NCBI GenBank assembly: GCA_028821265.1
Contig: JAPPGU010000005.1
Location: 1 to 42,165 of the forward strand
Source: a bacterium
GTDB taxonomy: Bacteria > Actinomycetota > Acidimicrobiia > Spongiisociales > Spongiisociaceae
Length of the DNA stretch: 42,165 bases
Reading direction: 5' to 3'
Shown: piece by piece, positions 1 through 42,165 of the stretch
How positions within the stretch are numbered: the stretch's first letter is position 1
How the letters are laid out: each line of letters starts with the position of its first letter
Notes under the pieces: model-generated
What the model was told of the DNA's origin: nothing
Database searches by the model: none
Seen by the model: the letters and a program-made list of their open reading frames with translations, nothing else
Made by a program: the position numbers and the translations under genes

Positions 1-23
1 GCCTGTCCCGCCCCGCGTTCGGG

Positions 24-899
24 TTGTTGATCACCACGGTCGGCGTCCTGATCCTTAGCGCCGAAGGGGTCCTGATCCGGCTGATCGAGGTCGATTCGTG
101 GACGCTGCTGTTCCTGCGGGGAGTTCTGGCGGCGCCCGGCCTATTCGTGTTCTTCCTGGTGATGGAGAGGCGAGGGTGGTGGGACCAGCTGCGGTCGATG
201 GGGATGGCCGGAGTGGTCGCAGCGGTGCTGTTCGGGATCGACAACGTCGGCTTCATCTACTCGATCACCCACACCTCGGTGGCGAACACGTTCCTCCTGA
301 TCAGCCTCAGCCCGCTGTTCGCCGCACTGTTCACCCGCATGGTGCTGCGCGAGACGGTGCCCAGGCGCACCTGGCTGGCGATCGCAGGGGGAGCCGTGGC
401 CACTTCGGTCATCATGGTGGGCTCGCTCGTGGAGGGCGACCTGCCGGGCACGCTGGCAGGTCTCGTGGCGGCGGTGGCGCTCGGGGGGACGCTGGTGGTG
501 CTCCGGGCGCGGCCGCACCTCAACCTGGTCCCTGCCGTGGCGCTGGGTTCCGCGCTCGGGGCTCTGGTCGGCCTGCCCGCCTCCACCCCTTCCTCGGCGA
601 GTCCCCAGGACTGGGTGTACCTCGTGGCCTTGGGCCTGTTCCTCGTGCCGGTGGCCTTCGGCCTCATCTGCACCGGCCCCAGGTACATCCCGGCCGCCGA
701 GGTCGCACTGTTGCTGTTGCTCGAGACGGTGCTGGGGGCATTGTTCGTGTGGATGGCGGTGGGGGAGGTCCCCAGCCTGGCTACCGTGGTGGGCGGGGTC
801 GTGCTCATCGCGGTGCTGGCGGCGCACTCCGTAGCGACCCTGAGAAGCCTCGACCTGGCCGCCGGCCACACCGACCGGGAGGTCCACGATTCCGGGTAG
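24..899 (+). CDS. EamA/DMT-family transporter (copy 1)
   Basis: Integral membrane protein of the drug/metabolite transporter superfamily with about ten predicted membrane segments arranged as two EamA repeats. Hydrophobic stretches alternate with short basic loops through the whole protein, and both halves carry EamA-type features such as the conserved SLSPLFAAL stretch and a GPRYIPAAEVALLLLLETV stretch near the C-terminus. The substrate cannot be read from sequence. TTG at 24 is a possible start, but the frame stays open to the left edge, so the real start may lie outside the window. It is followed head-to-tail by a close paralogue, roughly three quarters identical by eye, which points to a tandem duplication. 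Confidence 0.85.
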   Translation: MLITTVGVLILSAEGVLIRLIEVDSWTLLFLRGVLAAPGLFVFFLVMERRGWWDQLRSMGMAGVVAAVLFGIDNVGFIYSITHTSVANTFLLISLSPLFAALFTRMVLRETVPRRTWLAIAGGAVATSVIMVGSLVEGDLPGTLAGLVAAVALGGTLVVLRARPHLNLVPAVALGSALGALVGLPASTPSSASPQDWVYLVALGLFLVPVAFGLICTGPRYIPAAEVALLLLLETVLGALFVWMAVGEVPSLATVVGGVVLIAVLAAHSVATLRSLDLAAGHTDREVHDSG

Positions 900-933
900 G
901 TTCTCCCGTCTCTCCGATCCGGCCAAGGGTCTG

Positions 934-1773
934 GTGATCACGTCAGCCGGGGTCATCATCCTGAGCGTCCAGGGTGTCCCGATCCGGTTGATGGACGTGG
1001 ATGCATGGACGCTCGTGTTCGTGCGAGGGGTCCTGTCGGCACCGGGCCTGTTCGTGTTCTTCCTGGTGATGGAGAGAACGGGATGGCGAGCTCAGCTGCG
1101 GGCGATGGGGCTGGCCGGAGTGGTCGCGGCAGTGCTGTTCGCCCTGGACAACGTGATGTTCATCTACTCGATCACCCACACCTCGGTGGCGAACACCCTG
1201 CTGATGATCAGCCTGAGCCCCTTGTTCGCGGCGTTGCTGACCCGCATGGTGCTGAGGGAGGCGGTCCCGCGCCGCACCTGGCTCGCCATCGGCGGGGCGA
1301 CGGTCGCCACGCTGGTGATCCTGCTCGGCTCGCTGGTCACGGGAGACCTGCTCGGCACCCTCGCCGGCCTCGTGGCCGCGATAGCGATCGGCGGGACGCT
1401 GGTGGTGCTCCGGTCCCGACCATCCCTGAACCTGGTCCCGGCGGTGGCCCTCGGAGCCGGCCTCGCCGGTCTGGTCGGCCTACCGGCCGCCAGCCCCGGC
1501 TCGGCCGACTCGGGGGACTGGCTCATGCTGGTGCTGGTCGGCCTCCTCATAGTGCCCGTGGCGTTCGGCCTGATCGCCACCGGCCCCAGGTACATCCCGG
1601 CGCCCGAGGTGGCCCTACTCCTCCTGCTACAGACCGTGCTGGGCGCGTTCTGGGTCTGGCTAGCCGTCGGCGAGGCCCCGCACGGCGCCACCCTCGTGGG
1701 AGGCCTGATGCTGATCCTGGTCCTAGCCATGCACTCCGTAGCCACCCTGAGAACCCTCAACACCCAGCACTAG
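934..1773 (+). CDS. EamA/DMT-family transporter (copy 2, tandem paralogue)
   Basis: Second member of the tandem pair, again about ten predicted membrane segments. Whole stretches match copy 1 exactly, for example APGLFVFFLVMER and FIYSITHTSVANT. GTG at 934 is the first standard start in the frame and aligns with the start region of copy 1; no clear ribosome binding site precedes it. The frame stays open back into the end of copy 1, so a few more N-terminal residues from a non-standard start are possible. DMT proteins can work as homodimers or paired heterodimers, so the two could function together, but this is inference. A hairpin follows the stop codon. Confidence 0.88.
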   Translation: MITSAGVIILSVQGVPIRLMDVDAWTLVFVRGVLSAPGLFVFFLVMERTGWRAQLRAMGLAGVVAAVLFALDNVMFIYSITHTSVANTLLMISLSPLFAALLTRMVLREAVPRRTWLAIGGATVATLVILLGSLVTGDLLGTLAGLVAAIAIGGTLVVLRSRPSLNLVPAVALGAGLAGLVGLPAASPGSADSGDWLMLVLVGLLIVPVAFGLIATGPRYIPAPEVALLLLLQTVLGAFWVWLAVGEAPHGATLVGGLMLILVLAMHSVATLRTLNTQH

Positions 1774-1796
1774 AGCCCCGTTCCGGGTTCCCCATC

Positions 1797-1832
1797 CGTG
1801 TTCGGGGAGTTCCACATCCGCACCCGAACACG
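1797..1832 (+). terminator. Hairpin downstream of the EamA pair
   Basis: Perfect 10-bp inverted repeat: CGTGTTCGGG at 1797-1806 and CCCGAACACG at 1823-1832, with a 16-nt loop, starting 24 nt after the transporter stop codon. No T-tract follows, as is common for actinobacterial terminator hairpins. Confidence 0.5.
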
Positions 1833-2128
1833 CCGAGAACGCGAAAATCGCCAAGACGCCGCCTCCCCGGCGGGCCCATCCCCCAGCCACCACCTCCTTC
1901 GGTCCGGGCGCGTTCCGCTATCCCCTGGCGGGTCCGCTCCCGGATTGATCCCGGTTCCGGCTCCCTCGACGTCGAATAGCAAGGAACCGGTGGTGTTTGT
2001 GACTGCCGGGCAGTATGCGACGGGCCTGTGACGTTTTCAACCCCCTTGTTCGGGCACTGGGCCCACACCACCCTCGACGGTCACAGGTCTCTCAGAACGC
2101 GGCGGACCGGAGACGGGGGAGGGGACAC

Positions 2129-2157
2129 CAGGAGGGCGCGAGGTCTACGCCCTCCTG
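2129..2157 (-). terminator. Hairpin downstream of the nucleotidase-peptidase gene
   Basis: Perfect 10-bp stem CAGGAGGGCG (2129-2138) / CGCCCTCCTG (2148-2157) with a 9-nt loop, about 12 nt past the stop codon of the minus-strand gene. There is no T-tract. Confidence 0.5.
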
Positions 2158-2168
2158 ATGCAACAGTC

Positions 2169-5100
2169 CTAGCCGCCGTAGGAGGCGGGTATGCGGACGA
2201 TCTCGATCCGGTTCTCCGTGTCGAATAGGTCGGCGGCCAGCGCCTGCACGGTGGCTGCCGTGACCCTGGCGAGTTCCTCCAGGGAGCGTTCGGGCGTGAG
2301 CAGGCTGGCGTCGTCGGTGTGGAGCCGATTCGTGAGCACGCTGAGCAGCCTGCCGTTGCTGGGCGTGGAGTAGTCAACCTGCGCCACTGCCAGGGCCTGA
2401 TCGAGTTCCTCCGCGGTGGGCCCGTTGGCCACCAGATCGGCCAGGATCGACAGGGTCCTGGCGTGGGCGTCGTCGAGACGGGCGGCGTCGGAGGTGAACA
2501 CGATGTCCGAGTACACCGTCGGCCGCGGGGCGAAGGCCGGGCTGATCGACACCTGCGTGACGTAGGACGCGCCCAACTCCTCGCGCACCAGCAGGGTGAG
2601 GCGGTTGTCCAGGATCACCCTGAGCACGTGGGCGTTGACCCGCAGCGACGGGGTCACAGGAATCTCCGACTCGTAGGACATCTGCATCACCGCGCTCTCG
2701 TCCGCGCTGACCGGTATCTCGCGCCTCACCAGTCCGGTCGGGAAGGGTCGATGGCGGTCGACATACGTATCGGGTTCACCCGTAGGCAGGGTCCCGATGT
2801 AGTGGCGGGCCAGGCTCGCGACCACCTCCGGGTCGGTATCGCCGACTACGGCCACCACCAGGTCGTCCACGTCGCCGAGGCGGCGCGTGTACAGATCGAG
2901 CAGCGACTCGGCGGTCATCGAGGCGAGCTGCTCCCGGGTGGCCACCGGCCGGTGCCATTCCAGGCCGAAGCGGGCCTCGTTGGACGCCACCCACGCCTGC
3001 CAGGCCGGGTTCACCTCGGCCAGTTGGGTGCGGATGGCGGCGCTGTTCAGTGCCTGGTCGAAGGCGAGGTCGTCCACCCTGGGAGCGGTGACCATCAGAT
3101 GCATGAGCTGGAACAGCGTCTCGAGATCGTCCCGGTTGGCGGTGCCGTCGAAACCCTCGGTCCTCTCACCTATCAGAGCGCCGAGCGAAGCGGCCCTCTC
3201 GCTGAGGAAGCGGTCGATCTGTGACTTGGTCAGGTCGCCGAACCCGCTGCCCGCCACCGCCTCGACCGCTCTGGGTGACAGGGCCCGGGCTCCGGGCTCG
3301 AGGGTTGACCACCCGCCGAGAGCCCTGGCCCGGAGGTTCACCGTCGCCTCGACCTCGTCCGAGTACACGAACACCACCTTTGCCCCGTTGGCGAACACCC
3401 ACTCGTGGCCGTCCAGGACGCCGGTCGGGCCGCTTGCCACGGGGTCGACCGGATCGGGAAGCGGGAGCAACTCGTCGATGCCCTGCTCCACCGGCGGGGG
3501 CTCGCTGCGGGGAACGGCCGCGTCGAAGGCGGCTTCCAGGTCGGCCGTGGTGGGCACGCTGGCCGGGTCGGGACCGACCGCTATCACCAACGGTGCGGAC
3601 CGCTCCATCAGCCACCGGTAGCGGTCGGTGAGCTCCCCGGCCGTTATCTCGTGGAGCAGCGCCGTGAGCCGGTCGTACCGTTCCTGAGGAGCGCTGATGT
3701 CGCCGCCGAACAGGAAGTGCGAGACGTAGCCGTCCGCGTACGCCGGGTCAGTGATGGTGGCGGCGGTCTCCAATCCGTGGTCCAAGGCCGTGACCAGTTC
3801 GTCTCGCGCGATGGCCAGGTCGACGTCGGTGAAGCCGTACTCCTCGGCCGTCAGCAGGACGGAGTAGTAGGCGGCGGAGGCCGTGTCGAGGTTCTCGCCC
3901 TGCCAGTTGGTCCCGAAGAACCGCAGGAGGTATCCGTGGTTGAAGGTGCTGAAGTCGGGCTTGTCGACCTGGGTCAGTTCGCCGCGGTAGTACGCATCCT
4001 CGAGGCGGTTCAGGACCATCAGCCGGATGAGCGTCTCCATCAGGCCCAGGCGTTGCCCGTCCGCCGTCCCGGACTCGAAGGTGGGGATCGGGATGTCCAG
4101 CGAGATGTAGGTGAAGCCCTGACCTTCGTCCGTGACCACATGGTACGAGGGCTCGGGATCCGGCGTGACCTCGGGTAGCCAGAACGCCGGGGCGTTGCCG
4201 GCCGGTATGGGCCCGAAATGCTCCTCCACCAGGGCTTGGAGATCGTCCAGCGGAACGTCGCCCACCGCGACGATGGCCATGTTCGACGGCACGTACCAGG
4301 TCTCGTAGAACGCTCGCAGGTCGGCTGCCGTGGTCGCCTCGACGGCCTCGAACGTGCCGCCCGGCCAGCGCCCCTCGTAGGGAGTTCCCTCGGTGTATAT
4401 GCGGTCGAACTCGGCGCCCACGTATCCGTAGCTGTCCGCGACGCGGAACCGTAGCTCGTCGAGCACCACCCCCCGCTCGGCCACCACCGCCTCCGGGTCG
4501 ATGGTGGCGGCATGGGCCATCTGCGACAGGACGTGGAGCGCGGTGGAGATGTTCTGGGCGGGATCGGCCGCCACGGTCAGCTCGAAGACGGTCTGGTCAT
4601 AACTGACGTAGGCGTTGGTGTCGGGACCCAACTCCGCCCCGAGACTCCGGATCGTCGAGTTCAGAGACTCGGCGGTGTAGGCCTCGGTGCCCTCGAACAG
4701 CACATGCTCCAGGAAGTGGGCGTGGCCCTGGCCCGGTTCGGACTCGTGGGCCGACCCGGCCCGCACCACCAGCCGTAGCGTCACGCTCTTGCCCGGACGG
4801 TCATTGCTCCTCAGGTAGAAGGTGAAGCCGTTGTCGAGCGTGCCGACCCGCACCGCAGGATCGATGGGGAACGTTTCCGGGTCGATCTGCAGCACCCAGC
4901 CGATCCGTATCAGGTCGGGGTTGGTCAGTGCCCTGCCGTCGGCCTGGACCACGCCCCTGTTGAGTTCGAAGATCTCGGGCCAGCGGTTCTCGTCGCCCAG
5001 GTAGGCCATGGCGATACTGCGCAGCGTGTCACCGGGCTTCACCGTGACCGTCCGGGGTTCCGGCGCCGGCTCGGCCACGGGTTCCGGTTCGGGCTCGAGG

Positions 5101-6845
5101 GCGACGATCCGTCCCCCTCCGCCGGCCGGGTAGTCCTCGGCCGTGATCTTCCCGCCCAGGTCCTCGGACACGTAGTTGGCGAGGGCCTGCTGGTAGCTGA
5201 CGCCCAGCTTGGTGAACTCGACATCGGCGAGCGGGTAGCAGTCGCCGCCACCGGCCAGGAAGTCGATGGTGGCCAGCACCACCGGATCGCCCGGCACCAC
5301 CTGGCCGCCGGTGACTATGACCGTGCCGTCGTCGAGGACGACCTCGCGCACCCGGCCGCCCGGATTGCCGACCAGGGAGCAGTCGCCGTCCCGGGCGATC
5401 TCCCTGGCGGGGGCGGACGGATCGTAGGTGAGGGTGAATCCCGACACCTGCGCGAACTGGCCCCCGGCGCCCGGCAGGCGGTCCAGGGCCTGTTCGAGCA
5501 GGATGTGGAAGGTCTCGCGGGGCACCTCGCCGACCACCACGAAGTTGCGGAACGGGGCGATGTCCCAGGTGGTCCCGACCGTGATGTCTCCCGGCGGGAT
5601 CACCGCGTCGTTGCGGATGCCGCCGCCGTTCTGGATGGCGACATCGGGCACCGGGCTGCCGAACCCCTCGGCCAGGTTGGTGGCCGTGGCCCGCAGCGCG
5701 TCGGCCAGCAGGTTGCCTTCGTTGGTGGCCACGGTCCGCACCATGGGCTTGCGGCCGTCCAGTTCCACCTCGCTGGCGCCGATGACCTCGGAGCTGATCA
5801 GCGCGACGGCCGCGGTGAGGGGTTCGATCACGGTGGTCTGCACGCCGGGATCGGGCTCCACGTCGAAGCCGACTCCTACCGAGCTCCCTTCGGCGGCGGT
5901 GACGTTGCCGCCCGCGTCGAAGGTCACGTTGAGTTCCCCTATGCAGCGGTACCCGCCGGGGGCGGTGACCACCGGCACCATCGTCCCGGCGGAGTCCTCG
6001 ACCATGATCGGGTAGGGCGCCACGGCATCCTCGCCGGGCAGGCAGGTGTCGCCGTCGTTACGCAGCAGGTCGTCGCCGCCTCCGGCTATGACGACGTCCA
6101 CGCCGGACAGGCTCGCCACGAGTTCGATCTCCTCGGCCACGTCCTGGAGATGGCTGACCAGGACGATCTTGTCGACGCCGTCGGCCGTCAGGGCTTCGAC
6201 CGCGGCCCGGACGGCGGGGAGCACCGGCGAGACGACCACGTTGCGGGGACTCGAGATGTTGGGCAGCATCGGCGTGACCGCACCGATCACCCCGACCCGC
6301 TCGCCGCCGGTAACGATCACGGTGCTGGCGGCGATGAGGCCCTCGTCGACCAGAGCCTGCAGCTCCGGCTCGGCGGAGAAGTCGAGATTGGCCGACAGGA
6401 ACGGGATGGCCGGATCGAATCCCTTGATGAACCGGGCGGTCACCTCCGGGCCCATGTCGAAGTCATGGTTGCCCAGGGCCATGGCGTCGTAAACTCCGCT
6501 CAGGGCGACCGAGTCGTACAGCGGGCCTTCCCGGGCCAGCGAGACGCCGAACTCCTGGGAGGCGAGGAAGTTGTCGCCGGAAGTGAGCGTCACGACGCCG
6601 CTACCGGACGCCCCGGCCTGCAGCTGCTTCATGAGCGCCACGAAGCGGGCCACGCCCGGATCCGAACCGTCGTCGGGCAGGAGCTTCGACTCGCCGTCGT
6701 TGTTGTGCAGGATGGTGAGGACGAAGGGGTCGTCCCCTTCCGTGTCCTGGGCGCCGACCGATGCGGGAACCGAGACCAGAATCCCTACCAGCATCGCCAG
6801 CACGGCGAGGAACGTCAATGGGCTCCTGGGCCGCCAGTTCGTCAT
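2169..6845 (-). CDS. Secreted fusion: 5'-nucleotidase + LysM + M16 peptidase
   Basis: A 1558-residue exported protein with three modules. Residues about 1-32 are a signal peptide ending before QDTEG. Residues about 40-575 are a UshA-type metallophosphatase/5'-nucleotidase: NND near residue 50, SGDN, GNHDFD, VSHL, then the C-terminal nucleotidase domain with EGNLLADAL and GGGIRND. A Pro/Glu linker leads to one LysM repeat (about 595-650, VKPGDTLRSIA), normally a peptidoglycan-binding module. From about 655 to the end lies a two-lobed M16 zinc peptidase with HFLEH (His710, Glu713, His714) in the first lobe; the second lobe lacks the motif, as in other M16 proteins. The first phosphatase motif reads NNDGES, without the usual His of DxH. 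I chose ATG 6845 over GTG 6851 because AAAGGAG lies 5 nt upstream of the ATG and overlaps the GTG. The frame is continuous, so the fusion is real in this assembly. Confidence 0.88.
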   Translation of the reverse strand: MTNWRPRSPLTFLAVLAMLVGILVSVPASVGAQDTEGDDPFVLTILHNNDGESKLLPDDGSDPGVARFVALMKQLQAGASGSGVVTLTSGDNFLASQEFGVSLAREGPLYDSVALSGVYDAMALGNHDFDMGPEVTARFIKGFDPAIPFLSANLDFSAEPELQALVDEGLIAASTVIVTGGERVGVIGAVTPMLPNISSPRNVVVSPVLPAVRAAVEALTADGVDKIVLVSHLQDVAEEIELVASLSGVDVVIAGGGDDLLRNDGDTCLPGEDAVAPYPIMVEDSAGTMVPVVTAPGGYRCIGELNVTFDAGGNVTAAEGSSVGVGFDVEPDPGVQTTVIEPLTAAVALISSEVIGASEVELDGRKPMVRTVATNEGNLLADALRATATNLAEGFGSPVPDVAIQNGGGIRNDAVIPPGDITVGTTWDIAPFRNFVVVGEVPRETFHILLEQALDRLPGAGGQFAQVSGFTLTYDPSAPAREIARDGDCSLVGNPGGRVREVVLDDGTVIVTGGQVVPGDPVVLATIDFLAGGGDCYPLADVEFTKLGVSYQQALANYVSEDLGGKITAEDYPAGGGGRIVALEPEPEPVAEPAPEPRTVTVKPGDTLRSIAMAYLGDENRWPEIFELNRGVVQADGRALTNPDLIRIGWVLQIDPETFPIDPAVRVGTLDNGFTFYLRSNDRPGKSVTLRLVVRAGSAHESEPGQGHAHFLEHVLFEGTEAYTAESLNSTIRSLGAELGPDTNAYVSYDQTVFELTVAADPAQNISTALHVLSQMAHAATIDPEAVVAERGVVLDELRFRVADSYGYVGAEFDRIYTEGTPYEGRWPGGTFEAVEATTAADLRAFYETWYVPSNMAIVAVGDVPLDDLQALVEEHFGPIPAGNAPAFWLPEVTPDPEPSYHVVTDEGQGFTYISLDIPIPTFESGTADGQRLGLMETLIRLMVLNRLEDAYYRGELTQVDKPDFSTFNHGYLLRFFGTNWQGENLDTASAAYYSVLLTAEEYGFTDVDLAIARDELVTALDHGLETAATITDPAYADGYVSHFLFGGDISAPQERYDRLTALLHEITAGELTDRYRWLMERSAPLVIAVGPDPASVPTTADLEAAFDAAVPRSEPPPVEQGIDELLPLPDPVDPVASGPTGVLDGHEWVFANGAKVVFVYSDEVEATVNLRARALGGWSTLEPGARALSPRAVEAVAGSGFGDLTKSQIDRFLSERAASLGALIGERTEGFDGTANRDDLETLFQLMHLMVTAPRVDDLAFDQALNSAAIRTQLAEVNPAWQAWVASNEARFGLEWHRPVATREQLASMTAESLLDLYTRRLGDVDDLVVAVVGDTDPEVVASLARHYIGTLPTGEPDTYVDRHRPFPTGLVRREIPVSADESAVMQMSYESEIPVTPSLRVNAHVLRVILDNRLTLLVREELGASYVTQVSISPAFAPRPTVYSDIVFTSDAARLDDAHARTLSILADLVANGPTAEELDQALAVAQVDYSTPSNGRLLSVLTNRLHTDDASLLTPERSLEELARVTAATVQALAADLFDTENRIEIVRIPASYGG

Positions 6846-7206
6846 GCTCACTCCTTTGCTCTTCCACCCGGCTCTTCGAGGTCACCGGGCATAGCACCAA
6901 GACCGTTTAGGGGAACACCGAAGTCAATGGCCCACCCGCCTGCGAGCATGCTGACCGAGTCGAAGATCCTGGGAGGAATCCCACCAACGAGAGCCTTAGT
7001 TCCGTGATCCGAGGCAGCTCGGGAGCCGGGGATCAGGCGCCTTCGCTGCCGGCCACGATGTTACTGCCGGGCCATGACAATGCATAACCGGCGCCCGTGC
7101 CTGACGGTCCGGAGCGAGCCTGCCGACCCAACGGGCCTGCGGTCCCGAGACATCCCGGCCGGCCTCGCCGGACAGGGCGGTTCCCGGGGAGGGTCGAGGT
7201 TCGGGG
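6846..7206. other. Spacer upstream of the nucleotidase-peptidase gene
   Basis: No gene seen. It should contain the minus-strand promoter of the fusion gene, but no well-spaced promoter pair was found. A small hairpin, CCGGC-CTC-GCCGG at 7159-7171, lies downstream of the amidohydrolase stop and could be a weak terminator. Confidence 0.4.
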
Positions 7207-8626
7207 TTACCGGCTCTCGTAGTCGGGGTAGGTCCTCACGGTCACCGGCTCCCCGGCCGCCTTCCGGGCCCGGTACCACGACCCGAACCTCGCCATCCAC
7301 TCGTCGGAACGGGCCATGATGGCCTCCTCGTCCAGGAACGTGAACTCTCCGCCCCGCAGCAGGAACCTCCCGTCGACCATCGTGTCCTCGACCAGGGTTC
7401 CCGCGCACTTGGTGACGATCCAGTAGAGGAGGTTCCCGGCGTTGAGGGGGTAGAGGGTGGTGTTCCGGTGCAGGTCCACCGTGATGATGTCGGCTCGTTT
7501 GCCGGCCTCGATGGTCCCGATCCGGTCCCCGAGCCGCTGGGCCCGGGCGCTCCCGATCGTGGCCAGCTCGATGGGCACCCAGGGCTCGAACTGCTTCTCC
7601 TGGTCCGGCGGGATGATGGCGTTGACGAGGTAGGCCGTGTAGATGTTGTCGAACAGGTTGCCGGCCGGCATGTCCGTGCCGAGGCCGAGGGTGACGCCGG
7701 CCGCCCGCAACGCGGGGACGTCGGCCACCGAGCCGTGGTACGTGGCGTTCGACTGCGGGTTGTGCGAGATGGCGACCCCCGCCTCGGCGAAGATCTCCGC
7801 CTCCGCCCGGTTCACCTGGTCGCAATGGAAGAACAGGGTGCGTTCCTGGAGAATGCCCCTGGCCTGGAGGTAGCCGACAATCCCGCCCCAGGCGGCGAAC
7901 TGGGCGTCCGACATGCGCCGATCCTCGGCGCTCTCGAGCAGGTGGGTGGCGAACCCCACGTCGTAGCGCTCGGCCAGCTCCATGCACCCGAGCAGCAACC
8001 GCTCCGAGCACGAGTACGTGGTGTGGGGGTGGACTGCCACCTGGATCCGCCCGTCCTCGGCGTTGTGGTAGTCCTGGATCACCTGCTCGGTGAGGGCGAG
8101 GTATCCGTCATCGTCGAGGCCGTCCCCGAGGATGACGTTGCTGACGGTCTGGGGATGCATGATGAGCCTCATCCCCGAGGCGACACCGGCGCGGAACGTC
8201 CCGTGCGGGAACGGGAAGGCGCTGGTGATGGTGGTGGTGCCGTGCTTGATGGCGTTGCACATGGCCACCAGGGTCATGTCGTAGGTGCTCTCGTCCGAGG
8301 CCCACGTGTAGGCGGGCCAGATGAACTTCTCCAGGCATTCCGAGATGCCGCTGAACTCGAGGGAGGACGGGTCGATGCCCGGAAGCAGGTTGAAGGCGTA
8401 GTTGGCCAGATGGTTGGTTGTGGCTGTCGATCAGCCCCGGCATCACCAGCCTGTCGCCGCAGTCCACCACCTCGCCGCCGCGCTCGAGGACCTCGTCCTT
8501 GGGGGAGTCGTCGGGACCGCCCACCGAGCGGATGACCGGTCCGTCGACGAGCACCCATCCCGCCTCGATGACGCCCTCCGGGTCGGGCGTGGCGATCAGG
8601 AACCGGCAATTGTCGAACAGGATCAT
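7207..8626 (-). pseudogene. SsnA/TRZ-type amidohydrolase, frameshifted in the HxH motif
   Basis: Metal-dependent amidohydrolase of the large family that includes guanine deaminase, 5-methylthioadenosine/S-adenosylhomocysteine deaminase and the SsnA/AtzB/TrzN hydrolases. The first frame starts at ATG 8626 (GGAGG 7 nt upstream) and reaches GLIDSHN; the rest continues in another frame from HLANYAF to the stop. The junction holds a tandem 4-bp duplication (CAACCAAC on the coding strand, 8412-8419). Removing one copy restores GLIDSHNHLANYAF and a 471-residue protein, the usual family length. The break falls between the two metal-binding histidines of HxH. Later family motifs are intact: HPHTTYSCS, HLLES, FFHCDQ, SHNPQSN and GLGTDM. 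It may be a recent pseudogene or a sequencing error. The substrate is unknown; a purine- or triazine-like ring is typical for the family. Confidence 0.82.
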
Positions 8627-8780
8627 TGCACAACCTCCATGCCGAACCGGGATGGCAGCCCGGCCATGCCCCGGCCGAGCATCCGGCACTCCCGCCGCGG
8701 CGGCTCGGAGTGTACCTAAGGGTGGTCCGGTGGCTCACGATCCGGGGGAGCGGCGACCGGCCCGCAGGCCTCCCCGGGCG

Positions 8781-10034
8781 TCACGCCGGCTCGGTGATCC
8801 AGAGGGCGCCCAAGCCGGTGGCCAGCGGGATGGCGGTGAGCCACCAGGCGGCCGCCGCGTAACCGCCGGCGCCGGAGGCGAGCAGCGCGACGGTGACGGG
8901 TCCGGCCGCTGATGCCGCCACCATGATCAGCATGGAGACGCCCTGGATGCCTCCGATGTTGGCGAGGCCGAACCAGCGGGGCAGCAGCGTGGGGACGAGC
9001 GGGAAGTGCGCTCCGCCCCCGGCGCCGAGGAGGACCGTGTAGGCGAACGCCTGCCAGCCCGGCTCCACGCGCCCGACCATCACCAGGGCGCAGGTCAGGA
9101 AGAGCATCGAACCCGCCAGCAGCACCCGGGCGGGGAGCCGGTCGGCCAGAGCCCCGACCGCCAGGCCGGCGGTGATCATGCCCGTGACCTGGGGCACGAA
9201 CATGGCCGCGGCCTGGGTCGCGGACAGGCCAGCTCCGGTCAGGATCGAGATCTGGTGGAAGTTTAGCCCGGTGGCCACCATGGAAGAGGTGGCGATGACG
9301 CACGCCATGAGAACGAACCGGGGTTGGGTGACGGCCTGGCCGCGCGTGGCGGGAGTGCGGGCGGTGGCGGCGGCCCCGGAGGCGGTGGGGGACGGCCGCT
9401 TGAAGCCGTCGGGGCGTTGACCGACATCGGAGGGACGGTCGATGATGCCGAAGTGCCCGATGGGTATGACCACCAGCCAGACGGCGGCGGCGGCCAGCAG
9501 CCAGGCGACCCGCACGCCGTAGGCCGCCACGGCCAGCCCCAGAAGCAGCGGGGTGAGGCTCATCAGGCCGCTGATGGTGGGCGACGTCACCCCGAACACC
9601 CGGCCGCGCCGGCGTTCGAACCAGTGGGTGATGGAAAGCGAACTCACCAGCGTCAGGGCGCCCTGGCCGAGCCAGCGGATGAGGGTGAACCCGATCGCCA
9701 GGGTCACGAAGCCCCGCACGCCCGCCATGGCGACCAGGCCCAGACCGAAGGCCGCCCCGATCCATCTCATGGCGCGGCGGGTCCCGACCCGGTCGATCCA
9801 GCTACCCACCGGCAGCAGGGCGGCTCCGCCCGCCAGGGTGCCGATCAGGTAGGCGGCCGCTACCTGGGGCCGGCTCAGCCCCAGCTCGGCGATCAGCGGG
9901 TCGATCGAGACCGACACGCCGATGGTCTGGCCGGGGCCGGTCATGGCGCCCGTGATGACGGCCAGCCCGGCGATCCGCCAGCCGATGAATCGCCGGGCAG
10001 GCTTGACGGCGTCGGATAGGGGATCGGTGGCCAT
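8781..10034 (-). CDS. MFS transporter
   Basis: About 417 residues with twelve predicted membrane segments, a major facilitator superfamily permease. The basic loop after the second segment (SWIDRVGTRRAMRW) is the family's motif A region. A long hydrophilic, Pro/Ala-rich loop lies between segments 6 and 7. The overall look resembles monocarboxylate/OxlT-type MFS proteins, but the substrate cannot be assigned. I chose ATG 10034 because it leaves a short cytoplasmic N-terminus; an in-frame ATG at 10097 would add 21 residues with no better ribosome site. It lies on the same strand as the broken amidohydrolase, about 150 bp downstream of its neighbour's start, so the two could serve one catabolic function (inference). 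Confidence 0.82.
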   Translation of the reverse strand: MATDPLSDAVKPARRFIGWRIAGLAVITGAMTGPGQTIGVSVSIDPLIAELGLSRPQVAAAYLIGTLAGGAALLPVGSWIDRVGTRRAMRWIGAAFGLGLVAMAGVRGFVTLAIGFTLIRWLGQGALTLVSSLSITHWFERRRGRVFGVTSPTISGLMSLTPLLLGLAVAAYGVRVAWLLAAAAVWLVVIPIGHFGIIDRPSDVGQRPDGFKRPSPTASGAAATARTPATRGQAVTQPRFVLMACVIATSSMVATGLNFHQISILTGAGLSATQAAAMFVPQVTGMITAGLAVGALADRLPARVLLAGSMLFLTCALVMVGRVEPGWQAFAYTVLLGAGGGAHFPLVPTLLPRWFGLANIGGIQGVSMLIMVAASAAGPVTVALLASGAGGYAAAAWWLTAIPLATGLGALWITEPA

Positions 10035-10243
10035 TCGGTTCCGGACCTTCGCTTCGGGATGCGTGACCGGTTTAGTGGATCGGATGCCCATCCCCAATTC
10101 GGAGCCCGTGCCGCGGCCCGGCGCGCACGGCTCGGCCGGTCTACGGTCCTCTGGTTAGCGGCGACTACCCGGCGCCAGCGTCGAGGACGAGGGCAATTTG
10201 CCGTACACAGTGGCGCACCGGTGGATTCGCCGAGCGGTTGCCG

Positions 10244-10558
10244 TCAGCGCGGTGCGCGCCAGTTGAGAGCCTTCTCCAGGTCGGCGAGATAGCGGGCGAA
10301 CGCACGTCGTCCATCAGGTGTCATCCGTATCCAGGTGCGCGGCTTGGAGTCCTGAGAGTCCTTGATGATGTCCAGGTACCCGGCGGCCTCGAGCTTGCGC
10401 AGGTGGGTGGTCAGGTTCCCGCCCGTCAGGTCGAGGGTGTTGCGGATGAACCCGTAGGCGAGGCGGTCCTTGTCGGGTTGCCCGACCAGCATGGACATTA
10501 TCCGGAGCCGGGTGGACTGGTGGATGGTCTCGTCGAGGACGATCGCGTCGCTCGTCAA
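10244..10558 (-). CDS. Winged-helix transcriptional regulator (MarR/ArsR-like)
   Basis: A 104-residue one-domain DNA-binding protein. The sequence fits the small winged-helix family (HTH_34 type): an N-terminal helix (LDETIHQSTRLRIMSML), a recognition helix region (TGGNLTTHLRKLEAAGYL) and a beta-wing with a conserved TWIRMTPDGRRAF segment. The start is TTG at 10558. Its TTGA overlaps the TGA stop of the upstream membrane-protein gene by 4 nt, which implies translational coupling. No metal-binding cysteine cluster is visible. It probably regulates its own two-gene operon through the repeated sites at 11234-11280. The effector is unknown. Confidence 0.82.
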   Translation of the reverse strand: MTSDAIVLDETIHQSTRLRIMSMLVGQPDKDRLAYGFIRNTLDLTGGNLTTHLRKLEAAGYLDIIKDSQDSKPRTWIRMTPDGRRAFARYLADLEKALNWRAPR

Positions 10559-11193
10559 AGGACGCCGGTCCTGCGAATCCATGCCCAGGAGATGGCGCAC
10601 ACGGCCAGGATGGCCGCCGCGGATACCGCCGCGGACGATGGGTACTCCACCAGGTAGGCGGGGATGTAGAAGGCCATCGCCACGCCCAGCCCCACCACCG
10701 CCAGGATCGGACGCACCATGATGCCGAACAGGACGTATCCGAGCGTCACGATGCCGATGGCGACGTGGGGGATCCTGGTTGCGGCCTCGCCTCCGGTCCA
10801 CAACCCGGCCGCCGCAGGGATGAGAAAGGTCGCCACGAGGATCGCCAGCCAGAACAGGAACACCCTGATCCCGACGCTTCTCATGCCCATCCCGACCGCG
10901 ATCTTCCGGGACGCCTGGCGTCCGACGGCTGCGCTGCCCACCATCCCGGCGACGACCAGGACCCCCCACAGGGGCCCGGGATACCAGGGGCGATCGGCCG
11001 CGAAGTCGGATGCGAGCGTCTGGACGGCGTACTGGGAGCCGAAGCCGATCGCGACTATCGCTCCCCAGATGAGCAGGATCGTTGATGTCCCGGCCACGTA
11101 CATCGAACTGCGCGTCCGGTCCAGGGTCCGGTGGATGGTGCTCCAACCCTCCTCGGGCGTGAGCGCCGCCGTTCCTTCGTCAGGTCCTACCAT
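10555..11193 (-). CDS. Membrane protein co-expressed with a winged-helix regulator
   Basis: A 212-residue protein with a hydrophilic N-terminus of about 35 residues and roughly five to six predicted membrane segments, with no motif I can tie to a function. Comparable small membrane proteins often sit directly upstream of HTH_34-type regulators in actinobacteria, and here the two genes overlap by 4 nt. The start is ATG 11193, with GGGAGG 6 nt upstream. The promoter region just upstream carries two near-identical palindromic sites, so expression is probably controlled by the partner regulator. It could be a sensor or a transporter-like target of the regulator; the sequence does not decide. Confidence 0.75.
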   Translation of the reverse strand: MVGPDEGTAALTPEEGWSTIHRTLDRTRSSMYVAGTSTILLIWGAIVAIGFGSQYAVQTLASDFAADRPWYPGPLWGVLVVAGMVGSAAVGRQASRKIAVGMGMRSVGIRVFLFWLAILVATFLIPAAAGLWTGGEAATRIPHVAIGIVTLGYVLFGIMVRPILAVVGLGVAMAFYIPAYLVEYPSSAAVSAAAILAVCAISWAWIRRTGVL

Positions 11194-11233
11194 CGTGAGC
11201 CTCCCTTCGAGATGGAGCCGGTCATCCACCACA

Positions 11234-11248
11234 GTTTGCGTCACAAAC
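11234..11248. promoter_or_regulatory. Candidate operator 1
   Basis: Imperfect palindrome with arms GTTTG and CAAAC. Its reverse complement matches the second site at 11266-11280 in 13 of 15 positions. It lies just downstream of the proposed -10 box of the membrane-protein/regulator operon, near the likely transcription start. Confidence 0.5.
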
Positions 11249-11249
11249 C

Positions 11250-11278
11250 AGTCTAGCCAGCCTAAGTTTGTAGCGCAA
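11250..11278 (-). promoter_or_regulatory. Candidate promoter of the membrane-protein/regulator operon
   Basis: On the minus strand, TTGCGC (11278-11273) and TAGACT (11255-11250) are separated by exactly 17 nt. The -10 box fits TAnnnT; the -35 box matches only TTG of the consensus. The two palindromic sites overlap or flank these boxes. Confidence 0.4.
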
Positions 11279-11280
11279 AC
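11266..11280. promoter_or_regulatory. Candidate operator 2
   Basis: Palindrome with arms GTTTG and CAAAC, an inverted near-copy of the site at 11234-11248. The two sites are 32 bp apart, about three helical turns. This one covers the proposed -35 box. Confidence 0.5.
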
Positions 11281-11368
11281 CGTCTGTGGGGAGGCCGGCC
11301 GGAAGCCCTGCCCTCCGGAGGGAGTCGGCCGAGATGTCGCTCGGGAATCAAGCCCTTCGCTCCGGGTG

Positions 11369-11374
11369 TAAATT
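11369..11374 (+). promoter_or_regulatory. Possible -10 box for the nucleoside-hydrolase cluster
   Basis: TAAATT lies 47 nt before the ATG at 11422 in otherwise GC-rich DNA. No convincing -35 box is seen at normal spacing. Confidence 0.3.
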
Positions 11375-11421
11375 GTGGGCCACCCGTATTCCGAGGCCGG
11401 TTCTACCGTGGAAGGTGCTAG

Positions 11422-12516
11422 ATGACTTCGTTCCCTACCGTCAGCGACGAGCGGCGGCTGGAGATGTTCGCCGACCAGGCGGGGCCGGCCCGGGTTCTCA
11501 TCGATACCGACACCGCCAACGAGATCGATGACCAGTTCGCCCTGGCCTGGGCGTTGCTGTCGCCCGAGCGCATCGAGGTGGAGGCGGTCGTTGCCGAGCC
11601 GTTCGGCCACCTCCACATGCGGGAGGAGCTGGTTGCCGAACTGGAGGCCCTTCGGGCCGGCACCACCACCGGCGCGGTGGAGAACAAGTACGAGGGATGG
11701 GTTCGCCACCTGATGGCCCAGGGAGTCGAGCCTAAGGACCTGCAACTGGTGGGTCCGGCCGAGGGTATGGAGGAGTCGTACGAGGAGATCCACCGCGTGC
11801 TCGGCAAGCTGGGGATCGCGGGCGACGGCCTGGCATTCCGCGGCGCGGACCGCTACATGCCGGCGCCGGATGTTCCGGTCGAGAGCGAGGGCGCCCACCG
11901 CATCATCGAGGCAGCGCTGGCCGATGACGAGCGGGTGCTGCACGTCGTGGCCATCGGATGCGTCACCAACGTCACCTCGGCATTGCTGATGGCGCCCGAG
12001 ATCGCCTCCCGCATGGTGGTCAACTGGACCTCCGGGTATCCCACCTGGGTCGACCTCGACAACACCCCCTCCCTGAACCTGGTGCAGGACCGCCATGCCT
12101 CCCGGCTGCTCTTCTCGTCGGGCGTGCCGCTGGTCTACCTGCCCGGCTACCACATCGGCGCCCAGCTGAACTTCTCGCATCCCGAGGCGGAGGCCTGGAT
12201 CAAGGGCAAGGGCGAGATCGGCGACTACCTCTACCACCTCTACGTCCACAATCCCATCTGGATCCAGCGCGGCGTCAAGCCATTCCCCGGGCAGTCCTGG
12301 GTGGTCTGGGACCTGATCAACATCGCCTGGTTGATCGACCGCAGTTGGGTGCCGACGCGGACCACGAGGACCCCCCACCTCGACGACGACCTGGTCTGGC
12401 AGGCCCGACCCGACGGGCCGCTGATGCTGGAGGCGGTGGGCATCGACCGGGACGCCGTCTACCACGATCTGATCGTCAAGCTCGACGACCAGGACCGCAT
12501 CCTGGCGTCGCGGTGA
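11422..12516 (+). CDS. Nucleoside-hydrolase family protein (IunH-like)
   Basis: A 364-residue protein of the inosine/uridine-preferring nucleoside hydrolase family, which cleaves N-glycosidic bonds of ribonucleosides using a Ca-bound aspartate cluster. The N-terminal aspartate motif is present as IDTDTANEIDDQFAL (Asp28, Asp30, Asp36, Asp37), two residues longer than the usual DxDxxxDD. The later Asn...Asp pair is seen as SLNLVQDRHAS. The protein is about 50 residues longer than IunH, with an extra C-terminal part. GGAAGG precedes the ATG. It is the first gene of a plus-strand run with an alcohol dehydrogenase, a KARI-like reductase and an ABC importer, so its natural substrate may be a nucleoside-like compound brought in by that importer (inference). 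Confidence 0.85.
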   Translation: MTSFPTVSDERRLEMFADQAGPARVLIDTDTANEIDDQFALAWALLSPERIEVEAVVAEPFGHLHMREELVAELEALRAGTTTGAVENKYEGWVRHLMAQGVEPKDLQLVGPAEGMEESYEEIHRVLGKLGIAGDGLAFRGADRYMPAPDVPVESEGAHRIIEAALADDERVLHVVAIGCVTNVTSALLMAPEIASRMVVNWTSGYPTWVDLDNTPSLNLVQDRHASRLLFSSGVPLVYLPGYHIGAQLNFSHPEAEAWIKGKGEIGDYLYHLYVHNPIWIQRGVKPFPGQSWVVWDLINIAWLIDRSWVPTRTTRTPHLDDDLVWQARPDGPLMLEAVGIDRDAVYHDLIVKLDDQDRILASR

Positions 12517-12547
12517 CCGGGCAAGCGGAGCGAGGAGGCGAGGACGT

Positions 12548-13600
12548 ATGAGAGCAGCCTGCCTGCTTCCCGAGGGCGGTATCGAGATCAGGGAGCGGCC
12601 TGCGCCGTCCCCGGGTCCGGGGCAGGTGCTGGTGGCGCCCCGGCTGGTGGGTATCTGCGGCTCCGATCTCCACTACTACAAGGACGGGCGGATCGGCACC
12701 TGGCGGGTCCGGCGCCCGCACGTGCTGGGTCACGAGTTCGCCGGCATCGTTACGGAACTCGGTGCGGGAGTGGGGAACACCCGGGTCGGCGATCACATCG
12801 CGGTCGAGCCCATCGTGCCGTGCGAGGCCTGCGACGCGTGCCGGCGGGGCGTTTACAACCTCTGTCCCCGCATGCGGTTCACCGGGTCGCCCCACACCGA
12901 CGGCGCCCTCCAGGACCTGGTGGCGGTGCCGGCGCGCGGCGCCCACTCGCTCCCGGAGGGGATGGACTTCGCCCTCGGCGCCCTCGTGGAACCGACCTCC
13001 ATAGCGGTCCACTCGGTGAGGCGGGGCGAGGTGCGACCGGGCGAGACGGTGCTGATCATCGGGGCGGGCCCGATCGGCCTGCTGATCCTGGCGGTGGCCC
13101 TGGCCTACGGCGCCGGCGCCGTGCATTCCACCGATCTTGATGACGGGCGGCTGGCGCTGGCAGCGGACATGGGGGCTACCACCACGGTGAACGTCGGCGG
13201 GCTGGAGCCCGAGGAGATCCTCGAACGGACCGAACGCCCGGGCGCGGATGTCGTCTTCGAAGCGGTGGGCAGCCCGCGCACCCTCGAGACCGCCCTGCGC
13301 CTGGTGCGGCCCGGCGGGCGGGTGGTGGCGGTGGGGGTGAACACCGAGGAGCGGATCCCGTTCAACCTGCTGCTGGCCCAGTCCATGGAGGCGACCGTCA
13401 TACCCGTCTACCTCGGTCGTGACGCCTTCCCCGAGGCCATATCCCTCCTGGCATCGGGCCGGATCGACGGGACGCGGCTCGTCAGCCACCGCTTCCCCCT
13501 GGAACGGACCTCCGAGGCGATGGATACCGCCCTCAGCGTGTCCTCCGGCGCCGTCAAGGTGATGATCGACGTGGCCGGTCCGGGGGGAGGGAACGGCTGA
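12548..13600 (+). CDS. Zinc-dependent medium-chain alcohol dehydrogenase
   Basis: A 350-residue NAD(P)-dependent dehydrogenase of the sorbitol/threonine dehydrogenase group. Catalytic zinc ligands are visible in CGSDLHYYKDG (Cys37) and GHE (His62, Glu63). The structural zinc site is complete with Cys92, Cys95, Cys98 and Cys106. The Rossmann motif is GAGPIG near residue 173. The CGSDLHYY stretch is typical of sorbitol/xylitol-type polyol dehydrogenases, so a sugar alcohol or sugar-derived alcohol is a reasonable substrate guess. It starts 31 nt after the nucleoside-hydrolase gene, and its TGA stop overlaps the next ATG by one base, so the three genes are likely one operon. Confidence 0.87.
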   Translation: MRAACLLPEGGIEIRERPAPSPGPGQVLVAPRLVGICGSDLHYYKDGRIGTWRVRRPHVLGHEFAGIVTELGAGVGNTRVGDHIAVEPIVPCEACDACRRGVYNLCPRMRFTGSPHTDGALQDLVAVPARGAHSLPEGMDFALGALVEPTSIAVHSVRRGEVRPGETVLIIGAGPIGLLILAVALAYGAGAVHSTDLDDGRLALAADMGATTTVNVGGLEPEEILERTERPGADVVFEAVGSPRTLETALRLVRPGGRVVAVGVNTEERIPFNLLLAQSMEATVIPVYLGRDAFPEAISLLASGRIDGTRLVSHRFPLERTSEAMDTALSVSSGAVKVMIDVAGPGGGNG

Positions 13601-14592
13601 TGGCCACGATGTATTTCGAGGACGATTCCGACCTGCGCCATCTGGCCGGCCAGACCGTCTGCATCATCGGGTATGGCAACCAGGGCCGCTCCCAGGCCCT
13701 CAACATGCGGGACAGCGGCCTGAGCGTCATCGTGGGGAGCCGCCGGGACGAGTCCTACGAGGCGGCCATCCAGGACGGCTTCGAGGCGCTGCCGGTGGGC
13801 GAGGCGGTGGAACGGTCCGACATCACCTTCCTCCTGGTGCCCGACGAGGTCATGCCCCAGGTGTTCGAGCGGGACATCGGCCCCAATCTCTCGGCGGGTG
13901 ACATGGTGGTGTTCGCCAGCGGCTACAACATCGCCTTCGACCTGATCGCGCCTCCGGCCGACGTGGACGTGGTGCTGATCGCTCCCCGCATGATCGGAGC
14001 AGGGGTACGGGACACGTACCTGAGCGGTGAGGGGTTCCCGAGCCTGATCGCAGTCCATCAAGACGCCAGCGGCACAGCCTTCGCCCGGATGCTGGCCCTC
14101 TGCGAGGGGATCGGATCCACCCGGATGGGCGTGATCGAATCCAGCTTTCTCGAGGAGGCGACCGTGGACCTGTTCGCCGAGCAGGTGGGATATCTCTACG
14201 CGGTACGGCGTTACTGCGAGGTCCTGGTGGAGGCCGGTTGCAGCCCCGAAGTGGCGATGCTGGAGTTCTACGCCTCGGGTGAGGGGATCGAGACCGCCAA
14301 GGCCTATCGCGACATTGGGCTCTGGGACCAGATCACGCTACATTCCCGTACCAGCCAGTACGGGCAGGAAGTGACCGCCCGGCTCTCTCCCGAGCAGGAG
14401 GAAGCCGAGAGGTCTCGTCTCAGAGAGATCATCTCCCACATCCAGGACGGTTCGTTCGCCCGGGAGTGGGCGGCCGAGCAGCGGGCGGGGTTCCCCGAGT
14501 TCGACCGGGTCAGGGAGTTGAACATGGCCCACGAGATGAGGTCGGCGGAACGGAAACTGTACGAGGTGCTCGGGCGCGTTCCCTCCAACTGA
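13600..14592 (+). CDS. Ketol-acid reductoisomerase-like protein with altered active site
   Basis: A 330-residue protein with the full ketol-acid reductoisomerase (IlvC) layout: a Rossmann motif GYGNQG at residues 24-29 and a knotted helical C-terminal domain with DLFAEQ. By-eye alignment to class I enzymes shows the metal ligands Asp190 and Glu194 and the first C-terminal Glu kept. The catalytic His of FAHGFN is Ser107 (FASGYN), the Lys of APKGPG is Arg130 (APRMIG), and the second C-terminal Glu is Ser226. A four-residue deletion lies before this region. Canonical isomerisation/reduction of acetolactate is therefore unlikely; it may reduce another 2-keto or imine substrate. Its place in an operon with an alcohol dehydrogenase and nucleoside hydrolase, not with ilvB/ilvN or leu genes, supports a divergent role. 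Confidence 0.82.
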   Translation: MATMYFEDDSDLRHLAGQTVCIIGYGNQGRSQALNMRDSGLSVIVGSRRDESYEAAIQDGFEALPVGEAVERSDITFLLVPDEVMPQVFERDIGPNLSAGDMVVFASGYNIAFDLIAPPADVDVVLIAPRMIGAGVRDTYLSGEGFPSLIAVHQDASGTAFARMLALCEGIGSTRMGVIESSFLEEATVDLFAEQVGYLYAVRRYCEVLVEAGCSPEVAMLEFYASGEGIETAKAYRDIGLWDQITLHSRTSQYGQEVTARLSPEQEEAERSRLREIISHIQDGSFAREWAAEQRAGFPEFDRVRELNMAHEMRSAERKLYEVLGRVPSN

Positions 14593-14662
14593 CCTCAAGT
14601 CAGCAAGGATTGCCGGGGGCAGGTTGCTGGCGCTGGAGGGGGCACGCAGGGGCGCAAGAGCG

Positions 14663-14668
14663 TAGAAT
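14663..14668 (+). promoter_or_regulatory. Possible -10 box for the ABC importer operon
   Basis: TAGAAT stands out in the 144-bp spacer, 69 nt before the lipoprotein ATG at 14737. No clear -35 box was found. Confidence 0.35.
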
Positions 14669-14736
14669 AGGAGGCCGGGTCGACCGACCGCCGTTCCCGA
14701 GCAGGGATGACCGGTGGGTGATCGGTCCGGAGGAAC

Positions 14737-16230
14737 ATGACAAACAAGGAGGGAAGCCGGCAAATGCGCGGGACTACAAGAAGCAAGGGACTGCTACGCC
14801 TCGCGGCGTTTCTCTCGGTCGTGGCCCTGGTTGCCGCCGCCTGCGGCAGCGAGGAGGCGACGCCCGAGACGGTGGTGGTCACGTCGATCGTGACCGAGCA
14901 GGTAGAAGTCGTGGTCACGGAGGTAGTGACCGAGGAAGTCGTGGTCACCGAAGAAGTCGTGGTCACGGAGGAAGTCGTGGTCACGTCGATCGTGACCGAG
15001 ACGGTCGAGGTCGAGGTCGAGGTTCCGGTCGAGGCCGAGCCGATGGGACCCTCCGGGCCAGGCCTCCTGGACCTGAATGACTCCGAACTGGCAGGCATGT
15101 CGTGGGACGAGATCGTGGCAGCCGCCAACGGCACCAGGCTCAACTGGTTCATGTGGGGCGGTAGCGCGGTCATCAACGGCTACATCAACGGCTGGGTCAA
15201 GGAACAGGCTATGGAGCGCTACGGGATCGACCTGAACCAGGTGCGCATCACCGACACCGTCAACGCGGTGGACACGGTGATCAGCGAGACCGAAGCCGGC
15301 GAGTTCGCCAGCGGTTCCGTCGACATGATCTGGATCAACGGCGAGAACTTCAAGACCATGAAGAACGCCGGACTGCTGTTCTGCGGCTACTGGGACATCA
15401 TGCCCAGCATGGCCAATGTGGACCAGAACGCAGGACCCATCGCCTTCGACTTCGGTACTCCGGTGGACGAGTGCGAAGTTCCGTGGAACCAGGCCCAGTC
15501 GGCGGTGTTCTACAACAGCGCCCTCGTGCCGAATCCTCCGGCCGACATGGACGCCCTGCTGGCCCAGGCCTGCGAGAATCCGGGAACGTTCACGTACCCG
15601 GCCCCGCCGGACTTCACCGGCAGCGTGTTCGTGCGCCACGTGTTCTACAACGAGGCGGACAAGATCCTGCCCGGCGGGCACGCCGACATGGTCGGTATCC
15701 CGTTCGACCAGGCGATCTACGACCAGGTGGCGTCGGCTACATGGGCGACCCTGAACGCGGTCGAGCCCTGCCTGTGGCGCGGTGGCGAGACCTATCCGGT
15801 GGACCTGCCTGCTCTCCATCAGTTGTACGCCAACCAGGAGGTCAGCCACTTCCTGGCCTACGGCCCGGCAGCGGCCGGTTCCAACGTGGATAGCGGCCTG
15901 TTCCCCGAGTCGACCCGCACGTACGGCTTGGACAGCGGCCAGATCGGCAACACCAACTTCGTGACCATCCCCTACAACTCGCCCAACAAGGCGGCGGCGT
16001 TGGTGGTGGCCGACCTGTTGCTGAGCATCGACGGCCAGTTGGAGAAGGCCTATCCCGACGTCTGGGGCCAGATCAACGTGCTGAATACGGCATCGCAGTC
16101 GCATTTCGCCGACGTACCCCGGCACCCGTCGGTGGTCGATCCTGGCCTGATCAGCTCGTTGGGCGAACTCCTCGGTGACTGGGTACCGATCATTGAGGAA
16201 GGTTGGGTCCAAAACGTAGCCCAGAACTAG
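14737..16230 (+). CDS. ABC importer substrate-binding lipoprotein (YnjB-like)
   Basis: Extracellular solute-binding lipoprotein of about 497 residues. The N-terminus has a basic region, a hydrophobic core and the lipobox LVAAAC, so it is anchored to the outer face of the membrane. Next comes an unusual linker of about 50 residues made of repeated VVVTEE and VTSIVTE units. The globular part begins near LLDLNDSELAGMSWDEIVAAANG; this opening, NWFMWGGS and INGYINGWV resemble the YnjB family (bacterial solute-binding type 1/6). The start could be ATG 14737 (GGAGG only 3 nt upstream) or ATG 14764 (AAGGAGGG upstream), which gives a more typical signal peptide. A strong hairpin follows, then two permeases and an ATPase. 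Confidence 0.87.
   Translation: MTNKEGSRQMRGTTRSKGLLRLAAFLSVVALVAAACGSEEATPETVVVTSIVTEQVEVVVTEVVTEEVVVTEEVVVTEEVVVTSIVTETVEVEVEVPVEAEPMGPSGPGLLDLNDSELAGMSWDEIVAAANGTRLNWFMWGGSAVINGYINGWVKEQAMERYGIDLNQVRITDTVNAVDTVISETEAGEFASGSVDMIWINGENFKTMKNAGLLFCGYWDIMPSMANVDQNAGPIAFDFGTPVDECEVPWNQAQSAVFYNSALVPNPPADMDALLAQACENPGTFTYPAPPDFTGSVFVRHVFYNEADKILPGGHADMVGIPFDQAIYDQVASATWATLNAVEPCLWRGGETYPVDLPALHQLYANQEVSHFLAYGPAAAGSNVDSGLFPESTRTYGLDSGQIGNTNFVTIPYNSPNKAAALVVADLLLSIDGQLEKAYPDVWGQINVLNTASQSHFADVPRHPSVVDPGLISSLGELLGDWVPIIEEGWVQNVAQN
14875..15030 (+). repeat. Imperfect tandem repeat coding a Val/Thr/Glu linker
   Basis: Inside the binding-protein gene, units like GAAGTCGTGGTCACSGARG recur in frame and encode VVVTEE/VVTEV repeats, flanked by two GTCACGTCGATCGTGACCGA copies. 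GTCACG...CGTGAC arms also make the DNA strongly self-complementary. Confidence 0.75.
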
Positions 16231-16246
16231 ACAACCGGATCATGGG

Positions 16247-16292
16247 AAGGGCCGGGGGCAAGGTCTTCATCGGGCCTACGACCCCGGCCCTT
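16247..16292 (+). terminator. Intra-operon hairpin after the binding-protein gene
   Basis: Perfect 11-bp stem AAGGGCCGGGG (16247-16257) / CCCCGGCCCTT (16282-16292) with a 24-nt loop and no T-tract. It lies between the binding-protein gene and the first permease, where such hairpins commonly make the binding protein more abundant than the membrane components. Confidence 0.6.
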
Positions 16293-16379
16293 CACACGCC
16301 GGTCTGCGCTCCAATCGCACGACTCGTCTTTGCGGGGCGCCCGGCGATCTGGTTCATCTGACACGGAGAAGGATGGAAC

Positions 16380-17285
16380 GTGGCGGTTAGGACACGTCGG
16401 CTAACGGGGACCGGCCTCTCGGAGAAGGCGGCGCGGCGTCTCACGATCACCGTGCTCCTCGCGCCGGCCATCCTCGTGATCCTGCTCCTGTTCATGGGGG
16501 GTCTGGTCACCGGCTTCCTGCGGAGCCTGGGCTACTTCCCGCTGATCGGGCTCAACGACTTCAACTTCGACGCCTACTCCATCATCTTCACCGACAACGG
16601 GTTCATCCGGAGTTTCATCCTCACCTTCCATATCGCCTTCACCTCCACCCTTATCGCAAGCATCCTGGCGGTGGCTTCCGCGATGCTCCTCCGGCCTGCC
16701 TTCCGGGGGAAGCGCTTCGTCCAGTTCATCTTCTCCCTCAACCTCACCATCCCCCACCTGGTGGGAGCGGTGGGCGTTCTCTACCTGTTCTCGGGTAGCG
16801 GCCTCGTCTCCCGCCTGGCCACCGGGGCCGGCCTGATAGACAGCCCGGCGGGTTTCCCGGCCATGGTCAACGACCCCTGGGCGATCGGCATCATCATCCA
16901 GTACGTGTGGAAGGAGATCCCCTTCATCGGGGTGATAGTCCTGGCGATCCTTCTGTCGGTGGGCGAGGACTACGAGTCGGTGGCCCGGTCGCTGGGCGCC
17001 AACCGATGGCAGGCCTTCCGCAACGTGACCCTGCCGCTGATAATGCCCGGAGTGGTATCCGCCTCGGTGATCGTCTTCGCCTTCACGTTCGGCGCCTTCG
17101 AGATCCCGTGGCTGCTGGGCTCCACCTTCCCCAAGGCCCTGCCGGTGCTGGCCTTCGAGAGCTACACCGATGTCGACCTGGCGGCCCGACCGCAGGCCAT
17201 GGCGATGGCGATGGTCATCGCGGTGATGAGCAGCCTGATGATCCTGGCGTACATGAAGGTGTCACGCCGGTACGTGCGGAGTTAG
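16380..17285 (+). CDS. ABC importer permease 1
   Basis: A 301-residue inner-membrane permease of the binding-protein-dependent (BPD) type with six predicted membrane segments. The EAA loop that docks on the ATPase is seen near residues 200-220 (EDYESVARSLGANRWQAF, then LPLIMPG). It starts with GTG at 16380 after a GGAGAAGG stretch. Order and type match YnjC or PotB-like first permeases. Only 3 nt separate its stop from the second permease. The substrate is unknown; neighbouring genes hint at a nucleoside- or polyol-like compound. Confidence 0.87.
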   Translation: MAVRTRRLTGTGLSEKAARRLTITVLLAPAILVILLLFMGGLVTGFLRSLGYFPLIGLNDFNFDAYSIIFTDNGFIRSFILTFHIAFTSTLIASILAVASAMLLRPAFRGKRFVQFIFSLNLTIPHLVGAVGVLYLFSGSGLVSRLATGAGLIDSPAGFPAMVNDPWAIGIIIQYVWKEIPFIGVIVLAILLSVGEDYESVARSLGANRWQAFRNVTLPLIMPGVVSASVIVFAFTFGAFEIPWLLGSTFPKALPVLAFESYTDVDLAARPQAMAMAMVIAVMSSLMILAYMKVSRRYVRS

Positions 17286-17288
17286 GGC

Positions 17289-18167
17289 ATGGCGGATACT
17301 CGAATCGAACCGACCGCTGCCGGAGCAGGTGGCGTCGCGCCGGAGGACAAGGAGCGCCGCTTCAGCTGGCGGATCACCGGTCGATGGGTGGGAATCACCG
17401 GGCTGCTGGCGTTCCTCGTGGCGCCGATAGTTCCGCTGTTCATCTGGTCGATCAGCTTCCGATGGTTCTATCCGGCCATCCTCCCCACCGAGTACAGCGC
17501 CCGCGCCTGGACGGAGGTGATCACACCCCACAACGACGTGCTGGGCGTGGCGTGGAACACGGCCCTGATCGCGCTGGTGGTCACAGCCCTGTCGATCCTG
17601 CTGGGCGTCCCGGCCGGCCGGGCGCTGGGCCTTTACGAGTTCCGGGGCAAGCGGCTGGTGGAGTGGATGATCCTGGCCCCGATAATCGTCCCAGGACTGG
17701 CCGTGGTGCTCGGCATCCACGTGCTGTTCATCCGGGCCGGACTGTCCAACAGCATCCCGGGTGTCATCCTCGTCCACCTGGTGCCCACCCTCCCGTACAT
17801 GACGCTGGTTATGTCGGGGGTGTTCGCCAACTACGACACGGACTTCGAACTGCAGGCGCGCTCCCTGGGGGCGAGCCGATGGGCCACGCAGCGGCTCATC
17901 ACCCTGCCGGCCATCTTCCCGGGCGTGGTGGTGGGAGCACTGTTCGCATTCATAATCTCGTGGAGCCAGTACGTGCTGACGCTGCTCATCGGAGGCGGGC
18001 AGGTGCAGACCCTGCCGCTACTGCTGTTCGGATTCGTTCGCTCGGACCCGGCCATCGCCGGTGCCCTGAGCGTGGTCTTCATCCTGCCGGCGGTGATCGT
18101 CCTGCTGCTGAGCTCGCGCTACCTGTCCGGTGACAACGCCGCCGTAGGAGGTATCGGAAACATATGA
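17289..18167 (+). CDS. ABC importer permease 2
   Basis: A 292-residue partner permease with six predicted membrane segments and a hydrophilic 30-residue N-terminal extension. The EAA loop is DFELQARSLGASRWATQRL followed by LPAIFPG. It pairs with the preceding permease to form the translocation channel. The TGA stop overlaps the ATPase ATG by 4 nt (ATGA), so the two are translationally coupled. Confidence 0.87.
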   Translation: MADTRIEPTAAGAGGVAPEDKERRFSWRITGRWVGITGLLAFLVAPIVPLFIWSISFRWFYPAILPTEYSARAWTEVITPHNDVLGVAWNTALIALVVTALSILLGVPAGRALGLYEFRGKRLVEWMILAPIIVPGLAVVLGIHVLFIRAGLSNSIPGVILVHLVPTLPYMTLVMSGVFANYDTDFELQARSLGASRWATQRLITLPAIFPGVVVGALFAFIISWSQYVLTLLIGGGQVQTLPLLLFGFVRSDPAIAGALSVVFILPAVIVLLLSSRYLSGDNAAVGGIGNI

Positions 18168-19219
18168 CCCAGGTAACCCTCAGCGGGCTGACCAAGATTT
18201 TCGACGAGAAATCGCCCCCGGCGGTGGATCAGCTCGATCTGGAGATCGAGTCCGGCAAGCTCACCGCCCTTCTCGGGCCGTCCGGATGCGGCAAGACCAC
18301 CACCATGAAGATGATCGCCGGGCTGCTCCGGCCCACCTCGGGCGACATCAGCTTCGACGGCGACTCCATCCTGAGCATCCCTCCCGAGGACCGGGGAGCG
18401 GTGATGGTGTTCCAGAACTACCTGCTGTTCCCGTACATGACCATCGCCGAGAACATCGGCTTCGGTCTCAAGATGCGAAAGGTGGACCGCAAGGAGATCC
18501 GGACGCGGGTTACCGACATGCTGGACCTGGTGCAGCTGCCCGGTTTCGAAGACCGCAAGCCCCGGCAGCTCTCCGGCGGCCAGCAGCAACGGATCGCCCT
18601 GGCCAGGGCGCTGATCGTCCAACCGAACGTCCTGTTGCTGGACGAGCCCCTCAGCAACCTCGACGCCCATCTCCGGGACGAGATGCGGGAGCTCATCCGG
18701 CGCATCCAGACCGAGATGGGGATCACCACCGTCTTCGTCACCCACGACCAGGAGGAGGCGGTGGTGCTGGCCGACCGGATCGCCCTGCTGTTCGACGGGC
18801 GGCTCCAGCAGTTCGACGTGCCGGACGCCTTCTTCGAGTCGCCGCAGAGCGTCGAGATAGCCAAGTTCTTCGGCGGCACCAACTTCATTCCGGGCCATTA
18901 CGAGGGGGGAGAGATAACCACCTCGATCGGCCGGTTCCGGGCGCCGCGGTCGGCGGTGGACGGCGGTGATGCGGTGCTCAGCATCCGCCCCGAGGCGGTG
19001 ACGCTGGGCGCCGCCGGGGGCAACTCGGTGATGGGACGGATCAGGTCGCACGTCTATGTAGGGCGGTATGCCCGGTTCCGGGTCACGCTGGGCGACATCG
19101 AGGTGGAGGCGGTCACGGACCCCGGGCAGGTGAAGATGTTCAACGACGGGGACGAGGTGCCGGTCACGTTCGACTCCAACAAGATCTGGGTGATCGGGCC
19201 GGCCGCCGCCCACGAGTAG
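18164..19219 (+). CDS. ABC importer ATPase (PotA/UgpC type)
   Basis: A 351-residue ATP-binding subunit. Walker A GPSGCGKTT is at 38-46, the Q-loop at Gln84 (VFQN), signature LSGGQ at 136-140, Walker B LLLDEP at 157-162 and the switch His at 194 (THDQEE). The C-terminal third is a TOBE-type regulatory domain (SIRPEAVTLG), as in CUT1/spermidine-type importers. It couples ATP hydrolysis to the two permeases encoded directly upstream. It is longer than the E. coli YnjD ATPase, so the system is better called a general Fbp/Pot-type importer with a YnjB-like binding protein. Confidence 0.9.
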   Translation: MTQVTLSGLTKIFDEKSPPAVDQLDLEIESGKLTALLGPSGCGKTTTMKMIAGLLRPTSGDISFDGDSILSIPPEDRGAVMVFQNYLLFPYMTIAENIGFGLKMRKVDRKEIRTRVTDMLDLVQLPGFEDRKPRQLSGGQQQRIALARALIVQPNVLLLDEPLSNLDAHLRDEMRELIRRIQTEMGITTVFVTHDQEEAVVLADRIALLFDGRLQQFDVPDAFFESPQSVEIAKFFGGTNFIPGHYEGGEITTSIGRFRAPRSAVDGGDAVLSIRPEAVTLGAAGGNSVMGRIRSHVYVGRYARFRVTLGDIEVEAVTDPGQVKMFNDGDEVPVTFDSNKIWVIGPAAAHE

Positions 19220-19227
19220 GCGGCCGG

Positions 19228-20436
19228 TTGCTCCCCACCCCGGCCGCGACCCGTTGGGCGCTGGTCGCATCGGGATGGTCTGTCTACGCCCTCTACTACC
19301 TGGGGAGGGTCAACTTCTCGGTGGCCGTGCCCCGGCTCGAGGAAGAGGCGGGCCTGTCCGCCACCGAGATCGGGGCGCTGGCGGCCGGATTCTTCTGGGT
19401 CTACTCGCTGTCGGCGGTTCCGGTGGGCCGCCTGGCGGATCGCTTCGGGGCCCGGATGCTGGTGGGTCTCGGGCTGGTCGGGAGCGGGCTCCTCAACGCG
19501 GCGTTCGTGCTCGGATCCGGGGACTTCCGGTGGGCGCTGGTGATCTGGTCGGCCAACGGGGTGTTCCAGGCCATGGGTTGGACCCCTCTGGCCGGAGCGC
19601 TGGGTCGGTGGGTGGAGGCGGGCCGGTCGGCTCGGGTGATCGCCTCGTTCGGTTCATGCTTCGTGGCCGGCACCGCCCTTACCTTCGCGGTGGGCGGGTT
19701 GATCATCGAGCGGGGCGGGGTGGACGCCGTGTTCCTGGCTGCCTTCCTGGTCCTCGTGCCGATCGGGGTGGTCTGGTGGATCGGGGTGCGGGACCCGTTG
19801 CCCGAGGCTTCACCGGCCGATCAAGGTCCCGGGTCGCTGGCGGCGGCGATCCGGCTGCTTCCCCCGGCGGCGGCTCTGGGGGTGGCCTACGTGGCGCTCA
19901 TCGTGTGGACCCCGACCTACTTCGTGGAGGTACACGGCGTGTCGGTGGGCGGGGCCGGTCTCCTGTCGTCGGCCATGCCCGCCGTGTCCATCGTCGTGAC
20001 GATCGCGGCCGGCCGCTGGTTCCTCCGGATCCCCCACGGGTCCGGGGTGATCCTGCGGGGCGGGACCGTCATCCTGGTGACCGCCGCGGCGCTGGCGACG
20101 GTTTCCCGGGTCGGCGGTCTCTGGAGCGGCTTCGCGGCGGTTGCCGCCGCCACCGCCCTGGTCGGGGCCTCGTCATCCGTGGTGCTGGGACTGTATCCCA
20201 GGGTCGGGTCCGCGGGGGCGGTGAGCCTGACGTCGGGGGTGTTCGCCCTGGCATTTAACCTCGGGGGCGGAGCCGGGTCGCCGGTGATGGGCAGGCTGGT
20301 CGGACAGGACGATTGGGACACCGCCTTCCTGTTCCTGGCCGGATCGGTGCTCGTGGGCGCCTTGTGGTCCTACGGCTGGTATGCCAGGGCGCGAACCCGG
20401 CAGGTGCGGGAAGGAGCTTCCGATGGCCCGGCATAG
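19228..20436 (+). CDS. MFS transporter
   Basis: A 402-residue permease with twelve predicted membrane segments. The first segments (GWSVYALYYLGRVNFSVAVP) and the motif A loop (VGRLADRFGARML) resemble the organophosphate:phosphate antiporter (GlpT/UhpT) and related MFS branches. It starts at TTG 19228, 8 nt after the ATPase stop, and overlaps the following phosphorylase gene by 14 nt, so it is part of the same transcript. A second importer next to an ABC importer suggests either a related substrate or export of a breakdown product. The substrate is not assigned. Confidence 0.85.
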   Translation: MLPTPAATRWALVASGWSVYALYYLGRVNFSVAVPRLEEEAGLSATEIGALAAGFFWVYSLSAVPVGRLADRFGARMLVGLGLVGSGLLNAAFVLGSGDFRWALVIWSANGVFQAMGWTPLAGALGRWVEAGRSARVIASFGSCFVAGTALTFAVGGLIIERGGVDAVFLAAFLVLVPIGVVWWIGVRDPLPEASPADQGPGSLAAAIRLLPPAAALGVAYVALIVWTPTYFVEVHGVSVGGAGLLSSAMPAVSIVVTIAAGRWFLRIPHGSGVILRGGTVILVTAAALATVSRVGGLWSGFAAVAAATALVGASSSVVLGLYPRVGSAGAVSLTSGVFALAFNLGGGAGSPVMGRLVGQDDWDTAFLFLAGSVLVGALWSYGWYARARTRQVREGASDGPA

Positions 20437-21199
20437 GGCGGTCATGGACCTCGGTCGAGACGAGTGGATAGCCGCGCTCGGTATCGCGGAGGCCGACATC
20501 CCCCATGCCGTGATCCTGGAGGGCTCCTGGTGGAGGGAGCAACGCACTGCCTGGCGGCTCAGCCGGCTGGAGGACGTGCGCGAGCTGGCCTTCCCCGACA
20601 TCTTCCTCGGCTACCGGCGGGGGAGACCGGTGGTCTATTCCTGCGTGTACGGGGCGCCCCGCGCGGTGGAGCCGGCCCATCTGTTCGGGGTGCTGGGGAC
20701 GCCCCGCATGGTGATGATCGGGACCTGCGGCGCTCTTCACGCCGGGCTGTCCACCGGCGACGTGGTGGTCCCGTCAGTTGCGGTGGCCAGGGAGGGAGTG
20801 GCCCATCTGTACGGGGTCTCGGACACTGTCGAAGGCGATCCCGGCTTGGCCGCGCTCGGCCGGCGCCGTCTCATGGAACGGGATGTCAGGGTGGCCGACT
20901 CCCTACACCTGTCCTGGGTGTCGATCTTCGCCCAGAGCGGGGAGATGGTGTCCGAGTGGCGGGACCGCGGCTACGGATCGGTGGACATGGAGGCGGCCAC
21001 CCTCTACGCGGTGGCGCGGTACTCGGGCTTCGCCGCCACCGCGCTGCTGGTGGTGTGGGATCAGCTCGACCAGGACAAGAGCTTCCTGGATCCGCTCACC
21101 GAGAGGCAGCAGGCGCGGTTGGACGCGGCGAACGAGGCGGTCTTCGATGTGGCCCTGTCGATCACAGTGGACGCCGACCCGGGGGAGGGGCATCGATGA
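20423..21199 (+). CDS. Nucleoside phosphorylase family protein
   Basis: A 258-residue member of the PNP/UDP phosphorylase superfamily, which splits nucleosides with phosphate into base and ribose-1-phosphate. The phosphate/ribose region is [18 protein letters not shown], matching the GTAGGL...GDVV signature. The ribose-contact Glu of the MExA motif is seen in [13 protein letters not shown]. The start is ATG 20423 with GGAAGGAG 6 nt upstream; an upstream in-frame ATG at 20381 lies deep in the MFS gene and is less likely. The base preference cannot be decided. With the nucleoside-hydrolase-like gene 9 kb upstream on the same strand, it supports a nucleoside-related catabolic block. Confidence 0.83.
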
Positions 21200-21651
21200 A
21201 GGCGCTCATCCAACGGGTGGACCATGCCTCGGTGTCGGTGGACGGCGAGGTGGTCGGGCGGATCGGGGTCGGGCTGCTGGTTCTGGTGGGCGCCGGCCGG
21301 GCCGACACCGGCGCCGACGCGATGGCGCTGGCCCGCAAGGTGGTGGGGCTCCGCATATTCCCCGATGAGGATGGCCGGTTCAACCTGTCGCTCATCGACG
21401 TGGGAGGCGGCATGCTGGTGGTGAGCCAGTTCACGCTGTATGCCGATGTACGACGCGGCCGGCGTCCCAGCTTCACCGAGGCGGCCCGGCCCGAGCAGGC
21501 CGAACAGCTGGTCGACGAGTTCGTGGAGGCGGTGCGAGCCCTGGACGTGGAGGTCGCGACCGGACGGTTCGGAGCGATGATGGAGGTGGACCTCCGCAAC
21601 AACGGACCGTTCACCCTCATGGTCGAGACCGCCGCCGGCCGGGTCATATAG
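21196..21651 (+). CDS. dtd: D-aminoacyl-tRNA deacylase
   Basis: A 151-residue cytoplasmic enzyme that hydrolyses D-aminoacyl-tRNA and glycyl-tRNA(Ala), a chiral proofreading step. Both signature motifs are intact: SQFTL at 77-81 and NNGPFT at 135-140 (family form NxGP[VF]T). The length fits the family (about 145-150). The ATG overlaps the phosphorylase TGA by 4 nt (ATGA). It is the last gene of the plus-strand run, a housekeeping function carried on a catabolic transcript. Confidence 0.95.
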
Positions 21652-21698
21652 CAGCTAGACGAGCCTGTGTTCGCCGCCCGGCAGCGAACCTCAGGTTC

Positions 21699-21812
21699 AG
21701 GGCGTCATGGGTGGTGCGGTGTTCCTGAGGTTCGGGAACCGCAGCGTTCTTGAGGCGTAGGGCGTCATGGGTGGTGCGGTGTTCCTGAGGTTCAGGGCGT
21801 CATGGGTGGTGC
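21699..21812 (+). repeat. 35-bp direct repeats with 60-bp period
   Basis: A 35-bp unit beginning AGGGCGTCATGGGTGGTGCG occurs identically at 21699-21733 and 21759-21793, and its first 19 bp occur again at 21794-21812. The text between copies contains the palindrome GGTTCGGGAACC. Confidence 0.9.
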
Positions 21813-21840
21813 CCTGTGCATCAAGAACCGAGGTTCCGGG

Positions 21841-21880
21841 GAAAACTCACGAAAATCCTGGAAAACTCGCGAAAATCCGG
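21841..21880 (+). repeat. 20-bp tandem repeat
   Basis: GAAAACTCACGAAAATCCTG (21841-21860) is followed directly by a copy differing at two positions (21861-21880). It is A-rich in a GC-rich setting. Confidence 0.85.
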
Positions 21881-21893
21881 TGCTTCGCACCGG
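21877..21893. other. Stable short hairpin
   Basis: CCGGTGC-TTC-GCACCGG: a perfect 7-bp stem with a 3-nt loop, abutting the A-rich tandem repeat. On the minus strand it is followed by TTTTCG and TTTTCC stretches and could act as a terminator in that direction. Confidence 0.5.
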
Positions 21894-22252
21894 GCCCTCC
21901 CCCGCCACCACCTGTCCTGGTTCGGAGCGTGGTCGGCCATGCCCGGCTGGCTGCCGGGAGTCGGTGGTTCGCTCCATGAGCTGTCTTGTTCCCTCCGGGC
22001 CGGCCGTTCCGATCGGTGTCGCCTCATCGGCCGGTGTAGGTGCTTGGCGATAGGCAATGTATGTCAGGGGTGTGACAAGTTCGACCCTTGCCGGGGAGAA
22101 CGCGAAAAATCTCCGGTCGTGCCAGGGATCTGGTTCATGGACGTGTGATGCCCGGTTCTGTAACCATGCCCGATAAGGTGCCAGCGCCGATGGGTCAGGC
22201 GGTTGGGTATCTTCGTATTAGTCGGCAAGACCCACATGAAAGGCTCTTCGCC

Positions 22253-22507
22253 ATGAGGACTACCAGCACGATGACCATTTCCTTGCCGCCCGAACTCGCG
22301 AAGCAGATCCGCGACGTGGCGGCGGAGGAGGGACGGAGCCGGAGCGAGCTGATCCGGGAGGCGTTACTCCGCTATGTGGAAGAGTCGGATTGGCGTCGGC
22401 TGCTCCGCTATGGAGAGGCGCGGGCGAGGGAGCGGGGTATCGGTCCGGCCGATGTAGGCCGTCTGGTGAAGGAGTATCGGGCGGAGGCGCCCTCAATACG
22501 GGCGTGA
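22253..22507 (+). CDS. Ribbon-helix-helix antitoxin (CopG/MetJ type)
   Basis: An 84-residue protein. Residues about 6-45 form a ribbon-helix-helix domain: the strand MTISLPPELAKQI, then helices around EEGRSRSELIREALLRYV. The C-terminal part (YGEARARERGIGPADVGRLVKEYR) is the charged tail seen in antitoxins of RHH/PIN pairs. It should bind DNA as a dimer, repress its own promoter and neutralise a PIN RNase. ATG 22253 has AAAGG 9 nt upstream; the longer frame extends into spacer and is unlikely. Its TGA overlaps the GTG of the toxin gene (GTGA). Confidence 0.85.
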   Translation: MRTTSTMTISLPPELAKQIRDVAAEEGRSRSELIREALLRYVEESDWRRLLRYGEARARERGIGPADVGRLVKEYRAEAPSIRA

Positions 22508-22907
22508 GGGCCGTTCTCGACACCGATTTCATCGTCTCGGGCCTCAATTCGTCGGGCAACGAACGGATCGTCCTAGGTTTCGGTCGCCGGTCCGATTCGA
22601 GTGGTATCTATCGCCGTTCATACTCCAGGAGACCGCCGGGGTGCTGCAGAGAAAGTTCGGATGGGAAGGTGAGTCCCTGGCCAGGATTCTCGCCGCGCTC
22701 AGGAACGGGGCGACGCTCCTGGATCCCGACCGGATTCCTCCGGTTGTCGAGGGCAATGAGGCCGACAACCGCATCCTGGCGTGCGCGGTGGAAGCGTCCG
22801 CCGACTACTTGGTCACCGGAGACCGACGGCATCTCCTGCCGTTGGGGAGAATCGAGGGAGTGCGGATCGTCAACGCTCCGGTGTTCCTGAACAGCTTGGG
22901 CGAGTGA
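22504..22907 (+). pseudogene. PIN-domain toxin, frameshifted
   Basis: The PIN RNase partner of the antitoxin. The first frame from GTG 22504 gives MRAVLDTDFIVSGLNSSGNE, a typical PIN start with the first catalytic Asp. The rest lies one frame away: FEWYLSPFILQETAGVLQRK, then EADNRILACAVEASADYLVTGD with the later catalytic acids. The shift lies between about 22570 and 22590. The span is 404 nt, so one added base would give a normal 134-residue protein, which means a 1-nt deletion or a sequencing error. The antitoxin is intact, so loss of the toxin would be tolerated. Confidence 0.82.
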
Positions 22908-22965
22908 AGCTAGAACTCCCACCGGACTTGGCCGACGTGAACCTGCCCATGATCGTGGCTAGCCA

Positions 22966-25900
22966 CTATTCGGAGGCGAGGTGGGCTTGGCCGGCTTTGC
23001 AGAAGGACAGGAAGTCGCAGGAGCGGCAGGCGGGGGAGGGGACGGTCTGGAAACGCTCCGACCGGATGCCTTCGACCAGCTCCGTCACCCGCTGCTCGGC
23101 TCGCTCCATCCAGGCGCCGTCCGCTTCCTCGCTCACCACGTCGAGTCCGTCGCCGAGATAGACGAAGGAAACCTTCAGCGACTCCGGTGGGGCGGCGCCC
23201 AGCCCGGACTGGCGCGCCGCCAGGGCGTAGGCCTGCAGCTGGACCTGGCTCGAGGGCCGGTGGGAACGGCGGCCTGACTTGAAGTCGACGATCTCCCAGC
23301 GGTCCGCCCCGTCACCGTAGACGGCGTCGATCCGGCCCCGGATGCGGGCCGACTCGGAAATCCGGAGCTCGAACGGGGCCTCGACATGGACGGGGATGCG
23401 GTCGGCGTAGGGCGACTCCAGGAAGGCGCCCCAGCCGGTGCGCTCGCCTCCGGACGAAGCCGTGTCCTCATCGGGGGTGCGGTCGTACAGCTGCGGTTCT
23501 AGGTCCTCGAAGGGGACCATGCCCCGGTTGTGCAGCTCGATGCGGCGATGCAGCTCGAGGCCGCGGCGAGCAGCCGGTCCCGGCCGGCGGGGAAGCCGGT
23601 CCACCTCGGACCAGTAGTACCGCTTCGGGCAGTCGGCATAGGTGACCAGGCCGGTCACGCTGATGACGGCCGGCTCCGGTTCGGGATCGTGTCCGGCGGG
23701 ATCGGTGAGGGACAGCAGGACGTCTTGAAACTCCTCCACAGCCTGATCGTAGAGGTCCTCCACCCCTAGCCGGCCGGCCCTGCGGACCGCCCAACCCGCA
23801 TCGGAGCCGATCTCGTGGAGTGCCATCTCCCAGGTGGTCCCCAGCACCGCGTCCGGCCCGGCCTCCGGGATCGGGAACCGCAGGCTGTCGGGTCGGGGCG
23901 GTGGCTCCGGTATCCACCGGCCGATCGTCACATGCTCCAGGCGGCGGGCGGTCTCGACGAGATCGCCGGGTCGGGAGGGGCGCTTGAGAGGCTCCGGTGA
24001 GCCGTACCAGTGGGCCCCGCTCAGGTAGAGGTGTTGCTCGGCACGGGTCACCGCCACGTAGGCCAGGCGCCACTCCTGGTCGTAGTGCCGCCGGCGGAGC
24101 CAGTCCCGGCGAGACCGGTCGTCGAGCGCCGGGTCGAGGTTGGTGCGGAACTCGGGATCGATACGGAGGTGGGAAGGAACCGACGAGTCGAGCGTGGACG
24201 GGTCGGCATACGCCCGGAGCCGGGCCGGGAAGTTGGACTCGTACAAGGCGGGAAGGAATACGGCTCTCCATTCCAGCCCCTTCGCCCGGTGGACCGTGGA
24301 AAGCGTGACCGCCTCCTCGTCGGCCAGCCGGGCCGTGTCCAGCCCGTCGCCCGGGTCGTTGCCGATCATCTCCAGATGGTCCAGGAACGCCCGCAACGAG
24401 AAGGACCCCTCGAGAGGCTGCCAGTGCTCGGTGAAGTCGAGGAAGCGGTGGACGTTGAGACGGGCGGAGATGTCGGAAGGGGTGGGCATGGCGTCGATGT
24501 CCTGCCAAGCCCCGGTCCTGGCCAGGACCGATCGAGCCAGCTCGGACGGCCCTGCGCCCTGGGCCTCGACGAGGAGTGATCGGTAGATGTCCCGGAACCG
24601 CTCCAGGCGGCCCCTGATGTCCGGGAGCAGGTCCAGGGAGTCGAGTTGCTCCAGTGCCTCGACCAGGATGAACCGCAGGCCGCCGCTGTCGCGGTTGCGG
24701 GAGGCCACCCAGCGGGCAAGGGGCGCCAGGTCGCCCAAGCCCAGGCGATACCCGGCGCCCATCAGGATCCTTGCCAGGGCCGGGCTGTCGGCCGGGTCGT
24801 CCAGCAGGCGGAGCCAGGCGTGGAGTTCGACCACCTCGGGAACCTTGAGCAGGCCGCCCAGGTCGGTGACCTGGAGGGGAATGTCGTGCTCCTCGAGGGC
24901 TTGGCGCACCAGCTCGATGTTGGCGTTGCGGCGGAACAGCACCGCCATCTCCGACCATTCCATCCCGGACTCGTGGAGACGCCGGAGTTCCCGGGCGATC
25001 TCCTCGGCCTCTTCCCGGGCGTCGCCCAGCCAGGAGACCTGTACCGAGCCGGGGGGCTTGCCCTCCAGCGCCTCGAGGTCATCGGCCGGGTCGGAGCCCG
25101 TGATTCGGGCCCTGACCCGGTTGGCCAGATCGAGGATGCGCCGGCCCGACCGGCGGTTCACCGACAGGCGGAGGGTGAGCGACTCCGACCCGTCAGCCTC
25201 CCGGAAGCTGGTGGGGAAGTGTCCGAAGTTGGCCGGGCTGGCGCCCCGCCACTCGTAGATGGTCTGGTCGAGGTCGCCCACTGCGGTGACGGCCCGGCCG
25301 GTCCCGAAGAGGGTCGAGAAGAGGTCCCGCTGGGCCGGGTTGGTGTCCTGGTACTCGTCCAGCAGGACGCACCGGTACTGCGATCGGACCCGATCCAGTA
25401 TGCCGCGGTGATCGGGGTCCCGTACCAGCTCCACGGCCAGCCGGGTGAGGTCGCCGAAGTCGCGCACCCCCATCTTCTCCTTTTCCTTCTCGAACATGAC
25501 GAGGGCGGTGGCCAGCTCGGCCCGGCGGGCGCCGACCTCGTCCTCCGGATCCGAAGCGAGGACGTCCTCGGGACGGAGCAGGTTGTCCGCCAGCTCTCCG
25601 GCCAGGTCGACCAGCTTTCGCACCACGGTCGGCACGTGGGTGGCGTCCACGAGCCGGAAGGGGGTGGAGAGGACGCACCGGTGGAGGATCTGGCGGCCGG
25701 CCGCCGGGGTGATGATGCGGGTGCCCCGATCCATCCCGACGAGGGCTCCGTAGGTACCGAGCAGGTGGGCGGCGAACCCGTGGTAGGTGAAGACATCGAT
25801 CGCCTGTTCCGGTCGCATCCCCGGTATCGATGAGAGCTCGGGGGCCGACCGGATCCGCCCGGCCAGCTCCGCGGCGGCCTTGTTGGTGAAGGTCACTCCG

Positions 25901-26058
25901 AGAATCTGCTCCGGCAGGACACCGTGACGCTCCATGAGAGCGGTCATACGGCGGACCAGGGTGAAGGTCTTGCCGGTGCCGGCCCCGGCGGTCACGCGCA
26001 GAGGTCGCAGCCCGTAGTCGATGACCGCCTGCTGCTGGGCCGAAGGGCGGGGCCTCAT
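22966..26058 (-). CDS. adnB: AdnB-like UvrD helicase fused to RecB-type nuclease
   Basis: A 1030-residue superfamily 1 DNA helicase with a C-terminal PD-(D/E)XK nuclease, matching one subunit of the actinobacterial AdnAB double-strand-break resection complex. Walker A AGAGTGKT is at residues 24-31, motif II LLDEYQDT, motif III GDLDQTIYEWRGA, motif V TVHRAKGLEW and motif VI AYVAVTRAEQ. The nuclease core IVDFKSG with VQLQAYAL lies near residue 925. Four cysteines that could bind an Fe-S cluster are seen: one in TYADCPKRYYW and three in ACRSCDFLSFC at the end. ATG 26058 overlaps the TGA of the upstream helicase gene (ATGA); a longer start at 26097 is less likely. Confidence 0.88.
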   Translation of the reverse strand: MRPRPSAQQQAVIDYGLRPLRVTAGAGTGKTFTLVRRMTALMERHGVLPEQILGVTFTNKAAAELAGRIRSAPELSSIPGMRPEQAIDVFTYHGFAAHLLGTYGALVGMDRGTRIITPAAGRQILHRCVLSTPFRLVDATHVPTVVRKLVDLAGELADNLLRPEDVLASDPEDEVGARRAELATALVMFEKEKEKMGVRDFGDLTRLAVELVRDPDHRGILDRVRSQYRCVLLDEYQDTNPAQRDLFSTLFGTGRAVTAVGDLDQTIYEWRGASPANFGHFPTSFREADGSESLTLRLSVNRRSGRRILDLANRVRARITGSDPADDLEALEGKPPGSVQVSWLGDAREEAEEIARELRRLHESGMEWSEMAVLFRRNANIELVRQALEEHDIPLQVTDLGGLLKVPEVVELHAWLRLLDDPADSPALARILMGAGYRLGLGDLAPLARWVASRNRDSGGLRFILVEALEQLDSLDLLPDIRGRLERFRDIYRSLLVEAQGAGPSELARSVLARTGAWQDIDAMPTPSDISARLNVHRFLDFTEHWQPLEGSFSLRAFLDHLEMIGNDPGDGLDTARLADEEAVTLSTVHRAKGLEWRAVFLPALYESNFPARLRAYADPSTLDSSVPSHLRIDPEFRTNLDPALDDRSRRDWLRRRHYDQEWRLAYVAVTRAEQHLYLSGAHWYGSPEPLKRPSRPGDLVETARRLEHVTIGRWIPEPPPRPDSLRFPIPEAGPDAVLGTTWEMALHEIGSDAGWAVRRAGRLGVEDLYDQAVEEFQDVLLSLTDPAGHDPEPEPAVISVTGLVTYADCPKRYYWSEVDRLPRRPGPAARRGLELHRRIELHNRGMVPFEDLEPQLYDRTPDEDTASSGGERTGWGAFLESPYADRIPVHVEAPFELRISESARIRGRIDAVYGDGADRWEIVDFKSGRRSHRPSSQVQLQAYALAARQSGLGAAPPESLKVSFVYLGDGLDVVSEEADGAWMERAEQRVTELVEGIRSERFQTVPSPACRSCDFLSFCKAGQAHLASE

Positions 26059-29000
26059 CGGCGGTAGGCCTCCTGGCCCTCGGCCCACGCCGGACATACC
26101 AGCCTCACGTCGCAGTTGCCGCAGGCCCGGCCGGGCCGGGGTTCCCAGGCCTCCTCGTGGATCAGGCGGGCGATCTCCTCGAGGCGGCGCCTGGTCTCCG
26201 CCTCCCGGTCCGGGCCGAACATGCGGACGGTGACCTTCTTGGCGGGTGCGTGCGGGAACCAGAACTCGGCGCCGGTCACCGGCCCGTGCTCGGCGATCGC
26301 CGGGTCGGCGTTGGAGGCCAGGTAGTAGAAGCCGAGCTGGAGGGAGTTGCGGGCTTCCTCGTTGGTGGCCGCCGTCTTCCCGGTCTTGTAGTCGACCACC
26401 CGCAGGGTGTCGTCGGCTTTCCGCTCGATCCGGTCGACCCGCCCCCGCCAGGTCGTCCCTCCCAGCTCCAGCCTCACGGGGTGCTCGAGCAAGACCGGGC
26501 TGCCGGCAGGCTCCGGCCAGCCGGTGTAGAGCTTCTCCAGCAACTCCTCAGCCCGCCGCCGCCAGGCGTATCGCAGCGAGTCGGTTCCGAAGTCGTGCCG
26601 TTCGATATGGGAGCCCAGGAGGGCCAGGGCCTCATCGACGGTGGACCGGCGGTCCTCTCGCGCCGCCTGCCGCTCGGCGTGTTCCAGCACCGTGTGGATG
26701 AGGGTGCCGAAGGTGAGGTGGGGGCTGCCGTCGGCGCCCACCTCGAGCAGCCGTCCCAGGGCGAACTGCCGGGGGCACCTGTCGTAGCCCAGGGCATCGC
26801 TGGGGGATAACCGTCTCCGGCCACGGATGAGGCCCTGATCGGCATCCTCCCGGCGTACGGCCGCGTAGCTCTGCGGGGTGCGGATGCCGGGGCGCGAGGT
26901 GGTGGCCAGCACCGTGGCGGCGGCGAGACGTCGATGGTCGGGCTCGGCGGGATCGACCAGGACGCGCCTCAACCAGGTCTCCGCCTCTCTAGGAGTGACG
27001 GGCCTGGCCGGAGCGGGGTCGGCGCCCGCCACGTCCACTCCCGGGCCCCGGATCATCTCCAGGAACCGGCTGGGACGGTGGTGGGCCTCGCCGGAGCCGG
27101 CGTTGGTCGCGGTCAGCACGACACGCCGGCACGCCCGGGTCATACCGGTGTAGAGAAGGCGGGTCTCCTCCTGCAGGCGTCGGTTAGTCGACCGGTCGGG
27201 CGCCGCCTCGGATCGGTCCGGGGGGGCGAGGGAGCGCAGGGGGTCGAGGTGCTCGACCTGGAGCAGCGACCGGTGGCGGCTCAGGTCGGGTAGCACTCCC
27301 TCGACCGCATCCGCGATGAACACCACGTCGAACTCGAGGCCCTTCGTCTGGTGGATGGTGGTCAGGACCATCCGATCCTCGCCGGGATCCCGGTAGCTGA
27401 GCAACGGGCTGGCCTCGAAGTCATCGGACTCGACCAGACGGATGTAGTCGACCAGGGTGATGCTCGGATCGCGGTCGGCCACCCTGGCCAGGGCCTGGGA
27501 TAGGCTCGCCCAGGCCGCCCGGAAGTCGCCGCGTGCCGGATCGCTCACGAAGGGCTCCAGCTGCGGGAGCCGGGTCCACGCATGCCAGAACCCGTCGATG
27601 GCGGGCAAATGGATCCAGGACGGATCGCTGAGCAGGCCGGCGAGTTCCTCCCCTCCCTCCACATGGGCCCGGATGGCCTCGGACCATTCCAAGTCGAACA
27701 GCCTCCGGTCACGGTCGACCGCCCGGAGGCGGCCCACGCCCAGGTTGAACAGGGGACCCAGCAGCACCCTCCTGATCGGTCCGCTGCCGGCGGACGGGCC
27801 GGAGTGGGAGCCGAGAGCGGCCCGGGCCAGGTCGAGGATGACCCGGGTGGCCGGGTGGTCGGCGAGGCGCTTGTCAGGACGCTCGTGGGGGATCGACCTT
27901 TGTTCCAGGGCCCGCGACAGCTCCCGGAGGAGCCGCCGCTTGGTCCGGACGAGCACCGCCATCCGGTGGAAGGGGATGTCCTGCTCCACCCGGAGCCGCC
28001 CGGCCTGGGTGGCGATCCATTCCGCTTCGGCGGACTCCTGGTCGAACACCCGGATCTCGACCCGACCGGGCCCGGTGGCGGCTTCCACCGGGCCCGCCGC
28101 ACCGGGAAGGTCGGCCCCGACCGTGAGCCGTTCGGCGGCCCGGAGGATCTCGACCGGGGTGCGGAAGGAAGTCGCCAGCACCCAGCGCCGTACCGGACTC
28201 GCGTCCCCGGCCGGAAAGTCGGCGGCGAAGCGCTGGACATTGCCCAGGTCGGCGCCGCGGAAGCCGTATATGGACTGGTAGGGGTCGGCCGCCGCGGTGA
28301 GGTTGCGGTCCGGGCCGACCAGCCACTTGAGCAGCACTGCCTGAGCCCTCGTGGTGTCCTGGTACTCGTCCACCAGCACGTAGCGGTAGGGCCGGACGCC
28401 GGGCTCCGCCTCCGACCGGTCGGCCAGCACCTCGATCGCCCGGGCCATCAGGGTTCCGTAGTCGATCCGTCCCCGGCGGTCCAGCTCGGCGTCGTAGCGG
28501 TCGATGAACTCCGGCAGGGCCCGCCAGTAGCGGCGTTCCCGCGCGATCCGGGCCAGGTCGGCGCGGTCGAGAAGCTGTTCCCGGGCTCGCAGGATGAAGT
28601 CGGTCACCTCGTGGGCGAGGGTTCTGCTGTCGAGGAGCCGCCGGAGGGGAACCGGCCAGTTGCCCGGCGGGTCGCCGGCCAGCAGTTCCGAGACCAGGTC
28701 CACCTGCTCGGGGCCGGTCAGGATGGACGGAAGGGCGTCCCATCCGAGCACGTCATGGGCGTGCCGCTCCAGCAGGCGGTAGGCGAGGGAGTGGAAGGTG
28801 GACGCACCGATGCCTCCGGCCGGACCTGCCACGGCGCGGTGGAGCCGGTTCCCGAAGTCGGACGCGGCGCGGCGGGAGAACGTGACCGCGAGGATGGCCG
28901 AGCCCGGTACGCCGCGGTCGTCGAGCAGATGGGCGATCCGGCGCACGAGGAACTCCGTCTTGCCGGCGCCCGGGCCTGCCACCACCAGCTGTGGGCCTTC

Positions 29001-29102
29001 GGTCGCCTTCACCGGCCCGTCCCATTCCTCGGGACGGAGCCGTAGCTCGGCGAACCGGGCTGTGGTCGGGCCCGGAGTCACCCGGTCCGGAACGCCCGTC
29101 AA
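26055..29102 (-). CDS. adnA: AdnA-like UvrD helicase fused to RecB-type nuclease
   Basis: A 1015-residue partner of the downstream helicase-nuclease. Walker A AGPGAGKT is at 42-49, motif II LVDEYQDT, motif III ADPYQSIYGFRGAD, a motif V region TIHQTKGLEFDVVF and motif VI LLYTGMTRA, so all motor motifs look intact. The C-terminal nuclease shows RVVDYKTG near residue 900 and NSLQLGFYYLA. Cysteines in GYDRCPRQFA and ACGNCDVRLVC could hold an Fe-S cluster. Gene order (A then B, 4-nt overlap) matches the mycobacterial adnA-adnB operon. The TTG start at 29102 overlaps the TGA of a small upstream ORF (TTGA). The pair would bind broken DNA ends, unwind and resect them for recombination. Confidence 0.86.
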   Translation of the reverse strand: MTGVPDRVTPGPTTARFAELRLRPEEWDGPVKATEGPQLVVAGPGAGKTEFLVRRIAHLLDDRGVPGSAILAVTFSRRAASDFGNRLHRAVAGPAGGIGASTFHSLAYRLLERHAHDVLGWDALPSILTGPEQVDLVSELLAGDPPGNWPVPLRRLLDSRTLAHEVTDFILRAREQLLDRADLARIARERRYWRALPEFIDRYDAELDRRGRIDYGTLMARAIEVLADRSEAEPGVRPYRYVLVDEYQDTTRAQAVLLKWLVGPDRNLTAAADPYQSIYGFRGADLGNVQRFAADFPAGDASPVRRWVLATSFRTPVEILRAAERLTVGADLPGAAGPVEAATGPGRVEIRVFDQESAEAEWIATQAGRLRVEQDIPFHRMAVLVRTKRRLLRELSRALEQRSIPHERPDKRLADHPATRVILDLARAALGSHSGPSAGSGPIRRVLLGPLFNLGVGRLRAVDRDRRLFDLEWSEAIRAHVEGGEELAGLLSDPSWIHLPAIDGFWHAWTRLPQLEPFVSDPARGDFRAAWASLSQALARVADRDPSITLVDYIRLVESDDFEASPLLSYRDPGEDRMVLTTIHQTKGLEFDVVFIADAVEGVLPDLSRHRSLLQVEHLDPLRSLAPPDRSEAAPDRSTNRRLQEETRLLYTGMTRACRRVVLTATNAGSGEAHHRPSRFLEMIRGPGVDVAGADPAPARPVTPREAETWLRRVLVDPAEPDHRRLAAATVLATTSRPGIRTPQSYAAVRREDADQGLIRGRRRLSPSDALGYDRCPRQFALGRLLEVGADGSPHLTFGTLIHTVLEHAERQAAREDRRSTVDEALALLGSHIERHDFGTDSLRYAWRRRAEELLEKLYTGWPEPAGSPVLLEHPVRLELGGTTWRGRVDRIERKADDTLRVVDYKTGKTAATNEEARNSLQLGFYYLASNADPAIAEHGPVTGAEFWFPHAPAKKVTVRMFGPDREAETRRRLEEIARLIHEEAWEPRPGRACGNCDVRLVCPAWAEGQEAYRR

Positions 29103-29263
29103 GCGGCCAGCGGCGGCCGGGTGGCGAGCGCCGCCTCAGCCTCTGCCTGCCCGGTCTCCTCCAGCACCACGGTGAAGCCGAAGCCGGCCTCGATGATCGC
29201 CAGTTCGGCGGCCAGGATGGCTTCCTGGTCCCGGCTGGTTTGGGTTCTCTTGTCTTCAGCCAT
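29099..29263 (-). CDS. Small protein upstream of adnAB
   Basis: A 54-residue acidic, Ala/Glu-rich protein (MAEDKRTQTSRDQEAI...ATRPPLAA) that I do not recognise. It is probably one or two helices with a short hydrophobic middle (AIIEAGFGFTVVL). Its stop overlaps the TTG start of adnA by 4 nt, so even if the product is minor, translation would feed into adnA. ATG 29263 is preceded at 7 nt by a TAAGTT box and by a 13-bp palindrome, which fits leaderless transcription. A longer start (GTG 29293) would run through the palindrome and is less likely. Confidence 0.6.
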   Translation of the reverse strand: MAEDKRTQTSRDQEAILAAELAIIEAGFGFTVVLEETGQAEAEAALATRPPLAA

Positions 29264-29266
29264 GGT

Positions 29267-29279
29267 CCGTAACTTACGG
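29267..29279 (-). promoter_or_regulatory. Palindrome with -10 box at the small ORF-adnAB start
   Basis: CCGTAA-C-TTACGG is a perfect 6-bp inverted repeat, 3 nt from the ATG. On the minus strand it contains TAAGTT, a TAnnnT box placed 7 nt before the start codon, as in leaderless actinobacterial promoters. No clear -35 box was seen. Confidence 0.4.
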
Positions 29280-29522
29280 GGAGGGTGTGACACGATCCGA
29301 CGGCAGGTTGCCGGAGAAGGCGTGGACGGTCGGCCGCGGGGCCCCGACCTGCGGTTTCGTTGCCGCCTGCAGGGTCAACCGGACGTTTCTCGGCATCCTC
29401 TAGCCCGAGATCCTACGGTATCCTTGGGTCCAGCGACGTCCCTGCGGCGTCCGGCTCGGATCGATGCCGTATCATCGTCCGTCACACTTGCCCAAGCCCA
29501 CTTTCGGAGTAGCCGATAGCTC

Positions 29523-30788
29523 GTGGTCTCCGTCATACCTGTTGAAGCCCTCATAGCCCGCGCCGACCGGGTTGCCGACGTCGTCGCCCCCCAGGCCGAC
29601 TCGGTCCCCGGCGGGGACAGCTATCGCTATGCGGTTGATCATCCCGACTCGTTCATGAACGTCACCCTTGCGGTGGGCGAGTTCCCCGGGCCGACGCCAT
29701 CCCGGGAGGCGGTGGTCAAGCGGGCTTCCGGTCACTTCCGCGGGATGCTGGAGCGAGGGCTGTTCGAGCCCCTCCCTTCGGCGGCCTTCTTCCTTTACGA
29801 GCTGGATACGGGTAGCCATCGCCAGGTGGGAATCGTGGGTGGGGTCTCGGTGGCGGCGGTCGAGGAGGGGCGGATACTCGGTCACGAGGACACCCTCGAA
29901 GGCCCGGTGGAGGATCTGGCCCACTTCTACCGCGGGGCACGGCTCTCGTCCAGCCCGGTGGCGCTCGGGTTCGATGCGGATGAGCATCACCACGCTCTGA
30001 TGAGGGAGCTCTCCTCGGGCACGCCGCTCCGGGACTTCACGAGCCCGGACGGTGTCCGGCAGCGCCTCTGGGCGGTCATGGACCCGTCCGGACTTGCCGC
30101 CGTGCGGGCGGCCGCATCCCGGGTCGGGACTATGTACATCACCGACGGCCACCATCGCGTGGCGGCGGCCCGGCAGCGGAGAGCCGGCCCCGGCTGGTTC
30201 CTGGCCATCATGTTTCCCAACGACCACCTCCGGGCACTGGCCTACAACCGCGTGATCGTGCCCGACTTCCTCCCGTCTCCCGAGGAGGTCCGCCGGTCGC
30301 TGGGTGCCGGGTGGGACATGGACAAAGTGGGGCCGGCCGGTTCGGTGGAGTCCCAACCGCGGGGCACGGGCGAGATCGCCATGGTGCTGGACGGCTCGTC
30401 GTACCGGCTGGTGTTCCGCGGGCGGCGTCCGGACCATCCGGTCGAACGCCTCGATGTGAGCCTGCTCCACGACAGCATCCTGGGTCCGGTGTTCGGCATC
30501 TCGTCCAGCGATGATCCGCGTCTCTGGTACGAGGTGGGGGAGAACACGACCGTAGCCTTCGAGAGCCAGGTTGCGGCCTATCCTGGCGCCGTGGGTTTCG
30601 CGATGCATCCGGCGCAGATCGGCGAGATGACCGCGGTCGCCGATGCGAGAAGCCTGATGCCCCCCAAGTCGACCTGGTTCACTCCCAAGCCTCGCTCCGG
30701 ACTGCTCGTGGTCCGCTGGGAGGAGCAGGCGGCCGGAAGTGATCCGCGAGCACGGGGCAGCTCGACGGCGGGAAGCCGGGAACGGTGA
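29523..30788 (+). CDS. DUF1015 family protein
   Basis: A 421-residue protein of the DUF1015 family (related to SerK/ParB-like proteins), for which I know no settled function in bacteria. Recognisable family features are the YITDGHHRVAAARQ motif in the middle and MPPKSTWFTPKPRSGL near the C-terminus. The usual N-terminal SPPYDV-type stretch is weaker, here VVAPQADSV, so it is a divergent member. The start is GTG 29523. Its TGA overlaps the GTG start of the glutamate dehydrogenase gene (GTGA), which indicates a two-gene operon linked to amino-acid metabolism. Confidence 0.82.
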   Translation: MVSVIPVEALIARADRVADVVAPQADSVPGGDSYRYAVDHPDSFMNVTLAVGEFPGPTPSREAVVKRASGHFRGMLERGLFEPLPSAAFFLYELDTGSHRQVGIVGGVSVAAVEEGRILGHEDTLEGPVEDLAHFYRGARLSSSPVALGFDADEHHHALMRELSSGTPLRDFTSPDGVRQRLWAVMDPSGLAAVRAAASRVGTMYITDGHHRVAAARQRRAGPGWFLAIMFPNDHLRALAYNRVIVPDFLPSPEEVRRSLGAGWDMDKVGPAGSVESQPRGTGEIAMVLDGSSYRLVFRGRRPDHPVERLDVSLLHDSILGPVFGISSSDDPRLWYEVGENTTVAFESQVAAYPGAVGFAMHPAQIGEMTAVADARSLMPPKSTWFTPKPRSGLLVVRWEEQAAGSDPRARGSSTAGSRER

Positions 30789-32083
30789 CCATGCCCGATC
30801 GGAACCGAGCACCCGCGGTCGCCCCCGAGATGGAGTGGGATTCCCCCATGTACAAGGAGGCGGTCTCCCAGTTCCAGAACGTGGCCGAGAAGATGGGCCT
30901 TGACGACAACATCCGTGAACGCCTGACCATGCCGCAAAGGTCCCTGGTCGTCACCTTCCCGTACCGGACGGACGAGTATTCCAAGGTGCGCACCGCCTAC
31001 GGCTACCGCGTGCAGCACGTTCTCACCATGGGTCCCACCAAGGGCGGCATCCGCTACGCCCCGGACGTCAATCTGGGCGAGGTGGCGGCGCTGGCGATGC
31101 TCATGACCTGGAAGTGCGCGCTGGTGGGCCTGCCGTTCGGAGGCGCCAAGGGAGGCGTCCGGATCGATCCGCACGCCGTTTCCCGGAGGGAGCTGCAGCG
31201 GGTCACCAGGCGCTACACGGCCGAGGTCATCGGCATGATTGGTCCGCAGACGGACATCCCGGCGCCGGATCTGGGCACCGACGAGCGGGTCATGGCCTGG
31301 ATCATGGACACCTACAGCCAGCACCAGGGGCACGCGGTCCCGGCCGTGGTGACCGGTAAGCCGCCCGAGTTGGGCGGGTCGGTGGCCCGCCGCGAGGCGA
31401 CCGGCCGGGGGATCATCAGCCTGCTGCCGTCAGCGGCCATGCGGTGCGGGGTGGCGGTCGACGGAGCGCGGGTAGTGATCCAGGGCTTCGGCAACGTGGG
31501 TCGCTATGCGGCCATCGCCGCGGCCGAGGTCGGGTGCCGCGTGGTCGCCGTGGGTGATCTGACCGGCGCGATCCACAACGGGAACGGTCTGGAGGTCGGC
31601 CGCCTGGCGCGCTACGTGGACGAGGTCGGGGGCGTGAAGGGCTTCCCGGGGGCCGATGAGATCACTTCGGACGAGCTGATGGCGATCGACTGCGAAGTGT
31701 TGATACCGGCGGCGGTGGGAGGAGTGATCCACGCCGGTAACGCCGGCGACATCCGAGCCAGGCTGATCCTGGAGGGTGCGAACAACCCGACCACCCTCGA
31801 GGCAGACCGCATCCTGCTCGACAGGGGAGTGCTGATCGTGCCCGACATCATCTGCAACGCAGGCGGGGTGACGGTCTCGTACTTCGAGTGGGTGCAGGAC
31901 CTGCAGAACTACTTCTGGTCGGAGAACGAGATCGTGAGCCGGCTCCGTGAGATCATGATCAGGGCGTTCGAGTCGGTGCTGGAGGTCAGCATCCGGGAGA
32001 AGGTGGACATGCGAACCGCCGCTCTGATGAGAGGAATCGAAAGGGTGGCCCGCGCCAAGCTGGTCCGAGGGGTCTATCCCTAG
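30785..32083 (+). CDS. Glutamate dehydrogenase (Glu/Leu/Phe/Val family)
   Basis: A 432-residue NAD(P)-dependent dehydrogenase that interconverts glutamate and 2-oxoglutarate plus ammonia. The catalytic lysine stretch LPFGGAKGGV, the substrate-binding TKGGIRYAP and the proton-relay region ending in PAPDLGTDERVM are present. The Rossmann motif is GFGNVG near residue 233. The length and fold type match the hexameric small GDH group. The start could be GTG 30785, coupled to the DUF1015 stop, or ATG 30791. It ends in a hairpin shared with a convergent gene. Confidence 0.92.
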   Translation: MTMPDRNRAPAVAPEMEWDSPMYKEAVSQFQNVAEKMGLDDNIRERLTMPQRSLVVTFPYRTDEYSKVRTAYGYRVQHVLTMGPTKGGIRYAPDVNLGEVAALAMLMTWKCALVGLPFGGAKGGVRIDPHAVSRRELQRVTRRYTAEVIGMIGPQTDIPAPDLGTDERVMAWIMDTYSQHQGHAVPAVVTGKPPELGGSVARREATGRGIISLLPSAAMRCGVAVDGARVVIQGFGNVGRYAAIAAAEVGCRVVAVGDLTGAIHNGNGLEVGRLARYVDEVGGVKGFPGADEITSDELMAIDCEVLIPAAVGGVIHAGNAGDIRARLILEGANNPTTLEADRILLDRGVLIVPDIICNAGGVTVSYFEWVQDLQNYFWSENEIVSRLREIMIRAFESVLEVSIREKVDMRTAALMRGIERVARAKLVRGVYP

Positions 32084-32100
32084 TGGCCACCGGCTACTAG
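32080..32100. terminator. Bidirectional hairpin containing both stop codons
   Basis: CTAGTGGCC (32080-32088), a 3-nt loop ACC, then GGCTACTAG (32092-32100): nine pairs with one G-T wobble. It holds the TAG of glutamate dehydrogenase and, on the other strand, the TAG of the convergent nuclease gene. Confidence 0.55.
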
Positions 32101-33002
32101 TCGAGGGGTAGGTTGGGCTCCGGCTTGGCGTAGGCCTGGCCCTCCGGGCAGAGGTCCTGGAAGGCGCACCACCGGCACAGGGCTGACGGTTTGGGCGGGA
32201 AGTTGTCCCGCTCGATGGCCGCCCGGATGGTGGTCGACAGGGCCAGGAGTTGGCGCTCGATTCCGTCCAGGGTGTTGCGATCGATCTCGATCGAGTACAC
32301 GGTGGAGTTGCCCAGGTACATGAGGCGGAGCTCGGCCGGGGTCCGGCCCCTCTGCCGCTGCACCAGCAGGGCATAGATCTTGAGGGCGAAGAACGCCGGA
32401 AGGGCGAAACGCTCGGGTGGCGCGGCCCCGGTCTTGTAGTCGATGATGACCAGCTTTCCGTCGGGTCGCTCATCCATGCGGTCGAGGATGCCGCGCACCA
32501 CGATCTCCCCGAGGTCTTCGGCGAGCATGAGTTCCCGCTCGACCGGAGCGACCGAGGTCGGATCCTCCAGCCGGGTGTAGTTGGCCACCACGCGCAGGCT
32601 GTCGATTCCCCACTGCCGTTCGGCGTCCAGGTCCTCGAACAGACCGGAGTACTCGGGAGTGGCCCGCAGCGCGGTCCATTCCTCGCGGAACAGGTCGAAC
32701 AGGCGCTCCGGCGTTCGCTCCGCGGCGGCGAGATCGAAGAGGCGTTCCAAGGCCAGATGGGCGGTCGTGCCCCGCGCCTGCGGGGGCGTGACCGGCTCGG
32801 GCAGCCGGTCGATAGCCCGGAATCGGAAGAGCAGGGGACACTGTTTGAAGTCACCGGCGCGGCTGGGAGAGATGGTCTCGAGAACGGTCTCGGAGCTCGC
32901 AGCGGTCCGGTCCGCGCCGACCGGGGAGTCCGGCGTGGGTACGTTCTCGAACAGCGCCGGCTGCCGGGCCGCGGACTTCAACGATGACATGAGCAGGATC
33001 AT
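32097..33002 (-). CDS. Stand-alone RecB/Cas4-like PD-(D/E)XK nuclease
   Basis: A 301-residue protein equivalent to the C-terminal nuclease domain of RecB/AddB without a helicase. The catalytic core is VIIDYKTG, with upstream acid in GILDRMDE and a following ALKIYALLV helix. Four cysteines that likely bind a 4Fe-4S cluster are at 55 (FKQCPLLF) and about 276, 279 and 285 (CRWCAFQDLC), the same layout as in the two helicase-nucleases nearby. The first 35 residues look disordered. The start is uncertain: ATG 33002 or ATG 32990, neither with a clear ribosome site. No cas1/cas2 or repeats are near, so a role in DNA repair is more likely than CRISPR adaptation. Confidence 0.83.
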   Translation of the reverse strand: MILLMSSLKSAARQPALFENVPTPDSPVGADRTAASSETVLETISPSRAGDFKQCPLLFRFRAIDRLPEPVTPPQARGTTAHLALERLFDLAAAERTPERLFDLFREEWTALRATPEYSGLFEDLDAERQWGIDSLRVVANYTRLEDPTSVAPVERELMLAEDLGEIVVRGILDRMDERPDGKLVIIDYKTGAAPPERFALPAFFALKIYALLVQRQRGRTPAELRLMYLGNSTVYSIEIDRNTLDGIERQLLALSTTIRAAIERDNFPPKPSALCRWCAFQDLCPEGQAYAKPEPNLPLD

Positions 33003-33151
33003 AAAGACCGGCCATGACGCTGTCGCGATGCGGCGACCGGCCGCCTACCCGTCCGGCGGTCAGGTCGCGAAAATATCCGGGGGAGCGCGAAAAACTTGGC
33101 GCCAAACGGATAGTTGGATGCTGCCTGGCGGGGTAACTTGGTGTCAACCAA

Positions 33152-33567
33152 CCGGGGCAACCCGGTCGGGGAACCGGACCGGAGGGTCCGGATTCGGTAC
33201 TCAGGTACCGGATCCAAAACTTCGGAAAGGACGTTTCCTCGTCGTAGAGCAGCGATGTTATGGGACGAGGAGGCGGAGGCCCACGCCGGGCGGTGCTTCG
33301 GCCCCGTCCCAACGGGTCAGGGAGCCGAGGTGGCAGCAATGCCGCACCGGATCCCGAACCGCCGGCAACGGAGTCACGGTAAAACGTGGCATCGGCGCCC
33401 GGCTTACCGCCTGAGGGATGCGGTCGTAGCGATACGGCCAGGCATTCTTGAGGCGGAGAGGAGACGAGAAGCTCCTCAGCGCTTGAGCGGCGGCTGCCTT
33501 CGGGTGGCAGCGGTTGAAGCGCAAGGGAACCCCGAGAGGGCGCAAGCTCACTCGGGGTTTTCCTTTT
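33152..33567 (+). ncRNA. Structured non-coding RNA candidate with SRP-like core
   Basis: A gene-free stretch with a dense series of plus-strand hairpins: CCGGG-GCAA-CCCGG (33152-33165), GGTCGG-GGAA-CC.GACC (33164-33180), an 11-bp stem at 33190-33200/33205-33215, CCTCGTC/GACGAGG (33237-33243/33264-33270), GGTCGTA-GCGA-TACGGCC (33422-33439), GAGGAG/CTCCTC (33458-33463/33472-33477) and a UUCG-capped stem at 33493-33508. At 33285-33366 a long arm (GCCGGGCGG...TTCGG paired with CCGAA.CCGCCGGC) carries GGGTCAGG and GGCAGCA on opposite sides, like domain IV of SRP RNA. The usual GGAA apical loop is replaced by GAGGT. It ends in an intrinsic terminator, and no plus-strand protein gene exists upstream to need one. 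Boundaries are approximate; SRP identity is a guess. Confidence 0.5.
33528..33567 (+). terminator. Intrinsic terminator
   Basis: A perfect 9-bp stem AACCCCGAG (33528-33536) / CTCGGGGTT (33551-33559) with a 14-nt loop, followed by the T-rich run TTTTCCTTTT. It is the only classical hairpin-plus-T-tract terminator seen in this window and points along the plus strand. Confidence 0.85.
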
Positions 33568-33595
33568 GGACGGGTGCGGTTCGTCCCGTGGCCGT

Positions 33596-35194
33596 TCAGT
33601 TGATACGCCGCTCGCGGCCTGCCCACTCGCGGTCCCGCAGCACGAACTTCTGGATCTTCCCGGTCGAGGTCTTGGGCAGGCTGTCCACCATCTCGACCTC
33701 GTCTGGCGCCTTGAAAGCGGCGATGCGTTCCCGCACATGGTCGATGAGCTCCTCGGGTGACGCCGTCCTGCCCGCCTTGCGGACCACGAACGCCTTGGGG
33801 CGCTCGCCCCAGTGCTCATGCGGGACCGCGATCACCGCACACTCGAGCACCGCCGGGTGCGAGGCGATGGTCTTCTCCACCTCGATGGTCGAGATGTTCT
33901 CTCCCCCGGAGATGATGATGTCCTTGGAACGGTCACGCAGGTCGACATATCCGTCCGGATGCCATACCGCGATGTCCCCGGAGTGGAAGTAACCCCCTCC
34001 AAAAGCCTCATCCGTCCTCTCGGGGTTATCGAAGTAGCCCTTCATGACGTTGTTCCCGCGCATCACCACCTCTCCCAAGGCCGTGGCGTCCTGGGGGACG
34101 TCCTGCATCTGTTCATCCACCACCCGGGTGGGGTCGGCGATGATGAACGACACGCCCTGGCGGGCCAGGAACCGGGCGCGATCCTCCACCGGCATCTCGG
34201 GCACACCGGGCTGGAGCTCGCACACCGTGTGGGGGCCGTAGGTCTCCGTCAACCCGTACATGTGGACGATCTCGGCGCCCAGGCTCTCCATCACCTCGAT
34301 GATGGTGGGACTCGGCGGCGCCCCCGCGGTGGTGATGGTCACGGGCCGGGGGAAGGGATGGGCCTCTGGAGCGTTGGCGAGGCTGATGAGCACGGTGGGG
34401 GCGGCATTGAAGTGGGTGACCTTCTCGGAGTCGATCAGCGACCAGATCTCGGCCGGATCGACTCTGGGCGGGCATACATGGGTGCCGCCGATAGCGGTCA
34501 CGCCCCAGGTGGTGCACCAACCGTTGCAGTGGAACATCGGAAGCGTCCAGAGGTATACGGAGTCGGGAGAGTGGCGGGAGTGGATGATCTCGCCCAAGGC
34601 GTTCAGGTAGGCGCCGCGGTGCGTGTACATGACACCCTTGGGCCGGCCGGTGGTGCCCGAGGTGTAGTTGATCGAGATGGTCCGCTCCTCGTCGTCAACC
34701 TCCCACGGGAGCTGCCGGTCGGACCCGCGGGCCATGAACTCATCGAAGGGAGTGACCGGGAAACCGGCGCGATCTCCGGCACGGTCGATCCCCACGACCT
34801 CCGAAACGGTGGTGAGGCGTTCGGCGATGCCGGCGAGCCCGGCCAGCAGATGGGTCTCGCCGACCAGGAGCTTCGCTCCCGAATGATCGAGGATGTAGCG
34901 GATCTCCTGCGGCGAGAGACGCGTGTTGACGGCCACGAGCACCGCACCGAGAAGGGCAGGCGCGAAGTGAGCCATCAACATCTCCGGGATGTTGGTGCAG
35001 AGGAAGGCCACCCGATCCCCCGGACCCACGCCCGAGGCGGCCATGGCGTTCGCCATCCGGGTGGTCTGCCCGGCCATGCGGTCGTAGGTGATGCGCCGGT
35101 CACCGTCGACGATGGCGACCTTTCGCGGATAGACGAGCGCCGACCGTTCCAGGAACGACAGCGGTGTCAGTTCGGTCCGGTAGACAGCGGCCAT
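33596..35194 (-). CDS. Acyl-CoA synthetase (AMP-binding enzyme)
   Basis: A 532-residue adenylate-forming ligase that activates a carboxylic acid with ATP and transfers it to CoA. The ATP-binding P-loop TSGTTGRPKGV is near residue 180, the A5 motif MYGLTETYG and the A7/A8 motif YFHSGDIAVWHPDGYVDLRDR are present, and the catalytic lysine lies in PKTSTGKIQK near the C-terminus. The FHCNGW motif and overall length resemble the plant AAE/fatty-acyl ligase and DmdB-like branch; the acid is not determined. No ribosome site stands out. A second, distinct ligase lies 1.1 kb away on the plus strand. Confidence 0.88.
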   Translation of the reverse strand: MAAVYRTELTPLSFLERSALVYPRKVAIVDGDRRITYDRMAGQTTRMANAMAASGVGPGDRVAFLCTNIPEMLMAHFAPALLGAVLVAVNTRLSPQEIRYILDHSGAKLLVGETHLLAGLAGIAERLTTVSEVVGIDRAGDRAGFPVTPFDEFMARGSDRQLPWEVDDEERTISINYTSGTTGRPKGVMYTHRGAYLNALGEIIHSRHSPDSVYLWTLPMFHCNGWCTTWGVTAIGGTHVCPPRVDPAEIWSLIDSEKVTHFNAAPTVLISLANAPEAHPFPRPVTITTAGAPPSPTIIEVMESLGAEIVHMYGLTETYGPHTVCELQPGVPEMPVEDRARFLARQGVSFIIADPTRVVDEQMQDVPQDATALGEVVMRGNNVMKGYFDNPERTDEAFGGGYFHSGDIAVWHPDGYVDLRDRSKDIIISGGENISTIEVEKTIASHPAVLECAVIAVPHEHWGERPKAFVVRKAGRTASPEELIDHVRERIAAFKAPDEVEMVDSLPKTSTGKIQKFVLRDREWAGRERRIN

Positions 35195-35479
35195 CGGTGA
35201 AGGTTACCCCGACCGTTGGCCGGTGGCTTGTAGTGGCCAGTGGCGCCCCGGAGGTAGTCGGGTTTCGTTAGGCCTCAAGGTTCTTGGGGTTGTACTTAAC
35301 GTCCCTGGGTTACACGATCCACTGACCAGGGCCGAACCGCTGGGCGGCGGGGATTACACTCGCGACCGGGGACAACCGGAACCGAATCCAGCACTTGGGC
35401 GATGCGGAACCTGTTCGTCATCCCGCACTCCTAGGCGTAACTCACCTTCGGACGCGAATACGTACAGAGGAGCTCATTC

Positions 35480-36040
35480 TTGGACGAGCAACCTATCCGC
35501 ATCCTGGCCATACCCGGCAGCCTCAGGCGCGACTCCTACAACAGGATGTTGCTCGAGGCTGCGAGGCAACTGGCACGGTCGCCGATCGAAGTCGACTTCT
35601 TTGACGGCGCAGGACAGATACCGCTCTTCAATCAGGACTCCGAGGGCGATCTGACGCCCGGCCCGGTCCTGGAGTTGCGCGCCAGGATCCGCGCATCCGA
35701 CGCCATCCTGATCGCTTCACCCGAGTACAACGGCAGCATTACGGGCGTGCTGAAGAACCTCATCGACTGGGCATCGCGCCCATACGGCCAGTCCGCCTTC
35801 GCGGGCAAGCCGGTATCGGTGGTCGGCGCGAGCCCGTCACGCTTCGGGGCTCTGCGTTCCCAGGAGACCACGATCGGTGTCCTCACCAGCGCACAGGCGA
35901 CAGTCGTAGGGGGACCGCACCCCGTCAAGCAAGTGTCCCGGCTCGTCGACTCGGAAGGTCGGATCGGCGACGCCGCGACCCTGTCGATGCTTCAAGGCGT
36001 GCTGGCCGAGTTGTCCTCGGCGGTTGAGCCTCGCGTCTAG
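35480..36040 (+). CDS. NADPH-dependent FMN reductase / quinone reductase
   Basis: A 186-residue flavodoxin-fold enzyme of the FMN_red family (chromate/quinone/azo reductase type). The phosphate-binding loop PGSLRRDSYNR is at residues about 12-22 and the family signature SPEYNGSITGVLKNLIDW near the middle. It would reduce FMN or quinones with NADPH in the cytoplasm. The start is TTG 35480 with GAGGAG 7 nt upstream. It is divergent from the left acyl-CoA ligase, with a 285-bp spacer that contains no gene. Heptad repeats follow within about 30 nt of its stop. Confidence 0.88.
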   Translation: MDEQPIRILAIPGSLRRDSYNRMLLEAARQLARSPIEVDFFDGAGQIPLFNQDSEGDLTPGPVLELRARIRASDAILIASPEYNGSITGVLKNLIDWASRPYGQSAFAGKPVSVVGASPSRFGALRSQETTIGVLTSAQATVVGGPHPVKQVSRLVDSEGRIGDAATLSMLQGVLAELSSAVEPRV

Positions 36041-36071
36041 CAGGTCCCTGACACCTTCCGGCCTCCGAATA

Positions 36072-36106
36072 GTGGCCGGTGGCCGGTGGCCAGTGCCCAG
36101 TGAGCG
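36072..36106 (-). repeat. Heptad repeat, GTGGCCR orientation (5 units)
   Basis: GTGGCCG, GTGGCCG, GTGGCCA, GTGCCCA and GTGAGCG run head-to-tail. The unit is the diverged reverse complement of the CACTGAC array 75 bp further on, so the two can pair. Confidence 0.75.
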
Positions 36107-36180
36107 ACCTGATCGGTTGATCGCTTCCTTGTGGCTCTTAGGCGTGTTGGGTGTCCGGGTCGTTCCCGTGTCACAGCATC

Positions 36181-36271
36181 CACTGACCACTGACCACTGA
36201 CCACTGACCACTGACCACTGACCACTGACCACTGACCAATGACCAATGAGCACTGACCATCGACCACCGAC
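36181..36271 (+). repeat. Heptad tandem array (CACTGAC)n
   Basis: Thirteen 7-bp units in register: eight perfect CACTGAC, then CAATGAC, CAATGAG, CACTGAC, CATCGAC and CACCGAC. The array lies between the reductase gene and an acyl-CoA ligase, ending 66 bp before the ligase start. Decay at the right edge fits growth from the left or middle. Confidence 0.95.
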
Positions 36272-36337
36272 CCAGCACTACCATCCGGTGTCTGTCCGGA
36301 GGCAGCGTGGCGGTCTGCCCCGGTAGAGGAGGATTCG

Positions 36338-37957
36338 ATGCCCCCGCACATGCTGGACTTTCCCCTGCTCCTGTCCACTCTGTACGAGCGGGCCGTCCGG
36401 ATCTACCCGCACCAGGAGATAGTGTCGGTGAACGCCGACGGCTCCCTCCACCGGAGCACCTACGGAGAGACGGACGACCGGGTCCGGAGGCTGGTCGCCG
36501 CCCTGGACCGGCTGGGCATCGGGCGGGGCGAGGTGGTCGGCACCCTGGCGTGGAACACCCACCGGCACCACGAGATCTACTGGGCCACCGCCAACACGGG
36601 CCGCATCTGCCACACCGTCAACCTCCGCCTGTCGGCGGACCACATCCGGTACATCGTCGACCACGGCCGGGACCGAGCGGTGTTCATCTCCGGCGACATG
36701 GTGGAGGCGGCGGAGCGGTTGGCGCCCGACCTGCCGGGCGTGGAGTACTGGATCATGCTCGACGGGGATCCCGGCGCCACCTCGCTGCCCGGCGCCATCG
36801 CCTACGAGGACCTGATCTCCGATCCCGGCTACACGGGGTCCTGGCCCGAGCTGGACGAGCGGTCGCCCCACATGTACTGCTACACATCCGGGACCACCGG
36901 CAACCCCAAGGGTGTGGCCTACACCCAGCGCTCCACCTACATGCACGCCCTGTCGGGAATCGTCTTCTGCCCGCTGGCGGCCAGGGACAACATCATGCCG
37001 GTGGTACCCATGTTCCATGCCGCCGCCTGGGGGCATCCGTTCATGGCCATCACCGCCGGATGCAAGATCACCTATCCGGGACACGACCTGTCGGCCGAGG
37101 GCCTGGTCAACCTGATCGAGGGCGAGCGGGTGACCTTCTCCGCCGGTGTTCCCACCGTGTGGCTGGCCGTCCAGCATTACCTGGAGGCGCATCCGGAGCG
37201 CGATACGTCTTCCATCCACTCCTTCATGTGCGGGGGATCGGCGGTTCCGAGAGCCATGATCGACTGGTACTGGCGGGCCAGGGGCATCAGGGTGATACAG
37301 GGGTGGGGCATGACCGAGACCAACCCGGTGGCGACCTTCTCCATGCTCAGACCGGAGATGGAGGATTGGGACTGGGAACGCCAACTCGACTTCATCGAAA
37401 CGCAAGGCCTGCTGATTCCGGGGCTCCGCGGCAAGATCGTGGACGACGAGGGGCGGGAACTGCCCCAGGACGGGAAGGCCTTCGGGGAATTGCTGGTACA
37501 GGGTCCCTGGGTGGCGGCCGAGTACATCCGGGATCCGCGGACGGCCGAGACCATGGTTGACGGCTGGCTCCGGACCGGGGATGTGTGCAAGATCACGCCG
37601 GAGGGGTATATCCGGGTGACCGACCGGGCCAAGGACGTCATCAAGTCCGGTGGGGAGTGGATCTCCTCGATCGACCTGGAGAACCTGATCATGGCCCATC
37701 CCAAGGTGGCGGAGGCGGCGGTGGTCGGGGTGGAGCACTCCAGGTGGCAGGAGCGGCCCATCGCGCTGGTAGTACCGCATCCGGGCGGGGAGGTGAGCGA
37801 TGAGGAGCTGGCCGACCACCTGCGGGGGAAGGTGGCCGACTGGTGGCTTCCGGATGCCTACGTGGCCGTGTCCGAGATCCCGAAGACCAGCACCGGCAAG
37901 TTCGACAAGAAGGTGATGAGGGATCGGTATGGCTCCTTCCTCTCCGACCGGCCATGA
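36338..37957 (+). CDS. Medium/long-chain fatty-acid CoA ligase (AMP-binding)
   Basis: A 539-residue AMP-forming acyl-CoA ligase. Motifs are TSGTTGNPKGVAYT (P-loop, near residue 188), GWGMTETNP, WLRTGDVCKITPEGYIRVTDRAKD and the catalytic lysine in PKTSTGKFDKK. The C-terminal WWLPDAYV and overall length match the AlkK/FadD-like medium-chain branch, clearly different from the neighbouring ligase. A strong GAGGAGG lies 5 nt before ATG 36338. It would act at the membrane/cytosol face to activate fatty acids for beta-oxidation. Confidence 0.9.
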   Translation: MPPHMLDFPLLLSTLYERAVRIYPHQEIVSVNADGSLHRSTYGETDDRVRRLVAALDRLGIGRGEVVGTLAWNTHRHHEIYWATANTGRICHTVNLRLSADHIRYIVDHGRDRAVFISGDMVEAAERLAPDLPGVEYWIMLDGDPGATSLPGAIAYEDLISDPGYTGSWPELDERSPHMYCYTSGTTGNPKGVAYTQRSTYMHALSGIVFCPLAARDNIMPVVPMFHAAAWGHPFMAITAGCKITYPGHDLSAEGLVNLIEGERVTFSAGVPTVWLAVQHYLEAHPERDTSSIHSFMCGGSAVPRAMIDWYWRARGIRVIQGWGMTETNPVATFSMLRPEMEDWDWERQLDFIETQGLLIPGLRGKIVDDEGRELPQDGKAFGELLVQGPWVAAEYIRDPRTAETMVDGWLRTGDVCKITPEGYIRVTDRAKDVIKSGGEWISSIDLENLIMAHPKVAEAAVVGVEHSRWQERPIALVVPHPGGEVSDEELADHLRGKVADWWLPDAYVAVSEIPKTSTGKFDKKVMRDRYGSFLSDRP

Positions 37958-38011
37958 AGCCGGCCCGCGGAACGGGAAAATCGGTCTGAGGGCGCCTCGC
38001 AGGCGGCGGCG

Positions 38012-38377
38012 TTGACGGCCTCGCTCCACAGCTGGCTGGGATGGGCGGTGGTGGTGGTCTGCGGGCTGGCCGGCCTGGTCGCTCTCGGTTACCACTTCGG
38101 CCGGCGCCGGCCCGACGTGGTGTTCAGGTCCATGGTCTCGGTGTGCGTGGTGAGTGCGATCCTGCAGGTGGGACTGGGGCTGGTGCTTTTCGCCCAGGAC
38201 ATGGAGCCGGGCAGCATCCACATGTTCTACGGCTTCGTGATCCTGCTCACCCTGACCTTCGTCTACATCTACCGTGTCCAGTTCGAGCGCCGTCCGGCTC
38301 TCTGCTGGGGCCTGGTCCTGCTCTTCATGATGGGGCTCGGCCTGCGGGGCATCTCCAGCTTTGGGGCTAGTTTCTAG
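38012..38377 (+). CDS. Small four-helix membrane protein, unknown function
   Basis: A 121-residue protein with four predicted membrane segments (around residues 8-27, 38-60, 68-88 and 95-113). It has a conserved-looking SIHMFYGFVI segment with a His at the start of segment 3. I do not recognise a named family. The start is TTG 38012, 54 nt after the ligase stop; no strong ribosome site is seen. The stop TAG sits inside a 9-bp hairpin. It may share a transcript with the ligase. Confidence 0.65.
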   Translation: MTASLHSWLGWAVVVVCGLAGLVALGYHFGRRRPDVVFRSMVSVCVVSAILQVGLGLVLFAQDMEPGSIHMFYGFVILLTLTFVYIYRVQFERRPALCWGLVLLFMMGLGLRGISSFGASF

Positions 38378-38415
38378 TGGTCGGTGGTCAGTGGCCAGCT
38401 TCCAGTGACCACTAG
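38374..38415. terminator. Hairpin built on heptad repeat units
   Basis: CTAGTGGTC (38374-38382) pairs perfectly with GACCACTAG (38407-38415). The stem includes the TAG stop of the small membrane protein. The loop contains GTGGTCA and GTGGCCA heptads. No T-tract. Confidence 0.5.
38377..38411 (-). repeat. Heptad repeat, GTGGTCR orientation
   Basis: GTGGTCG, GTGGTCA, GTGGCCA, a degenerate unit and GTGACCA follow directly after the stop codon of the small membrane protein. Same family as the arrays at 36,072-36,271 and 38,833-38,888. Confidence 0.75.
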
Positions 38416-38440
38416 CCGATGATCTGGCACAATACGGTCA

Positions 38441-38803
38441 ATGGCGCGCAACGTACTAGGCGATGAGCTCGAGCTCTGCTCGCTCGATCCCTTGACCGGA
38501 TGGTGGCGGGATGGCTGCTGCAATACCGACCAGAACGACTACGGCGTCCACACGGTGTGTGTGGTGGTGACTGATGAGTTCCTCAAGTTCTCGAAGTCGG
38601 TGGGCAACGACCTGTCCACCCCGATGCCCGCCCACCGCTTCCCCGGGCTCAAGGCGGGGGACAGATGGTGCCTGTGCGCGGCCCGATGGGTGGAGGCCAA
38701 GCGGGCCGGTGTAGCTCCCGATGTGGTGCTCGAGGCCACCCATGCTCGGACTCTGGAGTGGGCTGATCTGTCCGACCTGGAAGCCCATAGGGCAACCTTC
38801 TAG
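38441..38803 (+). CDS. DUF2237 family protein
   Basis: A 120-residue protein matching the DUF2237 family from end to end: RNVLGDELELCS, GWWRDGCCNTDQNDYGVHTVC, EFLKFSKSVGNDLSTP, FPGLKAGDRWCLCAARW and LEATHARTLEW. The family has many conserved Cys, Asp and Trp residues but no function that I know of. The length is typical. ATG 38441 lacks a strong ribosome site. It lies between a small membrane protein and a DsbB/thioredoxin pair, with heptad repeats on both sides. Confidence 0.92.
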   Translation: MARNVLGDELELCSLDPLTGWWRDGCCNTDQNDYGVHTVCVVVTDEFLKFSKSVGNDLSTPMPAHRFPGLKAGDRWCLCAARWVEAKRAGVAPDVVLEATHARTLEWADLSDLEAHRATF

Positions 38804-38832
38804 GCGGTTGGTTCCGACCACCAACCATTGAG

Positions 38833-38888
38833 CACTGGCCACTGACCACTGGCCACTGACCACTGACCACTGACCACTGACCACTAAT
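38833..38888 (+). repeat. Heptad tandem array (CACTGRC)n
   Basis: Seven units in register (CACTGGC, CACTGAC, CACTGGC and four CACTGAC), then a degenerate CACTAAT. It fills the gap between DUF2237 and the DsbB-like gene. Confidence 0.93.
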
Positions 38889-38920
38889 ATCTGCCGTCGG
38901 TCCCTTCCGGGTGGTGCGCC

Positions 38921-39448
38921 TTGGTCCTGTTCTTCTCGTTGCTGAGCCTGCTGGCGCTGGCGGCTTGTCTCGGGCTGGTCGCGATGGTGGCCCGCCCCGG
39001 TCTCAGAGCAACCGCGGTACGCGAGCTGGGCAGCTACGCCCTTCCGGTGGCGGTGACGGTGGCGACGGTGTCGACCCTCGGCTCGCTGTACCTGTCCGAG
39101 GTGGAGGGGTTCGTTCCCTGCCTGCTCTGCTGGGTGCAGCGAGGGTTCATGTACCCGCTGGTGCTGCTCCTGGCCTGGGCGATCGCCAAGCCGAATCGGG
39201 CGGTCCAGTTGCTGGTGCTCGTCATGTCGATCGGTGGCGCCCTCACCGCCGCCTACCACTACGGGGAGCAGCAGGGATGGTGGGGCGGATCCGAGGAATT
39301 CTGCTCGGCGGAGGCGCCCTGTACCTTCATATGGGTTCAACAATTCGGGTTCATGTCGATACCCTTCATGGCGTTCACCGGTTTCTGCCTCATTGCCCTG
39401 CTGGTGGCACTGCAGATGAGCAGACCGGCTCGAACCACCGCCCACTAA
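38921..39448 (+). CDS. DsbB-like disulfide oxidoreductase
   Basis: A 175-residue membrane protein with about four to five predicted segments. The redox pairs typical of DsbB/BdbC are visible: CLLCWVQR (CxxC near residue 62) and CSAEAPC near residue 128. Such proteins pass electrons from an extracytoplasmic thioredoxin partner to quinones. The start is TTG 38921. A thioredoxin-like protein with a membrane anchor follows 15 nt downstream, a likely functional partner. Confidence 0.88.
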   Translation: MVLFFSLLSLLALAACLGLVAMVARPGLRATAVRELGSYALPVAVTVATVSTLGSLYLSEVEGFVPCLLCWVQRGFMYPLVLLLAWAIAKPNRAVQLLVLVMSIGGALTAAYHYGEQQGWWGGSEEFCSAEAPCTFIWVQQFGFMSIPFMAFTGFCLIALLVALQMSRPARTTAH

Positions 39449-39463
39449 TCAGGAGAGACTCGC

Positions 39464-40189
39464 ATGGCAAGGACGGCAGGTAAGAGAAACCAGCCCAAGG
39501 CCCGCCCTGCGGCCGCCCCCGCTCCGGTCCGGGCGACCCTGCCGACGGCGGATGAACAGGAGTCCACCGGGCTCGGAAAGAAGATACTGCTGGTGGGCCT
39601 CGGCCTGGTGGTGGTCGCCGCGCTGGTGGTTCTGGCGATCAACCTCGCGACCGAGGAGCAGCAGGGGACCGAGGCGGCCGCCTTTCTGACCCCCGATGTG
39701 ACGGTGAGCGGATCCATCCTGCCGCCCTACGCCGGGACGGCCGAGGATCCGGGTGTCGGTCTCGCCATGCCCGAGGTCTTCTCCAACGACCTCTCAGGGC
39801 TGCCTGCCTCCATAGAGAGGGACGGGATCCCGAAGATGGTTCTCTTCCTTGCGCATTGGTGTCCGGCCTGCCAGCGAGAGGTTCCGGCGGTCCAGGCCTG
39901 GATCGACGACAACGGGGTGCCCGCAGGCGTGGACTTCGTGTCCGTTGCGACTTCCATCGACGAGATCCGGCCCAATTACCCACCGGATGCGTGGCTGCGC
40001 CGGGAGGGGTGGACACAGCGGGTGGTCGTGGACAGCGCCACGAGCAGTATCGCCAACGCATACGGACTGAATGCCTTCCCGTACTACGTCCTGGTGGACG
40101 GGTCCGGCACGGTCGTCCGGCGGATCAGCGGGGGCGTCGCCGCCGAGGCGGTCGGCGCCATGCTCGAGGCGTTGGCGGCGGGAGGGTGA
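39464..40189 (+). CDS. Membrane-anchored thioredoxin-fold protein (DsbA/TlpA-like)
   Basis: A 241-residue protein with a Pro/Ala-rich cytoplasmic N-terminus, one membrane segment (about residues 40-61) and an extracytoplasmic thioredoxin fold. The active site is HWCPACQREVP (CPAC) and the cis-proline loop is NAFPYYVLVD. It probably exchanges disulfides with exported proteins and is kept oxidised or reduced by the DsbB-like protein encoded just upstream. AGGAGAG precedes the ATG. The next gene, transketolase, starts within 2-14 nt of its stop. Confidence 0.88.
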   Translation: MARTAGKRNQPKARPAAAPAPVRATLPTADEQESTGLGKKILLVGLGLVVVAALVVLAINLATEEQQGTEAAAFLTPDVTVSGSILPPYAGTAEDPGVGLAMPEVFSNDLSGLPASIERDGIPKMVLFLAHWCPACQREVPAVQAWIDDNGVPAGVDFVSVATSIDEIRPNYPPDAWLRREGWTQRVVVDSATSSIANAYGLNAFPYYVLVDGSGTVVRRISGGVAAEAVGAMLEALAAGG

Positions 40190-40190
40190 G

Positions 40191-42164
40191 TTGATAACCC
40201 CGATGGCCATCGACCTCGAGAGTCACCACCTGGCAGCCAACACCGTCCGCGCCCTGGCCATGGACGCGGTTCAGCGAGCGAACTCCGGCCATCCCGGCAT
40301 GCCGATGGGAATGGCCGATCTCGCCACCGTACTGTGGCAGCGCCACCTGGTGGTCGACCCCGACGACCCGCAGTGGCCCGACCGGGACCGGTTCGTGCTC
40401 TCGAACGGGCACGGTTCGATGCTCCTGTACGCGGTTCTCCACCTGTGCGGGTTCCCGGTCACGATGCAGGACCTGATGGATTTCCGCCAGTGGGGGTCGC
40501 CCACCGCCGGGCACCCCGAGTACGAGCCGGAGTTGGGGATCGAGATGACCACGGGCCCGCTCGGGCAGGGCTTCGGGACCGCGGTGGGAATGGCGATGGC
40601 CGAGGCCCACCTCAACGCCGTCTTCGGCGACGACCTGGTTGACCACCGCACCTGGGCGTTCGTGTCCGACGGTGACCTGATGGAGGGCATCTCGGCGGAG
40701 ACGGCGTCGGTGGCCGGACACCTGGGTCTGGGCAAGCTCGTATACGTGTACGACGACAACCGCATTTCGATAGACGGCCGCACCGACCTGACGTTCAGCG
40801 AGGACGTGGCGGAGCGCTTCGGCGCCGTGGGGTGGCACACGGTGGAGGTCGACGGTCATGACCCGATCGCCATCGACGAGGCGTACGCCGCCGCCTGTGC
40901 GGTGGCCGACCGTCCTTCCCTGGTGATCGCCCGGACCTTCATCGGCAAGGGCGCCCCGACCAAGGAGGACACGTCGGGCGCCCACGGCGCGCCGCTCGGT
41001 TCGGATGAGATCGCCGGATGGCGCCGCGGCGTGAGCTGGCCCGATGAGGACTTCCACGTTCCCGCCGGCGTGGCAGAGCACTTCGGCGCCGGTATGGATC
41101 GGGGCCGCGCCGCCCGGAGCCGCTGGCAGGATCGCTTCCGGGCCGCCACCGGAGCCGACCCCGAACTGGGGGCACGCTGGTCCGCCTACCACCACCCCGA
41201 GCGGGTGAGCCTGGAAGGGCCGGGATTCGAGGTAGGCGCCAGGATCGCCACTCGTGCGGCGATGGGCGCCATCTTCGACGAGATCGGCGACCGGGTCGCC
41301 GGGTTGATCGGCGGCTCCGCCGACCTGGTGGAGTCGACCAAGACCGAACTGTCGGACGGACGGAGCTTCTCGCGCTCCGATCCGGGCGGCCGCAACCTCC
41401 ACTTCGGGGTGCGCGAGCACGCCATGGGGACCATCGTCAACGGTCTTGCCCTCCACGGCGGGCTACGACCCTACGGCGCCACCTTCTTCGTCTTCAGCGA
41501 TTACATGCGTCCCGCCATCCGCCTCTCCGCTCTCATGGACATCCCCTCGATCTGGGTCTTCACCCACGAGTCGGTGTTCCTGGGGGAGGACGGTCCCACC
41601 CATCAGCCCATCGAGCACCTGGCCGCCATGCGGGCCATGCCGAACATGGCGGTGTTCCGGCCCGCCGATGCGGGAGAGATGCTCGAATCGTGGGAGACGG
41701 TGCTCAACCGGAGCCATCCGGCCATCATCCTCGGAACCCGGCAGGCAGTGCCGGTGCTGGAACGCTCCGGCCGGGAGGGCGGCGTGGCCCGAGGCGCCTA
41801 CGTGTTGCGGGACGGCGATGAAGCGGTGGTGATCGCCACCGGCTCCGAGGTCTCGGTGGCGCTGGAGGCGGCGGACCTGCTGGCCGGCGACTACTCGATC
41901 CGGGTGGTGAGCATGCCGTGCGCGGAGCTCTTCCTGGAGCAACCGGAGGACTACCGCCGCCAGGTACTCGGGAACGGCCTTCCGGTCGCCAGCGTGGAAG
42001 CCGGCTCGACCTTCGGCTGGTCAAGGTTCACCGGCGCGGGCGGGCTGAACATCGGCGTCGACCGATTCGGCGCATCGGCGCCCGCCGGCCGCATCGCCGA
42101 GGAGTTGGGCCTGACCGGTCCCGCGGTGGCCGGGCGCATCGCCACCTGGCTCGACAGCGTCTGA
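40191..42164 (+). CDS. tkt: Transketolase
   Basis: A 657-residue thiamine-diphosphate enzyme that moves two-carbon units between sugar phosphates in the pentose phosphate pathway. Motifs in order: NSGHPGMPMG, TTGPLGQGFG, the ThDP/Mg site SDGDLMEGISAE...DDNRISIDG, the transketolase signature GEDGPTHQPIEHLA and the C-terminal domain with ATGSEVSVAL. TTG 40191 has GGAGGG 4 nt upstream; ATG 40203 is the alternative but lies 16 nt from that site. The frame stays open further back into the thioredoxin gene, which is not a credible start. The stop is one base from the window edge. Confidence 0.93.
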   Translation: MITPMAIDLESHHLAANTVRALAMDAVQRANSGHPGMPMGMADLATVLWQRHLVVDPDDPQWPDRDRFVLSNGHGSMLLYAVLHLCGFPVTMQDLMDFRQWGSPTAGHPEYEPELGIEMTTGPLGQGFGTAVGMAMAEAHLNAVFGDDLVDHRTWAFVSDGDLMEGISAETASVAGHLGLGKLVYVYDDNRISIDGRTDLTFSEDVAERFGAVGWHTVEVDGHDPIAIDEAYAAACAVADRPSLVIARTFIGKGAPTKEDTSGAHGAPLGSDEIAGWRRGVSWPDEDFHVPAGVAEHFGAGMDRGRAARSRWQDRFRAATGADPELGARWSAYHHPERVSLEGPGFEVGARIATRAAMGAIFDEIGDRVAGLIGGSADLVESTKTELSDGRSFSRSDPGGRNLHFGVREHAMGTIVNGLALHGGLRPYGATFFVFSDYMRPAIRLSALMDIPSIWVFTHESVFLGEDGPTHQPIEHLAAMRAMPNMAVFRPADAGEMLESWETVLNRSHPAIILGTRQAVPVLERSGREGGVARGAYVLRDGDEAVVIATGSEVSVALEAADLLAGDYSIRVVSMPCAELFLEQPEDYRRQVLGNGLPVASVEAGSTFGWSRFTGAGGLNIGVDRFGASAPAGRIAEELGLTGPAVAGRIATWLDSV

Positions 42165-42165
42165 A

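Follow-up and report, generated by a model that had tools for sequence, protein, structure and literature searches.

Does the stretch of some 415 nt that separates two minus-strand protein genes in an Acidimicrobiia contig encode an RNA of its own and, if it does, is that RNA already known? The window analyzed was the whole 42,165-nucleotide stretch of contig JAPPGU010000005.1 (assembly GCA_028821265.1). A first-pass annotation had marked positions 33152-33567 as a structured RNA locus ending in an intrinsic terminator, and had left the choice between a divergent SRP RNA and a new RNA. Sequence and comparison together indicate that positions 33147-33563 of the plus strand are very probably a stand-alone gene for a non-coding, structured RNA of an uncatalogued family, with a start predicted from the -10 hexamer and an end predicted from the terminator. 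The locus as first marked was confirmed as an RNA locus, but its promoter extends further out, to a pair of CGCGAAA sites at 33066-33092 and a -10 hexamer at 33134-33139.

The RNA gene in its own genus

Upstream of the RNA gene, on the minus strand, lies a gene for a RecB-like PD-(D/E)XK nuclease (32097-33002; PF12705, E 7.5e-37), which is its neighbor across the order. The Cas4 profile PF01930 scored just under its cut-off on this protein (21.4 of 22.7 bits). Downstream, the convergent neighbor throughout the genus is an AMP-binding enzyme gene (33596-35194, minus strand), which we take to be of the acyl-CoA ligase type. It had been argued from the nearest plus-strand gene upstream, a glutamate dehydrogenase gene, that the terminator must belong to a non-coding transcript; that attribution stood, but the nearest upstream gene proved to be the nuclease gene on the opposite strand. 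DNA matches to the locus were obtained in 13 of 99 genomes searched, namely the window's own, nine genus mates and, as short matches, G010, G038 and G049; in one of the genus mates (G009) the match was a short stretch at the terminator alone. The gene order recB (minus), RNA (plus), AMP-binding enzyme (minus) was kept in 10 genus loci and in G010, which belongs to the same family. Elsewhere in the window, an array of about 13 copies of the 7-nt unit CCACTGA (36180-36272) and a tRNA-Ser (GCT; 39093-39182) were observed.

The gene closes with a hairpin and T-rich tail at 33528-33567 on the plus strand (CCCCGAG-A-GGGC-GCAA-GCTC-A-CTCGGGG), which was supported by the sequence itself, by the genus alignment and by pattern searches. 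Nine perfect pairs join AACCCCGAG (33528-33536) to CTCGGGGTT (33551-33559); inside this stem are an A.A mismatch, four pairs (GGGC/GCTC) and a GCAA loop, and TTTTCCTTTT follows it. This is the perfect 9-bp terminator with a T-run that had been described at the outset, and its letters were invariant across the nine aligned genus sequences. A generic terminator scan, which admits loops of 3-8 nt, did not list the hairpin at 33528-33559 and found one other site versus 1.3 in shuffles; in our reading the scan misses it because the A.A mismatch probably spoils the stem.

The many stable stems initially claimed for the locus were borne out by folding. As RNA, positions 33130-33565 gave -252.9 kcal/mol against a shuffle mean of -188.7 (sd 5.6), a z of -11.5, with none of 100 shuffles as low. 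The genus alignment was built from nine of the ten genus genomes, the window included and G009 omitted as too divergent, and had a mean column identity of 90%; conservation became strong from roughly the -10 hexamer (TAACTT) onward, and the RNA was almost invariant in its 5' part. Its consensus fold holds 140 counted pairs in 16 helices with 98.3% of cells paired, compared with 34-51% when the partner was slid. Five of the 140 pairs, and nine cells, were changed on both sides, counts which were reached by 3 and 0 of 500 shuffles, respectively; further pair types were not above shuffles (338/500). Most of this covariation came from helix 15, a UUCG-capped hairpin at 33481-33520 (plus strand) in which 3 of 15 pairs were changed on both sides, and helix 9 added one such pair, changed in one sequence. 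A check for covariation had been proposed in the first-pass annotation; within the genus the support it lends to the fold is real but modest, because the sequences are close, and in a subfamily of short RNAs from elsewhere in the order, described below, it was strong. G008 (L023, about 2956) is missing a block of about 90 nt from the body; the sequence on either side is preserved, as though one hairpin module had dropped out.

That the transcript is instead the mRNA of a small protein is very improbable. A 292-aa frame (33114-33992) runs without a stop across the RNA both in the window and in the identical G001, and another frame is nearly open in G002 and G004 (0 and 1 stops, respectively), but the first frame carries at least one stop in each of the other seven genus sequences, in keeping with the original remark that the locus holds no protein gene. 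The near-open frames of G002 and G004 suggest that, with such a base composition, long open frames arise easily. Variable columns fell on the three codon positions as 27/140, 29/141 and 40/142 (8 rows), a distribution with no clear third-position bias, and the lengths of the RNA elsewhere in the family are very different.

Comparison with catalogued RNA families

The whole window was searched against Rfam 15, as had been advised, and no family reached its gathering cut-off; the same search of 20 further sites also returned none. At E up to 10, positions 33000-33650 gave three matches, all below threshold, the best of which was RF01999 (group-II-D1D4-2). At E up to 1, RF01999 was again the sole family to match in the loci of 20 relatives, and only at the locus of the window itself (L037). 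This likeness to domains D1-D4 of a group II intron amounts to 25.9 bits at 33176-33245, but the cut-off is 36 bits, the other 19 loci scanned did not show it, and the position of the gene is fixed and it comes with a promoter and a terminator. We consider the chance that the locus is a degenerate group II intron to be negligible.

The suggestion of a divergent SRP RNA was not supported. It had been drawn from the letters GGGTCAGG/GGCAGCA in one arm (33285-33366, plus strand), and in these few letters the bacterial small SRP RNA (RF00169) is indeed alike; the arm contains helix 9 of the genus consensus. However, RF00169 had no match in the window at the gathering cut-off or in 33000-33650 at E up to 10, and it was found over cut-off elsewhere in 8 of the 10 genus genomes. 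A standard SRP RNA was thus located for most of the genus, but none was over cut-off in G001 or in the genome of the window itself (84.6% complete). We regard an SRP identity as extremely unlikely.

Several other identities were considered. RNase P RNA (RF00010) had no match in the window and was found in 10 of 10 genus genomes, in the window's own at G000:C71. For tmRNA, neither RF00023 nor ARAGORN gave a match in the window, and the gene was found in 10 of 10 genus genomes, in the window's own at G000:C59. No Rfam families of the 6S type were listed for the window, for 33000-33650 or for the loci of the 20 relatives. Phage and plasmid records contained no DNA match to the locus; the terminator pattern had no occurrence in viral contigs, and a loose promoter pattern (site pair plus TTG) occurred in 15 viral contigs, none of which had the -10 at that place or the terminator within 1 kb. 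These results argue against a phage or plasmid origin. In sum, no catalogued family fits, and a limited literature search returned no published description.

A family with conserved ends across the order

A match to the recB neighbor was obtained in 126 of the 138 order genomes. For comparison, 94 loci were assembled from 80 regions beside recB and 14 other loci, a set which does not take in every genome of the order. At least one complete unit head-to-head with recB was present in 71 of the 94 loci, with 82 units in total; a CGCGAAA pair with at most one mismatch was present in 82 loci and the terminator in 76. With one Markov shuffle per locus the corresponding counts were 1/94 for the pair, 1/94 for the terminator and 0/94 for the complete unit. 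By the rules used, 23 of the 94 recB loci were without a head-to-head unit, and three of these (G023, G074 and G077) carry a unit which points towards recB.

In the window the predicted promoter begins with the CGCGAAA pair (33066-33072 and 33086-33092, plus strand, 13 nt between), the family's upstream promoter element, a similar pair being found near dnaA. The gap between the two sites was 13 nt in 62 of the 82 units and 14 nt in the remaining 20. A TTG begins exactly 18 nt past the second site in 65 of the 82, the offset at which the window has TAGTTG (33111-33116, plus strand), a poor match that is shared by its genus and is read here as the -35 position. A -10 of the form TANNNT was found at 41 nt in 47 units and at 42 nt in 29 (76 of 82 units); in the window this is TAACTT (33134-33139, plus strand), 41 nt past the second site. 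When the pattern was searched across the class with TTGNC at the -35, it was matched in 80 of 138 order genomes versus 1 of 257 other genomes of the class, and the reversed control gave a single match in all 395 genomes. None of the 10 genomes of the window's own genus matched the strict pattern, because their -35 is poor (TAGTTG); they do keep the pair and, 41 nt past it, the -10. Units which lie away from recB, or in tandem, had the same promoter layout as head-to-head units.

The strict terminator pattern was matched in 27 of 138 order genomes, and no match was listed for its reversed control. In a collection of 84,980 species it was found on 23 contigs, most of them titled Acidimicrobiia and others Acidimicrobiales, Acidimicrobiaceae, Actinobacteria or Actinomycetota, with one titled Acidobacteria and one titled simply bacterium. 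The RNA appears, then, to belong to a fast-evolving family that is confined, as far as searched, to one order of Acidimicrobiia. Because the body changes so fast, a sequence search alone would largely miss the family, and synteny, promoter and terminator are needed to find it.

The length of the RNA, measured from an estimated start set at a fixed offset to the terminator, ranged from 93 to 859 nt over the 82 units (quartiles 237, 330 and 455). The bodies of most families look unalignable between families, and in some bodies (G098, G118) a hairpin module is repeated in tandem. Folding of the 82 bodies gave a median z of -4.81, with 62 below -3 and 77 below -2; the opposite strand gave a median of -2.03 with 27 below -3, and the sense strand was the more extreme in 76 of 82. 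These values are non-independent tests because the units are related (81 of 82 distinct). Predicted hairpin loops in the 82 units numbered 708, of which 290 were GNRA and 167 UNCG (457, or 64.5%, versus 4.2% in shuffles); GNRA and UUCG caps had been noticed at the window locus at the outset.

Covariation was most evident in the short subfamily, where an alignment of 13 of the 20 short units could be made (4 of f3, 3 of f4 and 6 of f5; the seven omitted are of the other f3 type). In this alignment 92.5% of 519 cells were paired, and 21 of 40 pairs and 59 cells were changed on both sides. None of 500 shuffles reached either count, and slid structures gave at most 13 pairs and 23 cells. A covariance model (R1) was built from the 13 units. 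At E up to 0.1, 78 of the 94 sources, the model's own 13 included, had a match to it that was oriented as expected; against the window it scored 42.2 bits over 111 nt ending at the terminator. Many R1 matches, that of the window included, are short and stop at the terminator, and weaker opposite-strand matches are also present; as the matches end there, homology of the window's body with the short subfamily does not follow from them. An own promoter, an own terminator and a covarying structure, the marks of a stand-alone structured non-coding RNA, were all found computationally, and they support the initial proposal of a non-coding transcript with its own terminator and of a new RNA. The RNA would be unusual among stand-alone structured RNAs in that mainly its ends are conserved.

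Some arrangements in other genomes deserve mention. In G018 (L041, L055) RNA units stand in tandem with CGCGAAA pairs of their own and near-identical terminators. At L291 (f2), L288 (f8) and L301 (f3) RNA units lie away from recB, and the gene downstream of each encodes a small membrane protein that opens with MxYPxRLL; at L291 this protein has a bacterial PH domain (PF03703) and SHOCT. This is possibly a second conserved RNA locus.

The CGCGAAA site beside dnaA and nrdJ and the possible role of the RNA

In 12 well-assembled genomes, 31 exact CGCGAAA pairs were found (controls 0). Of these, 19 belonged to RNA genes, as classed by promoter geometry with the terminator seen in most, while five were at dnaA, four at nrdJ, one between rplI and dnaB and two at other places. 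Upstream of dnaA an exact pair was present in 29 of 30 loci, all of f2, with 0/600 in shuffles; the thirtieth (L311) is cut by a contig end that falls 308 nt before the match, so its missing pair is uninformative. With at most one mismatch allowed, the pair was upstream of dnaA in 15 of 20 loci of f1 and f3-f8 (shuffles 0/400), and four of the 20 were without a pair even at two mismatches; in the window's own genus it was found at one mismatch in 5 of 10 (shuffles 1/200). Upstream of nrdJ an exact pair was present in 27 of 30 loci (29 of f2 and one of f8 examined), but in none of 20 loci of f1 and f3-f8 and in none of 10 of the window's own genus at 0-1 mismatch. One example of each protein was identified: DnaA by TIGR00362 over cut-off and by PF00308, and NrdJ, a class II ribonucleotide reductase, by PF08471 and PF02867, its NCBIfam scores staying under the cut-offs for the whole protein, as they should for a piece of 420 aa. 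The rplI/dnaB pair (G030, L285) lies between the genes for ribosomal protein L9 and a DnaB N-terminal domain (Pfam) and faces away from both.

Three side observations were made in these regions. An intein-splicing model matched the DnaB piece of G030 below threshold (25.4 of 35.8 bits). Upstream of nrdJ at L255-L267, repeated boxes such as CCACAAGATGTTGTGG, presumably NrdR boxes, stand beside the CGCGAAA pair. Within the window's genus there is an intergenic repeat in which copies of CGCGAAAA about 21 nt apart are mostly followed by a CCGGTGCTTCGCACCGG-like hairpin and by a conserved stretch around GGTGCTTGGCGATAGGCAACGTAT...GTGTGACA (L058, L070, L074, L076, L078, L082, L084 and L087; more diverged at L063, L066 and L086); pairs of CGCGAAAA at three other places of the window's own genome (L066, L074, L081) showed no clear gene association.

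The promoter geometry that accompanies the pair differed between the genes. At the four nrdJ sites the distance to TTG matches that of the RNA promoter and the -10 does not, and at the dnaA sites neither -35 (TTG) nor -10 is at the RNA-type fixed distance. The comparison supports a site common to RNA, dnaA and nrdJ, at dnaA throughout the order though in places degenerate and at nrdJ in part of it, with the promoter geometry common only in part. A pair near dnaA without RNA-type promoter geometry would also be expected if the DNA mattered rather than the RNA, the pair controlling the divergent recB or replication and the transcript being a by-product. This explanation is quite improbable, given the rigid spacing to the -35 and -10 of the RNA, the retention of that layout in units away from recB or in tandem, and the structure and covariation kept in the transcribed part.

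We favor, with a probability of about one half, the reading that this gene stands alone and that its structured RNA, of a fast-evolving family, acts in trans, would be coupled by a regulator to replication or growth and would serve as a protein platform or sponge. Several parts of this reading are supported by the sequence and its comparison: the gene has a predicted promoter of its own in which two CGCGAAA sites keep a fixed spacing, the body is built as a chain of stable hairpins, the terminator hairpin is conserved, and the gene lies beside the RecB-like nuclease gene, mostly head-to-head with it. One regulator may bind the CGCGAAA pairs of the RNA, dnaA and nrdJ and so tie the RNA to DNA replication or growth. 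With less certainty than this regulatory step, the RNA could serve as a protein platform or sponge rather than by base-pairing with one fixed target, because in the bodies hairpins and tetraloops persist and the letters change, whereas in terminator and promoter the letters are kept; the conserved terminator hairpin might offer a handle for a protein. Protein-sequestering RNAs of the CsrB/RsmZ type are chains of hairpins with an own promoter and an intrinsic terminator. The family may resemble them in these same features, as a comparison of how such an RNA works; it differs in that its caps are mostly GNRA or UNCG and in having no Rfam match over cut-off. A protein-binding loop motif of the CsrB/RsmZ-sponge kind was not established, as the predicted loops are mainly GNRA or UNCG and yielded no single sequence motif.

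Many bacterial sRNAs with intrinsic terminators act by base-pairing with mRNAs, and the present RNA could likewise pair with mRNAs through single-stranded linkers, its hairpins serving for stability alone. A further point in favor is that the 5' part of the window's RNA is nearly invariant in the genus. However, the bodies look unalignable between most families while structure is kept, and base-pairing targets would need to change along with them; we find a base-pairing role rather unlikely. It is also improbable that the RNA binds RNA polymerase and stands in for 6S RNA in the order. 6S RNA has the shape of one long hairpin with a central bubble, whereas the fold predicted here is a chain of separate hairpins and no Rfam match of the 6S kind was obtained. 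The promoter site shared with growth genes speaks for such a role, as does the precedent of Ms1. According to an excerpt of the report on it (PMC9130861), this stand-alone, structured actinobacterial RNA was missed by homology searches and came to light through synteny. The same excerpt (PMC9130861) places a HAD-IB hydrolase gene next to Ms1, in contrast to the genes for a PD-(D/E)XK nuclease and an AMP-binding enzyme that adjoin the RNA gene here.

OLE, ROOL and GOLLD are large RNAs with conserved bodies, whereas the RNA described here, at 93-859 nt, has mainly its ends conserved. The likeness is that of orphan, highly structured bacterial RNAs, as the large, ornate OLE, ROOL and GOLLD are characterized in an excerpt of PMC12286853. 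What is new is an order-wide RNA gene family for which no locus scanned had an Rfam 15 match over cut-off.

To return to the platform or sponge reading, a more specific and tentative form of it can be put forward, in which the family is a replication-coupled RNA class with a conserved promoter and terminator hairpin and a body free in length and sequence so long as it forms a stable chain of tetraloop hairpins. Such an RNA might titrate or assemble a protein of the chromosome replication cycle under a regulator that would also govern dnaA and, for some members of the order, nrdJ. Through the site common to dnaA and nrdJ, a link between a non-coding RNA and chromosome replication in uncultured Acidimicrobiia becomes a question that can be tested, and the family provides numerous natural experiments in how much an RNA may lose and still keep its fold.
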